A program made the translations under genes and the position numbers. Shown here in pieces: positions 1 to 64,000 of a DNA stretch of 64,000 nucleotides; the stretch's first letter is position 1; each line of letters opens with the position of its first letter. The notes below the pieces were generated by a model that did no database searches, had not been told where the DNA came from, and saw only the letters and a program-made list of their open reading frames with translations. This DNA comes from Psychromonas sp. psych-6C06 (lineage in GTDB: Bacteria > Pseudomonadota > Gammaproteobacteria > Enterobacterales > Psychromonadaceae): assembly GCF_002835465.1 (NCBI RefSeq), contig NZ_PIZM01000009.1:124001-188000 (forward strand), written 5' to 3'.

Positions 1-123
1 GGAGCAACTTTCTTAAAGTTCATTAATTTAGATATCTCCTCGACTTTATTGGTAACCAGCATTAATGATATTGATTTGCCACGAGGAGTGAGAGCGGATT
101 TAGGATTGAACTTCGCTTTTTAA
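1..123 (+). CDS. C-terminal end of an outer-membrane beta-barrel protein (partial)
   Basis: Forty codons of an open frame run from the left edge to a TAA. The protein ends ADLGLNFAF: a terminal Phe with hydrophobic residues at every second position before it. In proteobacteria this is the C-terminal beta-signal read by the BAM complex, so the gene most likely encodes an outer-membrane barrel protein. The family cannot be named from 40 residues. The protein identification is inference from the terminal pattern. Confidence 0.5.
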   Translation, partial: GATFLKFINLDISSTLLVTSINDIDLPRGVRADLGLNFAF

Positions 124-381
124 TAATACTGATAGCTTCGCTTAAGGACTATTGTACTGTCGAGTTTCTTTTTGTATAAAATGCTCTCTTGTGGGGTCAG
201 CATAACCCACTTTACCTTTGCTCTATTTAGCTTCGCCAAACAGCCCCCAATAGAGAGTATTGGTAACGTTTAGGTCTTTCTGCTATTTCTGCTACTGTTT
301 TTAATCGCACCAGTTTATCGTCTGGTGCGCAATCGGTTTAAACTTATAAGTAGGCATTAAGTGAGTTATTAGCCAGCGAAA
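124..381. other. Intergenic region with a perfect hairpin
   Basis: No convincing gene is seen here. At 306-329 the arms CGCACCAG and CTGGTGCG form a perfect 8-bp stem with an 8-nt loop, between the convergent ends of the flanking genes. There is no T-run on either side, so it is only a weak candidate for a transcription end or RNA-stabilising hairpin. Confidence 0.4.
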
Positions 382-1566
382 TTAATTTTTTAATAACGTT
401 TCTAAACATTGCTCTTTAATACCGTAAAATGCTTTTATCGATGCAATTTGTGCAAGGATCGCACTGTTATCACGAGGCTGTTTACGTTTTTGCGCTAAAA
501 TCATTTTATTCTTACTGGTGTGCTCTAAAGAGATAAATTCAAATACCTGTGTATCGTAGCCATTAGCTTCAAGTAATAGAGCGCGTAATCCATCGGTAAC
601 CATTTCAGCTTCTTGTCCCATATGAATACCATGTTGTAATAAAGGTGCAAGCATTTCTGGGCTTTTCATCTGTGGGCGAATTTGTTTATGGCAACAAGGT
701 GAACACATAATAATTTCTGCACCAGTACGTATTCCCATGTGTAGGGCATAATCGGTCGCGATATCACAAGCATGTAAGGCAATCATGATATTAATACCTT
801 GTGCCTTGAAATGTTGCACATCCCCCTGTTCAAACTTAATGCCTTGCAAAGCTAGTTTCTGTGCTGTGTTATTGCATAAGTCGACCAAATTTTGACGTAA
901 CTCGACACCAGTTACTGCTGTTTCAACATTCAGTTTATCAACAAAGTAATCGTGTACTGCAAAGGTTAAATAAGCTTTACCTGAACCAAAATCAGCAATG
1001 TGTACTTTATTGTTATTAGCAAGGCCGGTGTTATCGATCGCACGTGATAATACCTCAATAAATTTATTAATTTGTTTCCACTTACGAGACATAGCGGGAA
1101 TGATGTTGCCACGGTTATCCGTCACACCGAGCTCTTTTAGATAGGGGCGGTCTTGTTCGACAAAACGATTTTTGTTGCGATCGTGGTGATTACTTTCCTG
1201 ACTGGTTTTATTTTTATTGGCATATTTTTTAGCCAACACTTTACCCTTTTTACTAACACTCAATTGCATCTCCCACTCATTTGATAATAAGTGTGCGTTG
1301 AAAAAGTGCGTACCTAATTCTGTGCTAAAAAAATCTGTTGCTTCACTAAGCGTTAAATTTTTAGTGACGTGGTTGGTTTTATACTCATATAAGAAGGACA
1401 GAAGTTGTTGCTCTTTTAACACCACTGGGCGAATTGTAATACGTTTTAGCTCAATTTCATCACCTTTGTATTTTGATAGTACGATACGGTGAAGTTGTTG
1501 ATGACTAAAAGCGTTATTGCAGGTTTGCAAAAACAGGTCAAATTCAGCGGTATTGATGATTGGCAT
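382..1566 (-). CDS. SAM-dependent methyltransferase (Methyltransf_32-like)
   Basis: A 394-residue protein with a class I methyltransferase core. The SAM-binding motif I ADFGSGKAYL is at about 191-200, an acidic motif II (VTGVELR) at about 218-224, and the Cys-rich signature CSPCCHKQ at about 288-295, as in the Methyltransf_32 family that also includes eukaryotic METTL25/GSTCD-like proteins. The N-terminal 150 residues are a basic, separate domain of unknown role. The substrate is unknown; RNA or protein are both possible. It is transcribed alone, away from the acyltransferase-hydrolase gene to its right. Start chosen at the ATG giving MPIINTAEF. Confidence 0.75.
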   Translation of the reverse strand: MPIINTAEFDLFLQTCNNAFSHQQLHRIVLSKYKGDEIELKRITIRPVVLKEQQLLSFLYEYKTNHVTKNLTLSEATDFFSTELGTHFFNAHLLSNEWEMQLSVSKKGKVLAKKYANKNKTSQESNHHDRNKNRFVEQDRPYLKELGVTDNRGNIIPAMSRKWKQINKFIEVLSRAIDNTGLANNNKVHIADFGSGKAYLTFAVHDYFVDKLNVETAVTGVELRQNLVDLCNNTAQKLALQGIKFEQGDVQHFKAQGINIMIALHACDIATDYALHMGIRTGAEIIMCSPCCHKQIRPQMKSPEMLAPLLQHGIHMGQEAEMVTDGLRALLLEANGYDTQVFEFISLEHTSKNKMILAQKRKQPRDNSAILAQIASIKAFYGIKEQCLETLLKN

Positions 1567-1743
1567 AACAGTCTCTTTTGGTATTTTAAGCGCAGGTTAG
1601 CCACTATTCTACAGACAAATGTTTTGCAGATCCTTATTCATCTATGATTAATAAAAATGCTACGTAGGTAACTGAATAGAGGTTGATAAATAAGCAACTC
1701 TATCAAATCGCCCCTATACTTAAACAAAAAAGAGGGGATAGAT

Positions 1744-3915
1744 ATGCCAGAAGAGGAAACACTAGCAAAGGCTAATCGATCTTTTCGTTTTGCAGGGCTT
1801 ATTGTAAGTGCGATTAAAAAGCTTAGTCGCTCTGCAGTTTCCGTTGAAGGTACAGAAAAGTTGCGTGCCAATCCGACGTTATTTGTGGTGAACCACTTTA
1901 CCCGTTTTGAAACGGGTCTTCTGTTACATATTCTTTATAAACATAATGGCCAAATGGCGCATTCCTTAGCAGACAGTAATTTATTCAAGGGAAAATTAGG
2001 GCGTTATCTCGAATCGGTGGGAGCGCATCCTGTTGATCTGCCTGGCCGTGATGCGAAGATAATCTCTGAGCTTATGAAGGGTTCTCATAATTGGGTGATC
2101 TTTCCGGAAGGCTCAATGATTAAAAATAAAAAAGTGATGCATGATGGCCGTCTGCAGTTGCAACTTGAAAATCGCATTAGTGCTCCTCATACCGGTGCAT
2201 CGATACTGGCACTAAAATCCTATTTTTTAAAAGAGCAATATCGACGTGCGATAGCGAGTAATAATGTTCAACAGATTAATCAGTTTCATGAAACCTATTC
2301 ATTACATGGACCCGCAGATCTAGCAACATTAGACCTGTGTATTGTGCCAGTTAATATCACTTATTACCCATTACGTCCCGGCAAAAACTTACTCTCAACG
2401 GGTGTGCAATTATTAGTGAAAGACCTTGAACCTAAGTTAGAAGAGGAGTTATTAGTTGAGGGTAAGTTGCTGTTGCAGGAGAGTGATATCTCTATCTCCT
2501 TTGGTAATCCCATTGATGTACGTAGTTTTACTAAACCTTATCGTCGCTTTTTTTCTGTCGTGTTACCTTTTTTATCCGCTTCTCGAAAAATGGATTGGAT
2601 GATGAAGCTGATGCGCCATCGTCTTACCTCAAAATTTATGCAACGGGTTTACACTCGATTATCGATTAACATGGACCATATTGTGGCGACTGCGCTACGT
2701 TATATACCAATGCCGGGTATTGCAGAAAAAAACTTTAAAGAGATCGTTTATCTCGCTTGTTTAAGTATTAAGAAACAAAATCATCGCCATGTGCATTGGA
2801 GTATTCGAGATAGCATTATTAATATGGTATCCGATGCTGATTATGCGCCCTATGAAAGTATTATGAAGCTTGCTAGCGACGAGTCTATTTTACTTCGACA
2901 AGATGGCATGTTGCTGGTTAATCATGAAAGAATACAAACACCATCCCCCTTCCATCGAATGCGTCTTGATAACACAACGAGTGTATTAGCTAATGAGTTT
3001 GAGGTCATGAAACAGGGGGTTAAAATCATCAAAACCTTAGTAAAGGTGCCACCTAAAAGATTAGTATCTAAAGTTGCGAGTGCGGTGATTGAACGTGATA
3101 TCTCTATTTTTGAGCAGGAGAGAATGCGTTCTTATATCGAAGGTGAAACTAAAAGTCGCGAGGTTGGCAAGCCTCAGCACTTCGCGGGTAAAAACGGCAA
3201 AAAAGGCATTGTGTTAGTGCATGGCTTTCTTGCTTCTCCGGGAGAGTTAATGCAATTAGCTAACCATCTTCATCAGCAGGGCTATGGTGTTTATATCGTT
3301 CGCTTAGCAGGTCACGGTACTCATGCTTCTGAGTTACAAACTGTTAAACTACAATGTTGGTTAGAGTCTGTAAAACGCGGTTATGCTGTACTTTCCCACT
3401 ACCATGATAAAGTTATTCTAGCCGGATTTTCTGCCGGCGCGTTACTTGCATTAATGGAGGCTTCGTTAGATTTGCCAAAACTGATAGGTGTTATTGCGAT
3501 TAATCCTGCATTACGCCTTTGCCAGAAAACGTCAAAATTATCGCCGATGTTAGAAAGGTGGAATCGGTTGCTAGAAGGGGTGTCGTTAGAAGCGGGTAAA
3601 TTACCCTATGTTGAAAATCAGCCTCAATACCCAGAAACAAACTATGACAAAATTTATGTCGCGGGACTCTCGCAATTATTAGCTCTACAGGGGCAGTGTC
3701 GTGAAAGGCTAGCGCAGGTTAATATCCCTTTACTCATTATTCAGTCTGAACAAGATCCGGTTGTGGAGCGCTCATCGGCAAATGATATCTTTACCAACGT
3801 GGCTTCAATTTATAAATCACTTGAATTATTACCCTTTCAGCACCATGTTATTGTCAGGGATGAAGGGAGTAAGGAAACGTTCCAATTAATCGATCAATTT
3901 GTGGCATCGCTTTAA
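1744..3915 (+). CDS. Fused PlsC-type acyltransferase and alpha/beta hydrolase
   Basis: A 723-residue two-enzyme fusion. The N-terminal half is a PlsC-like acyltransferase: H51 begins a VNHFTRFE block, so the catalytic H-X4-D motif reads H-X4-E here, and FPEGS at 120-124 is acyltransferase motif III. The C-terminal part is an alpha/beta hydrolase with the oxyanion HG at 493-494, nucleophile elbow GFSAG (S563), a likely acid D671 and a His at 700/701. Together these suggest acyl transfer and ester hydrolysis on a lipid, probably at the membrane, but the substrate is not known. A strong RBS (AGAGGGG) precedes the ATG. The small thioredoxin-like gene follows 37 bp later, probably co-transcribed. 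Confidence 0.75.
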   Translation: MPEEETLAKANRSFRFAGLIVSAIKKLSRSAVSVEGTEKLRANPTLFVVNHFTRFETGLLLHILYKHNGQMAHSLADSNLFKGKLGRYLESVGAHPVDLPGRDAKIISELMKGSHNWVIFPEGSMIKNKKVMHDGRLQLQLENRISAPHTGASILALKSYFLKEQYRRAIASNNVQQINQFHETYSLHGPADLATLDLCIVPVNITYYPLRPGKNLLSTGVQLLVKDLEPKLEEELLVEGKLLLQESDISISFGNPIDVRSFTKPYRRFFSVVLPFLSASRKMDWMMKLMRHRLTSKFMQRVYTRLSINMDHIVATALRYIPMPGIAEKNFKEIVYLACLSIKKQNHRHVHWSIRDSIINMVSDADYAPYESIMKLASDESILLRQDGMLLVNHERIQTPSPFHRMRLDNTTSVLANEFEVMKQGVKIIKTLVKVPPKRLVSKVASAVIERDISIFEQERMRSYIEGETKSREVGKPQHFAGKNGKKGIVLVHGFLASPGELMQLANHLHQQGYGVYIVRLAGHGTHASELQTVKLQCWLESVKRGYAVLSHYHDKVILAGFSAGALLALMEASLDLPKLIGVIAINPALRLCQKTSKLSPMLERWNRLLEGVSLEAGKLPYVENQPQYPETNYDKIYVAGLSQLLALQGQCRERLAQVNIPLLIIQSEQDPVVERSSANDIFTNVASIYKSLELLPFQHHVIVRDEGSKETFQLIDQFVASL

Positions 3916-3952
3916 TGCTGCGATGATCATGCTGAAACCATAAGAGTAAATA

Positions 3953-4303
3953 ATGATTGAAGATAAACAACTAGCACTTATTGAAACACTAATAAATAAT
4001 GGTGAAACTTTTGTATTAAATTTAACTGCCGCTTGGTGTTCAGACTGCACTGATCAAGGCGAAAACCTACCTTTACTCTGTGATGCTTTGGCGATGCCTT
4101 GTTACAGTATGGTTGTGCAGCAAGAAAAAAATATTTACCTGTCGGCGCAACATCAAGCATTTACCGAGCAACTGGGTGGGCATGGTTTTCCACGTACTAT
4201 TTTAGTGGTCAAAGGTAAGGTGGTTGATGCAGATAACGTCGAAGTTATCTCTGCCAGTCAATTAACTGCATTAGCAGAGCAGTTTAAGCGCCAGTTAGCT
4301 TAG
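3953..4303 (+). CDS. Small thioredoxin-like protein (CSDC active site)
   Basis: A 116-residue thioredoxin-fold protein. The redox motif AAWCSDC places the cysteines at 29 and 32, and the cis-proline loop GGHGFPR has P80. There is no signal peptide, so it is probably cytoplasmic. The dipeptide between the cysteines (Ser-Asp) differs from thioredoxin (Gly-Pro), which usually means a different redox potential or partner. It follows the acyltransferase-hydrolase fusion closely and may share its transcript. Partner unknown. Confidence 0.7.
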   Translation: MIEDKQLALIETLINNGETFVLNLTAAWCSDCTDQGENLPLLCDALAMPCYSMVVQQEKNIYLSAQHQAFTEQLGGHGFPRTILVVKGKVVDADNVEVISASQLTALAEQFKRQLA

Positions 4304-4320
4304 GCGCTTGTGAGTTTGTT

Positions 4321-4481
4321 ATACCAATTCCACTAATATAGTGTTTAAATTTTACGTAGGAAAAAGGATGTAGCACAAGGCGAAAGTTACAGTAAATAGT
4401 TGTTCTATTTGCAAAACTTTTAACGCAGAGATAGCTCCTTTTAACCAGTAAAAATGATCAGTTATTTAATGGATTTGGTAT
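4321..4481. repeat. MITE-like palindromic element with ATACCAAT ends
   Basis: A 161-bp non-coding block bounded by inverted repeats: ATACCAATTCCACTAA on the left and the complement of ATACCAAATCCATTAA on the right (14 of 16 match). The interior has no open frame. Short elements with such ends are scattered through many marine gammaproteobacterial genomes (recalled, not checked). A different hairpin in this window, in front of typA, shares the ATACCAATT end. Confidence 0.6.
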
Positions 4482-4527
4482 TAGATGGCGAGCAGGGCGC
4501 TCATCATCTAACTTAATCGTTGTACAT

Positions 4528-4686
4528 CTATTCTTTGTTTGCTGGTTGGTAATGGCCCAGCATTTCCCAATAGTCGTATTGCAATTGCTCTTTTGCTTTC
4601 GCCTCAGGCGCCGAGGAAAAAGTGATCATCGCACCGATTAATAACAGTACGCTAGTTAGTCCTACCAGTTGTATTGCACTTTTCAT
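4528..4686 (-). CDS. Small membrane or exported protein, 52 residues
   Basis: A short gene in the gap between the thioredoxin-like gene and rsuA. The ATG at 4686 is preceded, with good spacing, by a near-perfect Shine-Dalgarno AAAGGAGAG. The product starts MKSAIQLVGL, continues through a hydrophobic stretch to about residue 25, and then becomes polar and aromatic (QLQYDYWEML). This could be a single-pass membrane anchor or an uncleaved/cleaved signal peptide with a small tail. I recognise no family. The strong RBS and the clean hydrophobic/polar split are the reasons to believe it is real. Confidence 0.55.
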   Translation of the reverse strand: MKSAIQLVGLTSVLLLIGAMITFSSAPEAKAKEQLQYDYWEMLGHYQPANKE

Positions 4687-4784
4687 TACGCTCTCCTTTA
4701 AATGACTTAAGCTTGCATATTAGGTGCGCTTTATGACACTTAGGTGAAGGTAATATGTTTAATCTATGAACAATAAAAGGTCGC

Positions 4785-5477
4785 TTATCCGATGCTTTGA
4801 ACTTCGCTTTCTGTTAAATAGCGCCACTCGCCCAACTCCAGATTAGCATCCAAGATGATGTCGCCGATCTGTTCACGGTGTAACTCAATCACTAAATTAC
4901 CGACCGCTGCAAACATACGTTTCACTTGGTGGTATTTTCCTTCGCTAATCGTTAATATCACTTCAGTTTCTGTAATAACTTCCACTGTTGCCGGTAAGCA
5001 AGGTTGTGGCTCACTATTGAGCTGTACACCTACTTTTAGTTGTTCAATTGCTTCTTCGGTGATCGCTGAATTCAATTCAACACGGTAACGCTTTTTGCAT
5101 TTATTACGCGGACTAGTGACTTTATGAGACCATTGTCCATCATCAGTAATTAAGGCAAGCCCAGTTGTGTCTGCATCTAATCGTCCAGCAATAAAGAGTT
5201 GTTCTTTCTTTTGTGCATCAATCAAGTTAAATAAACTAGGTAGCTGTTCATCAACATTAGAGCAGATAAAGTCTTTTGGTTTGTTGATCATGATGTAACG
5301 CAGCCCACGCACTGAAATTAGGTTGTCATCTAAATAGATAGATTCATCTGCAGTGGCTTTATAAGCGCAACTACGAACTACTTGATCACCGCTTTTTACG
5401 CGTCCTTGGCTGATCACTTTTTTAGCTTGGCTACGAGTTAAGGGAGTCGATTCACATAAGTATTTGTCTAAGCGCAT
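4785..5477 (-). CDS. rsuA: 16S rRNA pseudouridine(516) synthase
   Basis: 230 residues. An S4-like RNA-binding domain begins at MRLDKYL. The catalytic block AGRLDADTTGLALITDDG holds the nucleophilic Asp of the RsuA/RluB/E/F family, and SEGKYHQVKRMFAAVGN is the conserved C-terminal motif. Similarity runs end to end with E. coli RsuA, which makes pseudouridine 516 in 16S rRNA during 30S assembly. It lies 9 bp downstream of tmcA on the same strand, so two RNA-modification genes probably form one transcript. Confidence 0.9.
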   Translation of the reverse strand: MRLDKYLCESTPLTRSQAKKVISQGRVKSGDQVVRSCAYKATADESIYLDDNLISVRGLRYIMINKPKDFICSNVDEQLPSLFNLIDAQKKEQLFIAGRLDADTTGLALITDDGQWSHKVTSPRNKCKKRYRVELNSAITEEAIEQLKVGVQLNSEPQPCLPATVEVITETEVILTISEGKYHQVKRMFAAVGNLVIELHREQIGDIILDANLELGEWRYLTESEVQSIG

Positions 5478-5486
5478 GGTCTTCTT

Positions 5487-7418
5487 CTAATTGATAAGTT
5501 GGATGATTGCGTTACGTAATGCAGATTGAGCCTGCTTTTTACCGGTATATTGGCTATTTGCACTGATGTCAGCCCAGCTCTGATTTTGTAATATTTTTTG
5601 TATTGTAAGCCTTTGCTCGGGTTTAGCTAGTGGTGAAAGGTCACAATGAATAATAAACTCAATTAATGCATGCTCTGCAAATTCATAGGGTAAGTTGCCT
5701 TCGCAGTAACTTGTTATTAATGGAGAATGGATTAATTTTTTGGGGTGTTCAGCTAATACTGCTAATACCAAGTCTGTTTCAAGCTGCGCAAGATGACGCG
5801 GAATTTGGCTTACTAGTTGCGATTGGAACTGTGCTTGTAATAAATGGTGCAAGGCTTTACCACGTTTTGATATTGGTAAGTTGACAATAAAAGAGTGAGT
5901 ACCACTGCTTTTGTCTTTGCTATTGCCTATTTTTAAGATACTGAACCCTTGGCTTTGCCAAAACGTTAATAACTCAGTATTAGCGCCAAAGGAAGCACAA
6001 AGGTGCTCGAAGTCATTGTCGTTTGCCCAATCGAACATTTGCTTGATCAATTCCTTGCCTAATCCTTGCTGTTGTATGGCGGGATGGGTAGCAATGCGTT
6101 GAATACGTGCATATTTGTGAGTAGCTGCCTCTTCATTGGCGCAATGAAAGGTCAGTGATTGCGCCACTAAATGACCTTTGAGGCGACGCTTTCCCTGTGC
6201 AATTTGACGTGCAAGATCATCATCAAAGTCACCTTCATGATTAACTAATGCGACAGCCAATATCTGTTTATTTTGCGTTAACGTTAAAACTGAAAGGTGC
6301 TTGTCGTTTAGAAGCCTTTCTAAATCACTTGGTTTAGTTTGATAGTGAGCAGTAACTAAAAGTGAAAATAGTTCAGTTAATAGAGCATGATTTTCACTGA
6401 GCTGTAATGCAGTGATGCTATTAAATTGAATCGGTTGCGAACAGTCAAAATGTGGCGTGGTCTGTTTGCTTTGGCTGATGCAAAGGTTATTAAGCGTGAA
6501 TTGTTCAACAGGATCATTCTTTGACCAGCGGATAGGTTGCTCTAAATGCAGTGAGCGAGCCTGAGGTGCTAATGTTTGCAAGCGTTGTTGAAAACGTAAG
6601 GCAAAACCTCTTCCTGAACCCTCATAACCATGTTGGGTTGTTGCAAAAACTAATCGTGAGTATTGCAGGGTGATAGCTTCTAACATAGGGACCGGTATTG
6701 CAGCCGCTTCATCAACAATCAATAGATCACAATTGGGTTTTTCATTCAGTAGTTGATCTGGTGCTATAAAACCAATCTGTTTAGATTCTCCCGCATGTTT
6801 AAAAAGTGTAAGTGTTGCATTTTTGTTATGGGCACATATTAAAATATGGGTTAGGCCCGCCTCAACGAGTTGTTTGGCTGCGATACCTAGGGCCGCTGAT
6901 TTACCACGACCGCGATTAGCGGTCAGTACCAATGGTCGACGTCGATGACCCGTAACGGTTTTAATAATCGCTTCAACTGCCTGTTGTTGTTCATGCAAAA
7001 TTAATGCTGGCGGTGAGGGCAGTGTGGTGGTTGGTAACGCCAACTCTTCTTGGCTCTGAATCAAAGTCGGGAATGAACCCTGATCTAGTTGTTGATCGAC
7101 GTAACGATAAAAGTGATCTTGGCTGTTAATGTGAAATGGTGAGATTAACAGTAAAAGACCTCCACCTCTCAAGGTACCTTCACTGGCCGCAAAAAGGTTC
7201 GCATCGAAGTGTTGATGTGCATTGATAATCAAAAGCGACGTTTCTTGCCCGAGAATCTGCTTATATAAGGTAGAAGTGATCTTTTCTGGGCTATCTCCGA
7301 GCCAAAAGTAGGGACGAGCATGCTGATTAATGATTTTAATACATTGTTGATAGCACCATGATAATTCGCCTTTAAAGCGAATAAGTTGGCGATGATTGCG
7401 ATGATGACTGTCTGACAC
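5487..7418 (-). CDS. tmcA: tRNA(Met) cytidine acetyltransferase
   Basis: 643 residues with the TmcA layout: an N-terminal domain, a RecD-like helicase core with Walker A TANRGRGKS at about 166-174 and Walker B LLIVDEAAA, then a GNAT acetyltransferase domain with an acetyl-CoA loop (QQGLGKEL), and a C-terminal tRNA-binding region. In E. coli TmcA uses ATP and acetyl-CoA to make N4-acetylcytidine at the wobble base of elongator tRNA(Met). The start is a GTG (reads VSDSHH), supported by AAAGGA just upstream. It is divergent from the S10 operon. Confidence 0.93.
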   Translation of the reverse strand: MSDSHHRNHRQLIRFKGELSWCYQQCIKIINQHARPYFWLGDSPEKITSTLYKQILGQETSLLIINAHQHFDANLFAASEGTLRGGGLLLLISPFHINSQDHFYRYVDQQLDQGSFPTLIQSQEELALPTTTLPSPPALILHEQQQAVEAIIKTVTGHRRRPLVLTANRGRGKSAALGIAAKQLVEAGLTHILICAHNKNATLTLFKHAGESKQIGFIAPDQLLNEKPNCDLLIVDEAAAIPVPMLEAITLQYSRLVFATTQHGYEGSGRGFALRFQQRLQTLAPQARSLHLEQPIRWSKNDPVEQFTLNNLCISQSKQTTPHFDCSQPIQFNSITALQLSENHALLTELFSLLVTAHYQTKPSDLERLLNDKHLSVLTLTQNKQILAVALVNHEGDFDDDLARQIAQGKRRLKGHLVAQSLTFHCANEEAATHKYARIQRIATHPAIQQQGLGKELIKQMFDWANDNDFEHLCASFGANTELLTFWQSQGFSILKIGNSKDKSSGTHSFIVNLPISKRGKALHHLLQAQFQSQLVSQIPRHLAQLETDLVLAVLAEHPKKLIHSPLITSYCEGNLPYEFAEHALIEFIIHCDLSPLAKPEQRLTIQKILQNQSWADISANSQYTGKKQAQSALRNAIIQLIN

Positions 7419-7501
7419 TGGCGATCCTTTTACTAACTTAAGCGCAGTAGTTTAACAGAAGATCTTTCTGTTTGCTTTTTAAACAAATCACTAATAAAAG
7501 C

Positions 7502-7529
7502 TTGCCATGCATCACTATTCCTGTATGAT
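7502..7529 (+). promoter_or_regulatory. Probable sigma-70 promoter of the S10 operon
   Basis: TTGCCA and TATGAT are separated by 16 bp, and a C-rich discriminator (gccccc) follows, as expected for a growth-rate and ppGpp controlled ribosomal promoter. It predicts a transcript start near 7536 and a leader of about 180 nt, close to the 172-nt leader of the E. coli S10 operon. Confidence 0.7.
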
Positions 7530-7535
7530 GCCCCC

Positions 7536-8026
<491 letters not shown>

Positions 8027-8042
8027 AAAGGGAGTTACAACA

Positions 8043-8681
8043 ATGACAATCGGTCTAGTAGGTCGTAAAATTGGTATGACTCGCATCTTCACTGAAGATG
8101 GTGTTTCTATCCCAGTTACAGTTCTTGAATGTACACCTAACCGCGTTACTCAAGTTAAAACACTTGATACAGATGGCTACCAAGCTATCCAAGTAACAGC
8201 TGGCACTAAGAAAGCTAGCCGTGTAACTAAGCCAGAAGCTGGTCACTTTGCGAAAGCAGGTGTTGAAGCGGGCCGTGGTCTTTGGGAATTCCGTCTCGAA
8301 GAAAACGAAGGTGCAGATATCGTAGTTGGCGCAGAGCTAAGTGTTGAGCTTTTCAATGATATTACGAAAGTAGATGTAACAGGTCAGTCAAAAGGTAAAG
8401 GTTTCCAAGGCGGTATTAAGCGTTGGAACTTCTCTATGCAAGACGCAACTCACGGTAACTCACTATCACATCGTTCTAACGGTTCGATTGGTATGTGTCA
8501 AACTCCTGGTCGTGTTTTCAAGGGCAAAAAAATGTCTGGTCACATGGGTGCTGAGCGTGTAACGACTCAGAATCTTGATGTTGTTCGCATTGACGTTGAA
8601 CGCAACTTACTGCTAATTAAAGGTGCAGTACCTGGTGCGAAAAACGGCGACGTGTTCATTAAACCTGCTGTTAAAGCATAA
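8043..8681 (+). CDS. rplC: 50S ribosomal protein L3
   Basis: 212 residues starting [14 protein letters not shown], set by the RBS AAGGGAG; a longer frame overlapping rpsJ is not needed. L3 reaches towards the peptidyl-transferase centre. The loop [14 protein letters not shown] keeps the Gln that PrmB methylates in E. coli L3. Confidence 0.97.
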
Positions 8682-8695
8682 CCAAGGAATTAGTA

Positions 8696-9301
8696 ATGGA
8701 ATTGGTATTGAAAGATGCACAAAGTGCACTTGAAGTTTCTGACGCTACCTTTGGACGCGAATTCAACGAGGCCCTAGTACATCAGGTAGTCGTTGCGTAT
8801 GCAGCTGGCGCTCGTCAAGGAACTCGTGCTCAAAAGACTCGTTCTGATGTTCGCGGTGGTGGTAAGAAGCCATGGCGTCAAAAAGGAACTGGCCGAGCTC
8901 GTGCTGGTACTATCCGTAGCCCTATCTGGGTTGGTGGTGGTGTTACTTTTGCTGCGCGTCCACAGGACCACAGCCAAAAAGTAAACAAAAAAATGTACCG
9001 TGGCGCAGTGAGAAGCATTCTGTCTGAATTAGTTCGTCAGGATCGTCTAATCGTTGTAGAAAACTTCAGCGTTGAAGCTCCTAAAACAAAAGAGCTAAAA
9101 GCTAAGTTAAACGAAATGGAGCTGAAAGACGTTCTAATCATTACTGAAGAATTAGATGAGAATCTATTCTTAGCAGCACGTAACCTATACAAAGTAGACG
9201 TTCGTGATGTACAAGGTATTGATCCAGTAAGTCTTATCGCTTTTGATAAAGTAGTGGTAACTGCAGCTGCAGTTAAAAAGATTGAGGAGAGCTTAGCATG
9301 A
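8696..9301 (+). CDS. rplD: 50S ribosomal protein L4, operon repressor
   Basis: 201 residues, the same size as E. coli L4. The long basic loop ([16 protein letters not shown]) lines the exit tunnel. In Enterobacteria free L4 also represses this operon through the leader. Its stop overlaps the start of rplW (ATGA), implying translational coupling. Confidence 0.97.
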
Positions 9302-9597
9302 TTAGTGAAGCACGCTTATTACAAGTGATCCTAGCCCCACATATCTCTGAAAAGGGTACTTTATCTGCTGAAAACCATAACACAATGGTATTCAAAGTTG
9401 CAGGTACTGCAACTAAAGCAGAAATTAAAGCAGCAGTTCAGAAACTATTTGAAGTTGAAGTGACTGGTGTTCGCACACTAAACGTGAAGGGTAAAACCAA
9501 GCGTACAGGTCAACGTATGGGTCGCCGTAGCGACTGGAAAAAAGCATACGTTACTCTGGCTGAAGGTGCAGACATCGATTTCGCTGGCGCTGAGTAG
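9298..9597 (+). CDS. rplW: 50S ribosomal protein L23
   Basis: 99 residues, normal length. L23 sits at the mouth of the exit tunnel, where trigger factor and SRP dock. It begins within the rplD stop codon by a 4-base overlap. Confidence 0.97.
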
Positions 9598-9609
9598 AGG
9601 AATTATTTA

Positions 9610-10727
<1,118 letters not shown>

Positions 10728-10735
10728 AGGTCATT

Positions 10736-11071
10736 ATGGAAGCTTTAGCTAAACATTTATTCGCTCGTTCTTCAGCTCAGAAAGCGCGTTTGGTGGCAGA
10801 TCAAGTACGTGGTCTTCCAGTAGAAAAAGCACTAGAACTTTTATCATACAGCCCTAAGAAAGCAGCTGTATTAGTGAAAAAAGTTGTAGATTCTGCAATT
10901 GCAAACGCTGAGCATAATGAAGGCGCTGATGTTGATGAGCTAGTTATCACAAAAATTTGTGTTGATGAAGGTCCAACAATGAAGCGCATCATGCCGCGTG
11001 CGAAAGGCCGTGCCGATCGCATCATGAAGCGTTCTTGCCATATCACAGTAGTGGTATCAGACAGGGGTTAA
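10736..11071 (+). CDS. rplV: 50S ribosomal protein L22
   Basis: 111 residues. The extended beta-hairpin segment near [18 protein letters not shown] reaches into the exit tunnel, where macrolides and stalling peptides act in other bacteria. RBS AGAGG is 8 bp upstream. Confidence 0.97.
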
Positions 11072-11074
11072 ACA

Positions 11075-11761
11075 ATGGGACAGAAAGTTCATCCTAACGG
11101 TATTCGCCTAGGTATCACTAAAGCATTTAGCTCTACTTGGTATGCAGGCACAAAAGATTTTGCAGATAACTTATTTAGTGATCACGAAATCCGTAAATTT
11201 TTAACAGAGAAATTGAAAAACGCTTCTTTGTCTAAAATTACCATCGAACGTCCAGCGAAAAGCGTACGTGTGACTATTCACACAGCTCGTCCTGGTGTTG
11301 TAATTGGTAAGAAAGGCGAAGACGTTGAGAAGCTACGCACAGCTATTGCTAAAATGGCAGGTGTTCCAGCTCAAATCAATATCTCAGAAGTTCGTAAACC
11401 TGAACTTGACGCAAAACTAGTAGCAGATTCTATCTCTTCTCAGTTAGAACGTCGTGTAATGTTCCGTCGTGCTATGAAGCGTGCGGTTCAAAATGCTATG
11501 CGTCTTGGCGCTAAAGGTATTAAAGTTCAAGTTAGTGGACGTTTAGGTGGTGCAGAAATCGCACGTGCTGAATGGTATCGTGAAGGTCGTGTACCTCTAC
11601 ATACTCTTCGTGCAGATATCGATTACTCAACATCTGAAGCGTTAACTGTTTACGGTATCATCGGCGTTAAAGTTTGGATCTTTAAAGGTGAAGTTCTAGG
11701 TGGTTTACCACTACAACAAGAACAACAACCTTCTAAACCAAAACGCAAAGGTCGCAAGTAG
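11075..11761 (+). CDS. rpsC: 30S ribosomal protein S3
   Basis: 228 residues, slightly shorter than E. coli S3 (233). The KH domain loop VIGKKGED is intact. S3 lines the mRNA entry tunnel with S4 and S5 and takes part in mRNA helicase activity. It follows rplV by three bases. Confidence 0.97.
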
Positions 11762-11773
11762 GAGTAATATCTA

Positions 11774-12184
11774 ATGATGCAACCAAAACGTATGAAATTC
11801 CGCAAAATGTTCAAAGGCCGCAACCGTGGTCTTTCGAAAGGCGCGGAAGTAAGCTTTGGCGAATTTGGTCTTAAAGCAGTCGGCCGTGGTCGAATCACTG
11901 CTCGCCAAATTGAAGCTGCACGTCGAGCAATGACTCGTCATGTAAAACGTCAAGGTAAAATCTGGATCCGAGTATTTCCTGATAAACCGATTACAGGCAA
12001 GCCGTTAGAAGTTCGTCAAGGTAAAGGTAAAGGTAATGTTGAGTACTACGTTGCTCAAACTCAGCCAGGTAAAGTTCTTTATGAAATGGAAGGTGTTCCT
12101 GAAGCATTAGCACGTGAAGCATTTGCTTTAGCTGCTGCTAAACTTCCAATAGCAACAACTTTTGTAACTCGTAAGGTGATGTAA
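11774..12184 (+). CDS. rplP: 50S ribosomal protein L16
   Basis: 136 residues. It begins [12 protein letters not shown], so either of two consecutive ATGs could be used. The segment [14 protein letters not shown] retains the Arg (81 in E. coli) that RoxA/YcfD hydroxylates. L16 positions the A-site tRNA and the peptidyl-transferase centre. Confidence 0.97.
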
Positions 12185-12375
12185 TGAAAGCTAACGAACT
12201 TAAAGATAAAAGTGTTGAAGAGCTGAATGCTGAACTTCTAAACTTATTACGTGAGCAATTTAACTTACGTATGCAGTTAAACACTGGTCAGTTAGAAAAG
12301 CCGCACTCAATTAAACAAGTGCGTCGTGACATTGCCCGTGTTAAGACAGTATTAAATCAGAAGGCAGGTGCGTAA
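12184..12375 (+). CDS. rpmC: 50S ribosomal protein L29
   Basis: 63 residues in two helices. The start shares one base with the rplP stop (TAATG), and its own stop shares one base with the rpsQ start. L29 lies beside L23 at the exit tunnel. Confidence 0.97.
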
Positions 12376-12626
12376 TGAGCGAATCTAATACTCGTACTCT
12401 TCAAGGTAAAGTAATCAGTGCAAAGATGGATAAATCTATCGTTGTAGCCGTTGAACGTAAAGTGAAGCATCCGTTATACGGTAAATTCATGAAGCGTACT
12501 ACTAAGCTACATGCACATGATGAAACAAACCAATGTAATGAAGGCGATGTTGTGCTAGTAAGCGAATGTCGTCCTCTATCTAAGACTAAGTCTTGGACAT
12601 TGGATTCAATCGTAACTAAAGCTTAA
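12375..12626 (+). CDS. rpsQ: 30S ribosomal protein S17
   Basis: 83 residues, OB fold with [18 protein letters not shown] at the N-terminus. A primary 16S rRNA binder and the last gene of the S10 operon; a clear terminator follows. Confidence 0.97.
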
Positions 12627-12669
12627 TTTAATATTTTTTATTAGATTTAAACCTAGTTACATATGTATA

Positions 12670-12700
12670 AACGGCGCTCTTTTATGAGTGCCGTTTTTTT
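12670..12700 (+). terminator. Intrinsic terminator of the S10 operon
   Basis: Arms ACGGCgCTC and GAGtGCCGT are followed by seven T. This separates the S10 and spc units. The next gene is 105 bp away, so the spc operon should have its own promoter, which I could not place with confidence. Confidence 0.85.
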
Positions 12701-12804
12701 GGACTATCTTTCTCTAAAAGTTGGTGGTATATTACCGCACCCTAAAGATATGGGTAAGCAACTCGAGAGAGTTTAGTTAATAAGATAAATAGCGGAGCAC
12801 TGTA

Positions 12805-13173
12805 ATGATCCAGATGCAAAGTGTGCTTGATGTTGCCGATAATTCCGGCGCTCGACGCGTAATGTGTATTAAGGTCCTTGGTGGCTCGCATCGCCGTTAT
12901 GCAGCAATCGGTGACATTATCAAAGTTTCTGTAAAAGAAGCTATTCCTCGCGGTAAAGTGAAGAAAGGTGATGTTCATTCAGCTGTGGTTGTGCGTACCA
13001 GAAAAGGTGTACGTCGTCCCGATGGTTCTGTAATTCGTTTTGACCGCAACGCTGCGGTTATGTTGAATGCAAGCAACCAGCCAATCGGTACACGTATCTT
13101 TGGCCCTGTAACCCGTGAACTTCGTAATGATAATTTTATGAAGATTGTTTCACTGGCGCCAGAAGTACTGTAA
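12805..13173 (+). CDS. rplN: 50S ribosomal protein L14
   Basis: 122 residues beginning [17 protein letters not shown], typical L14. It forms inter-subunit bridges and is the docking site of the silencing factor RsfS. First gene of the spc operon; RBS CGGAG. Confidence 0.97.
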
Positions 13174-13182
13174 GGAATCGAA

Positions 13183-13497
13183 ATGGCAGCAAAATTAAAG
13201 CGTGACGATGAAGTAATTGTTATTGCCGGTAAAGATAAAGGTAAAACTGGAAAAATTTCTACAGTTTTAGCGAACGGTAAAGTAATTATTGAAGGTGTAA
13301 ACACTGTTAAGAAACACCAAAAGCCAAACCCACAAGCGGGCGTAACTGGCGGTATTATTGAACAGGAAGCACCAATCGAAGTATCAAATGTTGCGATCCT
13401 TAACTCGGAAACGGGTAAAGCGGATCGTGTTGGATTTAGACTTGAAGACGGCAAAAAAGTACGTTTTTTCAAATCTAATAATGAACTTGTGAAGTAA
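13183..13497 (+). CDS. rplX: 50S ribosomal protein L24
   Basis: 104 residues. A KOW motif ([15 protein letters not shown]) occupies the first 25 residues. It starts 50S assembly together with 23S domain I. Confidence 0.97.
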
Positions 13498-13509
13498 CTG
13501 GAGTTTACG

Positions 13510-14049
13510 ATGGCGAAACTGCATAATTTCTATAAAGACAACGTGGTGTCTGATTTGCAAAAGCAATTCGGCTACACGTCTGTTATGCAAGTCCCTCGAA
13601 TAGAGAAAATCACCCTTAACATGGGTGTTGGTGAAGCACTGGCTGATAAAAAAGTCCTAGAGCACGCAGCGTCAGATATGGCTGCAATCTCAGGTCAAAA
13701 GCCAATGATCACTAAAGCACGCCGCTCTGTGGCAGGCTTCAAAATTCGTGAAGGCTACCCGATTGGTTGTAAAGTAACACTACGTGGTGCACGTATGTGG
13801 GATTTCTTTGAGCGTTTGGTAACAATCGCTATCCCGCGTGTACGTGATTTCCGTGGCTTAAATTCGAAAGCATTCGATGGCCGTGGTAACTACTCTATGG
13901 GTGTTCGTGAGCAAATCATTTTCCCTGAAATTGATTACGATAAAGTTGATAAGATTCGTGGTTTAGATATCACAATCACTACATCAGCTAAGACTGACGA
14001 AGAAGGACGTGCTCTACTGACTGCGTTTAACTTCCCATTCCGTAAGTAA
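13510..14049 (+). CDS. rplE: 50S ribosomal protein L5
   Basis: 179 residues, the size of E. coli L5. It binds 5S rRNA in the central protuberance. In E. coli S8 represses the spc operon by binding mRNA at the beginning of this gene; the site was not examined structurally here. Confidence 0.97.
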
Positions 14050-14059
14050 GGTGTAAATA

Positions 14060-14365
14060 ATGGCTAAACAATCAATGAAAGCGCGTGAAGTAAAACGTGC
14101 GAAGCTTGTTACTAAGTACGCTGAAAAACGCGCTAACTTAAAAGCAATTATTAGTGGTGTTAACTCTAGCGATGAAGATCGTTGGAATGCAGTACTAGCG
14201 CTTCAAACGCTACCTCGTGATTCAAGCTCTGCACGTCAACGTAACCGTTGTAACGTGACAGGTCGTCCACATGGTTATCTTCGTAAATTTGGCATGAGCC
14301 GTATTAAGGTTCGTGAGCATATGATGCGCGGAGAAATCCCTGGCCTTAAGAAAGCCAGCTGGTAA
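14060..14365 (+). CDS. rpsN: 30S ribosomal protein S14 (zinc-free form)
   Basis: 101 residues. This is the long form without paired CxxC motifs, so it does not bind zinc. The C-terminal [19 protein letters not shown] block is characteristic. Confidence 0.97.
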
Positions 14366-14391
14366 TCAATTAAATCACGGAGTAAATAGTT

Positions 14392-14784
14392 ATGAGCATG
14401 CAAGATCCTATTTCGGATATGCTTACGCGTATTCGTAACGGTCAAGCAGCAAGCAAAGTATCTGTAAAAATGCCTTCTTCTAAGCAAAAAGTTGCAATTG
14501 CAACTGTGCTTAAAGCTGAAGGTTATATCTCAGATTTCTCTGTTGCTGGTGACACAAAGCCTGAACTAGAAGTTACTTTAAAGTACTTCGAAGGCAAAAA
14601 AGTTATCGATACCCTAAAACGAGTTTCTCGTCCAGGCCTACGTATCTACAAAGGTGCGTCTGACTTACCAAAAGTTATGGCTGGTTTAGGTATAGCGATT
14701 GTTTCAACTTCTCAAGGTGTAATGACTGACCGTGCAGCGCGTAAAGCGTCTATCGGTGGTGAAATCATCTGTTACGTATCATAA
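14392..14784 (+). CDS. rpsH: 30S ribosomal protein S8
   Basis: 130 residues starting [19 protein letters not shown], colinear with E. coli S8. A central 16S rRNA assembly protein and, in Enterobacteria, translational repressor of this operon. Confidence 0.97.
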
Positions 14785-14794
14785 GGAGTAGTCT

Positions 14795-15328
14795 ATGTCT
14801 CGTATAGCTAAGGCACCGATTACTGTTCCTGCTGGCGTAGAAGTTAAAGTAAACGGTCAAGAAGTTACTGTTAAAGGTAACAAAGGCGAATTAGTTCGTA
14901 CTCTTAATGATGCTGTTGTTGTTAAGCTAGAAGAAGGTGTTGTTTCATTCGCACCAGCTGAAGGCTTCAAAGACGGTTGGGCACAAGCAGGTACTGCACG
15001 TGCTAACGTTAACAACATGGTTGTAGGTGTAGCTGATGGCTTCAAGAAGACACTTCTTCTTCAAGGTGTTGGTTACCGTGCACAAGTTAAAGGTCAAGAT
15101 GTAAACCTAACTTTAGGTTTCTCTCACCCTGTTGTTTACACTCTTCCAAAAAGCGTAACTGCGACGGCGCCAAGCCAAACAGAAATCGTTCTTGAAGGTG
15201 CTGATAAACAAGAGATTGGCCAAGTAGCTGCTGAGATTCGTGCATTCCGTCCACCAGAGCCTTATAAAGGTAAAGGTGTTCGTTACGCTGATGAAAACGT
15301 GCGTCGTAAAGAAGCGAAGAAAAAGTAA
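14795..15328 (+). CDS. rplF: 50S ribosomal protein L6
   Basis: 177 residues in two tandem similar domains. The C-terminal [13 protein letters not shown] segment binds 23S rRNA near the sarcin-ricin loop. RBS AAGGAG. Confidence 0.97.
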
Positions 15329-15337
15329 GGTAAGAAC

Positions 15338-15688
15338 ATGGATAAGAAATCATCTCGTCTTCGTCGTGCTACTCGCACACGTAAGAAGTTACAAGAGCTT
15401 GGTGCTACTCGTCTAGTGATCAACCGTACACCTCGCCATACTTACGCGCAGGTAATTACAGCTGACGCATTAGTCGTAGCAAGCGCTTCTACTTTAGAAA
15501 AAGAAGTGCGCGCTCAAGTGAGCAACGGTGGTAACAAAGAAGCAGCTCAACTAATTGGTAAATTAGTTGCAGAACGCGCGGTAGAGAAAGGTATTACTAA
15601 AATCTCTTTCGACCGTAGCGGTTTCCAGTACCACGGCCGTGTAGCAGCATTAGCTGAAGCAGCTCGTGAAGCTGGTCTTCAGTTCTAA
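15338..15688 (+). CDS. rplR: 50S ribosomal protein L18
   Basis: 116 residues. The basic N-terminal tail [13 protein letters not shown] precedes the 5S rRNA-binding domain; it ends GLQF, near the usual ending. Confidence 0.97.
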
Positions 15689-15699
15689 GGGTAAAGATT

Positions 15700-16200
15700 A
15701 TGTCTAAAGTAGAATCTCAAGCCGGTGATCTGAACGAAAAGCTAATCGCAGTGAACCGTGTTTCAAAAGTAGTTAAAGGTGGTCGTATCTTTAGCTTCAC
15801 AGCACTAACAGTAGTTGGTGATGGTAGTGGCCGTGTTGGTTTCGGTTATGGTAAAGCACGTGAAGTTCCAGCAGCTATTCAAAAAGCTATGGAAAAAGCA
15901 CGTCGCAATATCAGCGAAATCCAACTTAAAGGTAACACTCTGCAACATCCGATCAAGGGTCGTCACTCTGGATCTAAAGTGTACATGCAACCAGCATCTG
16001 AAGGTACTGGTATCATCGCAGGTGGTGCAATGCGTGCCGTATTAGAAGTTGTTGGCGTACAAAACGTACTTGCTAAAGCTTACGGCTCAACTAACCCAAT
16101 TAACGTAGTTCGCGCTACGCTTGATGCACTAGAGAGCATGAATTCTCCAGAGCAGATTGCAGCTAAGCGTGGCCTAAGTGTTAATGAATTACTGGGGTAA
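15700..16200 (+). CDS. rpsE: 30S ribosomal protein S5
   Basis: 166 residues. The double-stranded RNA-binding-like N-terminal domain includes [18 protein letters not shown]5 sits at the mRNA entry site and affects accuracy. Confidence 0.97.
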
Positions 16201-16206
16201 TTAAGC

Positions 16207-16389
16207 ATGGCTACTAAAACAATTAAAGTAACTCAAACCAAAAGTGCAATTGGCCGTTTACCAAAGCACCGTGCAACATTAACAGGTCTAGGCCTGCGTC
16301 GCATCGGTCACACAGTAGAGTTGGAAGATACTCCATGTGTTCGTGGTATGGTTAATAAAGTTTACTACATGGTTAAGGTTGAGGGGTAA
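16207..16389 (+). CDS. rpmD: 50S ribosomal protein L30
   Basis: 60 residues, standard bacterial L30. It begins [16 protein letters not shown] and lies 6 bp after rpsE and 2 bp before rplO. Confidence 0.96.
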
Positions 16390-16391
16390 TT

Positions 16392-16826
16392 ATGAAATTA
16401 AATACTCTATCTCCAGCAGCTGGTTCGAAGCCTGTTGCTAAACGTGTTGGTCGTGGTATCGGCTCTGGATTAGGCAAAACTTGTGGCCGTGGTCATAAAG
16501 GTTTGAAATCTCGTTCAGGCGGTAAAGTACGTCCAGGTTTTGAAGGCGGTCAAATGCCTCTTAAACAACGTTTACCAAAATTCGGTTTTACATCTCGTAA
16601 GTCTCTAGTTAGCGGTGAAGTTCGTTTAAACGAAATTGCTAAAGTAGATGGCGATGTTGTAACAATTGAAACGTTGAAGCAGGCTGGTCTACTTGTAAAC
16701 ACTATTAAGTTTGCAAAAGTAGTTCTTTCTGGTGAGATCTCTCGTTCAGTTACAGTTAAGGGTCTTCGTGTAACGAAGGGTGCTCGTGCTGCAATTGAAG
16801 CTGCGGGCGGAAAAATCGAGGAATAA
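16392..16826 (+). CDS. rplO: 50S ribosomal protein L15
   Basis: 144 residues, matching E. coli L15. The Gly/Arg-rich N-terminal extension ([18 protein letters not shown]) threads into 23S rRNA. It is placed directly before secY as in most bacteria. Confidence 0.97.
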
Positions 16827-16831
16827 TAGGA

Positions 16832-18160
16832 ATGGCTAAGAAACCAGGGTTAGACCCTAAAGCAGTTCAGGGCAGTAATTTAAGCGAGCTTAAAACAAGA
16901 CTATTGTTTGTTTTAGGCGCTATATTAGTGTTCCGCATGGGCTCTTTTGTTCCGATCCCTGGTATTGACGCCGCTGTCCTAGCTGATCTATTTAATCAGC
17001 AGAAGGGTACCATCATTGAGATGTTTAACATGTTCTCTGGTGGTGCACTTGAACGTGCATCTATATTTGCGCTGGGTATTATGCCGTATATTTCGGCTTC
17101 TATTATTATCCAGTTGATGACTGTTGTTCATCCTCCTTTAGCTGAGCTAAAGAAAGAAGGTGAGTCAGGTCGTCGTAAAATAAATCAATATACACGTTAC
17201 GGTACTTTGGTTTTAGGTACATTCCAAGCAATTGGTATTGCAACCGGTTTGCCAACGATGATGCCAGGTCTGGTTGAAAATCCAGGCATGGCATTTTATA
17301 TCACGGCAGTTGTAAGTTTAGTGACAGGAACAATGTTCCTTATGTGGCTAGGTGAGCAAATTACTGAACGCGGTATCGGTAATGGTATCTCTATCATTAT
17401 CTTTGTAGGTATTATTGCTGGATTGCCAAGTGCAATCGGGCAAACAGCTGAGCAAGCACGTCAAGGTGAGATTCACCTTCTTGTGTTATTAGCATTAATT
17501 GTTATCGTTTTTGCAACAACTGCTTTTGTAGTTTTTGTAGAGCGTGGTCAACGTCGAATCGTCGTTAACTATGCAAAACGCCAACAAGGCCGTAAGGTTT
17601 TTGCTGCGCAAAGCACTCACTTGCCATTAAAATTAAATATGGCTGGTGTTATTCCTGCAATTTTTGCCTCGAGTGTTATCTTATTTCCTGGTACAATCGC
17701 TGCTTGGTTTGGTCAGACTGAAGGTTTAGGTTGGTTATCTGACGTTTCTTTGGCATTACAGCCAGGGCAACCGTTGCATATGATGTTATATGCAGCTGCT
17801 ATTATCTTCTTTTGCTTCTTTTATACAGCACTTACGTTTAATCCACGTGAAACAGCTGATAACTTGAAGAAAAGCGGTGCCTTTATTCCAGGTATACGTC
17901 CCGGAGAACAAACATCACGTTACATTGATAAAGTGATGACACGCCTAACACTAGCTGGCGCGTTATATATTACCTTTATCTGTTTGATTCCCGAGTTTAT
18001 GATGGTTGCAATGAATACGCAGTTCTACTTTGGTGGTACTTCGTTATTAATTATTGTTGTTGTTATCATGGACTTTATGGCACAGGTGCAGACTCATTTG
18101 ATGTCTAATCAATATGATTCTGTCTTGAAAAAAGCTAACTTAAAAGATTACGGCAAATAG
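16832..18160 (+). CDS. secY: Sec translocon channel subunit SecY
   Basis: 442 residues with ten predicted membrane helices. The N-terminal [20 protein letters not shown] helix and the cytoplasmic loop around [19 protein letters not shown] are diagnostic. It forms the protein-conducting channel with SecE and SecG in the inner membrane. It lies 5 bp downstream of rplO in the spc operon. Confidence 0.98.
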
Positions 18161-18199
18161 CCAAATCTTGAAAAGTTATACTAACTACGGAGTGTTGCA

Positions 18200-18313
18200 A
18201 TGAAAGTTCGTGCATCCGTTAAAAAAATCTGTCGTAACTGCAAAGTTATCAAGCGCAACGGTGTTGTGCGTGTTATCTGTGTAGAGCCAAAGCATAAACA
18301 ACGCCAAGGCTAA
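18200..18313 (+). CDS. rpmJ: 50S ribosomal protein L36 (zinc form)
   Basis: 37 residues, starting [15 protein letters not shown]. Cys11, Cys14, Cys27 and His32 form the zinc ribbon. One residue is missing compared with the 38-residue E. coli protein, just after Cys27. ACGGAGTG acts as RBS. Last gene of the spc operon. Confidence 0.96.
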
Positions 18314-18332
18314 TCCAGATTTTGGATCAATT

Positions 18333-18365
18333 GCTTAGGTAGATTTCTACCTAAGCTTTATTTTG
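18333..18365 (+). terminator. Terminator between spc and alpha operons
   Basis: A perfect 10-bp stem, GCTTAGGTAG/CTACCTAAGC, with a 4-nt loop, followed by TTTATTTTG. It would end or attenuate spc transcription just before the alpha promoter. Confidence 0.8.
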
Positions 18366-18366
18366 T

Positions 18367-18395
18367 TTGATAAATTATCATTTGTAGAGTATCCT
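18367..18395 (+). promoter_or_regulatory. Probable sigma-70 promoter of the alpha operon
   Basis: TTGATA and TATCCT are spaced by 17 bp, immediately after the spc terminator and 46 bp before the rpsM start. In E. coli S4 represses this operon through an mRNA pseudoknot that includes the rpsM start. The leader predicted here is about 40 nt, shorter than in E. coli. Confidence 0.6.
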
Positions 18396-18440
18396 ACCGG
18401 GCTTTTCGCAAATGAACTGTTAACTTTTAAGGAGTGCATA

Positions 18441-18797
18441 GTGGCCCGTATCGCTGGCATTAACGTTCCTGATCATAAGCATGTTGTAGTTGCACTGACT
18501 GCAATCTTTGGTATTGGTAAAACAAGCGCACAAAAAATCTGTGCTGCTACTGGTTTTGCTGAATCAACTAAGCTAAAAGATCTGGAAGAATCACAAATCG
18601 AAGCTATTCGTACTGAAGTAGCTAATTTCACCGTTGAAGGTGATTTACGTCGTGAAGTATCTATGAACATCAAGCGTCTTATGGACCTTGGCTGTTACCG
18701 TGGTCTTCGTCATCGTCGCAGCTTGCCTGTACGTGGACAGCGTTCTAAAACGAATGCTCGTACTCGTAAAGGTCCGCGCAAAGCAATCAAGAAATAA
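18441..18797 (+). CDS. rpsM: 30S ribosomal protein S13
   Basis: 118 residues. The true start is a GTG giving [16 protein letters not shown], fixed by AAGGAG seven bases upstream and by colinearity with S13 (MARIAGIN). The upstream in-frame ATG would add an unrelated leader. E. coli also uses GTG here, where it is part of the S4-binding pseudoknot. S13 contacts P-site tRNA in the 30S head. Confidence 0.96.
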
Positions 18798-18809
18798 GGG
18801 TAAGAGATA

Positions 18810-19199
18810 ATGGCTAAGACTCCAACTCGTGCTCGCAAGCGCGTTAAAAAGCAAGTCGCTGATGGTATGGCTCATATCCATGCGTCTTTCAACAACACAA
18901 TCGTAACTATTACAGACCGTCAAGGTAATGCTCTTTCTTGGGCTACTGCAGGTGGTTCTGGTTTCCGTGGTTCTCGTAAATCTACTCCGTTTGCTGCACA
19001 GGTTGCTGCTGAACGTGCTGCTGAAGCAGCGAAAGAGTACGGTCTTAAAAACGTAGAAGTTTTTGTAAATGGACCAGGACCTGGTCGTGAATCTTCGATT
19101 CGCGCACTAAACGCGGCGGGTTTCCGTGTAACTAATATTACTGACGTTACACCTATCCCACATAATGGTTGTCGTCCACCGAAGAAACGTCGCGTTTAA
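18810..19199 (+). CDS. rpsK: 30S ribosomal protein S11
   Basis: 129 residues, same size as E. coli S11. The C-terminal [16 protein letters not shown] tail is characteristic. Part of the 30S platform that supports mRNA-anti-SD pairing. Confidence 0.97.
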
Positions 19200-19232
19200 T
19201 CGCAACTTTCTAAGGCAATTGGAGAAAGAACA

Positions 19233-19853
19233 ATGGCAAGATATTTAGGTCCTAAGCTTAAGCTTAGCCGTCGCGAAGGCACAGATTTATTCCTTAAATC
19301 TGGTGTTCGTGCGATCGATTCTAAGTGTAAAATCGATAACGCACCTGGTGTACATGGTGCGCGTAAACCTCGTCTATCTGACTACGGTTTACAACTACGT
19401 GAAAAGCAAAAAGTTCGTCGTATGTACGGTGTACTAGAAAAGCAATTCCGTAACTACTACAAAGAAGCAGCTCGTTTACAGGGCAACACTGGTGAAAACT
19501 TACTTCAACTTCTTGAAGGCCGTTTAGACAATGTTGTTTACCGTATGGGTTTTGGTGCTACTCGCGCTGAAGCACGTCAATTAGTAAGCCACAAAGCGCT
19601 TATGGTTAACGGTACAGTTGTTAATATCCCTTCTTTCAATGTGAAAGCTGGCGATGTGATCTCAATTCGTGAAAAAGCTAAAAAGCAAGCACGTATTGGC
19701 GCTGCACTTGAGATTGCTGGTCAACGTGAAGCCCTTGGTTGGGTTGAAGTTGATACAACGAAGATGGAAGGCGAATTTAAACGTCAACCTGAACGTTCAG
19801 ATTTATCTGCTGAGATTAACGAACAGTTAATCATCGAACTTTACTCTAAGTAA
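19233..19853 (+). CDS. rpsD: 30S ribosomal protein S4, alpha operon repressor
   Basis: 206 residues, starting [16 protein letters not shown]. The S4 RNA-binding domain is in the second half ([19 protein letters not shown]). It nucleates 30S assembly and in E. coli represses the alpha operon. Confidence 0.97.
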
Positions 19854-19878
19854 AGTTAACTGCTAAGAGAGGACACAA

Positions 19879-20865
19879 ATGCAGGGTTCTGTAATTGATT
19901 TTCTAAAACCAAGATTAGTTGATATCGAACAAGTCAACGCAACTAGAGCTAAAGTGACTTTAGAGCCACTTGAGCGTGGTTTCGGCCACACACTAGGTAA
20001 CGCACTTCGTCGTATCTTATTATCGTCTATGCCTGGCACAGCGGTAACTGAAGTTGAAATTGATGGTGTACAACATGAGTACAGCACCAAAGAAGGCGTG
20101 CAAGAGGATATCCTTGAGATTCTTCTTAACCTGAAAGGTCTAGCTGTTAAACTTGAAGGTAAAAACGAAGTTCTAGTTAGTTTAACTAAATCTGGCGCTG
20201 GTCCTGTTACTGCAGGCGACATCATCCATGATGGTGATGTAGAGATAGTCAACCCAGAACATGTGATCTGTCATTTAACGGGCAATGCTGAAATCAGCAT
20301 GCGTATTAAAATTGAATCAGGTCGCGGTTATGTTCCAGCTTCATCACGTATCCATACTGAAGAAGATGAGCGTCCAATTGGTCGTCTACTAGTAGACGCG
20401 ACATTCAGCCCTGTTGAGCGTATTGCTTACAATGTTGAATCTGCTCGTGTTGAACAGCGTACTGATTTAGACAAGCTTGTTATCGATATGGAAACAGATG
20501 GTACACTTGATCCGGAAGAAGCAATTCGTCGCGCAGCTACAATTTTAGCTGAGCAATTAGACGCATTTGTTGATTTACGTGAAGCAAGTACACCTGTTGT
20601 TGAAGACGACAAACCTGAGTTTGATCCGATTCTTTTGCGCCCAGTAGATGATTTAGAGTTAACTGTTCGTTCTGCTAACTGTTTGAAAGCAGAAACGATT
20701 CACTATATCGGTGATCTGGTACAACGTACGGAAGTTGAGCTTCTTAAAACACCTAACTTAGGTAAGAAGTCATTAACTGAGATCAAAGATGTTCTTGCTT
20801 CACGTGGACTATCTCTAGGTATGCGCCTAGAAAACTGGCCACCAGCAAGCCTAATCGAAGATTAA
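19879..20865 (+). CDS. rpoA: RNA polymerase alpha subunit
   Basis: 328 residues (E. coli 329). The N-terminal assembly domain carries [20 protein letters not shown], and the C-terminal domain ([16 protein letters not shown], then [18 protein letters not shown]) is the part that binds UP elements and activators such as OxyR and CRP. RBS AGAGAGGA. Confidence 0.98.
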
Positions 20866-20904
20866 TATACCAATCATCGAATAACGAATAATAAGGATTA
20901 AGTC

Positions 20905-21285
20905 ATGCGTCATCGTCACAGTGGACGTCAACTTAACCGAAACAGCAGCCATCGTCAGGCTATGTTTCGCAATATGGCAAGTTCAATTGTTGAACATGAA
21001 GTAATTAAGACTACTTTACCTAAAGCAAAAGAACTTCGTCGTGTAGTTGAACCTTTAATTACACTAGCTAAAACGGATAGCGTTGCTAACCGTCGTTTAG
21101 CTTTTGCTCGCACGCGTGATAACGCGGTTGTAGCTAAACTATTTAATGAATTGGGTCCTCGTTACGAGGGTCGCCCTGGTGGTTACACACGTATCATTAA
21201 ATGTGGTTTCCGTACTGGTGATAAAGCTCCTATGGCTTACATCGAGTTCGTTGACCGTCCAGTAGTAGCTGACGAAGAAGCGTAA
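20905..21285 (+). CDS. rplQ: 50S ribosomal protein L17
   Basis: 126 residues starting [17 protein letters not shown], standard L17. Last gene of the alpha operon, with a strong terminator following. Confidence 0.97.
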
Positions 21286-21307
21286 GCTTTCTTTTAAGTT
21301 GCAATAA

Positions 21308-21336
21308 AAAGCCGAACTTAAGTTCGGCTTTTTTGT
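21308..21336. terminator. Bidirectional terminator between rplQ and oxyR
   Basis: AAGCCGAAC/GTTCGGCTT stem with a TTAA loop, T-rich on the right and A-rich on the left, so it can end transcription of both convergent genes. Confidence 0.88.
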
Positions 21337-21357
21337 TTCTATAGTTTGTTGTTTCTC

Positions 21358-22263
21358 TTATTCATACTGTTTTAGCCGAGTCTCTACTGTTGTAGCGATA
21401 AGTTTAGACATCTCTTCAAAACAGACCTTACGCACACTATTATTTCTACATACTAAGCCAATAGTTCGGCTGGGAATTGGTTGTTGGAACGGAATATACT
21501 TTATGCCAGCTTGATTTCTATTAGTTGGAATCGCTAACTGTGGTAATAACGTCAGGCCGTTATCGGCGCTTATCATATGGCGTAATGTTTCCAGACTAGT
21601 TGCTTTAAAACTATTATCTTCAATTGCACCTGCTGCAAAACAAAAGCCCATTGCTTGATCGCGTAAACAATGACCATCTTCAAGCATTAATAGGTGCTCT
21701 CCTGAAAGCTGTTCAATGTCTACATTAACTTTATCAGCCCAAGGGTGCGCTTCTGAAAGGGCTAGCTCTAAAGGTTCGTGATAAAGTGTGTACTGTTGTA
21801 AGGCTTCCATGCCCGGTAATAGTGCTAACATCAAGCAATCCAGCTCACCCTCTTCAAGTTGCTTGATTAAAACATCAGTCTGATTTTCATGAAGATACAG
21901 CTCTAAATCTGGAAAGTGCTTCTTCATGGCGGGAATGATTAAGGGCAGTAAGTAAGGAGCTACAGTTGGAATTAAGCCAATATGTAATGTGCCTTGCATC
22001 GGCTCGTTATGACTCTTTGCTATCTCTTTTAATGACTTCGCTTCTAACAGAATTGTTTTGGCTTTGCTGACGATATCTAGCCCAGCTTGAGTAAAAATAA
22101 CCTTACGTGATGATCTTTCCATTAATTGCACATTAAGCTCATCTTCTAATTTTCTAATTTGACCACTTAATGTTGGCTGGCTGACAAAACATTTTTCAGC
22201 CGCCTTGCGAAAATGTTTTAACTCTTCAAGTGCAATTAAATACTCTAAATCTCTAAAATTCAT
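21358..22263 (-). CDS. oxyR: Peroxide sensor and LysR-type regulator OxyR
   Basis: 301 residues. The N-terminal LysR winged helix includes FRKAAEKCFVSQPTLSGQI. Cys199 and Cys208 in DGHCLRDQAMGFC are at exactly the E. coli positions that form the disulfide on H2O2 oxidation, so the protein is expected to be a functional redox switch for catalase, peroxiredoxin and Dps genes. It is divergent from the two-TM protein gene, with about 83 bp between. Confidence 0.95.
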   Translation of the reverse strand: MNFRDLEYLIALEELKHFRKAAEKCFVSQPTLSGQIRKLEDELNVQLMERSSRKVIFTQAGLDIVSKAKTILLEAKSLKEIAKSHNEPMQGTLHIGLIPTVAPYLLPLIIPAMKKHFPDLELYLHENQTDVLIKQLEEGELDCLMLALLPGMEALQQYTLYHEPLELALSEAHPWADKVNVDIEQLSGEHLLMLEDGHCLRDQAMGFCFAAGAIEDNSFKATSLETLRHMISADNGLTLLPQLAIPTNRNQAGIKYIPFQQPIPSRTIGLVCRNNSVRKVCFEEMSKLIATTVETRLKQYE

Positions 22264-22346
22264 TTTATCTCTTCCATATTAATTACTCTGGCATAGGTTT
22301 TGCTTTATAGGCATTGTAACAACAATTTTTTGGCAAGGAGCTTATT

Positions 22347-22940
22347 ATGATGCAATTATTTCAACGTGTAAAAGATCAGCAAGGCATCACGCTGACGATG
22401 GCTTGGATGTGTATTGCCTGTGCGACACTGCTTATTGTGCCTGTGTCAGTTGTTCAATTATCACCGATTTCAGAGCTGTCAGAAAACTATATGCCTTATA
22501 TTGTTATTTTAGCCTTAGTAACAGGCTCATTTCTAATTACACGTGTCATTATTTGGTTATTTAGCCACTTTAAACAAGAGTATAGTAAACGTAGCCAAGC
22601 AGCATGCCGTAACATGATGATTAGACGCCTTGATTTTGAAGAGAAAGCAGTACTCCGTGAGTTTATTATTCAACGTAAAAATGTATTAGCGTTACCAATG
22701 CGTGAACTAGCAGTGAGTAATCTTTTACAGTCAGGGGTTTTAGTACCTGCCTATGAAACACAAGAGATCAAAGGAAGCGCACGTATTATCAAGTTATCAA
22801 TTGCGGTTGATGCGCGTGAACAGTTAACGCATAAAGTACTTGGATTGCCTGTCGGAAAATTGACAGAAGAGGAAGCTAATCAGTTAAAGGCTGCACGTCC
22901 TGATTATGCGCGTAGTAATTACATTGCCTTACGTGACTAA
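22347..22940 (+). CDS. Two-TM inner-membrane protein, possibly SieB-like
   Basis: 197 residues. Two hydrophobic segments at about 17-40 and 48-72 are followed by a soluble, basic cytoplasmic domain (RRLDFEEKAVLREFIIQRKN). The layout resembles the superinfection exclusion protein B family (Pfam Super-infection_exclusion_B), but I recognise this only by architecture and the EEKAVLREFI stretch. RBS AAGGAG. A clear terminator follows, so it forms its own unit between oxyR and trmH. If SieB-like, it might act against phage; there is no direct sequence proof. Confidence 0.4.
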   Translation: MMQLFQRVKDQQGITLTMAWMCIACATLLIVPVSVVQLSPISELSENYMPYIVILALVTGSFLITRVIIWLFSHFKQEYSKRSQAACRNMMIRRLDFEEKAVLREFIIQRKNVLALPMRELAVSNLLQSGVLVPAYETQEIKGSARIIKLSIAVDAREQLTHKVLGLPVGKLTEEEANQLKAARPDYARSNYIALRD

Positions 22941-22964
22941 TGACACCTGGTAAACTCATTAATG

Positions 22965-22991
22965 AAAGAGGCGCTATGCCTCTTTTCTTTT
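22965..22991 (+). terminator. Intrinsic terminator after the two-TM protein gene
   Basis: AAGAGGC/GCCTCTT stem with a 5-nt loop, followed by TTTCTTTTC. Confidence 0.75.
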
Positions 22992-23034
22992 CTCCCTTAT
23001 AATAGCTGTTTATAGATTTTACTTGAGAGTTATT

Positions 23035-23727
23035 ATGTCACCTGAACGCTTTGCTCGCATCACTAGCATGCTTAATCGTCGCCAACCTGAACTGACTTTA
23101 CTTTTAGAGCGTGTTCATAAACCCCATAATTTAGCCGCAATTGTGCGTACTGCTGATGCTGTTGGCGTCAGTGATGTACATGCGACTTGGGAAGACAAAG
23201 CGATGCGCCTTGCTGGAAACAAAAGTGCAACGGGCAGTCAAAATTGGGTGAATGTCCACTCTCATGATACTACAGCTGAAGCGATTCAAGCCTTACGTGA
23301 TCAAGGTATGCAGATTATTGCAACGAACCTTTCAGAGTCTGCGATTGATTTCCGTGAGGTAGATTACACTAAGCCAACCGCAGTTTTATTAGGTCAAGAG
23401 AAGCACGGTATCAGTAAAGAAGCGTTAGCACTTGCAGATCAAGATGTCATTATTCCGATGGTAGGTATGTGTCAGTCACTTAATGTTTCTGTCGCTTCTG
23501 CACTCATTTTATATGAAGCACAACGCCAACGTGAACAAGCGGGTATGTATAATGGTGAATGTCGTTTAGCCGCAGATGAGTCACACCGTATTCTATTTGA
23601 AGGTGGTCATCCGATTTTTACCAAATTGTGCAAACAGAAAAACCTACCTTACCCGCCACTTGATGAAGAGGGACAAATACAAGCCTCTGATGATTGGTGG
23701 GAAGCGATTCGTAGTAGTAAAAAATAG
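23035..23727 (+). CDS. trmH: tRNA (guanosine-18-2'-O)-methyltransferase
   Basis: 230 residues of the SPOUT/SpoU family. Motif 1 VHKPHNLAAIVRTADAVGV, motif 2 VLLGQEKHGIS and motif 3 MVGMCQSLNVSVASALILYE are all present; the last forms the SAM-binding knot. It methylates the ribose of G18 in the tRNA D-loop. The ATG giving MSPERFARI aligns with E. coli TrmH; an upstream in-frame TTG is less likely. Confidence 0.93.
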   Translation: MSPERFARITSMLNRRQPELTLLLERVHKPHNLAAIVRTADAVGVSDVHATWEDKAMRLAGNKSATGSQNWVNVHSHDTTAEAIQALRDQGMQIIATNLSESAIDFREVDYTKPTAVLLGQEKHGISKEALALADQDVIIPMVGMCQSLNVSVASALILYEAQRQREQAGMYNGECRLAADESHRILFEGGHPIFTKLCKQKNLPYPPLDEEGQIQASDDWWEAIRSSKK

Positions 23728-23736
23728 GGGAATTGA

Positions 23737-25194
23737 TTGAGTCAATTTAAGTCCCGCTTATTAGTTGAAGGCGTGCGCACTTTCGAACAAAGTGTCGAAA
23801 AAAGTGCGTCTGATACTACCGTATTACCCGCAAGTCAAAACAACCTTGGCTTTGAGGAGCAGCTCTTTCTGCGTGCTAAAACGCAGGATCAACAGTTGCA
23901 GATCTCTTCCCTTTTTTCTCATTTTAGTCGTTTAAGTAAAAATATAATCCGCTTTCTTTCGTTAGCCTTGTTTATCTTAGGTGCGCTCGCAGTTCAAAAG
24001 ATGTTGTTTTCTGAACAAACTGCCACGATTAACTTTTTTTGGGCCTTTGCACTTTTTTTTATTCCTAACCTGCTGATGTTTTTTCTTTGGCTTTTTATCT
24101 TCTTAAGGCCCACTCATCTACAAAACAGTAGTTTAGCTCGCCTGTGTTTGGCGCTGACTAAATCCTTCGACAGGCGCTTTAATAAACAAATAAGTGAGCA
24201 AGAGGGCTATTGGTCATTGTTTCGTTGTTACTTTGATATTCATTTCGCTAACGCAATAGGGCGCTTTAAATTATCAGCTTTAACACATCGATTATGGTTG
24301 AGTTATTTTTGTGGTGCGACATTAATGTCGGTAGTGATGCTGGCGACGCATCAAGTCGACTTTATCTGGCAAACGAGTATTTTATCGTCAAGTAGCTTTC
24401 AATCGATGACGCAAATTCTTGCTTTTTTACCTGACCAGCTGGGCTTTACTGTACCCACTATCGCCCAGATTCAACAGAGTCATATTGGTAGTGAGCAATT
24501 GTTAGATGCTGAAAACAGGCGTTTAGCTTGGTCTAGTTTATTGATCAGCAGTTTATTACTGTATGGACTGTTACCACGGTTAATCTTGTATGTGGCAATG
24601 CATTATCAGCTAAGGCGTGCCAAAGGGAATTTTAGATTGAACCTAACGCTTCCCTACTATGTACAGTTACGTCAATTTTTAAAACCGAATAAAACCAGCT
24701 TGGGTATTACCGATGCTGATCAAGAGTCACCTAATACTCATGAAAAAAAGGTGCCCAGTAAGCCTGATAATAAAGTGACTAATGCGCCTGATTGTTTTCA
24801 ACCACTTGCGCTGGAATTGTCTCAAGCACAGTTTACTATTGCCCAGTCGCACTTTACCCAGTCTCAGTTTGAACAAGCGAACGAGGGTGGTTTGCAAATG
24901 ATGGCTAATGTGTGTGATTTTGCTAGTCAGCAATCTTGTTTAACTGAACTTGCTAAAAATAACAGGCTGAACGTAGGCCTTTATGTCGCACAGAACCGTG
25001 CTCCCGACCGAGGTATAAAGCGTTTTCTACATCAATTAACCGAGATGAATAATAAATCTTTTTATCTCTTTCTTATTGTTGATAAGACGCGTAATAAACA
25101 GCGGGATAGTGACTGGTATCAATTGGCGGATCAAGTTGCTATTAGACTAGAAAACATCGTACATATTGAAGCGCAGGAGAAGTCTCATGAGTGA
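23737..25194 (+). CDS. DUF2868-type membrane protein, partner of the next GTPase
   Basis: 485 residues with about four membrane segments (near 70-88, 95-120, 188-207, 262-288) around a large loop, then a polar C-terminal third. It resembles the DUF2868 family found next to DUF3482 GTPases in gammaproteobacteria. The start is a TTG (LSQFKS) supported by GGGGAA. It overlaps the following gene by 8 bp, indicating tight translational coupling and probably a physical partnership. Function unknown. Confidence 0.65.
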   Translation: MSQFKSRLLVEGVRTFEQSVEKSASDTTVLPASQNNLGFEEQLFLRAKTQDQQLQISSLFSHFSRLSKNIIRFLSLALFILGALAVQKMLFSEQTATINFFWAFALFFIPNLLMFFLWLFIFLRPTHLQNSSLARLCLALTKSFDRRFNKQISEQEGYWSLFRCYFDIHFANAIGRFKLSALTHRLWLSYFCGATLMSVVMLATHQVDFIWQTSILSSSSFQSMTQILAFLPDQLGFTVPTIAQIQQSHIGSEQLLDAENRRLAWSSLLISSLLLYGLLPRLILYVAMHYQLRRAKGNFRLNLTLPYYVQLRQFLKPNKTSLGITDADQESPNTHEKKVPSKPDNKVTNAPDCFQPLALELSQAQFTIAQSHFTQSQFEQANEGGLQMMANVCDFASQQSCLTELAKNNRLNVGLYVAQNRAPDRGIKRFLHQLTEMNNKSFYLFLIVDKTRNKQRDSDWYQLADQVAIRLENIVHIEAQEKSHE

Positions 25195-26554
25195 TCTATC
25201 CGTCGCCGTCGTTGGCCATGCAAATGCCGGAAAAACATCGTTAATGCGTACCTTATTGCGTGACAGTGAATTCGGAGAAGTGGCTGATCAAGCTGGCACA
25301 ACGCGCCATGTTGAAGGTGGTGCGTTATTAATTGATGAAAGCCAACGTTTAGCGCTGTTTGATACCCCCGGTTTAGAAGACTCAATGGCTTTGCTACATA
25401 TCCTTAATGAAAAATTTCCGGCGACGAGTCATGAAGGGATTGAGCGTTTACAGCGTTTTTTAGCAGAGGTTGATCATTACCCTGAGTTACAGCAAGAAGC
25501 GAAAGTCTTACGTGCGTTGTTAAGTAACGATCTTATCTTTTATGTGATTGATCTGAGAGAGCCTATTTTAGGTAAATATCTGGATGAATTAAAAATACTT
25601 AGTTATGCCGCCAAGCCTGTGATTCCTGTGCTCAATTTTACCGTGCAGGGTAAAGATAATATTCCTCTTTGGAAGGAACAACTCGCGCGCCTTAACTTTC
25701 ATGCATTTGTTGCTTTCGATAACGTTCATTTTGAATTCTCCGATGAAGTGAAAATTTATCAAAAAATGCAAACGTTGCTAGCCGATAAAGAGCAGTTACT
25801 CGATGAGCTCATTCAATCACGACAAGCACAATGGCAATCGACTTTTAACAGCGCTAAACAGCTTGTCGCTAATCTGTTTATTGATGTTGCAAGCGCACGT
25901 TATAGCGCAGATAACAATGAACAACAGATCGAAGCACAAACTCAAGCGCTGCAAAATGCGGTGCGCAAAAAAGAGAGTGCCTGTGTTAAACAACTTCTAC
26001 AACTGTACCAATTTCGTCAGTCTGATTTGAAAAATGAAGTGTTATCTATTCAAGGAGGAGAGTGGCAATTAGATCTTTTCTCCAGTGATAATTTACAGGC
26101 ATTTGGTATTAAACTAGGTGGAAATATTGCTAAAGGTGCCGGCATTGGTGTTGCAATCGATGTGGCTGTTGGTGGTATTACACTCGGCGCTGCTGCACTC
26201 AGTGGTGGCGTTGTTGGTGCGTTATGGAGTGTTAAGCAACGTTATTACAATGAGATAGAAGCAAAAATAAAAGGTAAGCGTTATCTCTGTGTCGACGAGG
26301 CAACATTACAGGTACTTTGGTTGCGTCAATTACAGCTTTTAAACTCACTGCAGCAGCGTGGCCATGCCAGCTTTGATAAAATCACACTGGCAAATAGCCT
26401 TGAGTTAAGTACAGATAACTTACCTAAAAACTGGAAAAGTTATCTGCGACAGTTACGTGCTTATCCACAGTGGTCATCACTGAACAAGAAACATTCCTCA
26501 AACGAAGCCAATAAGCGTGAGCTGTTATTAACCACCTTGGTTGATAATATTTAA
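25187..26554 (+). CDS. DUF3482-type GTPase
   Basis: 455 residues from the ATG giving MSDLSVAVVG, set by AGGAGA. The P-loop GHANAGKT is at 10-17, a switch I Thr lies in QAGTTRH, and the G3 motif DTPG is at 59-62. The usual G4 N/TKxD is not clear; the equivalent place reads LNFTVQGKD, so guanine specificity may be relaxed. The C-terminal half contains a Gly-rich hydrophobic stretch (KGAGIGVAIDVAVGGITLG) that could insert in or contact the membrane. Likely works with the DUF2868 protein at the inner membrane. The stop overlaps the convergent MATE gene by 4 bp. Confidence 0.7.
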   Translation: MSDLSVAVVGHANAGKTSLMRTLLRDSEFGEVADQAGTTRHVEGGALLIDESQRLALFDTPGLEDSMALLHILNEKFPATSHEGIERLQRFLAEVDHYPELQQEAKVLRALLSNDLIFYVIDLREPILGKYLDELKILSYAAKPVIPVLNFTVQGKDNIPLWKEQLARLNFHAFVAFDNVHFEFSDEVKIYQKMQTLLADKEQLLDELIQSRQAQWQSTFNSAKQLVANLFIDVASARYSADNNEQQIEAQTQALQNAVRKKESACVKQLLQLYQFRQSDLKNEVLSIQGGEWQLDLFSSDNLQAFGIKLGGNIAKGAGIGVAIDVAVGGITLGAAALSGGVVGALWSVKQRYYNEIEAKIKGKRYLCVDEATLQVLWLRQLQLLNSLQQRGHASFDKITLANSLELSTDNLPKNWKSYLRQLRAYPQWSSLNKKHSSNEANKRELLLTTLVDNI

Positions 26555-27957
26555 GTGGTGATCGAAAATTTATTTTTGAAGTAATATCGAGTAAATAACA
26601 ACGCAATTGTTACCCCGATAACATCGGTTATCGGAAAGGACCACCAAATACCTTGCACGCCTAACAGGTTTGGCAAGCTCAATATCATCGGTAAGAGTAA
26701 AATATAAGTACGTGCAGACTCTAATAACATCGCTGGTAAAGCTTTCCCTATTGCTTGAAAAATAGTACTACACATCATGCCAGCCGCCGCGGTAACAAAG
26801 CCCAAAAAAACGATCGAGGAAATTTGACTGGCAGCCATTATCAGTTGTTGATCATTGGTGAACAGCTGTAATAACCATTGTGGTTTAAATACCAACAAAA
26901 GAGAGACACTGCTGGTCCAGAGGGTGCCGATAATAATAGCGGTAAAGAGAGATTGTTTTACCCGTGTTATATAACCCGCACCAAAATTGAAAGCTGCTAA
27001 TGTTTGTAAAGCAATGGTCATGCCTAATAGGGGTAAAAATAGCAACATAAAGCTACGAGTGACCAAGCCATGTGCGCTTATTAATAGACTCGCTTCTGTC
27101 GCACTGAATTTGGTCAAGGCGAAAATAGTGACCGCCATTGTGAAGGCAAAACCACTGTGAGAAAGGAAGACAGGAAAACCTAAACTCACTACTTGTTTAT
27201 GAATGTTGACATTAAAACGCAGTTGTTTAGTGCTAATATGTAATCGATCTTCTCCTGTGTTCTGCAAGTAAACAGCGAGACTAAATGAGCATAACATTGC
27301 TAACACTGTCGCCCATGCCGCACCTGGAACACCCCACTGAAAAACAAAGATAAATAAGGCATCAAAAACAACATTAAGCAGGGAGCCTAGCAGCATCACC
27401 TTCATCATATCTTGGGGTTTACCTGCTGCACGAAAGCTTTCAGTCAGCGTGCCACTGGCAAAGCTGATGATACTAATGAGTAGAATTGGGACTAAGTACG
27501 CATCGGCATCGGCTAATAGCGGTTCCGGCAGTGCTAAGAGTTTGTAAATATAAAAGCGCGATACAAAGAGCAACAGGCTGAGTAAACCACCGACGCTGAT
27601 AGCAAACAGTAAACTACTACTAAATACCTGATTAGCTGTTTGTTTATCTCCACTACCTAAATGGCGTGAAATAATGGCTGCCATCCCACTGCCGAGCATA
27701 GCGCTAATACTAATGACTAACATATTGATTGGAAACACTGCCGAAACTGACGCCATGGCATTAATGCCAACACCTCGAGTAATAAAAATCGCATCCACAA
27801 AGCTATATAGGCCATTTATCATTAGCGCGATAATGATGGGCAGTGCCAGCTTGATAAATTGCTCTGCAATTGGGTTGCTTAATAGCGGGTGCGGGTTGTT
27901 ATTGTTAGCGGTGGCTTCATTGCTCTGTATCTCTAATACCAATTCGTTACTGCTCAT
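26551..27957 (-). CDS. MATE-family multidrug efflux transporter
   Basis: 468 residues with about twelve membrane helices in two halves and the MATE features FVDAIFITRGVGINAMASVSAVFP near helix 1-2 and a repeated set in the second half. It likely exports cationic compounds using Na+ or H+. It lies 53 bp downstream of an AraC/GyrI-type regulator on the same strand, which suggests that a small-molecule ligand induces the pair. Confidence 0.85.
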   Translation of the reverse strand: MSSNELVLEIQSNEATANNNNPHPLLSNPIAEQFIKLALPIIIALMINGLYSFVDAIFITRGVGINAMASVSAVFPINMLVISISAMLGSGMAAIISRHLGSGDKQTANQVFSSSLLFAISVGGLLSLLLFVSRFYIYKLLALPEPLLADADAYLVPILLISIISFASGTLTESFRAAGKPQDMMKVMLLGSLLNVVFDALFIFVFQWGVPGAAWATVLAMLCSFSLAVYLQNTGEDRLHISTKQLRFNVNIHKQVVSLGFPVFLSHSGFAFTMAVTIFALTKFSATEASLLISAHGLVTRSFMLLFLPLLGMTIALQTLAAFNFGAGYITRVKQSLFTAIIIGTLWTSSVSLLLVFKPQWLLQLFTNDQQLIMAASQISSIVFLGFVTAAAGMMCSTIFQAIGKALPAMLLESARTYILLLPMILSLPNLLGVQGIWWSFPITDVIGVTIALLFTRYYFKNKFSITT

Positions 27958-28010
27958 CCTATATTCCTTTATATGTCTATCCAGTGATAAATTCTGAGCA
28001 ACGAAGTAAT

Positions 28011-28937
28011 TTAGTTTACTTTTATCAATACTTCGACATGAAAAACATCGTTATCACAATCAATATTAATATAGCGTTCAATAATATATTGATAAGTGAT
28101 ACTGAGCTGCGTATTGACCAAGCAATCACTTAGAATCCATAGGTAGAGTTGATCCATCTGCTGTTGCATTTGGCTCTTTTGACCCTGAAATTCAATGGTT
28201 AAATATCGACCTGCTTGTTGTGTTCTGACGCAGATTCCGGTTTTTTGGGCCCATTCAACATCATCAGTCATATAAGCAGCTTCATAACGGCACACCTGTT
28301 GTGGCGCAAGCCACATGTTATCAAAGCAGAATGCTGCTGTTTTTTGCGCTTCTCTTTGAATATTATGTTGTGCCAACCATTCACGCATATTTGCCCATGC
28401 TTCATTGATCCCCTCTAGCGCATACCCCTTGGTACTAGCAAAGATACAATAATGGGTTTCTACATGCTGCACGACTTCAATACGTTGAATGTTTGATTTT
28501 ACTTTTTCACTCTGTTGCTCAGAGAGAGTGCCATTATAGGGAGTGGCCGGTGATATCTCTTTTCCAAACTTGCTAAAGAGTTTTCCATTCTTGCTATTAA
28601 TACCAGTCGTGGCTTTGCGATGCTCAGAGGGAGAAAAACCAAAATAAGCCTGAAAGGCTTTACTAAAATTGGCGGGTGACGAAAAACCACAGTTTTCACT
28701 GACCTGCGTAATGCTCGGTTGATGATAGCGGAGCAAGCAATGAAATGCTTTTTCAAGGCGCTTTCTACGAACAAACTGATTAAAGGGCTCGTTAGTAATG
28801 CTTTTGAAGATACGATGGAAATGAAATTCAGAAAGGTGTACCTGCTGAGCGACTTCACTCAGGCTCAACGATGCAGTGATGTTATCTAATACATAATTAA
28901 TCGCATCATGTACGCGTTGTTGATCCCTATATAGCAT
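28011..28937 (-). CDS. AraC-family regulator with GyrI-like ligand domain
   Basis: 308 residues. Two helix-turn-helix motifs fill residues 8-107 (LSLSEVAQQVHLSEFHFHR, then ITQVSENCGFSSPANFSKAF). Residues about 150-308 form a GyrI/SbmC-like small-molecule binding domain. Such fusions (Rob- or TetD-like layout) respond to drugs. Located just upstream of the MATE exporter, which is the obvious target. Confidence 0.85.
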   Translation of the reverse strand: MLYRDQQRVHDAINYVLDNITASLSLSEVAQQVHLSEFHFHRIFKSITNEPFNQFVRRKRLEKAFHCLLRYHQPSITQVSENCGFSSPANFSKAFQAYFGFSPSEHRKATTGINSKNGKLFSKFGKEISPATPYNGTLSEQQSEKVKSNIQRIEVVQHVETHYCIFASTKGYALEGINEAWANMREWLAQHNIQREAQKTAAFCFDNMWLAPQQVCRYEAAYMTDDVEWAQKTGICVRTQQAGRYLTIEFQGQKSQMQQQMDQLYLWILSDCLVNTQLSITYQYIIERYINIDCDNDVFHVEVLIKVN

Positions 28938-29150
28938 TGATTACCATCCATAACTTATACAATCGAATCAGCGCTCGAGTAATGAAACTGATTAAAAAAT
29001 ATAGAAATATGAATGTTTATTTAATTTTAATCAAGTAAATAACAAGTTGGGATGTTTTCTTCTTCATCTTCTATTAAAATCCGCACGCTTAATTAAAAAT
29101 CATTATATCTCAATGGATTACGAACAATAATTGTTCAATAAGGAAATAAT

Positions 29151-29852
29151 ATGTTTAAAAAACTATCAATCGCAACTGTATTACTTGCCTCATCTTCAGT
29201 TTCTCAGGCACTGCCAGTAGAGATTTCATATAGCGGTGCATTCAATAGTGGCACTTTTTCTGAATGTAGTGGTTACGATCTAGCTGGTTTCTGTATGGAC
29301 TGGACTGATAGTGCGATACAGGACAGTGCTTTTTATGGTGTTTTAGATTTTGCTGTCGGCGATACGTTTTCAGGCACCATAGGTTACGACAGTAGTGTGG
29401 TTGCGGGTAATGATGATGGCGCTTTTGCTTCATGGGATCAAATTCCATTAGCATCGACGCTCACTATTGCAGGTGATGAAGCAACTACAACAGCAGGTTT
29501 ACCGAACTTTGAATATAGCAGTGCTTTTGCCAATAACATGGATGGATTTGATGGATTCTCATTAAGTCAGTCTGGTTTTATTGACGATTGGTGGGTAAGT
29601 ATTGGCTTGGATATTTTTGATTATGACGGGATATTATTAAGTGATACAACTTTACCTGAGGATGTTGCCTTTCCTGAAAATGGAGCAAGTACATTTAATA
29701 TCGTCTTCATGAAGTCGTTATCAGATGATATATATCGTTTTACTGGGGACTTAGACTCATTAGTGAGCGTCAATGTCCCAGCCCCTGCGTCACTGGGCTT
29801 CTTCTCAATTGCATTAATCGGTTTCTCTTTGTATAGAAAGAAACGCGCTTAA
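29151..29852 (+). CDS. Exported PEP-CTERM protein
   Basis: 233 residues. The signal peptide MFKKLSIATVLLASSSVSQA is followed by an acidic, Gly/Asp/Ser-rich beta-type body. The C-terminus reads VPAPASLGFFSIALIGFSLY then basic RKKRA, the three-part PEP-CTERM sorting signal (short motif, hydrophobic helix, basic tail) processed by an exosortase encoded elsewhere. Such proteins are linked to surface polysaccharide in marine bacteria. The exact function is unknown. Confidence 0.75.
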   Translation: MFKKLSIATVLLASSSVSQALPVEISYSGAFNSGTFSECSGYDLAGFCMDWTDSAIQDSAFYGVLDFAVGDTFSGTIGYDSSVVAGNDDGAFASWDQIPLASTLTIAGDEATTTAGLPNFEYSSAFANNMDGFDGFSLSQSGFIDDWWVSIGLDIFDYDGILLSDTTLPEDVAFPENGASTFNIVFMKSLSDDIYRFTGDLDSLVSVNVPAPASLGFFSIALIGFSLYRKKRA

Positions 29853-29878
29853 TATCAGACACATACATATTTATATTA

Positions 29879-29904
29879 ATGCCGATTTTGTGTTCGGCAT
29901 TTTA
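29879..29904 (+). terminator. Terminator after the PEP-CTERM gene
   Basis: ATGCCGA/TCGGCAT stem, 8-nt loop, short T-run. It lies between this gene and the convergent potassium-channel gene. Confidence 0.6.
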
Positions 29905-29906
29905 AA

Positions 29907-30620
29907 TTATGATTGCTCTTCCTTGCGCGTTTGTGAAAGTGCGGTTGCTATTAAGCCTGTCGGGACTGCGACAATACCTAATCCGATAATTAACACAATG
30001 AATGTAAATAGCTTTCCACCAGCGGTAATAGGGTACATATCGCCATACCCTACGGTGGTAAGTGTGATTAACGCCCACCATAAGCTATGGAAAACAGATT
30101 GAAATTGCTCGGGTTGAGCCGCATGTTCAAAGTAATAGATACCTACCGCCGCAAGATACAAAGTGATTAAGGCGACAAAACCAAACAGTAGCATCTCCTC
30201 CTTTACTAAAATAAATGCACGTTGAAATCGTTGTAATGCTTTGCTGTATTTAAGTAACTTGAAGATGCGAAGCACTCTTAATAAACGGAATAATCGTACC
30301 GTACGTAAATCGACTCCTGATGTTAAATAAAAGGGTAAAATAGCTAGAAGATCGATTAAACCGTAAAAACTAAATATATATGAAGTTTTATTTTTAGATA
30401 TATATAGGCGAAGTAAGTATTCACAAGTAAATAAAATAACAATAACAGTCTCGACCATGTGTAATATCAGGTATTGAGTATCTGTTAGATTAGGGAGCGT
30501 CTCTAAAGAGAAACTAAACAGCGAAATAAGAATTAATATGTGGATAGTAAATGCAAATATTTTGCCCGCTCTGTGATCGCTATAATGAACAAGCTTATGT
30601 AACTTCGATTTAGAAATCAT
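29907..30620 (-). CDS. Voltage-gated potassium channel
   Basis: Six-helix channel of the Kv type. The S4 voltage sensor has regularly spaced arginines (LRTVRLFRLLRVLRIFKLLK) and the pore carries the K+ filter TVGYGD. The preferred start is the ATG giving MISKSKLHK (237 residues), which has GAGG eight bases upstream; an in-frame start ten codons earlier would add MMMVFIEATT with no good RBS. Acts in the inner membrane. No accessory RCK domain is present, so voltage is the likely gate. Confidence 0.88.
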   Translation of the reverse strand: MISKSKLHKLVHYSDHRAGKIFAFTIHILILISLFSFSLETLPNLTDTQYLILHMVETVIVILFTCEYLLRLYISKNKTSYIFSFYGLIDLLAILPFYLTSGVDLRTVRLFRLLRVLRIFKLLKYSKALQRFQRAFILVKEEMLLFGFVALITLYLAAVGIYYFEHAAQPEQFQSVFHSLWWALITLTTVGYGDMYPITAGGKLFTFIVLIIGLGIVAVPTGLIATALSQTRKEEQS

Positions 30621-30713
30621 GGTCGTAGCCTCGATGAAAACCATCATCAAAATAATAAATATTGATCCTAGCTTACCTCGGTAGTTTATAAAAACAGTAA
30701 AAAGTGAATTAAT

Positions 30714-30741
30714 TTGACATTTATATAATGATTTTTATGAA
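30714..30741 (+). promoter_or_regulatory. Candidate promoter of yqiJ-yqiK
   Basis: A consensus -35 TTGACA is followed 16 bp later by TATGAA, 77 bp upstream of yqiJ. The -10 is imperfect. Confidence 0.4.
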
Positions 30742-30817
30742 TAAGGCTTTTAATGGCATCTTATGTCATGTAGAGTTGTTTTTTGTTTGATGGTTATTTG
30801 ATTGGTAAGGAGGCGAC

Positions 30818-31438
30818 ATGCTCGCATTTTTCAGCGCAGATTTTAATTTACTTTATTCATGCTCTCTCTTATTTGTCATCTGCATCGCATTGTTAGAAGG
30901 GGTTGGCTTATTAGTTGGTTTAAGTATTGCGAGTGCCTTAGATGATATTATTCCTATTGATTTAGATATCGATACCGAACTTCCCTCTGGCGGTTTAAAT
31001 GCACTGATTGGTTGGCTTTATCTACATCGTTTACCTTTTTTGGTCTGGTTATTGTTATTTTTGACTAGTTTCGGCATTGCCGGATTATCGATTAATTACC
31101 TCATCGCATTACCAAGTCTCATCAGTTTTCCTATTGTTTTGATTATTGCGCTCTTCAGTTGCCGTATATTAGGAAAAAAAATCGCTATCATCATGCCTAA
31201 AAATGAAACATCCGCTATTTCATCACACTCGTTTGCAGGAAAAATCGCCACTATCACTATTGGTAAAGCACGCAAAGGTAGTGCTGCAGAAGCCGTATTA
31301 CAGGATGAGTTTAATCAAAAACATTACCTGCTAGTAGAGCCAGAAGAGGCGAACCAAGAGTTTACGCAGGGGACTCAGGTGGTGCTCATTGAAAAACTAT
31401 CACGTAGTTGGATTGCAATTGAATTCAAACCTCTTTGA
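30818..31438 (+). CDS. yqiJ: YqiJ-type membrane protein with OB-fold tail
   Basis: 206 residues. Membrane helices at about 10-40, 72-100 and 100-122, then a soluble NfeD/OB-like domain (GKIATITIGKARKGSAAEAV). In E. coli and relatives YqiJ is the partner of the flotillin YqiK encoded next. The strong RBS AAGGAGG precedes the ATG. The pair probably organises membrane microdomains. Confidence 0.8.
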   Translation: MLAFFSADFNLLYSCSLLFVICIALLEGVGLLVGLSIASALDDIIPIDLDIDTELPSGGLNALIGWLYLHRLPFLVWLLLFLTSFGIAGLSINYLIALPSLISFPIVLIIALFSCRILGKKIAIIMPKNETSAISSHSFAGKIATITIGKARKGSAAEAVLQDEFNQKHYLLVEPEEANQEFTQGTQVVLIEKLSRSWIAIEFKPL

Positions 31439-31499
31439 GCACAATCTGTTTGACACTTTTGAACATACAAATTTTAAATTAACTTAGGGAAACAATGAA

Positions 31500-33281
31500 A
31501 TGGATTCAATTTTAGACCAAGACTTGCAGTTCATCTTAATCATGGCAGGGGTCGCTTTTGTTGCCTTTTTAACGATTGCGATTATATTTGCCAAACTCTA
31601 TACCCGCGCCACCAAAGAGATTGCCTTTGTAAGAACCGGCATGGGTGGGGAAAAAGTAGTAAAGGATGGCGGGGCTGTTGTTTTACCTGTTATTCACGAA
31701 ACGATCCCTGTGAACATGAATACATTGCGTATTGAAGTGGAAAAAACGCAAAAAGACGCATTGATTACTAAAGATAGAATGCGTGTTGATGTGAAATCTG
31801 ACTTTTACCTGCGTGTTGCACCACACTCAGAAGGGATCTCCATGGCCGCGCAAACCTTAGGGACTCGCACCATGCGTGTTGAGGAGCTTAAGGTACTAAT
31901 GGAATCAAAATTTGTTGATGTATTACGTGCCGTAGCTGCAGAGATGAGCATGATCGAGATGCATGAGCAACGTGCTGAATTTGTACAAAAAGTGCAACAG
32001 AATGTCGCTAATGATCTCGAAAAAAATGGTCTGGAATTAGAGTCGGTATCATTAACCGGTTTTGACCAAACTGAGCTTAAATATTTTAATGAAAACAATG
32101 CGTTCGATGCTGAAGGTCGTGCTCGCCTAACGCAAATTATTGAATTAAAGCGTAAAGAAACCAATGATATTGAACAAGAGAGTCGCATTTTAATTGAGCA
32201 ACGAAACCTCGAAGCTGAAAAATTATCTCTGACCATTAAAAAAGAGACAGAAGAAGCACAACTAGTACAAGAGCAAGCGTTAGAGTTTAAACGCGTTGAA
32301 CAGCAAGCTGCGATTGTCAAGCAACGAGAGCTTCGTTCGCAGGAAGAGCGCCAAGCTGAAATTGCCAAGCAACGTGCGGTTGAAGTTTCAGAAATTGAAA
32401 AATCACGCCATATCGAATCGCAAGAGATTGAAAAAGTTAAAACCTTAGAGCAAGCTAAAATACAACAGCAACGAGATATTGAAGTATCAGAGCAAGATAA
32501 ACGCATTGCCATTGCTGAGAAATCGGAAGAAGAATCAGCTGCTCGCGCTAAAGCTGCCGATGTAGAAAAAGATAAAGTTGAAAAAGAGGAAGCCGTTGTT
32601 ACCGCTAAAGAGATAGCGCAGGCAAACCGTAGTAAAGAGATTGAAGTTATCGATGCACGTAAAGAGGCAGAGCGTGAAGCGGTCAGTATTACGGTACAAG
32701 CAGAAGCGGATAAACAAGCTGCTGAAGATAAAGCTTCTGCGGTATTAATTGAAGCTAAAGCCAATGCAGATGCGAAAAAACTTAAAGCAGAAGCGGATGA
32801 AAAAGTTTACGCAGTTGAAGCGGAAGGTAAGCGTGTTTTATATGAAGCAGAAAATAGCTTGCGTGATGAGCAGATTGAACTGCAAAAATCATTGGCTATC
32901 TTAAACGTGTTACCTGAAGTCGTTGCGAACTCTGTGAAACCATTAGAAAACATTGAAGGTATTAAAATATTGCAGGGTTACGGTTCAGGCTCAGCTGGAG
33001 CAACAGTGAGCACAGGTAGCAATACCAATGCTGGTTTAGCGGAGCAAATTACAGGCGCTGCGTTAAATTATAGAGCACAGGCTCCGATGGTTGATGCGAT
33101 GGTCAGAGAGTTGGGTTTAGTAAATGCTGAAGAGGGGACATTACAAGACCTGTTAACCGGTAATCATAGCTTAGTGACAGATGCCTTAGATATTAAAGAT
33201 ACAGTTACAACTCCTGTTAATAGCTCTGTTAATGGCGCTGTTAATGGCAGCCATACAGAGGCAACTGAACAAAGCGTTTAA
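31500..33281 (+). CDS. yqiK: Flotillin-like SPFH protein
   Basis: 593 residues. One N-terminal membrane helix (about 9-30), an SPFH/band-7 domain to about 210, then a long Glu/Ala/Lys-rich coiled coil (about 210-460) and a low-complexity C-terminus. This is the classic flotillin layout, forming large membrane-associated oligomers. Follows yqiJ by 61 bp. The repetitive coiled coil produces a long antisense open frame that is not a gene. Confidence 0.88.
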   Translation: MDSILDQDLQFILIMAGVAFVAFLTIAIIFAKLYTRATKEIAFVRTGMGGEKVVKDGGAVVLPVIHETIPVNMNTLRIEVEKTQKDALITKDRMRVDVKSDFYLRVAPHSEGISMAAQTLGTRTMRVEELKVLMESKFVDVLRAVAAEMSMIEMHEQRAEFVQKVQQNVANDLEKNGLELESVSLTGFDQTELKYFNENNAFDAEGRARLTQIIELKRKETNDIEQESRILIEQRNLEAEKLSLTIKKETEEAQLVQEQALEFKRVEQQAAIVKQRELRSQEERQAEIAKQRAVEVSEIEKSRHIESQEIEKVKTLEQAKIQQQRDIEVSEQDKRIAIAEKSEEESAARAKAADVEKDKVEKEEAVVTAKEIAQANRSKEIEVIDARKEAEREAVSITVQAEADKQAAEDKASAVLIEAKANADAKKLKAEADEKVYAVEAEGKRVLYEAENSLRDEQIELQKSLAILNVLPEVVANSVKPLENIEGIKILQGYGSGSAGATVSTGSNTNAGLAEQITGAALNYRAQAPMVDAMVRELGLVNAEEGTLQDLLTGNHSLVTDALDIKDTVTTPVNSSVNGAVNGSHTEATEQSV

Positions 33282-33303
33282 TAATAAAATAGATGAATAG
33301 ATT

Positions 33304-33332
33304 AAATCGGCTTCTTAGTGAACCGATTTTTT
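33304..33332 (+). terminator. Terminator after yqiK
   Basis: AAATCGG/CCGATTT with an internal TTC/GAA extension, followed by a T-run. Confidence 0.75.
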
Positions 33333-33446
33333 ATTTATCGCCAGTGTTTGCAGTGAAAATATAATGCTTGAGTTGGGTAAAGTGTTTTGCAAACAAAGGA
33401 ACAACGATCACAACTTGCTAACAAATAATCACCACGGAAGGTAATT

Positions 33447-34520
33447 ATGAAACAAAGAATACAACATATCGAAATCGCGAAAGGCATTGCGATTATTGCT
33501 GTGGTACTCGGTCATAGTTGGATCACCCTGCACAATAAAGGCGAGTTATTTAATGTCCTTTTCTCAGTGCACATGCCACTTTTCTTTTTAGTATCAGGGG
33601 TTTTTCTTCATAATAGAGGCAGTTTCAAAGCCTTTTTTATTAATAAATTTGATCGCATTATGAAACCCTATTTTATCACTTTGTGCCTCGTTGCCCTTTA
33701 TACATGGTGGTTTAAAGGGGCTTCTTTAGGGAATATGCTTATTGGGATATTTTTTGCCAGTGGCGATTCGATAGGTGCGACGGGTCTTTGGTACTGGATT
33801 GCGCTATGGTTTTTACCTGCGCTATTTATTGTCTCATTACTCTCTTTTTTGATTAACCGCTATATCAAGTTAGAAGATAGCTCAGCATTGACTAAAATCA
33901 CTTTTTTACTGCTGTTGGGTTTTTTTGCCAGTCATGATTTGAACGCCTTCTGGAATATCAAGGCCTCACTATTTTCTGAGCCGATTATTGTTTATGGGCG
34001 ACATTTTAATATGCCTGGTTTGCCTTGGTGTATCGATTTAGCACTTATATCGAGTGTATTTTATCTTGCTGGGTATTGGTTTAGAGATCTCTTTTTGTCT
34101 CGCCAATTTAAGTTGATAGCCACAATGGGGGCACTGGCAATTTTTATCGCCTTTCATCTGTTATGGAATCATACCGTAGATCTAAATTTAAGATTTTATG
34201 GCAGTTTTTTACCAACCACAATACAAGCCTTTAGTGGTATCTATGTGGTTATTCAGTTAAGTCTATTAATTGAACGCATTACTCCATTGAGCAAGCTGTT
34301 AAATATAATTGGCCAAAATTCGTTATACATTTTACTGTTCCATTCAGTCATTCTTAACACATTGCAAAATGAATTAAATTGGCAACCCTTAGTCGAGTCT
34401 ATTTTCGCCGTCATCATTGCGATCATCGTGCCTGTCATTATCGCAGTGGCGATCAAAAACACGATTTACTTAAAATATTGTTATTTACCATTTCCGAAAA
34501 GAAATAAGCCGGCTATTTAA
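33447..34520 (+). CDS. Acyltransferase-3 family membrane protein
   Basis: 357 residues with about ten membrane helices. The N-terminus HIEIAKGIAIIAVVLGHSW carries the conserved Arg/His-type catalytic region (LGHS) of the family that O-acetylates surface sugars, lipids or peptidoglycan. RBS GGAAGG. It stands alone, so the acceptor cannot be deduced from context. Confidence 0.8.
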   Translation: MKQRIQHIEIAKGIAIIAVVLGHSWITLHNKGELFNVLFSVHMPLFFLVSGVFLHNRGSFKAFFINKFDRIMKPYFITLCLVALYTWWFKGASLGNMLIGIFFASGDSIGATGLWYWIALWFLPALFIVSLLSFLINRYIKLEDSSALTKITFLLLLGFFASHDLNAFWNIKASLFSEPIIVYGRHFNMPGLPWCIDLALISSVFYLAGYWFRDLFLSRQFKLIATMGALAIFIAFHLLWNHTVDLNLRFYGSFLPTTIQAFSGIYVVIQLSLLIERITPLSKLLNIIGQNSLYILLFHSVILNTLQNELNWQPLVESIFAVIIAIIVPVIIAVAIKNTIYLKYCYLPFPKRNKPAI

Positions 34521-34554
34521 TAGGGCTTTTGAAATCAAGCGTATATTAATAGAT

Positions 34555-34576
34555 ATGCTGTTACTGATAACAGCAT
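34555..34576. other. Perfect 9-bp hairpin
   Basis: ATGCTGTTA/TAACAGCAT with a CTGA tetraloop in the 170-bp gap after the acyltransferase. No T-run; it may still end or protect that transcript. Confidence 0.4.
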
Positions 34577-34690
34577 AATGCAGAGCTAAATCTGGCGAGG
34601 AAATTCAACCTTAATAACAGAGTGCAGTGTATCTATGGGTAGTCTACAATGCAGACTTTATGCATCTTTTGCTATTAGATAAGGGGACTC

Positions 34691-35311
34691 ATGGAAAGCT
34701 CATTACTGTTATTGTTTCTTGTTACCTTCTTTGCTGTATCGGTAACCCCCGGCTTATGCATGACCCTTTCATTAACACTGGGTATGACGATTGGTATTAA
34801 ACGTAGTTTGTGGATGATCGTCGGTGAGCTAATCGGTGTTGGCTTAGTTGCCCTCGCCGCACTTCTGGGGGTAGCAACACTATTGCTAACCTATCCGAGT
34901 CTGTTTGTTGCATTAAAATATGGTGGTGGTGCTTATCTTTGTTATCTTGGTGTTCAGATGTGGCGTAGCAAAGGTAAAATGGCAATTGATTTAGGTAATG
35001 AGACACAACAAAATGTCTCTGCGTTAAGCTTGGCAGTACAAGGTTTTGTGACTGCGATTGCTAACCCTAAGGGATGGGTTTTTATGATCTCTTTATTGCC
35101 TCCTTTCATTAATACTCAACAACCATTATTACCTCAGGCCAGCGTGTTAATTGCCATCATTCTCGTTTTAGAACTGATCTGTTTGTTGCTCTATGCCAGT
35201 GGCGGGCGCGCGTTACGTCGGTTACTTGAGAAAAAAAATAACGTACAACTGATGAATCGTATAGCAGGAACGATGATGCTTGGTGTCGCGTTATGGTTAG
35301 TGGTGGGGTAG
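34691..35311 (+). CDS. LysE/RhtB-family amino-acid exporter
   Basis: 206 residues, about six membrane helices. The N-terminal SVTPGLCMTLSLTLGMTIG is the family signature. It likely exports a neutral or basic amino acid; the substrate cannot be read from sequence. Convergent with miaE, with a hairpin between the two stops. Confidence 0.85.
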   Translation: MESSLLLLFLVTFFAVSVTPGLCMTLSLTLGMTIGIKRSLWMIVGELIGVGLVALAALLGVATLLLTYPSLFVALKYGGGAYLCYLGVQMWRSKGKMAIDLGNETQQNVSALSLAVQGFVTAIANPKGWVFMISLLPPFINTQQPLLPQASVLIAIILVLELICLLLYASGGRALRRLLEKKNNVQLMNRIAGTMMLGVALWLVVG

Positions 35312-35354
35312 TCGCGCAGCTTAAATTACTGTTTGATTTGTTGCAGGTTGGCTA

Positions 35355-35379
35355 AAGGGAATGACGCCAACATTCCCTT
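35355..35379. terminator. Perfect hairpin between convergent genes
   Basis: AAGGGAATG and CATTCCCTT form a 9-bp perfect stem between the exporter and miaE stops. No long T-run on either side, so termination strength is uncertain. Confidence 0.5.
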
Positions 35380-35382
35380 GAA

Positions 35383-36156
35383 TTAAAGCATCTTTGGCAC
35401 ACCGCTATGAAATTTAAAATCTTCATCTTCGCTAAGAATAAGTTGTGCTTCTGCTTGTCCAAAAAAGGTAATCCGCTCACTAATATCTTTGTTACTTTTA
35501 CCATTGTTAGCCACTTGCTCTGCTAATGTCAGGTAATCCTGATAATGTCGAGCTTCAGAGCGCAATAACGACAGGTAAAACTTATTCAGTTGCTGGTCAA
35601 GAAAGGGTGCTATTTTTGCAAAGCGTTCACAGGAGCGTGCTTCGATATAGGCACCACAAATTAACTTATCGATGAGTGTATTCGGCTCAAATGTGCTGAC
35701 ATGTGATAACAACGCTTTGGCATAACGGCTAGAGTCGATAAAACCAAATTGAATCTCGCGCTGTTCAATGATTTCAACGACTTGATAAAAATGGTGCAGC
35801 TCTTCTTTAATCAATAACACCATCTTATCAACTAACTCTTGAGCATAGGGGCTACCTTGCTTGATCTCGATATTTTTAGATAAGCCATTGGCGTTTGCAA
35901 GGCTTTGTAAGTTGCCTTGTTTACGAAAAACATAGTCTTTATAGGGCTGCAACCAATCCATCAATGCTTTGCCAGTTTCTTTATCAACTGCGTAACGACG
36001 AATTAGTAGCATGGCCGTTTGAGCAGCTTTTAACTCGCAAATCATATGATCCACAAGTAGCGCGTTTAGGTTTTCTGGCTGCTTCGCTTTTTGCACCCAA
36101 GCATCGGGTGTTTCGCAGTGTAAAAATTGCTGAATGGGGGCAAGTAACGTTTGCAC
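35383..36156 (-). CDS. miaE: tRNA 2-methylthio-N6-isopentenyladenosine hydroxylase
   Basis: 257 residues. A ferritin-like diiron protein with metal ligands in CELKAAQ, EELHHFY, EARSCERF and SEARHYQDY. It hydroxylates ms2i6A37 of tRNA using O2. The start is GTG (VQTLLAPIQQFLHC), which aligns with E. coli-type MiaE (LLAPVLEFLHC). GAAGAG serves as RBS. Confidence 0.93.
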   Translation of the reverse strand: MQTLLAPIQQFLHCETPDAWVQKAKQPENLNALLVDHMICELKAAQTAMLLIRRYAVDKETGKALMDWLQPYKDYVFRKQGNLQSLANANGLSKNIEIKQGSPYAQELVDKMVLLIKEELHHFYQVVEIIEQREIQFGFIDSSRYAKALLSHVSTFEPNTLIDKLICGAYIEARSCERFAKIAPFLDQQLNKFYLSLLRSEARHYQDYLTLAEQVANNGKSNKDISERITFFGQAEAQLILSEDEDFKFHSGVPKML

Positions 36157-36237
36157 AATAGGCTCTTCATCGTCGAATTTGGGTCGTTATTATAACAACT
36201 TCATGGGCATAAGGGGTAAGCAAATTGGCAATTTAAG

Positions 36238-37098
36238 CTATAACCAATCTGTTAAGGAAATACCTAAGCCAATGGTATTAGTATAATGGTCATACTCAAT
36301 CATGCTATTTCCGTAACCACTAAACACTTTGAAATAGCCTCTTACTCTATCGTGAATTGGAAAGCTCCACGCTGCTTCTACCGCGCCTTTACTAAAACCA
36401 CTTTCAAGATTATTTCTGCTCATCAAGGAAAAAGTATTTTGATTGTATTTATAAATGAGTCGTATTTTACCATGGCCATAATAGTCAGTTAAATCAGGGT
36501 TATTATCTGAACTCGCTGCTTCTGAAAAACGATACCAAGGATTAATGGAAACTGCTAAGTTATTATTTTCAATTATAAAGTAGCTGTTAAGTCGGTTCCA
36601 GCTTCGTGAAAGGGGTTCACTACGTCCATTTGATTGATGAGTAAAACCAATGGAAGCCATTTTGAATGTCCAGCCAAGCCCTAATGATGCATCTTGCTGC
36701 CAAGTAGCAAAAATTTCTGGTTCATAATTTGTTTCTCGAAATGGTGAGGACTTTTCAGTGTTATAGGCTTGCCAGATTGAGAGTTGTGTATAAGCAAAAT
36801 TTAGCGAGAGTGGTAAATCTGCAATGTTAGTCCAAACGGGAATTTTGAAGCTAATTTGAAACTGCATCTCGATAGGCTCAAACTCATTTTCTCCATCAGC
36901 GCCGAGGGGGTAACTACTGTTACTACTTATTTTATCATTAAAAACAAAAGGTAGTATGTAGGTGGGCTGATAAGGAATAATTGCAAACTTGTTATCTTTT
37001 ATCGCTTTTTCCTTTTTTAGGCGTTGATCAATGACGCTCTCTGCAGCAAAAGTTGTAAAACTCATCATAAAAACAGCCAGAGATAGTAGTAAACGCAT
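36238..37098 (-). CDS. pldA: Outer-membrane phospholipase A1
   Basis: 286 residues. The signal peptide MRLLLSLAVFMMSFTTFAAE precedes a 12-stranded barrel. The active site is intact: HQSNGR carries the catalytic His and Ser, and SWNRLNSYFIIENN the Asn of the Ser-His-Asn triad. Ca2+-dependent dimers degrade misplaced phospholipid in the outer leaflet. The first 18 codons and RBS are duplicated at 38827-38902, so the region directly upstream may no longer be the native promoter. Confidence 0.93.
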   Translation of the reverse strand: MRLLLSLAVFMMSFTTFAAESVIDQRLKKEKAIKDNKFAIIPYQPTYILPFVFNDKISSNSSYPLGADGENEFEPIEMQFQISFKIPVWTNIADLPLSLNFAYTQLSIWQAYNTEKSSPFRETNYEPEIFATWQQDASLGLGWTFKMASIGFTHQSNGRSEPLSRSWNRLNSYFIIENNNLAVSINPWYRFSEAASSDNNPDLTDYYGHGKIRLIYKYNQNTFSLMSRNNLESGFSKGAVEAAWSFPIHDRVRGYFKVFSGYGNSMIEYDHYTNTIGLGISLTDWL

Positions 37099-37119
37099 TT
37101 ATAGTTCCTTTATAAACAG
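37044..37119. repeat. 76-bp direct repeat, copy A (pldA 5' end)
   Basis: Covers the first 18 codons of pldA plus 21 bp upstream. Identical to 38827-38902 except for one C/T difference, in the same orientation, 1783 bp apart. The two copies bracket the accessory module. Confidence 0.95.
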
Positions 37120-37215
37120 CTTAGATTGCAAATAGCAGGTGCATAACTTGGATCACTAGAAAAGAGCACAGTTGAATATATGTTAATCGCCTTTTATTCG
37201 ACAAAAGACGCAGCA

Positions 37216-37400
37216 ATCAAAACCTATAAATAACTGACTTATCAACTAAGATGCCAGATTTACGCCTTAAAGAACATAGGCATGAAGCAAAATACAATCG
37301 CAAAGCAATTAAAAGTTAGCCAGTTGGCTATGAGAAGCGAGCTTTCTCTGGATATAGGCAAATGAGGTTGCCACACCAAGTAGACTGATTGCTTTAAGAG
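37216..37400 (+). pseudogene. Decayed N-terminus of an IS30-family transposase
   Basis: Read in one frame the DNA gives IKTYK, stop, then LTYQLRCQIYALKNIGMKQ and NTIAKQLKVSQLAMRSEL, then after a further stop GCHTK. This follows the start of IS30-type transposases (an LTYEQRYQIYAL block and a helix-turn-helix). A CAA-to-TAA change and a lost ATG disable it, and nothing of the catalytic DDE region is visible downstream. Identification rests on recalled family consensus. Confidence 0.6.
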
Positions 37401-37444
37401 AGTTAAAAATTTAAACGGTGAAGATCAGTGTATCTAGCAAGAAA

Positions 37445-37470
37445 CTGTCAGCCCGAGTTAAGGCTGACAG
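37445..37470 (-). terminator. Terminator after the immunity-like gene
   Basis: Perfect 9-bp stem CTGTCAGCC/GGCTGACAG, 20 bp past the stop, followed on this strand by TTTCTTGC. Confidence 0.65.
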
Positions 37471-37489
37471 CTTTATGACTGTTTTATTA

Positions 37490-38479
37490 TTAGGCTAAGC
37501 CAATACCTTGTAAGCTAAACTCGGGTGGGTTTTCAAATAACACTTCCTCGCGACTAGGAAATTCGCCTTTAATTAACCAGCTTGGAATATAAGGCGATTC
37601 AAAATCAGGGGTTTCACCCGTACGTTGGTAATGCAGTGCTAATATTCCGGTTAACCAGTGCATTAACATCGCTTCGTTAGCGAATAAGTCAATCGACTCG
37701 GCCCCTTTCGGGTCACCCGGCTGCGGGGCAAAGTCTGCGTAATATTCGTAGCTTGCTTGTATTGCCGATTCACAGGCTCGGGTTAAACTGGTTGGTTGTA
37801 AGCCCCAACAACTGGTTATGACGCTTAATAACGGATAATGTAAATAATGCACAGAAATTTCCGCTTGTAAACTGAGCTGCTTCTCAATCACCCCTCGCCC
37901 TGCAAATTGCATCGCCCCTGCTAAGCACTGTTTTTTCTGCTCTTCACTCACCTGCTCGGCAAAAAACGCTTTAAACACATGAAAGAAAGCTTTATCCATC
38001 TCTGGAATGCCTCTTCCTGCGGTATGATCTAAAAACTCAGCTGGGTAAGCTTGTAGCTCATCAACCACAAAGGGCTCTTTACATAAGGTGGCAGCCACGG
38101 CAGCATGCATCCAAACTCCATCGGGGGAAAACCGCCCGCGTTCAACCGGTTGTGGTTGCAGTACCAGCACCTGCTGCGCTAATTCGACGGGCACTGTGGT
38201 CTCTGGATTGAGGTGCATGCGAAAATGCATGCGCCCAAAATCACAGACATGGTATAACAACCACATGCAATGTGCCTTTGGCCAGTCCAACATCACCGCA
38301 TCAGTAAAATACCCCCAATAATCAGAGAGTAAGTGCGGCGCAGCATGTTGGATTTTCTCTTCTGTGAATAAGCTACTCAGTTGACTATTATCAGCCGAGA
38401 TATTCTTCAATAAGTACTGACTTCGTGAGTGTTTCTCACTTAACCAGAAGCCTTTATTATGATGCTGTTTAATATCCAT
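37490..38479 (-). CDS. Accessory protein, possibly an Imm49-like immunity protein
   Basis: 329 residues, mostly helical, no signal peptide and no membrane helix. Features seen: Trp-rich N-terminal part (DYWGYFTDAVMLDWPKAHCM), a WMHAAVAATLCKEP segment, and a C-terminal IPSWLIKGEFP. The helical repeats and ending recall the Imm49 family of polymorphic-toxin immunity proteins; I cannot confirm it. The start ATG has AAAGG upstream and overlaps the stop of a preceding open fragment. It is the only intact gene inside the segment bounded by the 76-bp repeats, which marks it as acquired. Confidence 0.45.
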   Translation of the reverse strand: MDIKQHHNKGFWLSEKHSRSQYLLKNISADNSQLSSLFTEEKIQHAAPHLLSDYWGYFTDAVMLDWPKAHCMWLLYHVCDFGRMHFRMHLNPETTVPVELAQQVLVLQPQPVERGRFSPDGVWMHAAVAATLCKEPFVVDELQAYPAEFLDHTAGRGIPEMDKAFFHVFKAFFAEQVSEEQKKQCLAGAMQFAGRGVIEKQLSLQAEISVHYLHYPLLSVITSCWGLQPTSLTRACESAIQASYEYYADFAPQPGDPKGAESIDLFANEAMLMHWLTGILALHYQRTGETPDFESPYIPSWLIKGEFPSREEVLFENPPEFSLQGIGLA

Positions 38480-38624
38480 TTAAATTACCTTTACCCTGTT
38501 GATAGTCTCGGATGGAAGTTGTCCCTAAGGTTCCGTCGTTTTTAATCTCTTGTATTACCATCTTATAATCAATGAGGTTATTTTTCTTAGCGTATCTTAA
38601 CGCATGATAATAAAGGGGAAGATG
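38469..38624 (-). pseudogene. Orphan C-terminal tail of a lost protein (toxin tail?)
   Basis: An open stretch of 51 codons with no start codon at its head, reading HLPLYYHALRYAKKNNL, then DYKMVIQEIKNDGTLG and ending YQQGKGNLNGY before TAA. The stop lies 11 bp inside the following gene. The composition is that of real protein. The arrangement, tail of one gene running into an immunity-like gene, is what displaced toxin-immunity cassettes look like. No family recognised. Confidence 0.4.
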
Positions 38625-38815
38625 CTAGCTAGAAAGGTACAGAAATACAACTACCCGATAGTGTGCTCTTCGCTATTTTTCAGCTTAATTGTACGCTGAG
38701 TCAGACAGTTAACGAAATAACCAATTCTTCAATTTTGTGTAAGCTAAATGCAATTCAGGTCAGGTCTTTCATTATACATTTAGAATGAAAAAAGTTTCAT
38801 TTAGGGGCGGAACAA

Positions 38816-38881
38816 TCAGCTCCGTCCAGCAAAAGTTGCAAAACTCATCATAAAAACAGCCAGAGATAGTAGTAAACGCAT
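38816..38881 (-). pseudogene. Truncated pldA leader (21 codons)
   Basis: The duplicated pldA RBS, ATG and signal-peptide codons give MRLLLSLAVFMMSFATFA, then GRS and a stop, because sequence beyond the repeat is unrelated. It would produce only a signal peptide. One Thr-to-Ala change separates it from the intact gene. Confidence 0.85.
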
Positions 38882-38902
38882 TTATAGTTCCTTTATAAAC
38901 AG
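38827..38902. repeat. 76-bp direct repeat, copy B
   Basis: Second copy of the pldA 5' end (75 of 76 identical), 77 bp upstream of recG. The junction at 38902/38903 is probably the original pldA upstream region. Confidence 0.95.
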
Positions 38903-38978
38903 TGTAAAGTAGTCGAGTGATGAAGTTGTTAGGTAGATTGCCTGTATTAGATACGCAAGCCCAGAATCAGGATCAATA

Positions 38979-41051
38979 ATGAAATTAGAGAAAGTCCCAT
39001 TAAGTGCGTTAAATGGTGTGGGTATTAAAATGGCAGAGCGTTTAGAGAGGCTTGGCTTATTTAGCGTTGCTGACCTGCTTTTCCATCTGCCTCTGCATTA
39101 TCAAGACCGAGCCTCAATTATTCCTATTGGCGAGTTACAGGATGGCATGCAGGTGAGTGTGCAAGGGCGTATCATCAGTAGCAATGTACAAATGGGTAAG
39201 CGTCGTATTTTAAAGTGTCAGATAGCTGATGAAACGGGGCGAGTGACGCTAAATTTCTTTCACTTTAACGCCTCACAAAAAAATAGCTTTCGTGAAGGGC
39301 AGTTAATCAAATGTTTTGGTGAATTTAAACGCGGTTACCAAGGCTTTGAAATTACCCACCCTGAATATACACTTATCCAGACCCGTGAAAGTGCGCAAAC
39401 TCAGGAAACCCTGACCCCTATCTATCCAATGACAGAAGGGTTGAAACAGAACGGTCTACGTAAGTTAGCCAGCCAAGCCGTGGAGATGTTAAAGCAAAAT
39501 AGCATTGATGAGTTATTACCTACACAGCTATTAAGCCATCCAATTAGTTTACAAGATGCCTTGTTATATCTGCATCAGCCACCGCCAGATGCCAACATTG
39601 AACAATTAGAAAACAAAACGCATCCAGCGCAACAGCGGTTAATTATTGAAGAGTTAATCGCGCAACAATTAAGTTTACTTGCCATGCGTGCAAGTGCACA
39701 AACACAACCTGCCATGACCATTAATGCGCAATCGGACTTACAAAAAGCATTATTAAACAACCTTGGTTTCTCGCCAACCAATGCGCAGAGCAGAGTCGCT
39801 CAGGAGATTGAGCAAGATTTATTGCAACCCTATCCCATGATGCGCTTAGTGCAAGGTGATGTTGGCTCTGGTAAAACGTTAGTGGCAGCGATGGCTGCAT
39901 TAAGTGTTATTGAGGCTGGTTATCAGGTCGCGTTAATGGCGCCGACAGAGTTACTTGCAGAGCAGCATTTTATTAATTTCCAGAAGTGGTTTGAGCCATT
40001 GGATATTCGTGTTGGCATGTTATCTGGCAAGATGAAAGTGAAAGAAAAACGTTCACAGACTGAAAATATACAACTCGGTCTCTCTAAAATGGTAGTGGGG
40101 ACCCATGCACTGTTTTCAGATAATGTCATTTTTAATAAGTTAGCATTGATTATTGTTGATGAACAACATCGCTTTGGTGTTCATCAGCGTTTAGCGTTAA
40201 GAGAGAAAGGAGTGGATGAAGCCTTTGCGCCTCATCAGCTGACCATGACAGCAACCCCTATTCCACGCACGTTAGCAATGACCGCCTATGCCGATTTAAA
40301 AGTTTCGATTATTGATGAACTTCCGCCCGGCAGAACCGCGATTCAAACGGTGGCCCTTGCTGATACGCGACGTGACGATATTATTAAACGGGTTTATGAG
40401 TCCTGTAAAAATGAGGGGCGACAGGTTTATTGGGTTTGTACTTTAATCGAAGAGTCAGAGGCGCTTGAATGCCAAGCCGCTGAAGATACAGCGAATAGCT
40501 TGCAACTCAGTTTACCTGATTTACATATTGGATTGGTGCATGGCCGCATGAAAGGCGATGAAAAACAGTATGTGATGGATGCCTTTAAAGCAGGAGAGTT
40601 AGACTTGTTAGTTGCCACGACAGTCATTGAAGTCGGCGTGGATGTGCCTAATGCGAGTTTAATGATTATCGAAAACCCTGAGCGGTTAGGGCTTTCACAA
40701 CTGCACCAGTTACGTGGCCGTGTTGGCCGTGGCAGTGTCGCTAGCCACTGTGTTTTATTGTATAAAAATCCATTGTCATTAACGGCTAAAAAGCGTTTGC
40801 AAATTCTGCGCGAAAGCAACGATGGTTTTTATATCTCAGAGCAAGATTTACTCATTCGAGGCCCAGGTGAAGTTTTAGGCACAAAGCAAACGGGAGTCGC
40901 CCAATTTAAAATCGCTGACCTACTGCGCGACCAAGCATTGGTACCTTACTCTTTACAATTAGCAGAGCAAATTATTGCCCAGCACCCCACGCTTATCAGC
41001 GCGCTAACAACACGTTGGTTAGGTGAAAAACAGCATTATGCGCATGCTTAA
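38979..41051 (+). CDS. recG: ATP-dependent DNA helicase RecG
   Basis: 690 residues. N-terminal wedge/OB domain, Walker A GDVGSGKT in the first helicase domain, DEQH box (IIVDEQHRFGVHQR), the TMTATPIPRTLAMT motif, and motif VI LHQLRGRVGRGS. It remodels stalled forks and Holliday junctions. Overlaps the start of the AsmA-like gene by 14 bp. Confidence 0.97.
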   Translation: MKLEKVPLSALNGVGIKMAERLERLGLFSVADLLFHLPLHYQDRASIIPIGELQDGMQVSVQGRIISSNVQMGKRRILKCQIADETGRVTLNFFHFNASQKNSFREGQLIKCFGEFKRGYQGFEITHPEYTLIQTRESAQTQETLTPIYPMTEGLKQNGLRKLASQAVEMLKQNSIDELLPTQLLSHPISLQDALLYLHQPPPDANIEQLENKTHPAQQRLIIEELIAQQLSLLAMRASAQTQPAMTINAQSDLQKALLNNLGFSPTNAQSRVAQEIEQDLLQPYPMMRLVQGDVGSGKTLVAAMAALSVIEAGYQVALMAPTELLAEQHFINFQKWFEPLDIRVGMLSGKMKVKEKRSQTENIQLGLSKMVVGTHALFSDNVIFNKLALIIVDEQHRFGVHQRLALREKGVDEAFAPHQLTMTATPIPRTLAMTAYADLKVSIIDELPPGRTAIQTVALADTRRDDIIKRVYESCKNEGRQVYWVCTLIEESEALECQAAEDTANSLQLSLPDLHIGLVHGRMKGDEKQYVMDAFKAGELDLLVATTVIEVGVDVPNASLMIIENPERLGLSQLHQLRGRVGRGSVASHCVLLYKNPLSLTAKKRLQILRESNDGFYISEQDLLIRGPGEVLGTKQTGVAQFKIADLLRDQALVPYSLQLAEQIIAQHPTLISALTTRWLGEKQHYAHA

Positions 41052-42378
41052 ATTTAAACGTTTTTTACTGGCTAGCTGTTTGCTATTCCTGCTTTTTTTT
41101 CTTCTAGTAGGTAGCTCTGTCTACTTTTTCAGTGTTAATGATTTTTCACAATGGATAACAGATCAAGTTAAACAATCAACGGGTTATGATGTTCGTTTTG
41201 AGAATTTTGAAAATAGGTGGTTAGAGGACAACCGTTTGTCGTTCTCTGGTGTTTCCTTATATCAGCAAGATAAACGTGTCGTGCTCATTAATAAGCTTGA
41301 TATCGATATTAAGAAATTAGATTTATGGCAACGTCAACTAGAAATTAGCATGGTGCATTTAAAGGGGGTTGAAGTAGATATTAAGCAACCACTAACCAAA
41401 AATAAAGTTGTCGTAAATAGTGCAAAAAATAACTCTTCGCCTGTCGTGGCTGTTGGTGCGCAATCATTATCTTGGGAAAAGTTACATATCGACACACTGA
41501 AAATAACCGAATTCAACGCAGATGTTGTGCATCAGCAGCAACATCTACTACTTAAACAAGCAGAGGTTGAGTTTCGCGATGTGCATATTATTCAGCAACA
41601 TCAATTGCAGACCATACCCTCATCAATTGATGTGTCGCTACAAATAAAATCGTTGTTATTTGAATCTCCAGAGCAGCAAGTGCAACTCGATGATTGGCAA
41701 CTATCTTTACAATCGAATCTATTTCAGCAACAAGGTAGGCTAACGGGGGAGATCGGTTCTGTAACATTTAATCTCCCCTCAGAAAAGAGCCGCACCTCAA
41801 GTATGAATTTCCATAACATGTATTTTGAATTATTGCTGAAGCAGCAATACTTACGCTTAAAAGAATTTACTTTAGAGGCATTTTCTGGGCATATGAGTAT
41901 GCGCTCAGAGGCAGAGTTAGCGATCACTCTTTTTCCTAAACCTTTGTTCAAGCTCAAGCAAGTCACTGTTGAATCATTACAACTAAAAGATATGCAATTG
42001 GTTATTCCTGATATTTCTGGGGCGAATAATCGTACTGAGGTTTCTGTCGATAACACGGAAGCGGATATATCTTTGCCACTGGAAAACTTACTATTGGAGC
42101 AGTTATTACTGACTAACGTAAATATACGCAGTGAAAATAGTGAGCTTCCGCTACGAGTGGATCGTATACAGTTACAATTGAACCATGTACCCTTAATCAG
42201 GAATAGTGACTGGTTACGTGTTGCTACGCTGAGCGAACAAGCGGGTAGTTTTAGCCTAGCTTTTGCTTTATTGCACTGGCAACAAAGTGTGATTGAAGAT
42301 TTTTCTGTTGCGGGGAGCTTGACCGAAGAGGATCAAGGTTTGTTATTATTAAAGCAACTATTATCAGAACATCGATAA
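41038..42378 (+). CDS. AsmA-like envelope protein
   Basis: 446 residues from the ATG giving MRMLKFKRFLL, preceded by AGGTGA. A single N-terminal membrane helix (about 7-30), then a large periplasmic region with the AsmA-type beginning VRFENFENRWLEDNRLSFSG. Bacterial AsmA-like proteins are bridge-like lipid-transport or outer-membrane biogenesis factors; this one is shorter than the 600-1000 residue members. Translationally coupled to recG, although the functions are unrelated. Confidence 0.65.
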   Translation: MRMLKFKRFLLASCLLFLLFFLLVGSSVYFFSVNDFSQWITDQVKQSTGYDVRFENFENRWLEDNRLSFSGVSLYQQDKRVVLINKLDIDIKKLDLWQRQLEISMVHLKGVEVDIKQPLTKNKVVVNSAKNNSSPVVAVGAQSLSWEKLHIDTLKITEFNADVVHQQQHLLLKQAEVEFRDVHIIQQHQLQTIPSSIDVSLQIKSLLFESPEQQVQLDDWQLSLQSNLFQQQGRLTGEIGSVTFNLPSEKSRTSSMNFHNMYFELLLKQQYLRLKEFTLEAFSGHMSMRSEAELAITLFPKPLFKLKQVTVESLQLKDMQLVIPDISGANNRTEVSVDNTEADISLPLENLLLEQLLLTNVNIRSENSELPLRVDRIQLQLNHVPLIRNSDWLRVATLSEQAGSFSLAFALLHWQQSVIEDFSVAGSLTEEDQGLLLLKQLLSEHR

Positions 42379-42433
42379 TAGCGTTTGATAATATATTCGC
42401 ACCGTTCAACAATTTTAGGAGCCCTAAAGGTCA

Positions 42434-43468
42434 ATGACGCTATTAATTACCTATCTAATTATCGCAATTGGTGTTTCATTTTTGTGTTCAATTTTAGAAG
42501 CGGTGTTACTTTCAATAACGCCTACCTACATCGCACAACTACAAAAGAAACGTCCTCGTGATGCGAAAATGTTAAGCAATGTTAAATCTAAGCTAGACCA
42601 ATCTATCTCGAGCATTTTAATCCTTAATACATTTGCTCATACTATGGGGGCTGCGGGGGTTGGTTCACAAGCGGTACGAATTTATGGAGAACAGTGGGAA
42701 ACATTAATTGCGTTATTATTGACCCTTGCCATTCTCTATTTTTCAGAAATTATCCCGAAAACTATTGGTGCGACTTTTTGGAAGTTTCTTGCTGTGCCGT
42801 CGGGTTACATCATTTTGGTGTTAATTAAATTGGTATTCCCTTTAGTGTGGTTATCAACGCGTGTCACACGTTTATTTAGCCGTAATAAAAAAGATTCTAT
42901 TAGTCGCGAAGAGGTACTCGCTTTTACCGCCCTCAGTGAAAAAGAGGGGGCGATTGGTCCACAAGAAAAGCGTTTAGTAGAAAATATCTTTACCTTACGT
43001 GACTATAAAGCTGAGGATATATTAACACCTCGAACAGTGGTGCACGCACTATCTGAAGATTGCACAGTGAAAGAGGCGTTGTGTGCAGAGAAAACGCAAA
43101 ACTTTACCCGTATTCCTGTTTACCAAGAGAGTATTGATGATATTACCGGTGTTCTCCTTAAAACTCAGTTATATGAATATGAACGGCAAGGAAAAGGAGA
43201 GGTATTACTCGGTGAATTAAAAATGCCTATCCATCGCATCTCAGGTAATGTTCCGGTATTGCATCTATTAGATCTGTTTATTAAACGCCATGAACACCTG
43301 TTTTTAGTCGAGGATCAATTTGGCCAAACAGCGGGAGTTGTCTCTTTAGAGGATGCACTTGAAACATTACTCGGACGAGAGATTGTTGATGAAAGTGATA
43401 GCATCGCGGACTTACAAAAGTATGCCAAAGAGAGTTACAGAGATAGGCTACGTAAAAAGTTACGTTAG
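42434..43468 (+). CDS. CNNM/CBS-domain transporter (CorB/CorC type)
   Basis: 344 residues. The N-terminal CNNM (DUF21) domain has three to four membrane helices with FSEIIPKTIGATFW, followed by a pair of CBS domains (about 205-320; ILTPRTVVHAL starts the first). The C-terminal CorC-HlyC domain is missing, so this is the short version. Such proteins export Mg2+ or relate to Co2+/Mg2+ resistance. Own transcription unit. Confidence 0.8.
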   Translation: MTLLITYLIIAIGVSFLCSILEAVLLSITPTYIAQLQKKRPRDAKMLSNVKSKLDQSISSILILNTFAHTMGAAGVGSQAVRIYGEQWETLIALLLTLAILYFSEIIPKTIGATFWKFLAVPSGYIILVLIKLVFPLVWLSTRVTRLFSRNKKDSISREEVLAFTALSEKEGAIGPQEKRLVENIFTLRDYKAEDILTPRTVVHALSEDCTVKEALCAEKTQNFTRIPVYQESIDDITGVLLKTQLYEYERQGKGEVLLGELKMPIHRISGNVPVLHLLDLFIKRHEHLFLVEDQFGQTAGVVSLEDALETLLGREIVDESDSIADLQKYAKESYRDRLRKKLR

Positions 43469-43862
43469 GGGCTTTTGATCTTTCGAGTTTATCTTTGCAA
43501 CAAATGTTGCTCTAGGGGCTCAAGACAACACGCTCTGAGCTTGCTCTACCTGACTACGTCAAACAGTATGCAATACAAAACGAAAAGACGTTTCCTATTC
43601 GTTAGACGAAATTAGCTTAGAATGATTAAGCCACATTCCGCCTGCCTCGCACAAACCTAATCAAATAGCGCTAACTTAATTGCGCTATTTTGGCTCCTTC
43701 GTCGGTGCAGTTAAGCCGTCGTTCATAGCATCAAACTACCACTGATGTGATGTATAAATATACGACGTTTTTTGAAGTAATCGGTTGTTCTACATGAAAA
43801 ACGTATAACCAATAAAGTAATTATTTTAGCCTGTATAAAAGAGTTATCTTTATCGGAATACT
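43469..43862. other. Gene-free region
   Basis: No gene recognised. One stem, AAATAGCGC/GCGCTATTT at 43663-43690 with a 10-nt loop, is terminator-like but far from the upstream stop and lacks a good T-run. Confidence 0.5.
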
Positions 43863-44057
43863 TAACCTCAATTCTGGTTAATGGAATCGTTATGCTTTTA
43901 AAATCATGAAGTTGCTACTTTGATAATACAGTGCCGTTAATTTTGCGTTTTCAAGGCAAATTATCGTCGCAATAAAGGGTTATTGGTCGATGAATTAACA
44001 GTGAAATTCGCGGAAATAGCGGTATTGTATCGCTTTGCTTATCTAGAGCTGAGGTTA
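43863..44057. repeat. Second MITE-like element with TAACCTCA ends
   Basis: A 195-bp block without open frames. The left end TAACCTCAATTCTGG matches the complement of the right end (TAACCTCAGCTCTAG) at 12 of 15 positions, including eight in a row from the tip. This is the look of a non-autonomous mobile element. No clear target duplication. Confidence 0.5.
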
Positions 44058-44139
44058 TCTATATTGGTTTTTTCATGACGACAAGTGGCGATATTTTATT
44101 ATGCTAATAATACCCAAACTGTATTTAATGGTGATACTA

Positions 44140-44155
44140 TGTGACTTTGGTCACG
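44140..44155 (+). promoter_or_regulatory. Candidate CRP site upstream of the Bcr-type gene
   Basis: TGTGA-CTTTGG-TCACG matches the CRP consensus half-sites at 9 of 10 positions, centred about 92 bp before the start codon. A paired -10/-35 was not clear. Confidence 0.5.
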
Positions 44156-44239
44156 TTAATGGCTTCTCTCGTTGATAACGTGAATCCTGTTTCAATCTTG
44201 GTAAATGTTGCTTAGATTGGCAGAGTCTAGGAGTTATTC

Positions 44240-45451
44240 ATGCGTTCAAAACCGACACAACTCAGTCTTTTACTGATTATTATTCTTGGTGCTATCTCTG
44301 CATTAACCCCTTTTGCGATCGATATGTACCTTCCCGCAATGCCTGCAATTGCTCAAGAGTTTTCTGTCTCAGCCGGTGATATTCAAATTACGTTAACAGC
44401 TTATATGCTCGGCTTTGCGATCGGACAATTATTGCATGGACCTTTAGCTGATAGTTTTGGACGTAAACCGGTACTGTTGATTGGAACATTACTCTTTACC
44501 TTAGCATCGGTATTAAGTGCTATCTCCCCAAGTATTGAGATGCTGACTTGGATGCGAGTTGGGCAAGGGTTTGCAGGTGCTGCTGCTGCCGTTGTTATTC
44601 AAGCGATTGTACGTGACATGTTTGATAAAGAAGAGTTTGCTCGTACCATGTCATTTATTGTGTTGGTCATGACACTTGCACCATTGATTGCCCCTTTGTT
44701 AGGCGGTTATATGGCAGTTTGGTTTGGTTGGCGTTCGATTTTCTGGGTCATTGCATTAATTGCATTACTGGTTATTGTCGCAATCACTTTTAAGATCCCT
44801 GAAACCCTAGCAGTGGAGAAGCGTCAACCCTTCAGAGTGCGTTCGGTATTACGTAATTATCGCTCTTTGGTCGTAAGCCGTAATGCGATGTTATTAATTT
44901 TAACGGGTGCACTTTCCTTTGCTGGTATGTTTGCTTTTTTAACAGCGGGCTCATTTATTTTTGTTGAGATACATGGTGTTGATATTCAACATGTTGGTTA
45001 TCTTTTTGGTTTGAATGTTGTTTCTATGATGGTTATGACTGTACTGAATGGGAGGCTGGTTCGCGCTAAAGGTTCGCAATGGATGCTGAAACTAGGCTTA
45101 ACCATTCAATTAGTTGGTGCAACCTTGTTATTGCTTGGACAAGTTTTTAATTTCGGCTTATGGGGTGTGGTGTTACCGATAATGCTTTATGTCAGCGCTA
45201 TCTCAACAGTGGGTAGTAACTCAATGGCAATATTGTTAAGTGATTACCCTAGTATTGCAGGCACTGCCTCTTCGTTGTCGGGTACATTACGTTTTGGTCT
45301 AGCTGGTGTCGCTGCCGCGGTTATCTCTTTCTTACCGGCTAAATCGAGCTGGCCAATGGTAGGGGTTATCTGTTGTTGTGCAAGTTTAGCATTTACCTGT
45401 TTGTTGTTAAGAAGCACGCCAAAATTGGAAAGTAATGCCTCTATTGTCTGA
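44240..45451 (+). CDS. Bcr/CflA-family multidrug efflux protein (MFS)
   Basis: 403 residues, 12 membrane helices. The first helix holds PFAIDMYLPAMPAIA, and the motif A loop is GPLADSFGRKPVLLIG. H+-driven exporter related to bicyclomycin and chloramphenicol resistance proteins; substrate unknown. Convergent with ntrC. Confidence 0.88.
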   Translation: MRSKPTQLSLLLIIILGAISALTPFAIDMYLPAMPAIAQEFSVSAGDIQITLTAYMLGFAIGQLLHGPLADSFGRKPVLLIGTLLFTLASVLSAISPSIEMLTWMRVGQGFAGAAAAVVIQAIVRDMFDKEEFARTMSFIVLVMTLAPLIAPLLGGYMAVWFGWRSIFWVIALIALLVIVAITFKIPETLAVEKRQPFRVRSVLRNYRSLVVSRNAMLLILTGALSFAGMFAFLTAGSFIFVEIHGVDIQHVGYLFGLNVVSMMVMTVLNGRLVRAKGSQWMLKLGLTIQLVGATLLLLGQVFNFGLWGVVLPIMLYVSAISTVGSNSMAILLSDYPSIAGTASSLSGTLRFGLAGVAAAVISFLPAKSSWPMVGVICCCASLAFTCLLLRSTPKLESNASIV

Positions 45452-45454
45452 GTA

Positions 45455-45483
45455 AATGCTAACGTTAGGTTAACGCTAACATT
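45455..45483. terminator. Imperfect hairpin between Bcr-type gene and ntrC
   Basis: Arms AATGCTAACGTTA and TAACGCTAACATT pair at 11 of 13 positions around a 3-nt loop, directly between the two convergent stops. No T-run. Confidence 0.45.
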
Positions 45484-45485
45484 AA

Positions 45486-46889
45486 TTAAGACATGCCAAA
45501 CTCTTTGAGTTTACGGGTTAGCGTGTTCCTTCCCCAACCGAGTAGTTTGGCTGCTTCCTGTTTTTTACCATCGGTAAATTTTAATGCGGTTTTTAGCATT
45601 ATTTTTTCAAATTCAGGCAGAGCATTACTTAATATTTCTTTTTCGCCACGCTTTAATTCAGTAGAGGCCCATAGCTCGAGGTTTTTTTGCCATAGTGGCG
45701 TTTCGCTATCGATATTTTGTGTTTCTTGCGAACTTAACTCTGGCGGGAGGTCATTGATATGTACTTCTTGACCGCTGGCCATGACTGTTAGCCAACGACA
45801 ACTGTTTTCCAGCTGACGAACATTACCTGGCCATGGTAGTTGACTGAGGTATTGCTTAGTTTCTTCAGTTAATTGTTTTGCTTCGACCTTGAGTTCTGCA
45901 GCGATGTTATGTAGAAAATATTGAGCTAATAGGCTGATATCTTCACGGCGCTCTTTGAGTGCGGGAATTTGTAAGCGAATAACATTTAAGCGATGGAAAA
46001 GATCTTCTCGAAAATCACCTGATTGTACTTTTTTCTCTAAGTCTTGGTGGGTGGCTGCAATAATACGCACATCCACTTTTATGCCTTGATGTCCGCCGAC
46101 ACGATAAAATTTACCATCAGCTAAAACACGTAATAAACGGGTTTGTACGTCTAATGGCATATCACCAATCTCATCTAAAAATAGTGTGCCACCATCCGCT
46201 TGTTCAAAGCGACCTTGTCGATTTGCGGCCGCACCGGTAAAGGCGCCTTTTTCATGGCCGAACAATTCTGCTTCAATTAATTCGCGAGGGATTGCCGCCA
46301 TGTTAAGGGCAATAAAGGTATTGTCTTTACGCGGGCTATGTTTATGCAAGGCTTGTGCGACAAGCTCTTTACCTGTTCCTGATTGACCGTTAATTAAGAC
46401 GCTCATGCTAGACCGAGATAGTCGGCCAATAACACGAAAAACCTCTTGCATTGCCGGGGCTTCACCGATGATTTCTGGTGTTGAGAGCAGTTGTTCTGTT
46501 GGTTTCTTGCTTTGCTTAAGCTCTAAGCTGTGATTTATTGCACGTTGAATAAGCTCTGTTGCTTCATGAATATCAAAGGGTTTTGGTAAATATTCAAATG
46601 CGCCACTTTGGTAGGCATTCACTGCGCTGTCTAAGTCGCTATGAGCTGTCATGATGATGATCGGAATATTTGGAAAACGCTGGTGGATCTGCTCCATCAG
46701 TTCTAATCCATCAATGCCGGGCATACGCACATCAGAAATAATCACTTCTGGCTGCTCTATCTGTAACTGTTTCCAAAGGCATTCACCATCTGGAAAGCTA
46801 GCATGGTTTATATCATTGCTTTTTAAGGTGCGTTCCAATACCCAACGGATAGCATGATCGTCATCGACGATCCAAGCAGTAGCATTCAT
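45486..46889 (-). CDS. glnG: Nitrogen response regulator NtrC (NRI)
   Basis: 467 residues. The receiver domain has phospho-acceptor D53 in ISDVRMPG. The AAA+ domain has Walker A GQSGTGKE and the sigma-54 contact loop GAFTGA. The C-terminal Fis-type helix-turn-helix is AAKLLGWGRNTLTRKLKEFG. Activates sigma-54 promoters such as glnA under nitrogen limitation. 12 bp downstream of ntrB. Confidence 0.97.
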   Translation of the reverse strand: MNATAWIVDDDHAIRWVLERTLKSNDINHASFPDGECLWKQLQIEQPEVIISDVRMPGIDGLELMEQIHQRFPNIPIIIMTAHSDLDSAVNAYQSGAFEYLPKPFDIHEATELIQRAINHSLELKQSKKPTEQLLSTPEIIGEAPAMQEVFRVIGRLSRSSMSVLINGQSGTGKELVAQALHKHSPRKDNTFIALNMAAIPRELIEAELFGHEKGAFTGAAANRQGRFEQADGGTLFLDEIGDMPLDVQTRLLRVLADGKFYRVGGHQGIKVDVRIIAATHQDLEKKVQSGDFREDLFHRLNVIRLQIPALKERREDISLLAQYFLHNIAAELKVEAKQLTEETKQYLSQLPWPGNVRQLENSCRWLTVMASGQEVHINDLPPELSSQETQNIDSETPLWQKNLELWASTELKRGEKEILSNALPEFEKIMLKTALKFTDGKKQEAAKLLGWGRNTLTRKLKEFGMS

Positions 46890-46901
46890 TTTTGTTCCTA
46901 A

Positions 46902-47972
46902 TTATAGTTGCATCGGTAGGTAGATAGAGAATTCCGTGTGCCCTGAAATACTGTGGCACTCAATACGACCATGGTGTTGTTTTATTAATTCTTGTGCAAT
47001 AGATAATCCAAGCCCTGTACCGTCAGTTTTTCCGGTGACCATTGGGTAGAAAAGGGTATCTCTGAGGTGGTTTGGAATGCCATTACCGTTATCAATAATT
47101 TTTATTTCTACCGCTAATCGTTGCGGTAATCCATTAATGGTAACTTGGTGTGCCGTGCGCGTGCGTAATGTGATTTTTGAGTTTTGTTTCATCTCTGGAC
47201 TGAGTGCTTGCACGGCATTTTGAACGATATTTAAAAATGCTTGTTGGAGTTGGTCTGATTGCATCTCAAAGTCTGGAATACTTGGATCATAATCGACTTT
47301 TATTTCGATGAAATCAGGCAGGTTTAGGCGTACTAATTTTCGCACTTTTTCGAGTACTGAATGGATGTTATCCATTTTTCGTTCGCCCATTTTTTGTGGG
47401 CCTAATAAACGATTCACCAAGGCACTTAGTCGGTCAGCTTGGTCAATAATAATTTGTGTAAACTCTTTAAGCTCCGGCGAAGGTAACTCACTTTCTAATA
47501 ATTGAGCTGCTCCACGTAACCCGCCGAGAGGGTTTTTTATTTCATGGGCAAGCCCTCGGACTAAATCCTGTGCTGCCTTTTGTTGGTGCTCTTGATAATG
47601 TACTTGGCTTAATTTTCGCTGTTGTTCGATACAGCGCAATTCGATAATGACGTACGCATTATTGTTAAAGCTGAGGTAGGTAGCACTCAAGCTAATCAAT
47701 AGAGGTTGCGAGTCGACCAGAAGAGTTACCTCATTTTCATTAAAGGCCCCTTTATCTTTAAAGACGTTTTTAATACTTTGCGGGTTAAAATGATAATGGT
47801 TGGCAAGTTGTTGTAATGTTTGTTGATAAAGGCGTTGAAAGCTTTGCGATAATAATAGCTCACTGGCAGGGTTGGCGTAGCTAAGTTTTAGCGACTCATC
47901 AATAATAACAAAGCCTGTATTTGCCTCTTCAATAATAGCAAGTGGAAAGCCTTCAGGAAGCGTATTTAACAT
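46902..47972 (-). CDS. glnL: Nitrogen sensor kinase NtrB (NRII)
   Basis: 356 residues. An N-terminal PAS domain, H-box GLAHEIKNPLGGLRGAAQLL with the phosphorylated His, and the ATP-binding motifs DNGNGIP and GTGLGLSIAQ. No membrane helices: the cytoplasmic kinase/phosphatase controlled by PII. Lies between the DUF4124 gene (7 bp) and ntrC. Confidence 0.96.
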   Translation of the reverse strand: MLNTLPEGFPLAIIEEANTGFVIIDESLKLSYANPASELLLSQSFQRLYQQTLQQLANHYHFNPQSIKNVFKDKGAFNENEVTLLVDSQPLLISLSATYLSFNNNAYVIIELRCIEQQRKLSQVHYQEHQQKAAQDLVRGLAHEIKNPLGGLRGAAQLLESELPSPELKEFTQIIIDQADRLSALVNRLLGPQKMGERKMDNIHSVLEKVRKLVRLNLPDFIEIKVDYDPSIPDFEMQSDQLQQAFLNIVQNAVQALSPEMKQNSKITLRTRTAHQVTINGLPQRLAVEIKIIDNGNGIPNHLRDTLFYPMVTGKTDGTGLGLSIAQELIKQHHGRIECHSISGHTEFSIYLPMQL

Positions 47973-47979
47973 CTGCCTA

Positions 47980-48522
47980 TTATCTTACCGTTGCGCGCTG
48001 TAAGTGGACTGTAACAACTTGTGTTTTCGCAACTACTTTACCATTCTTATCAAGCATTTCTACTTGTACTTGGTGTGTACCACGGTCGATATTTTTTGCT
48101 CTAATAGTCGGCGAGATTTGTGGTGATCCGAGTTTTTTGCCATCAAGGTATAATTGCAATTTATGGGTGTTTTCTTTTTCAGGCTCAGTTGAAACGTGTA
48201 TGTCGATAGTACCGTCATTGCTGCGCAGTGGTTTATCATCTTCGGGTGAGATAATGGTTGCCTGATAATTTACTACTGGTGTGTCTTCATCATCTAATGA
48301 AAGTTCATTTGCAATAGCATCAGGCTCATCGCTCGCTTGTTTGCCTGAGGATAATAAGTTGTTATTTTTCACATCGATCTGTTCAGTGCCTGGCACTGCG
48401 GTATCAGAAAAATGTATTTTTCCATTTTCATCAACCCAATGATAAATCTTGGTATCAGCTGCACTTACTAGTGGTGAGAGTGAGTAGAGTAGTGCTGAAA
48501 AAAATAATGCAGATAATTTCAT
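47980..48522 (-). CDS. Exported DUF4124-domain protein
   Basis: 180 residues. The signal peptide MKLSALFFSALLYSLSPLVSAA is followed by KIYHWVDENGKIHFSDT, the DUF4124 motif, and a C-terminal beta-sandwich-like region (THQVQVEMLDKNGKVVAKT). Periplasmic, function unknown. Only 7 bp before ntrB, so it probably begins the ntrBC transcript, as in many gammaproteobacteria where a DUF4124 gene lies next to ntrB. Confidence 0.8.
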   Translation of the reverse strand: MKLSALFFSALLYSLSPLVSAADTKIYHWVDENGKIHFSDTAVPGTEQIDVKNNNLLSSGKQASDEPDAIANELSLDDEDTPVVNYQATIISPEDDKPLRSNDGTIDIHVSTEPEKENTHKLQLYLDGKKLGSPQISPTIRAKNIDRGTHQVQVEMLDKNGKVVAKTQVVTVHLQRATVR

Positions 48523-48726
48523 AATTTTAAACCTTAAACAGAAGAGATTTAATTGTGAGCCATGAATTTAGTTAAGGCAATAAAAGAATCTTAATGTAAA
48601 CCAAGCGTTGCAAAAAATGTTAATCCTAACGGGTATAATGATTATTCATCTAAAGGGTGTTGACTTATTTTTTATATTTATAGGTGTTTCTTTCTAATTT
48701 TGTTTCTTTTTCAGGGAGTTGTAAGA

Positions 48727-48758
48727 AGCAAGAGGCGAGACGTTGCTCACCTCTTGCT
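48727..48758 (-). terminator. Terminator-like hairpin after the type III synthetase gene
   Basis: AGCAAGAGG/CCTCTTGCT stem with an inner GAG/CTC pairing, 20 bp past the stop. T-run weak on this strand. Confidence 0.55.
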
Positions 48759-48777
48759 GAAATACCATTAACAATAA

Positions 48778-50949
48778 TTATTTAATAAATAACATTTCTT
48801 GGTATTTAGGTAGTGGCCATAATTCATCAGCTACTAGTAACTCAAGAGCATCTGCGTGATCACGTGCTTCAGCCATTAATGGACAAAGTACATCTGCGCT
48901 ATGACGCATATGCGCTTCAGCATCAGCGAAGTCATGTTTAACGATTTCAGCGTCAAGTTTTGTCACTGCTGCCATTAAGCCATTGATATGTTCAGCTAGT
49001 TCAGCTGGTACTGTCGCATCCAACTTAAGGCCTAAATCCGCAGCTGATACAGATGCGTGTGTTAGGTCAGAAAGGTAGGTCATTGCAGCAGGGTAAATTT
49101 TAGTTTTAGCGATATCGCTAACTAATTTTGCTTCTACTTCAATCGCTAAGTTGTATTGCTCTGCGTAAACTTCGTAGCGACTTTCTAATTCTACAGGTGA
49201 TAATACGCCTGTATTTTCGAATAGTGCAACGATTTCAGATGACATTAGGTGTGGTAGTGCATCAGCTGTTGTTGGAATGTTTTTCAAACCACGCTCTTCA
49301 ACTGCCGCTTTATGCCACTCTTCAGAGTAACCGTCGCCACCAAATACAGCATTGCTGTGAAGCTCCATTAACTCTTTAAGAACAGAGATAACAGCTGAAG
49401 TTTGATCTTTAGTTTCTAAAGCAACTTCTAATTTCTCTGCAATCCAGTTTAATGAGTCAGCAAGCATTGTGTTCATTGCTACTAATGGACCAGATACAGA
49501 TTGTGATGAACCTACTGCACGGAACTCAAAACGGTTACCAGTGAAAGCAAAAGGAGAAGTACGGTTACGGTCACCTGGATCACGGTCAAAGTTAAGAATC
49601 TGTGATAAACCACAGTCCATTGCGCCACCTTCAGTAGAGCCTGTAAGCTTACCTTCTTTAATGTCTTCAAATACTTTTTCTAATTGATCACCTAAGTATA
49701 CTGACATAATTGCAGGTGGAGCCTCGTTAGCACCTAGACGGTGGTCATTTGAAGCTGTAGCAATTACTGCACGTAATAAAGGACCGTATTTATGTACACC
49801 ACGGATCACAGCACCACAGAATAGTAAGAACTCTAAGTTATCATGTGGTGTTTTACCTGGATCTAATAAGTTACCTTGCGTGCTGTTACCAACAGACCAG
49901 TTTACGTGTTTACCTGAACCATTAACGCCGGCAAAAGGTTTTTCATGTAATAAACATAAGAAACCGTGCTCTTTAGCTGTTTGCTTCATTAATGTCATAA
50001 GAAGTTGTTGTTGATCTGCACCAACGTTTGCTGCGCCGTAATAGGGTGCAATTTCAAACTGTCCTGGTGCTACTTCGTTATGATGTGTTTTAGCAGGAAT
50101 ACCTAACTTGTATAACTGATCTTCAAAATCTTGCATGAACACTTGTACACGTGCTGGGATTGCGCCGAAGTAATGATCATCGAACTGTTGACCTTTAGCT
50201 GGTGCAGCACCAAATAAAGTACGTCCAGCTAGTAATAAGTCAGGGCGTGCGTTCGCAAAGTTTTCGTCTACTAAGAAGTACTCTTGCTCTGGGCCACAGC
50301 TAGAATTAAGATCAGCAACTTCTGTCTCACCCATTAGTGTTAGTACTTTCTTAGCGGCTTCATTCATTGCTGCATTTGAGCGAAGAAGTGGAATCTTTTT
50401 ATCTAGTGCTTCACCAGTCCAAGACATGAATACACTTGGAATCATTAATGTAGCGCCGTTAGCGGTATGCTGAATGTATACTGGGCTTGTTGGATCCCAT
50501 GCAGTATAACCACGCGCTGCGTTAGTCATACGTAGGCTACCATTAGGGAAAGAAGAACCATCTGGTTCACCTTTAATTAATAGGCTACCAGTAAACTCAT
50601 TAATTGCACTGCCTTCAGAGTTAGTTAGGATGAATGCGTCATGTTTTTCAGCGGTGATATTAGTCATCGGGTAGAAAACGTGAGAGAAGAATTTAGCGCC
50701 TTTAGATAAAGCCCAATCTTTCATTGCTGCTGCAACGATATCTGCAGTTGCTGCGTCTAATGCTTGACCAGTTTGAACTGTCTTTTTAATGGCTTTGAAA
50801 GCTTTCTTAGAAAGTGCTTCTTCCATTTTTTGTAAATTAAAAACATCAGTTGCCCAAATTTTACTTAATGGTTCAGTCTGAGTGACCTCTTTTGGTGCAC
50901 GGTTTGTAATTTGTTCAATTGCTTGAAGGCGGACTTGATTTCCACTCAT
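48778..50949 (-). CDS. glnN: Glutamine synthetase, type III
   Basis: 723 residues, the length of type III enzymes (about 725) and far longer than GlnA. Characteristic motifs: NEVAPGQFEIAPYYGAANV, GSGKHVNWSVGN, and FTGNRFEFRAVGSSQSVSGP. It makes glutamine from glutamate, ammonia and ATP, as a hexamer-of-dimers in known members, without the adenylylation Tyr of GSI. It lies directly downstream of glnA on the same strand, with a terminator between, and has its own candidate sigma-54 promoter. Confidence 0.93.
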   Translation of the reverse strand: MSGNQVRLQAIEQITNRAPKEVTQTEPLSKIWATDVFNLQKMEEALSKKAFKAIKKTVQTGQALDAATADIVAAAMKDWALSKGAKFFSHVFYPMTNITAEKHDAFILTNSEGSAINEFTGSLLIKGEPDGSSFPNGSLRMTNAARGYTAWDPTSPVYIQHTANGATLMIPSVFMSWTGEALDKKIPLLRSNAAMNEAAKKVLTLMGETEVADLNSSCGPEQEYFLVDENFANARPDLLLAGRTLFGAAPAKGQQFDDHYFGAIPARVQVFMQDFEDQLYKLGIPAKTHHNEVAPGQFEIAPYYGAANVGADQQQLLMTLMKQTAKEHGFLCLLHEKPFAGVNGSGKHVNWSVGNSTQGNLLDPGKTPHDNLEFLLFCGAVIRGVHKYGPLLRAVIATASNDHRLGANEAPPAIMSVYLGDQLEKVFEDIKEGKLTGSTEGGAMDCGLSQILNFDRDPGDRNRTSPFAFTGNRFEFRAVGSSQSVSGPLVAMNTMLADSLNWIAEKLEVALETKDQTSAVISVLKELMELHSNAVFGGDGYSEEWHKAAVEERGLKNIPTTADALPHLMSSEIVALFENTGVLSPVELESRYEVYAEQYNLAIEVEAKLVSDIAKTKIYPAAMTYLSDLTHASVSAADLGLKLDATVPAELAEHINGLMAAVTKLDAEIVKHDFADAEAHMRHSADVLCPLMAEARDHADALELLVADELWPLPKYQEMLFIK

Positions 50950-51035
50950 GTAAGGCTCCTGGCTTGTTGTATATTATATTGTTGCTAGCCACTTAGGTTT
51001 TTCTGAGGGCTAATGATAAAATTCTATATAACAAA

Positions 51036-51051
51036 AGCAAGAAGTAGACCA
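51036..51051 (-). promoter_or_regulatory. Candidate sigma-54 promoter of the type III synthetase gene
   Basis: On this strand TGGTCTACTTCTTGCT has the invariant GG and GC at the required spacing and a perfect TTGCT -12 element; the -24 element departs from TGGCAC at three positions. It overlaps a GACCAT/ATGGTC inverted repeat. Predicted start about 75 bp before the gene. No NtrC site was recognised. Confidence 0.4.
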
Positions 51052-51129
51052 TGTTTTTGAAATGGTCAAATAAAAAATTATTTAGGCATGAAAACTAGTT
51101 TTTATAGTCGATATTTTAATTTTTGGTAC

Positions 51130-51159
51130 AAAAAAAGGCCGCTTAATAGCGACCTTTTT
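51130..51159 (-). terminator. glnA terminator
   Basis: GGTCGC/GCGGCC stem with flanking A/T pairs and a run of T on this strand, 27 bp past the glnA stop. Partly insulates the type III gene. Confidence 0.8.
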
Positions 51160-51185
51160 AAATTGAGTATTGTTAAATACTTATA

Positions 51186-52604
51186 TTATACGCTGTAGTA
51201 TAAGTCGAACTCTTTAGGGTGAGTTGCTTGAGAAACAGCTTCACATTCTGCAGTTTTAAGTGCAATGAATGCATCAATTGATTCATTTGAGAATACGCCA
51301 CCTTCAGTAAGGAAGTCACGATCAGCATCAAGTGCTGCAAGTGCTTCTTCAAAAGAAACAGCAACTTGTGGAATCGCATCCGCTTCTTCTTTAGGTAGGT
51401 CGTATAGATCTTTATCTAAAGCTTCACCTGGATCAATCTTGTTCTTGATTCCGTCAAGACCCGCCATAAGCATTGCTGCAAAACCTAAGTAAGGGTTCAT
51501 TGTTGGGTCTGGGAAACGTACTTCGATACGCGCTGCGCGTGCTGTTGGTACGATTGGAATACGAATAGAAGCACTGCGGTTACCTGCAGAGTATGCAAGC
51601 ATTACTGGTGCTTCAAAACCTGGGATAAGACGCTTGTACGAGTTAGTTGATGCATTGGTAAATGCATTGATCGCTTTAGCATGCTTGATGATACCGCCGA
51701 TGTAGTAAAGTGCCATTTGTGACATGCCACCGTATAGATCACCAGAGAACAAGTTAACGCCATCTTTACCTAAAGATTGGTGACAGTGGTTACCAGAACC
51801 GTTATCGCCAACAAGTGGTTTAGGCATGAACGTTGCTGTTTGACCGTATGCGTGTGCAACGTTATGAACAACGTATTTGTAGATTTGGATCTCATCTGCT
51901 TTTTCAACCATTGTGTTGAAACGACAAGCGATCTCATTTTGACCTGCTGTTGCTACCTCATGGTGATGTGCTTCAACAACAAGACCCATCTCTTCCATGA
52001 TTAAACACATAGCAGAACGGATATTTTGTGAAGAATCAACAGGTGCTACTGGAAAGTAACCGCCTTTGATACCTGGACGGTGACCGGTGTTACCATCTTC
52101 GTATGAAGTGCCTGAGTTCCAAGCTGCTTCTTTCGCGTCTACTGAGTAGAATGCGCCACCGATGCCATTGCCGTATTTAACGTCATCAAATAGGAAGAAC
52201 TCTGGCTCTGGGCCAAATAATACGGTGTCTGCAATACCTGTAGAACGCATGTATGCTTCTGCACGCTTAGCAACAGAACGTGGATCACGATCGTAACCTA
52301 ACATTGTTTTAGGCTCTAAAACGTCACAACGTAAGTTAAGTGTTGCGTCATCTGTGAACGGGTCAAGTACTGCTGTTGCAGGAACAGGCATTAATACCAT
52401 GTCTGAATCTTGAATACCTTTCCAACCAGCGATAGAAGAACCATCGAACATTTTACCTTCTTCAAAGAAGTCTTCATCTAGTTGGTGATGTGGTACAGAA
52501 ACGTGCTGCTCTTTACCGTGTGTATCAGTGAAACGTAAATCAACGAATTTAACATCCTGTTCTTTAATAAGAGCAAGAACGTCTTGTGCAGTTTGTACAG
52601 ACAT
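51186..52604 (-). CDS. glnA: Glutamine synthetase, type I
   Basis: 472 residues, beginning [16 protein letters not shown] with GAGG upstream; a longer frame to 52670 would run into the promoter. Motifs: [38 protein letters not shown], and [10 protein letters not shown] with the adenylylation Tyr at about 401. Makes glutamine, regulated by adenylylation and NtrC. Divergent from typA. Confidence 0.97.
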
Positions 52605-52653
52605 GTTTGAAACCTCTATTAACATCAATAATGAATTTATTCCCATGCAAGTG

Positions 52654-52669
52654 AGCGAAAACTGTGCCA
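52654..52669 (-). promoter_or_regulatory. Sigma-54 promoter of glnA
   Basis: TGGCAC-AGTTT-TCGCT on this strand: a perfect -24 element and correct GG-N10-GC spacing, with one change in the -12 TTGC. It predicts a start about 40 nt before the ATG. Confidence 0.75.
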
Positions 52670-52732
52670 ACTTGATCGGTACCTATTATATAGCCCTTTG
52701 TTTTAAAAACGACTTAAATATTCGTCAATGAC

Positions 52733-52749
52733 TGCACCACAAAGGTGCA
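52733..52749 (-). promoter_or_regulatory. NtrC enhancer site of glnA
   Basis: TGCACCACAAAGGTGCA matches the GCAC-N7-GTGC palindrome of NtrC sites, about 97 bp upstream of the predicted start; E. coli glnA has sites at about -108 and -140. A weaker half-matching site (GGAT-N7-GTGC) lies 21 bp further up, at 52754-52770. Confidence 0.75.
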
Positions 52750-52922
52750 AAGGTGGATCTTTTTGGTGCTCCATTGTTGAGCGCTCCGCATTGAAGCCAT
52801 TTTTTCATCTTAAAGGAGCATATAAGCTAATTGTGACGTAGTTAAAACTTTCTATTTTTGAAATTATGGTTACAATGTGCGCACTTTGGATAGCTGACTA
52901 GAATTGGTTTGGTTATCTCTTT

Positions 52923-52979
52923 ATACCAATTAGATGAACTGTACAAATTTTGTTAAGTTTATCTAATTGGTATTTTTTC
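52923..52979 (+). promoter_or_regulatory. Large hairpin with T6 in the typA 5' region
   Basis: ATACCAATTAGATGAACT pairs with AGTTTATCTAATTGGTAT (17 of 18 plus a G-T pair), a 15-nt loop, then six T, ending 24 bp before the typA start. Structurally an intrinsic terminator placed inside the typA leader. Its tips are like those of the element at 4321-4481, so it may be a domesticated repeat. Confidence 0.6.
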
Positions 52980-53003
52980 AATTGTTACTTTTTGAGGCGC
53001 ATC

Positions 53004-54827
53004 ATGTCGTTAGATAAATTAAGAAATATAGCTATCATTGCTCACGTTGACCACGGTAAAACAACCCTAGTTGACAAACTACTAGAGCAATCTGGGACTT
53101 TAGATGCACGCGGTGGTAATGAAGAGCGTGTAATGGACTCTAACGATTTAGAGAAAGAGCGTGGTATTACCATTCTTGCTAAAAACACAGCGATTGAGTG
53201 GAATGACTACCATATCAATATCGTAGATACTCCAGGACATGCTGACTTCGGTGGTGAAGTTGAGCGTATCATGTCTATGGTAGACAGTGTTTGTTTGATC
53301 GTTGATGCTGTAGATGGCCCGATGCCACAAACGCGTTTCGTAACACAAAAGGCGTTCGCACATGGCCTTAAGCCAATTGTTGTTATCAACAAAATCGATA
53401 AGCCGGGAGCACGTCCTGAATGGGTTATGGATCAAGTATTTGATCTGTTTGATAACCTCGGCGCAACTGATGAACAGTTAGACTTTAAAGTAGTTTATGC
53501 TTCTGCATTAAACGGTTGGGCTAATACTGAATCAGATGAAGCGACTGAAAGCATGGAACCTTTATTCCAAGCGATCGTTGATGGTGTTGATGCACCTGAC
53601 TGTGACCGTGACGGTGATTTCCAAATGCAAATTTCTCAACTCGATTACAACTCATACGTAGGTGTTATCGGTGTTGGTCGTGTAACTCGTGGTAGCGTTA
53701 AAGTTAATCAACAAGTCACTATTGTTGGTGCTGACGGTAAAGAACGTAAAGGTAAAGTCGGCCAAGTATTAGGTTACTTAGGTCTTGAGCGCCATGATGT
53801 TGAAGTTGCACAAGCAGGCGATATCATTGCAATCAGTGGTTTAGGTGAGCTTAAAATTTCTGACACTATTTGTGCACAGACTAATGTAGAAGCAATGCCT
53901 CCACTAACAGTTGATGAACCAACGGTAACAATGACTTTCCAAGTAAACACTTCACCATTCTGTGGTAAAGAGGGTAAATACGTTACTTCACGTAACATCC
54001 TTGACCGTTTACAAAAAGAACTTGTACATAACGTTGCACTTAAAGTTGAAGAAACTTCTGATCCAGATAAATTTAAAGTATCTGGCCGTGGTGAGCTTCA
54101 CTTAGCTATTTTAATCGAAAACATGCGTCGTGAAGGTTTCGAACTAGCGGTATCTCGTCCTGAAGTAATCGAACGTACTATCGATGGCGTATTACATGAG
54201 CCAATGGAAACATTGACTATTGACTGTGAAGAAGAGCATCAAGGTGCTGTGATGGAGCAGCTTGGTATCCGTAAAGCTGAAATGACAAACATGAGCCCAG
54301 ATGGTAAAGGCCGTGTTCGTTTAGACTTTATGATCCCAAGTCGTGGTCTAATCGGTTTCCAAACAGAATTCATGACACTAACTTCAGGCTCTGGTCTTCT
54401 TTACCATAGCTTCGATCATTACGGCCCTCATAAAGGTGGCACTATTGGTCAGCGTCAAAATGGTGTATTGATTTCAAACTTAACGGGTAAAGCGGTTACT
54501 TACTCTCTGTTCTTCTTACAAGATCGTGGTCGCCTATTCTTAGGTCACGGTACAGAAGTATATGAAGGCCAAGTTATCGGTATTCATATCCGTTCAAACG
54601 ACTTAACGGTTAACTGTGTTAAAGGTAAACAACTTACTAACGTACGTGCATCAGGAACAGATGAAGCACAAGTACTTTCACCTGAAATCAAAATGACACT
54701 TGAGCAAGCGCTTGAGTTCATCGATGTTGATGAATTAGTAGAAGTAACACCAGAAAGCATCCGTATTCGTAAGAAGTTACTAACGGAAAGTGAGCGTAAA
54801 CGCGCAGCACGTCCTGCTAAATCTTAA
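53004..54827 (+). CDS. typA: Ribosome-associated GTPase TypA/BipA
   Basis: 607 residues, starting [20 protein letters not shown] with GAGG upstream; a longer frame would start within the hairpin. G1 [10 protein letters not shown]3 [11 protein letters not shown]4 NKIDKP, then EF-G-like domains and the BipA-specific C-terminus. Assists 50S assembly and growth in cold. A strong terminator follows. Confidence 0.96.
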
Positions 54828-54853
54828 TCTGCTCTAATGTTCAGATAAATAAC

Positions 54854-54882
54854 AAGGTCTTACTTCGGTAAGGCCTTTTTTT
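54854..54882 (+). terminator. typA terminator
   Basis: AAGGTCTTAC/GTAAGGCCTT closed by a stable C(UUCG)G tetraloop and followed by a run of T. Confidence 0.9.
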
Positions 54883-54939
54883 TATCTGCCATTTACGCGT
54901 ATAGTTAATGTTATATATATTTTATCAAGGATGGTTATT

Positions 54940-55797
54940 GTGCAATGCGACAAAACAGCGCTAATTGAAAAAGCCAAGTTAAGTTCTGGCTATCTTGTTT
55001 TTGTTTGGCGACGCTGCCAAGAAGATAATATTAAGGTGCCGGCTGGGCATTTAGCTTATGTCACTTTGTTATCGATTGTGCCATTTTTAGCGGTGATCTT
55101 TTATATGTTATCTGCATTTCCGATGTTCTCGGAATTAAATCAGATAATGGAAGATCTTATCTACAATAATTTTGTGCCAACCTCGGGTGATGCCATTAAA
55201 GATCATGTTGGTGGCTTTATTGAGAATACTAAAAAAATGAGCATGATGGGCATCGCTTCTTTAATTGTGATTGCGCTTTTACTCATTTCAACAATTGATC
55301 AAACGATCAATCGTATTTGGCGGTGCAACAATAAACGTTCAATTGTTCAGGCCTTTACTATTTATTGGACCATATTAAGTCTTGGTCCGATTATTATTGG
55401 TAGCAGTATTGCATTAAGCTCCTATATTTTTTCTATTGTGCAAGATCAGGGGTTTCTTTCAATAGGGCAGCAATTATTGAGTTTAATGCCCTTTGTTATT
55501 TCTTGGCTAACCTTTGCGGGCGTGTATACCTTAGTTCCAAATCAGAGAGTGAGCTTTCGTTACTCTTGTGTTGGTGGCTTAGTGGCATCACTGTTACTTA
55601 ATATAGGGACCGATCTGTTCACTTTATATATCACCAATTTTCCATCACAGCAGCTTATCTATGGCGCATTAGCGGTGATTCCAATCTTATTTGTGTGGAT
55701 CTACTTTAACTGGCTAATTGTATTATTAGGTGCAGAGGTCACATCGACATTAGAAGAGTATTTATCTGCTCACAAAAAACAGGAGCAAAGCGAATGA
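54940..55797 (+). CDS. yihY: YihY/BrkB-family inner-membrane protein
   Basis: 285 residues from a GTG start ([10 protein letters not shown]) that has AAGG at the right distance; an ATG three codons upstream is too near that RBS. Six membrane helices. It is colinear with E. coli YihY ([38 protein letters not shown]). Function unresolved, although once mislabelled RNase BN. Four-base overlap with dtd, the same gene order as in E. coli. Confidence 0.88.
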
Positions 55798-56231
55798 TCG
55801 CGTTAATTCAGCGTGTCACAAATGCTAATGTGCAAGTTTCGGGAAAAGTCGTTGGCGAGATAAAAGCAGGACTATTGATACTGCTTGCCGTTGAAAAAGG
55901 AGACGACGAAAAGCACTGTCAACGCCTTGCAGAGAAGGTGATGGCATATCGTATTTTTGCCGATGAAAACGATAAAATGAACCTTAATGTGCAGCAGGCT
56001 GGGGGGGATTTGTTAGTTATTTCACAGTTCACTTTAGCGGCAGACACTAAAAAAGGTAATCGCCCCGGTTTTTCTAATGGCGCATTACCTAGCGAAGCAG
56101 AGCGACTTTATGAATCTTTTAATCAATATTGTCGTGATAAAGGCATGCTGGTTGAAAACGGTATTTTTGCTGCTGATATGCAAGTTAGCTCAACCAACGA
56201 CGGCCCAACAACATTTTGGCTACAGGTATAG
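55794..56231 (+). CDS. dtd: D-aminoacyl-tRNA deacylase
   Basis: 145 residues. [17 protein letters not shown] forms one side of the active site and [13 protein letters not shown] the other. The usual Gly-cisPro motif reads NxGPVT; here it is NDGPTT, a Val-to-Thr change. It recycles D-amino-acid mischarged tRNA. Coupled to yihY by ATGA overlap. Confidence 0.94.
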
Positions 56232-56407
56232 GTAGGAAGATAGAGAACTAGAAAGCTAAAAGCAGATTTTGCCTTCAAGCCTTTTAGCCCTCAAGCCCTT
56301 TTAGCCTTAAAACATTCCTGCCTTAAAGCGTGGTGTTTTTAAACTTTTTCCGTAATACGGTGTCCATCAAGCAGTACACTGTGTTGTTCTTTATAAGAGA
56401 TATTTAA

Positions 56408-59281
56408 ATGCTAAATAAATTGATGAACCGCTTTACGGGAATGTTAACCGTTACCCTTTTTCTTGTTGCACCATTACAGGCCACTGAAAACACTATGAAT
56501 GCATTTACAGTTTCTAATCAGTCTATTACACAGAGTCCAAATGATACGAGAGATTACCAATTAATCACCTTAAGTAATCAATTGGATGTACTCCTTATCT
56601 CTGATCCAGATATAGAAAATAGTGCTGTTTCCCTTTCTGTTCCGGTCGGTAGTATGCATAATCCCGACAATCAGTTAGGCCTTGCGCATTATTTAGAGCA
56701 TATGTTGTTTTTGGGCTCTGAACGTTACCCTACCATTAATGAGTACAGTAAGTTTATGACTCAGAATGGTGGTTACACTAATGCTTATACCGCACAGGAA
56801 AGTACCGTTTATGGCTTTGAGGTCAATGATAGTGCTTTTGATGAAGCTTTGGATCGCTTAGGTGATGTAATGCGAGCACCACTGCTCGACGAAAAGTATG
56901 CAGACAAAGAGCGCCATACAGTTAATGCCGAGCATAAGACCTATTATGACAATGATATGCGTAAGCTTTATGCATTGCAGCGTTACACACTTAACCCTGA
57001 ATATCCGATGGCACGTTTTAGCACTGGTGATTTGACTACGCTAGTAGACAAGCCTGGTAGCAAACTTCAGGATGAATTAGTTGATTTTTTTGCGAAGCAT
57101 TATTCAGCTAATACTATGAAAGTGGCTATAACTAGTCCGCGTTCAATTGAAGCTTTGCAGTTGGTTGCAAGTAAATATTTGACGCAGATTCCGAATAAAA
57201 AGGTCAAGAAACCGATCGTTCTCACACCGATGTTAACTGACAAAGAACTGGCGATTCAAGTTGAGATGAAACCAACTGCTGACATTAAAATGCTGCAGGT
57301 GAATTTTTTAGTGCCGAGTGTAAAAGCAGAATACATGTATCAGCCTGGAGCGTTTATCAGTCGTTTATTAGGTTCAGATCATAAAGGTGGGCTATCGGAT
57401 ACATTAATCAAAGCGGGGCTTGTTGACTCCGTTATGGCTGGTTTTTATGCCCCACATAGTGATCTGTATTCGCGTTTTTCTCTACAATTTAAACTCACCA
57501 ATAAAGGGCTTGAATCACAGTCACAAATTATGTCGACACTGTTTGCATTCATTGAGTTAATTAAAGAACAGGGAATCAATGAAACTCAATTTCAAGAACA
57601 AAAGAGTAACTTAGATAGAAGGTTTGAATTTCTCAGTAAGCAATCAGGGTTTAACTATGTAATGGGCTTGTCGGCTAATATGCAACTCTATCCAATAAAA
57701 GATATTCTTTATTTTCCATATCGTTTAGATGCTTTTAACGCTCAATTTATCGAACAGTTATTAAGTTATTTAACGCCTGAAAATACACGTATATTTTTAC
57801 TTTCTCCCAATGCAAAAGGGGGAACAGCAATTCCTCATTATCAAGGTGAGTATTCGGTTAATAAAACCGATCTCAAGCAACAACAGCAATGGCTAGATAA
57901 CGCAAAATCTATTCCGCTCGTGTTACCCGCAAGTAATAGCTGGTTACCGGAAAAGTTAGCGTTAGTAGAAAGACAACAAGCTGGTGAAGCCAAGCAACTT
58001 ATTAATCAACTTGGTCACTCTGTATGGTTTGCACAAAGCGCTGAGATCGAAGAGCCTAAAGCGAGTCTTCGTTTACAACTGAATAGTGATATCGCAGATC
58101 AAAGTGCACAGAATCGCGTCACTATGGCGTTACTATTATCGATACTTAAAAAGCAGTTTTCAGAGCTTAATTTTGTCACACAAGAAGCGGGGCTTAATTT
58201 TTCATTCACGCAATCGAATGGTTTGTTAATCAGTACATCAGGTTATAGTGATAAACAAGATAAGTTGTTATTAACGGTGCTTGAGCACATAAAAAACACC
58301 TCATTTAGTGAGCAGTCACTACGTCTTGCTAAACAAGATTTACAACGTCGCTTAAATAATAAAGAAAAAATGAAAGCGATGGATTTGGCTTTTGATGGTT
58401 TTAGGCAAGTGATACGTCAGCCTGCCTGGTCGGATGAAACCTTGCTTGCACAGATTGATGACTTAACAGTAGAAGCAATCAGTCAATTTAGGGATGAAAT
58501 ATTTCAGCAATCAACTGTGCGCTTATTAGCGCTAGGTAATTTTACAGAGCAACAGGTTTTAGCGCTTGATAAAGAGTTAGTTAAACAAATTTCTGTACAG
58601 AAGAAGCCTTTTTATAGTATTAAGCGTTTACAGGCTGAGCCTAAGCAAGGCGCTTTAAACTATATTCGTCGTTCTGTGATGCAAGATGACGCATTAGTCA
58701 TGGTTCACTTAAGCAAATTTAAAGGCGATAAAGCGCGTGCGACAGCAGAGTTGCTGAATAAATTAATTCAACCTGCTTTTTATGATCAAATTCGCACTCA
58801 AGAACAGCTGTCTTACTCGCCATTTACTACTTCTTTTGATGTTAATGATTACGTTGCTTTTGGCTTGTTTACTCAGAGCTCTGCTGCAAGCAATAATCAA
58901 TTACATCAACGCTTTATTGCTTTTTTAAGTGATTTTAAAAGCAAATTGTCCAAAATCACAGAAGCTGAATTAGCGCAGATAAAAGCGGCTCATATAGCTA
59001 ATTATACAGCCAAGCCAAGCTCATTAGGTGCTGAATTTAGCTACCTCAAAAATGAATGGCTAACCGGTAAAGATCAGATAAACAATAAGGAAGCTTACAT
59101 TGCCGCTTTAAACTCTGTGTCGTTGCAGGAGATACAAGCTTTTTATGATGAACTGTTCCTTTCTGAAGAAAACAGGCAATTAATTATTGTACAGACGCAG
59201 GGTAAAAAATTCATGGCTAATGCTCCGTTGAGATTACCCAAACAGGTTCTGATAAATAATGTTGATCAGCTAAGCAAGTAG
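56408..59281 (+). CDS. Periplasmic insulinase-type (M16) protease, pitrilysin-like
   Basis: 957 residues. A signal peptide to about residue 26 (PLQATEN). The inverted zinc motif HYLEH is at 94-98, with the third ligand in the ERHTVNAEHK block. The N-terminal catalytic and C-terminal inactive halves form the usual clamshell that degrades peptides. Similar to E. coli Ptr (protease III), but it is not next to recBCD here. A terminator follows. Confidence 0.88.
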   Translation: MLNKLMNRFTGMLTVTLFLVAPLQATENTMNAFTVSNQSITQSPNDTRDYQLITLSNQLDVLLISDPDIENSAVSLSVPVGSMHNPDNQLGLAHYLEHMLFLGSERYPTINEYSKFMTQNGGYTNAYTAQESTVYGFEVNDSAFDEALDRLGDVMRAPLLDEKYADKERHTVNAEHKTYYDNDMRKLYALQRYTLNPEYPMARFSTGDLTTLVDKPGSKLQDELVDFFAKHYSANTMKVAITSPRSIEALQLVASKYLTQIPNKKVKKPIVLTPMLTDKELAIQVEMKPTADIKMLQVNFLVPSVKAEYMYQPGAFISRLLGSDHKGGLSDTLIKAGLVDSVMAGFYAPHSDLYSRFSLQFKLTNKGLESQSQIMSTLFAFIELIKEQGINETQFQEQKSNLDRRFEFLSKQSGFNYVMGLSANMQLYPIKDILYFPYRLDAFNAQFIEQLLSYLTPENTRIFLLSPNAKGGTAIPHYQGEYSVNKTDLKQQQQWLDNAKSIPLVLPASNSWLPEKLALVERQQAGEAKQLINQLGHSVWFAQSAEIEEPKASLRLQLNSDIADQSAQNRVTMALLLSILKKQFSELNFVTQEAGLNFSFTQSNGLLISTSGYSDKQDKLLLTVLEHIKNTSFSEQSLRLAKQDLQRRLNNKEKMKAMDLAFDGFRQVIRQPAWSDETLLAQIDDLTVEAISQFRDEIFQQSTVRLLALGNFTEQQVLALDKELVKQISVQKKPFYSIKRLQAEPKQGALNYIRRSVMQDDALVMVHLSKFKGDKARATAELLNKLIQPAFYDQIRTQEQLSYSPFTTSFDVNDYVAFGLFTQSSAASNNQLHQRFIAFLSDFKSKLSKITEAELAQIKAAHIANYTAKPSSLGAEFSYLKNEWLTGKDQINNKEAYIAALNSVSLQEIQAFYDELFLSEENRQLIIVQTQGKKFMANAPLRLPKQVLINNVDQLSK

Positions 59282-59290
59282 CTGAAATTT

Positions 59291-59323
59291 AAGGGGCTAG
59301 AGGGAAGTTTAGCCCCTTTTTTG
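59291..59323 (+). terminator. Terminator after the M16 protease gene
   Basis: AAGGGGCTA/TAGCCCCTT stem with T-run. Confidence 0.88.
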
Positions 59324-59437
59324 ATTATTTTTCTTTTGCTGTTCACAAAAAATACAGCTAATTGCTTTTTTTGATCGTAAATTTGATAAAGTGTTTATAC
59401 TATTACTCGTTTTTTAATCAAAAAGAGCTTTGATTGC

Positions 59438-61651
59438 ATGAACCCGCCTAACTATATATATCAGTTTAGAATCTCTCTTTTTCTTTTTTTATCGCTATGT
59501 AGCTCTATGCTTCATGCCACTAGTGTCAAGCTAACTGAAACTGAGATGGATTTTATTAAAGAGAATCCAGTCATTAAAGTACATGCTGAAAAAGCGTGGC
59601 GTCCGTTTAACTTTATTGAGAATAATGAAGTAAAGGGCTATTCCAATGACCTTATTAGGTTGGTTGCTAAAAATACTGGCTTAGAGATAGAGTTCGTAGT
59701 TGGCTACCATTGGAATGATTATTTACTAATGCTGAAAAATGGTGAAATTGATGTGATCACCAATATGAAGCGTACCCCTGAGCGTGAAAAATATGCCCTG
59801 TTTACACAATATAACCCGCTCAAAGCGATTGATGGTTTACTAACTTTAGATGAGACCTCGCATTACTTAGACTTTCATTATCTAAAAAATAAAAATGTTG
59901 CCGTTGTGCGTGGTTTCTTTTATGAAGAGTTAATGCGCACTCACTATCCTGATATTAATTTATTACTGACCAATAGTACCGAAGAGTCTGTTGAGCAACT
60001 TATTATCGGTAATGTGGATGCTGTATTAGATTCTTACTCCGTAATTAATTTCTATGTGCAACGCTATTTCATCACTGGTGTTACGAATGCGCCACTTTTT
60101 GAAAACCCCATTTTTAGTCACCTGCCTCAGTATATGGGAGTTAATAAAAGTAACCCGGTCTTACGTGATATTTTAAATAAAGGTTTACAAGCGATCCCTA
60201 ATGAAGAGTTGGTCGCCTTGCAAGAGCAATGGGCATTATTGGAGAAGAAAAAGAATACATTTGTTGATACAAGCTTCCAACAAATAATGCCTGTTTTTAC
60301 TGAAGGGGAGCTAATCTATTTAAAGTCTAAAAAGCAGTTAAACATGTGTGTAGACCCAGATTGGTTACCTATTGAAGGAGTCAGAAATAGCGCTTATACC
60401 GGTATGGGGGGCGATTTTTTGCATCTCTTTAAACAACGCTTATCAACACCGATTGAGCTTATTAAAACAGAGAGCTGGTCGCAAACATTACGCTATATGA
60501 AACAAGGTTTGTGTGACTTTATTCCTATCATCAATCGTACTGAAGCATTAGATAAGCAGTTTGCTTTTACTTATCCTTATTTACGTTTTCCATTGGTGTT
60601 AGTCACTAAAAAAGAACGTATCGTACATACTTTAGAACAGGTGTTACATAGACCGATCGGTATTGTAAAGGATTATGCCTTTAAACAAGATTTTGAGAAA
60701 AATTACCCACAGGGAGAGATTAGGGAATTTACCTCTGCTGAGGCAGGCTTAAAAGCGGTAAAAAGTGGTGAAATATATGCATTTATTGACTCTTTACCAG
60801 TAATGGCTAAATTACTCCAAAAGGATTATCCCGAGATAAAAATTGTCGATAAACTCGATTATTTACACAGTTTGTCATTAGCCACTGCAAACAATGATCC
60901 CGCATTAGTTGGTATCTTTAATAAAGTACTTGCTACTATCACCGCAAAACAGCATGAAGATATTGTAAATCGTTGGTTGCCCGTTGTGTATGAAACTAAA
61001 CAAAGCGTAACTTGGTTATGGTATCTATTGATTAGTATTGTGTTCATCTTCTCTTTATTACTATTTCGTAATCAAGTACTCAAAAACAGTAATGTAAAAT
61101 TACAGGATATGCAGGATAAATTAGAGCAGTTAGCGATGCGTGATTTTTTAACTGGATTGCCTAATCGACATTATTTTCTTGAACAGCTAGAAAAAGAGTG
61201 GGCTCGTGCGAATCGTTCTAAGCAACCGCTTTCTGTGGTTATTTTTGATATTGACCAGTTTAAGGAATTTAATGAACGTTATGGTCGCCTAGCTGGTGAT
61301 AGTTGTTTGATTGAGTTGTCACAGCGCCTTTTGGTTGCAATTAAACGCCCTGCAGATGTTGTTGCGCGCTATGGCGGTGAAGAGTTCGCGCTTATATTGC
61401 CAGATACTGATGAGGAAGGGGTGGAAACGATAGTGGCTGAGTTATTTTACTTGCTCAAACAATGGGCGCTTCCTCATGCTGGTGCGGTTAGTGGCAATCT
61501 CTTAACGGTAAGCGCAGGCAGTTCGACACTTAATTATAATGTTAAATACGGTGTTGAGGAGTTAATTCGTCGTGCTGATAACGCTCTTTATAAAGCCCAA
61601 GAAAAAGGTTATAACCAACTGATGCAATATCAAAAAAAACGAGGTGATTAA
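59438..61651 (+). CDS. Diguanylate cyclase with two periplasmic solute-binding domains
   Basis: 737 residues. Signal peptide/N-terminal helix, then two tandem PBPb (SBP_bac_3) domains (about 40-262 and 295-525), a membrane helix (about 528-548) and a GGDEF domain. GGEEF is at 646-650, so it should be active, and RPAD at 637-640 is the inhibitory I-site with the correct five-residue spacing. It would sense amino acids or similar small solutes in the periplasm and set c-di-GMP. Confidence 0.9.
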   Translation: MNPPNYIYQFRISLFLFLSLCSSMLHATSVKLTETEMDFIKENPVIKVHAEKAWRPFNFIENNEVKGYSNDLIRLVAKNTGLEIEFVVGYHWNDYLLMLKNGEIDVITNMKRTPEREKYALFTQYNPLKAIDGLLTLDETSHYLDFHYLKNKNVAVVRGFFYEELMRTHYPDINLLLTNSTEESVEQLIIGNVDAVLDSYSVINFYVQRYFITGVTNAPLFENPIFSHLPQYMGVNKSNPVLRDILNKGLQAIPNEELVALQEQWALLEKKKNTFVDTSFQQIMPVFTEGELIYLKSKKQLNMCVDPDWLPIEGVRNSAYTGMGGDFLHLFKQRLSTPIELIKTESWSQTLRYMKQGLCDFIPIINRTEALDKQFAFTYPYLRFPLVLVTKKERIVHTLEQVLHRPIGIVKDYAFKQDFEKNYPQGEIREFTSAEAGLKAVKSGEIYAFIDSLPVMAKLLQKDYPEIKIVDKLDYLHSLSLATANNDPALVGIFNKVLATITAKQHEDIVNRWLPVVYETKQSVTWLWYLLISIVFIFSLLLFRNQVLKNSNVKLQDMQDKLEQLAMRDFLTGLPNRHYFLEQLEKEWARANRSKQPLSVVIFDIDQFKEFNERYGRLAGDSCLIELSQRLLVAIKRPADVVARYGGEEFALILPDTDEEGVETIVAELFYLLKQWALPHAGAVSGNLLTVSAGSSTLNYNVKYGVEELIRRADNALYKAQEKGYNQLMQYQKKRGD

Positions 61652-61792
61652 ACCTCGTGTCCTGCCGTTATAAAATGCGTTATTTATTGCCTTTGTTATT
61701 ATGTATTTTATCGTGCTAATCAGGGTGATTAGTTTTTAATAATTATGATGATTGTTGCTATAATCAGCCTTCATTTTTTATAAGGTTTAATT

Positions 61793-62512
61793 ATGCGCCC
61801 AAGTAACCGTACTCCTGAAGAAAACCGCGAAGTTAAAATAACTCGAAACTTTACAGCCTATGCAGAAGGCTCTGTATTGATCGAGGTAGGGAATACGAAA
61901 GTGCTTTGCAACGCCTCTGTTTCCGATTCAGTACCGCGCTTTTTAAAGGGTAAAGGGAAAGGTTGGGTCACTGCAGAGTATGCTATGTTACCGCGAGCGA
62001 CACATAGTAGAAATATGCGTGAAGCTGCAAAAGGTAAACAGGGCGGTCGTACTTTAGAGATTCAGCGTTTAATTGCGCGTTCACTGCGAGCTGCGGTTGA
62101 CCTAAAATTATTAGGTGAGAATATGATCACTGTTGATTGTGATGTCATTCAAGCAGATGGTGGTACACGTACGGCTTCCATCACCGGTGCATGCATTGCG
62201 CTTGCTGATGCATTAAATTGGATGGTTGCTCAGGGTAAAATAAAAAAGAACCCTCTCAAGCAAATGATTGCAGCCGTTTCAGTGGGTATCTATCAAGGTA
62301 CACCTGTATGTGATTTAGATTATGCTGAAGATTCAAATGCTGAAACGGACATGAATGTCGTGATGACAGAAACAGGTGGCATGATTGAGATACAAGGAAC
62401 AGCGGAAGAAGGTGCCTTTAGCCATGAAGCGCTATTGGCAATGTTAAGCCTTGCAAAAGGCGGTATTGATAAATTAGTAATAGAACAGAAAAAAGCATTA
62501 AGCGGAGAGTAG
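61793..62512 (+). CDS. rph: RNase PH
   Basis: 239 residues, starting [20 protein letters not shown]. The 3'-exonuclease trimming tRNA ends; phosphate-site residues in the RGGRT-like segment [19 protein letters not shown]. Full length, unlike the frameshifted rph of E. coli K-12. Two bases before pyrE. Confidence 0.96.
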
Positions 62513-62514
62513 TA

Positions 62515-63156
62515 ATGAAAGCGTATCAAAAAGAGTTTATTGAGTTTGCCATCGAAAAGCAGGTTTTAAAATTTGGCGAGTTTACTTTAAAGTCAGGCCG
62601 TGTGAGTCCTTACTTTTTTAATGCGGGGTTATTTAATACAGGTCGTGATCTGGCTCGTTTAGGACGTTATTATGCTGCCGCGTTGCAAGATTCAAATATT
62701 GAGTATGATCTACTATTTGGACCTGCTTATAAAGGCATTCCAATAGCTACTACGACAGCAGTTGCACTATCAAATGACTATGATTTAGATTTACCTTATT
62801 GCTTTAATCGCAAAGAAGCAAAAAGCCATGGAGAAGGTGGAAGCTTAGTTGGCTCAGAACTAACTGGTAAAGTGATGCTAGTGGATGACGTTATTACTGC
62901 TGGTACTGCAATTCGTGAATCGATGGATATTATTAATGCTCATAATGCTGAACTTGCAGGGGTATTAATTGCATTAGATCGCCAAGAAAAAGGTAAAGCG
63001 GAATTATCTGCTATTCAAGAAGTTGAACGTGATTATGATGCGCAAGTTATCTCTATTGTGCAGCTTGCTGATGTAGTTACTTACCTTAAAACACTGCCTG
63101 ATATGCAGCAACATCTTGACTCTGTCCAAGCTTATCGAGAACAATACGGAATTTAA
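62515..63156 (+). CDS. pyrE: Orotate phosphoribosyltransferase
   Basis: 213 residues. The PRPP motif [17 protein letters not shown] is intact. Pyrimidine synthesis step from orotate to OMP. Coupled to rph with a 2-bp gap, the usual order; no attenuator hairpin between them. Confidence 0.96.
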
Positions 63157-63326
63157 ATATATCTCATTACGTCATTCGATGAACTAGCTCAGACTTGACC
63201 TGACAGCTACATATCTTGTAATTGTTAGTTTAGGCTTGAGCTAGATTGTACAACACAATGCCTTTACGGCAAATGCAGAGGGTGTTGTGTAGCAAATAAA
63301 TTCACACATCAACATCCCTCGAATAG
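63157..63326. other. Structured gap after pyrE
   Basis: No gene. It contains an inverted repeat CTAGCTCA (63184-63191) / TGAGCTAG (63237-63244) and a two-part stem ACAACAC (63250-63256) / GTGTTGT (63282-63288) around an inner TGCC/GGCA hairpin. No T-run; perhaps convergent termination. Confidence 0.4.
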
Positions 63327-64000
63327 TTACTCAAAAGTACGTTGCTTTTTAGTCTTAACCGTTGCGATATATGCATGCCAGCTAGCAAAACTCAGCATTG
63401 GCATAATTGCAACAAAAGCGATACCTGAAGTTAAAAAGCCAATTGCAACACTAGCGATAATAATAGCCCCCCAAATACACATTACGAGAAGATTATTTTT
63501 TACAGCATTTGCTGAGGTAAATATCGCTGTCATAATATCAACTCGGCGTTCCATAATAATTTGTGGTGTAAATGCAGAAATAACAAGTACAGTCATCGAC
63601 AAAACACCACCAATTAAAGAGCCAACCCCTAAGAACACAGCCATGTCCATTAATGACGCATTAGCAGCGGTAGGAAAAAGTACAAATACCAGGCTCGCCA
63701 ATCGTACCCAAGCAATCATAATCAATAATAGAATAACAGCAAACGCCCAAAGACTAATTTGATTTCGCAACAGGGCTTTTACACTGTGGTTGAAGGATGG
63801 TTTATGCCCTTTTTCAATCTCCCAAGCAACGTCATAGAGTGCAGAAGCAAACACAGGGCCAATTAATGTAAAGGCAACAACCATTGGAATAATAAACATT
63901 GGGCTAGCTTCTGCTGAAAGTAACTGCAATGCTGCATAGGGAATAATGCTAAATAGTATCCCGTACCCAATGCTAATGAATGGGCTACTTAAAAAATCTT
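63327..64000 (-). CDS. DUF2189 inner-membrane protein (partial)
   Basis: The frame stays open to the right edge, adding residues such as DFLSSPFISIGYGILFSII before the LQLLSAEAS part. At least 224 residues, with membrane helices, and the DUF2189-type FTLIGPVFASALYDVAWEIE segment. Family function unknown. The start lies beyond the window. Confidence 0.75.
   Translation of the reverse strand, partial: DFLSSPFISIGYGILFSIIPYAALQLLSAEASPMFIIPMVVAFTLIGPVFASALYDVAWEIEKGHKPSFNHSVKALLRNQISLWAFAVILLLIMIAWVRLASLVFVLFPTAANASLMDMAVFLGVGSLIGGVLSMTVLVISAFTPQIIMERRVDIMTAIFTSANAVKNNLLVMCIWGAIIIASVAIGFLTSGIAFVAIMPMLSFASWHAYIATVKTKKQRTFE

What the first reader, a model, noticed from the sequence alone, without database searches (positions are those of the whole stretch)
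37044..38902. Accessory module bracketed by a 76-bp direct repeat of the pldA 5' end
Two copies of the same 76 bp (RBS, ATG and signal-peptide codons of pldA) lie 1783 bp apart in the same orientation with one mismatch. Between them is one intact gene, an orphan gene tail and an IS30-type remnant. This is the footprint of a recent insertion between pldA and recG; near-identity argues for recent origin or gene conversion.
Basis: partly seen in the sequence, partly recalled or inferred. Interest (0 to 1): 0.75.

Follow-up and report, generated by a model that had tools for sequence, protein, structure and literature searches.

The report
Immunity gene trapped between duplicated leaders
A marine bacterium carries a small patch of mobile-DNA debris with one intact gene that looks like immunity to a rival's toxin, wedged between two copies of the start of a phospholipase gene; it is an unusual but understandable insertion, not a new kind of system.

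Summary
The repeat is real: 37044-37119 and 38827-38902, 76 bp, one mismatch, the only two copies found in the genome. The genus is Psychromonas. In the 15 relatives (of 23) whose pldA-recG interval I had, it is short (88-180 bp; 1880 here). The insert holds the left end of an IS30-family element (37120-37373, decayed); an intact Imm49-family immunity gene (37490-38479); a 51-codon remnant of its toxin gene, overlapping it by 11 bases; and the end of a REP-transposase element. No full toxin was found. The 76 bp is not this element's ordinary target duplication: 9 of 13 full copies show 3 bp, none a long one. The repeat (1/76 changed) also looks much younger than the decay of the IS remnant (21/147), so 'footprint of a recent insertion' is half right. 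I favour an IS-centred local duplication, later homogenised or renewed, that left pldA's leader and recG's upstream region both intact. The parts are known kinds; the combination is mildly unusual.

The parts
36238..37098 (-). pldA, outer-membrane phospholipase A, complete (286 aa)
   Evidence: Pfam PLA1 E 9e-96
37044..37119 (-). repeat copy 1: 21 bases upstream of the start and the first 18 codons of pldA; ends in CAG at the IS border
37120..37373 (+). left end and 5' part of an IS30-family element, decayed (two in-frame stops), starting at the end of repeat copy 1
37436..37475 (-). strong hairpin after the Imm49 gene, possible terminator
   Evidence: fold z -3.9, 0 of 200 shuffles as good; not listed by the terminator scan, which asks for a longer T run
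37490..38479 (-). intact orphan immunity gene, Imm49 family (329 aa)
   Evidence: Pfam PF15575, 36.7 bits, gathering 30.1; no NCBIfam family; homologues in G019 (56%) and G013 (45%)
38469..38624 (-). remnant of the toxin gene's 3' end: open stretch of 51 codons and stop, no start, overlaps the Imm49 start by 11 bases
   Evidence: 19 of 36 aligned residues identical to the end of the G013 hemagglutinin-type protein that precedes Imm49 there
38748..38826 (+). end of a REP-associated tyrosine transposase type element, truncated; carries a promoter-like site facing the Imm49 gene
38827..38902 (-). repeat copy 2: pldA leader remnant with a 21-codon open frame, contiguous with the native recG upstream region
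38903..38978 (.). native pldA-recG intergenic DNA, joined to copy 2 as in G009
38979..41051 (+). recG, complete (690 aa)

Best explanation
Shown: in this Psychromonas lineage a 1.7-kb patch of mobile-DNA debris sits in the divergent pldA-recG interval, its left border is the end of an IS30-family element, and its only intact gene is an Imm49-type immunity gene next to a mere remnant of its toxin gene. Inferred: an IS30-type element inserted 21 bp upstream of the pldA start together with a local duplication of the 76 bp next to it (an IS-centred, or 'unflanked', duplication). That left the pldA leader and ORF whole on one side and the native region upstream of recG whole on the other, where a plain insertion would have split the conserved 40-bp block between the genes. 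The right part of the IS was then replaced or overrun by a fragment carrying the toxin remnant, Imm49 and a REP-transposase end, perhaps from a contact-dependent-inhibition locus like the one that lies near recG in Psychromonas sp. Urea-02u-13. Inferred: Imm49 was kept because it protects against neighbours that deliver the toxin. Inferred: the two 76-bp copies have been homogenised by gene conversion, or the duplication was renewed, after the IS remnant decayed.
For: Empty site with a 40-bp identical block across the joint in G009, although recG synonymous differences between the two are near saturation. 15 of 15 available pldA-recG intervals of relatives are short. Left border at the IS left end: the local match starts at 37120 in 10 of 21 aligned copies and 9-19 bases further in in the other 11. 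Family assignments. Toxin remnant overlapping Imm49 and the gene pair intact in G013. The G013 toxin C-terminus finds no match in G000. About 8 stops expected in Imm49 had it drifted as long as the IS remnant, none seen. IS-centred duplications are documented (PMC13423834, abstract and passages; PMC11708052, abstract and one section).
Against: The right border is not the IS30 right end, so 'IS-centred' rests on one end only. The repeat looks younger than the IS decay (1/76 against 21/147, Fisher p 0.0015), which a single event does not explain without homogenisation. The IS-centred cases in those papers are far longer (for example 17,585 and 59,943 bp), and the unflanked ones in E. coli were exclusively IS1. 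No second strain of this species was available. Expression and protection are untested.
Confidence: 0.45

Rival explanations
1. Old insertion, young duplication. The module was inserted with a 3-bp CAG target duplication; much later a tandem duplication from the CAG in pldA (37044) to the CAG at the module's right end arose by microhomology, and the second module copy was then lost by precise excision between its CAG repeats, restoring the native recG joint.
For: CAG stands at both ends of the 76 bp and directly at both borders of the module (37117-37119 and 38827-38829); this IS family shows 3-bp target duplications in 9 of 13 full copies; explains why the IS is decayed and the repeat nearly perfect.
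Against: Needs two further events; the module's right end has no recognisable IS30 end; a three-base coincidence is cheap.
Confidence: 0.25
2. Local translocation. The Imm49/toxin locus sat on the far side of recG, as in G013 and G019; a tandem duplication joined the toxin region to pldA codon 18, and an IS30-adjacent deletion then removed the first recG copy.
For: A match to this Imm49 is in only 3 of 24 Psychromonas genomes and in each within 10 kb of recG; in G013 and G019 it lies between ntrC and recG in the same orientation relative to recG as here.
Against: The Imm49 of G000 is closer to that of G019 (56%) than to that of the more closely related G013 (45%); the bcr-ntrC interval of G000 is 34 bp with no trace; needs a second loss; the repeat-versus-IS age problem remains.
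Confidence: 0.18
3. Single transposition of a composite element with a 76-bp target duplication.
For: IS left end at the left border and direct repeats at both borders.
Against: This IS family shows 3-bp duplications in 9 of 13 full copies and no long one in any of 13; no right IS end.
Confidence: 0.08
4. Assembly error.
For: Draft genome of 32 contigs.
Against: The locus lies inside a 216-kb contig; both junctions have unique flanks, and a misjoin would still need a further 76-bp copy, of which one search finds none.
Confidence: 0.03

Closest known systems
Orphan cdiA-CT/cdiI modules of contact-dependent growth inhibition loci (PMC3150448, passages read)
   Same: Toxin fragment without start followed by an intact immunity gene, in company with mobile-element debris; a full toxin-immunity pair exists in a relative.
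   Different: Here it lies beside no cdi locus, only a short end of the toxin gene remains, and it is bracketed by a host-gene repeat.
Imm49 immunity family (PMC3482391, three table passages read)
   Same: Pfam PF15575 above gathering; toxin remnant directly upstream.
   Different: Toxin domain truncated here; the partner class is not established by a family hit.
IS-centred (unflanked) duplications (PMC13423834, abstract and passages; PMC11708052, abstract and one section)
   Same: Direct copies of host DNA with IS sequence between them and none outside.
   Different: 76 bp instead of many kilobases; only one IS end left; IS30 family instead of IS1 or IS481.

Membership tests
Imm49 immunity proteins | Pfam PF15575 over its gathering score | tested here: met
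   36.7 bits against 30.1; G019 homologue 31.6, G013 homologue 24.6, below the cut-off; no NCBIfam family
Imm49 immunity proteins | encoded directly after a polymorphic-toxin C-terminus | tested here: met
   toxin remnant overlapping by 11 bases; gene pair intact in G013; in G019 no toxin gene is beside it
Imm49 immunity proteins | cognate toxin of the restriction-endonuclease fold (Tox-REase-1 or -6 per PMC3482391) | tested here: inconclusive
   the G013 toxin C-terminus gave no significant Pfam family; too little of it is left in the window
Imm49 immunity proteins | all-alpha fold | tested here: inconclusive
   mostly helical model, but mean pLDDT 40
IS30-family element (37120-37373) | homology to a full element with IS30 transposase and terminal repeats | tested here: met
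IS30-family element (37120-37373) | both ends and an intact transposase | tested here: not met
   right end absent, two in-frame stops; it is a remnant
IS-centred unflanked duplication | direct copies of host DNA on both sides of an IS, none outside | tested here: met
IS-centred unflanked duplication | each IS end abuts one copy | tested here: not met
   left end abuts copy 1; copy 2 abuts a different element's truncated end
Ordinary IS30-type target duplication | short (3 bp) duplication of the target | tested here: not met
   76 bp here; 3 bp in 9 of 13 full copies, none visible in 4
Orphan cdiA-CT/cdiI module | toxin-CT fragment plus functional immunity gene | tested here: inconclusive
   anatomy fits; function not testable here

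The most novel reading that the evidence does not exclude
The near-identical 76-bp repeats act as a scarless off-switch: recombination between them removes the immunity gene and rejoins pldA to its native upstream region, so that part of the population sheds the immunity cassette and regains normal pldA control, while selection by toxin-bearing neighbours keeps the repeat and the cassette together.
Probability: 0.06. Interest if true: 0.6.

Novelty: new member of a known kind. Interest (0 to 1): 0.3.

Why it matters
It is a clear natural example of how an orphan immunity gene can settle next to core genes without breaking either: the duplication keeps both divergent genes' start regions whole. 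If short IS-centred duplications are common, target-site searches that expect a few bases would miss them, and they would mark insertions that selection tolerated in tight divergent promoters.

Tried and rejected
Rejected or empty: (1) 76 bp as the ordinary IS30-type target duplication. (2) A second IS30 end at the right border. (3) The repeat as a dispersed element: only two copies found in the genome. (4) Another copy of the IS remnant or of the G013 toxin C-terminus in the own genome: none found. The one TPS-domain match in the own genome lies on another contig; I saw only part of its open frames and did not examine it further. (6) PADLOC, NCBIfam and PDB sequence searches with Imm49 gave nothing. 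(7) The AlphaFold model was too poor to use (pLDDT 40), so no fold search was made. (8) Literature: five searches. Searches gave the papers cited; in the listings (8 of 480 papers shown; 3 papers) I saw nothing on this architecture.

Corrections to myself: the first count of IS decay (27 of 160) was inflated by misalignment at the first bases; I use 21 of 147 with the first 20 bases left out. The branch length 0.29 still contains that misalignment. Three rearranged IS copies (L081, L082, L083) were dropped from that count, leaving 18. The IS copies were a choice of mine from the longer list. A note says that the IS transposase start was lost; an upstream start of the longer frame is still there, so I claim only the two in-frame stops. 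In one search all matches besides the own one are weak (E 1e-4 to 0.1); I trust only the repeated 38748-38783 end.

Full report
Observation. The window holds two 76-bp copies at 37044-37119 and 38827-38902, 1783 bp apart, same orientation, one mismatch. The tool extends them to 84 nt at 95%, but the extra 8 columns match at only 5. It is the only direct repeat of 40 bp or more that the tool finds in the 64 kb (16-base seed), and a search of the own genome finds just these two places. The repeat is the 5' end of pldA (Pfam PLA1): 21 bases upstream of the start, and the first 18 codons.

Organism. G006 has the contig length that I recall for P. ingrahamii; that is recall, not a test.

Empty site. 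Of 23 other genus genomes searched, I had pldA and recG side by side in 15; in all 15 the interval is short, 88-180 bp, against 1880 bp here. Seven of those lengths are extrapolated to the pldA start from an alignment that begins at residue 8 to 21. In G013 and G016 there is no pldA beside recG; for the other six I did not have the interval. The closest by RecG, G009 (90% identical), has a single copy and matches G000 copy 2 over 40 identical bases across the joint (38874-38913, counted from the alignment; 21 of them found as an exact match once in G000 and once in G009). Synonymous differences in recG between the two are near saturation (0.74 of sites), so this block is strongly conserved. 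The joint at copy 2 is thus ancestral, and the joint at copy 1 (37119/37120) is new. G013 and G016 keep the AAACAGTGTAAAGT core although pldA is gone, which suggests that this part belongs to recG.

What is inside. From left to right: (a) 37120-37373 matches the left end of an IS30-family element (1097 bp in G006; NCBIfam IS30 transposase). In 10 of 21 aligned copies the local match starts at 37120 itself, in the other 11 it starts 9-19 bases further in. The remnant has two in-frame stops. (b) A strong hairpin at about 37436-37475, which the terminator scan did not list. (c) 37490-38479, minus strand, intact, Pfam Imm49. (d) 38469-38624, minus strand, an open stretch of 51 codons without a start, overlapping Imm49 by 11 bases; 36 of its residues align, 19 identical, with the end of the G013 protein that precedes Imm49 there. 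That G013 protein carries DUF637, and the protein before it a TPS secretion domain. (e) About 38748-38826, the end of an element which in a relative carries a REP-associated tyrosine transposase, with a 10-of-12 promoter-like site facing Imm49 (10 promoter-like sites in the region against 6.9 expected, so weak).

Function of the cargo. A search for the G013 toxin C-terminus hits 1 of 24 genus genomes, G013 itself, and not G000, so this Imm49 has no full partner that I can find; a toxin too diverged for that search is not excluded. Matches to this Imm49 occur in 3 of 24 genomes; in G019 no toxin gene stands beside it. If Imm49 had drifted like the IS remnant about 8 stop codons would be expected; none is present. 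Protection against toxin-bearing neighbours is the usual reading of orphan immunity genes (PMC3150448, passages read). It is inferred here. Pfam gave no significant family for the G013 C-terminus, so the restriction-endonuclease class reported for Imm49 partners (PMC3482391, table passages) is not established here.

How the repeat arose. The IS family makes 3-bp target duplications: 9 of 13 full copies (6 of the 13 from G006) show one exactly at the edges, 4 do not, and none shares a word longer than 9 bases between its 200-base flanks (the 9 are my reading of the printed flanks, since the script's own TSD column let the edges slide). So 76 bp is not an ordinary target duplication. CAG stands at both ends of the 76 bp and at both borders of the module, the right length for a target duplication, but a three-base match is weak. 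The right border shows no IS30 end. IS-centred duplications without flanking IS copies are reported from laboratory evolution (PMC13423834, abstract and passages: 27 unflanked of 106 in E. coli), and one arose with an IS481 element and no target duplication (PMC11708052, abstract and one section). I take a very short form of this as most likely, because it leaves both divergent genes' start regions intact. That benefit is inference.

The unsolved point. The IS remnant differs at 21 of 147 sites that are invariant in 18 other copies; the repeat differs at 1 of 76 (Fisher p 0.0015; chance of at most 1 in 76 at that rate 1e-4, or 0.006 at the lower confidence bound). Copy 1 is under selection and part of copy 2 probably too, which softens this. 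Either the copies were homogenised, or the duplication is younger than the IS, or the IS remnant was already decayed when it arrived.

Local history. In G013 and G019 the Imm49 gene lies between ntrC and recG, in the same orientation relative to recG as here; in G000 the bcr-ntrC interval is 34 bp, and in G009, which has no Imm49 match, it is about 0.1 kb. That all three Imm49 genes found lie within 10 kb of recG seems unlikely to be chance (my judgement, not computed), which keeps a local translocation open, although the protein distances (56% to G019, 45% to the closer relative G013) do not fit simple descent.

Verdict. A real, lineage-specific insertion with an orphan immunity gene; known kinds of parts, with a modestly unusual 76-bp duplication.

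Noticed in passing
L034 16187-16530 (G013) and L042 2150-2496 (G016): Two close relatives lack pldA beside recG; G013 seems to keep a decayed 5' remnant of it next to the conserved AAACAGTGTAAAGT core.
   Followed up: partly
window 38874-38913: A 40-bp block spanning the pldA RBS and the recG upstream region is identical between G000 and G009 although recG synonymous sites are near saturation; it may be a regulatory site or promoter.
   Followed up: partly
window 36238-37098: PldA is only 64% identical to that of G009 while RecG is 90% identical, lower than other pairs of relatives would suggest; pldA may have been replaced in one of the two.
   Followed up: partly
L034 253-7626 (G013): A TPS-domain protein and a DUF637 hemagglutinin-type toxin protein are two separate ORFs 17 bases apart before Imm49, perhaps a split CdiA-like gene.
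   Followed up: no
window 35383-36156: miaE lies between rhtB and pldA here and next to recG in G013, but G009 has rhtB directly beside pldA.
   Followed up: no
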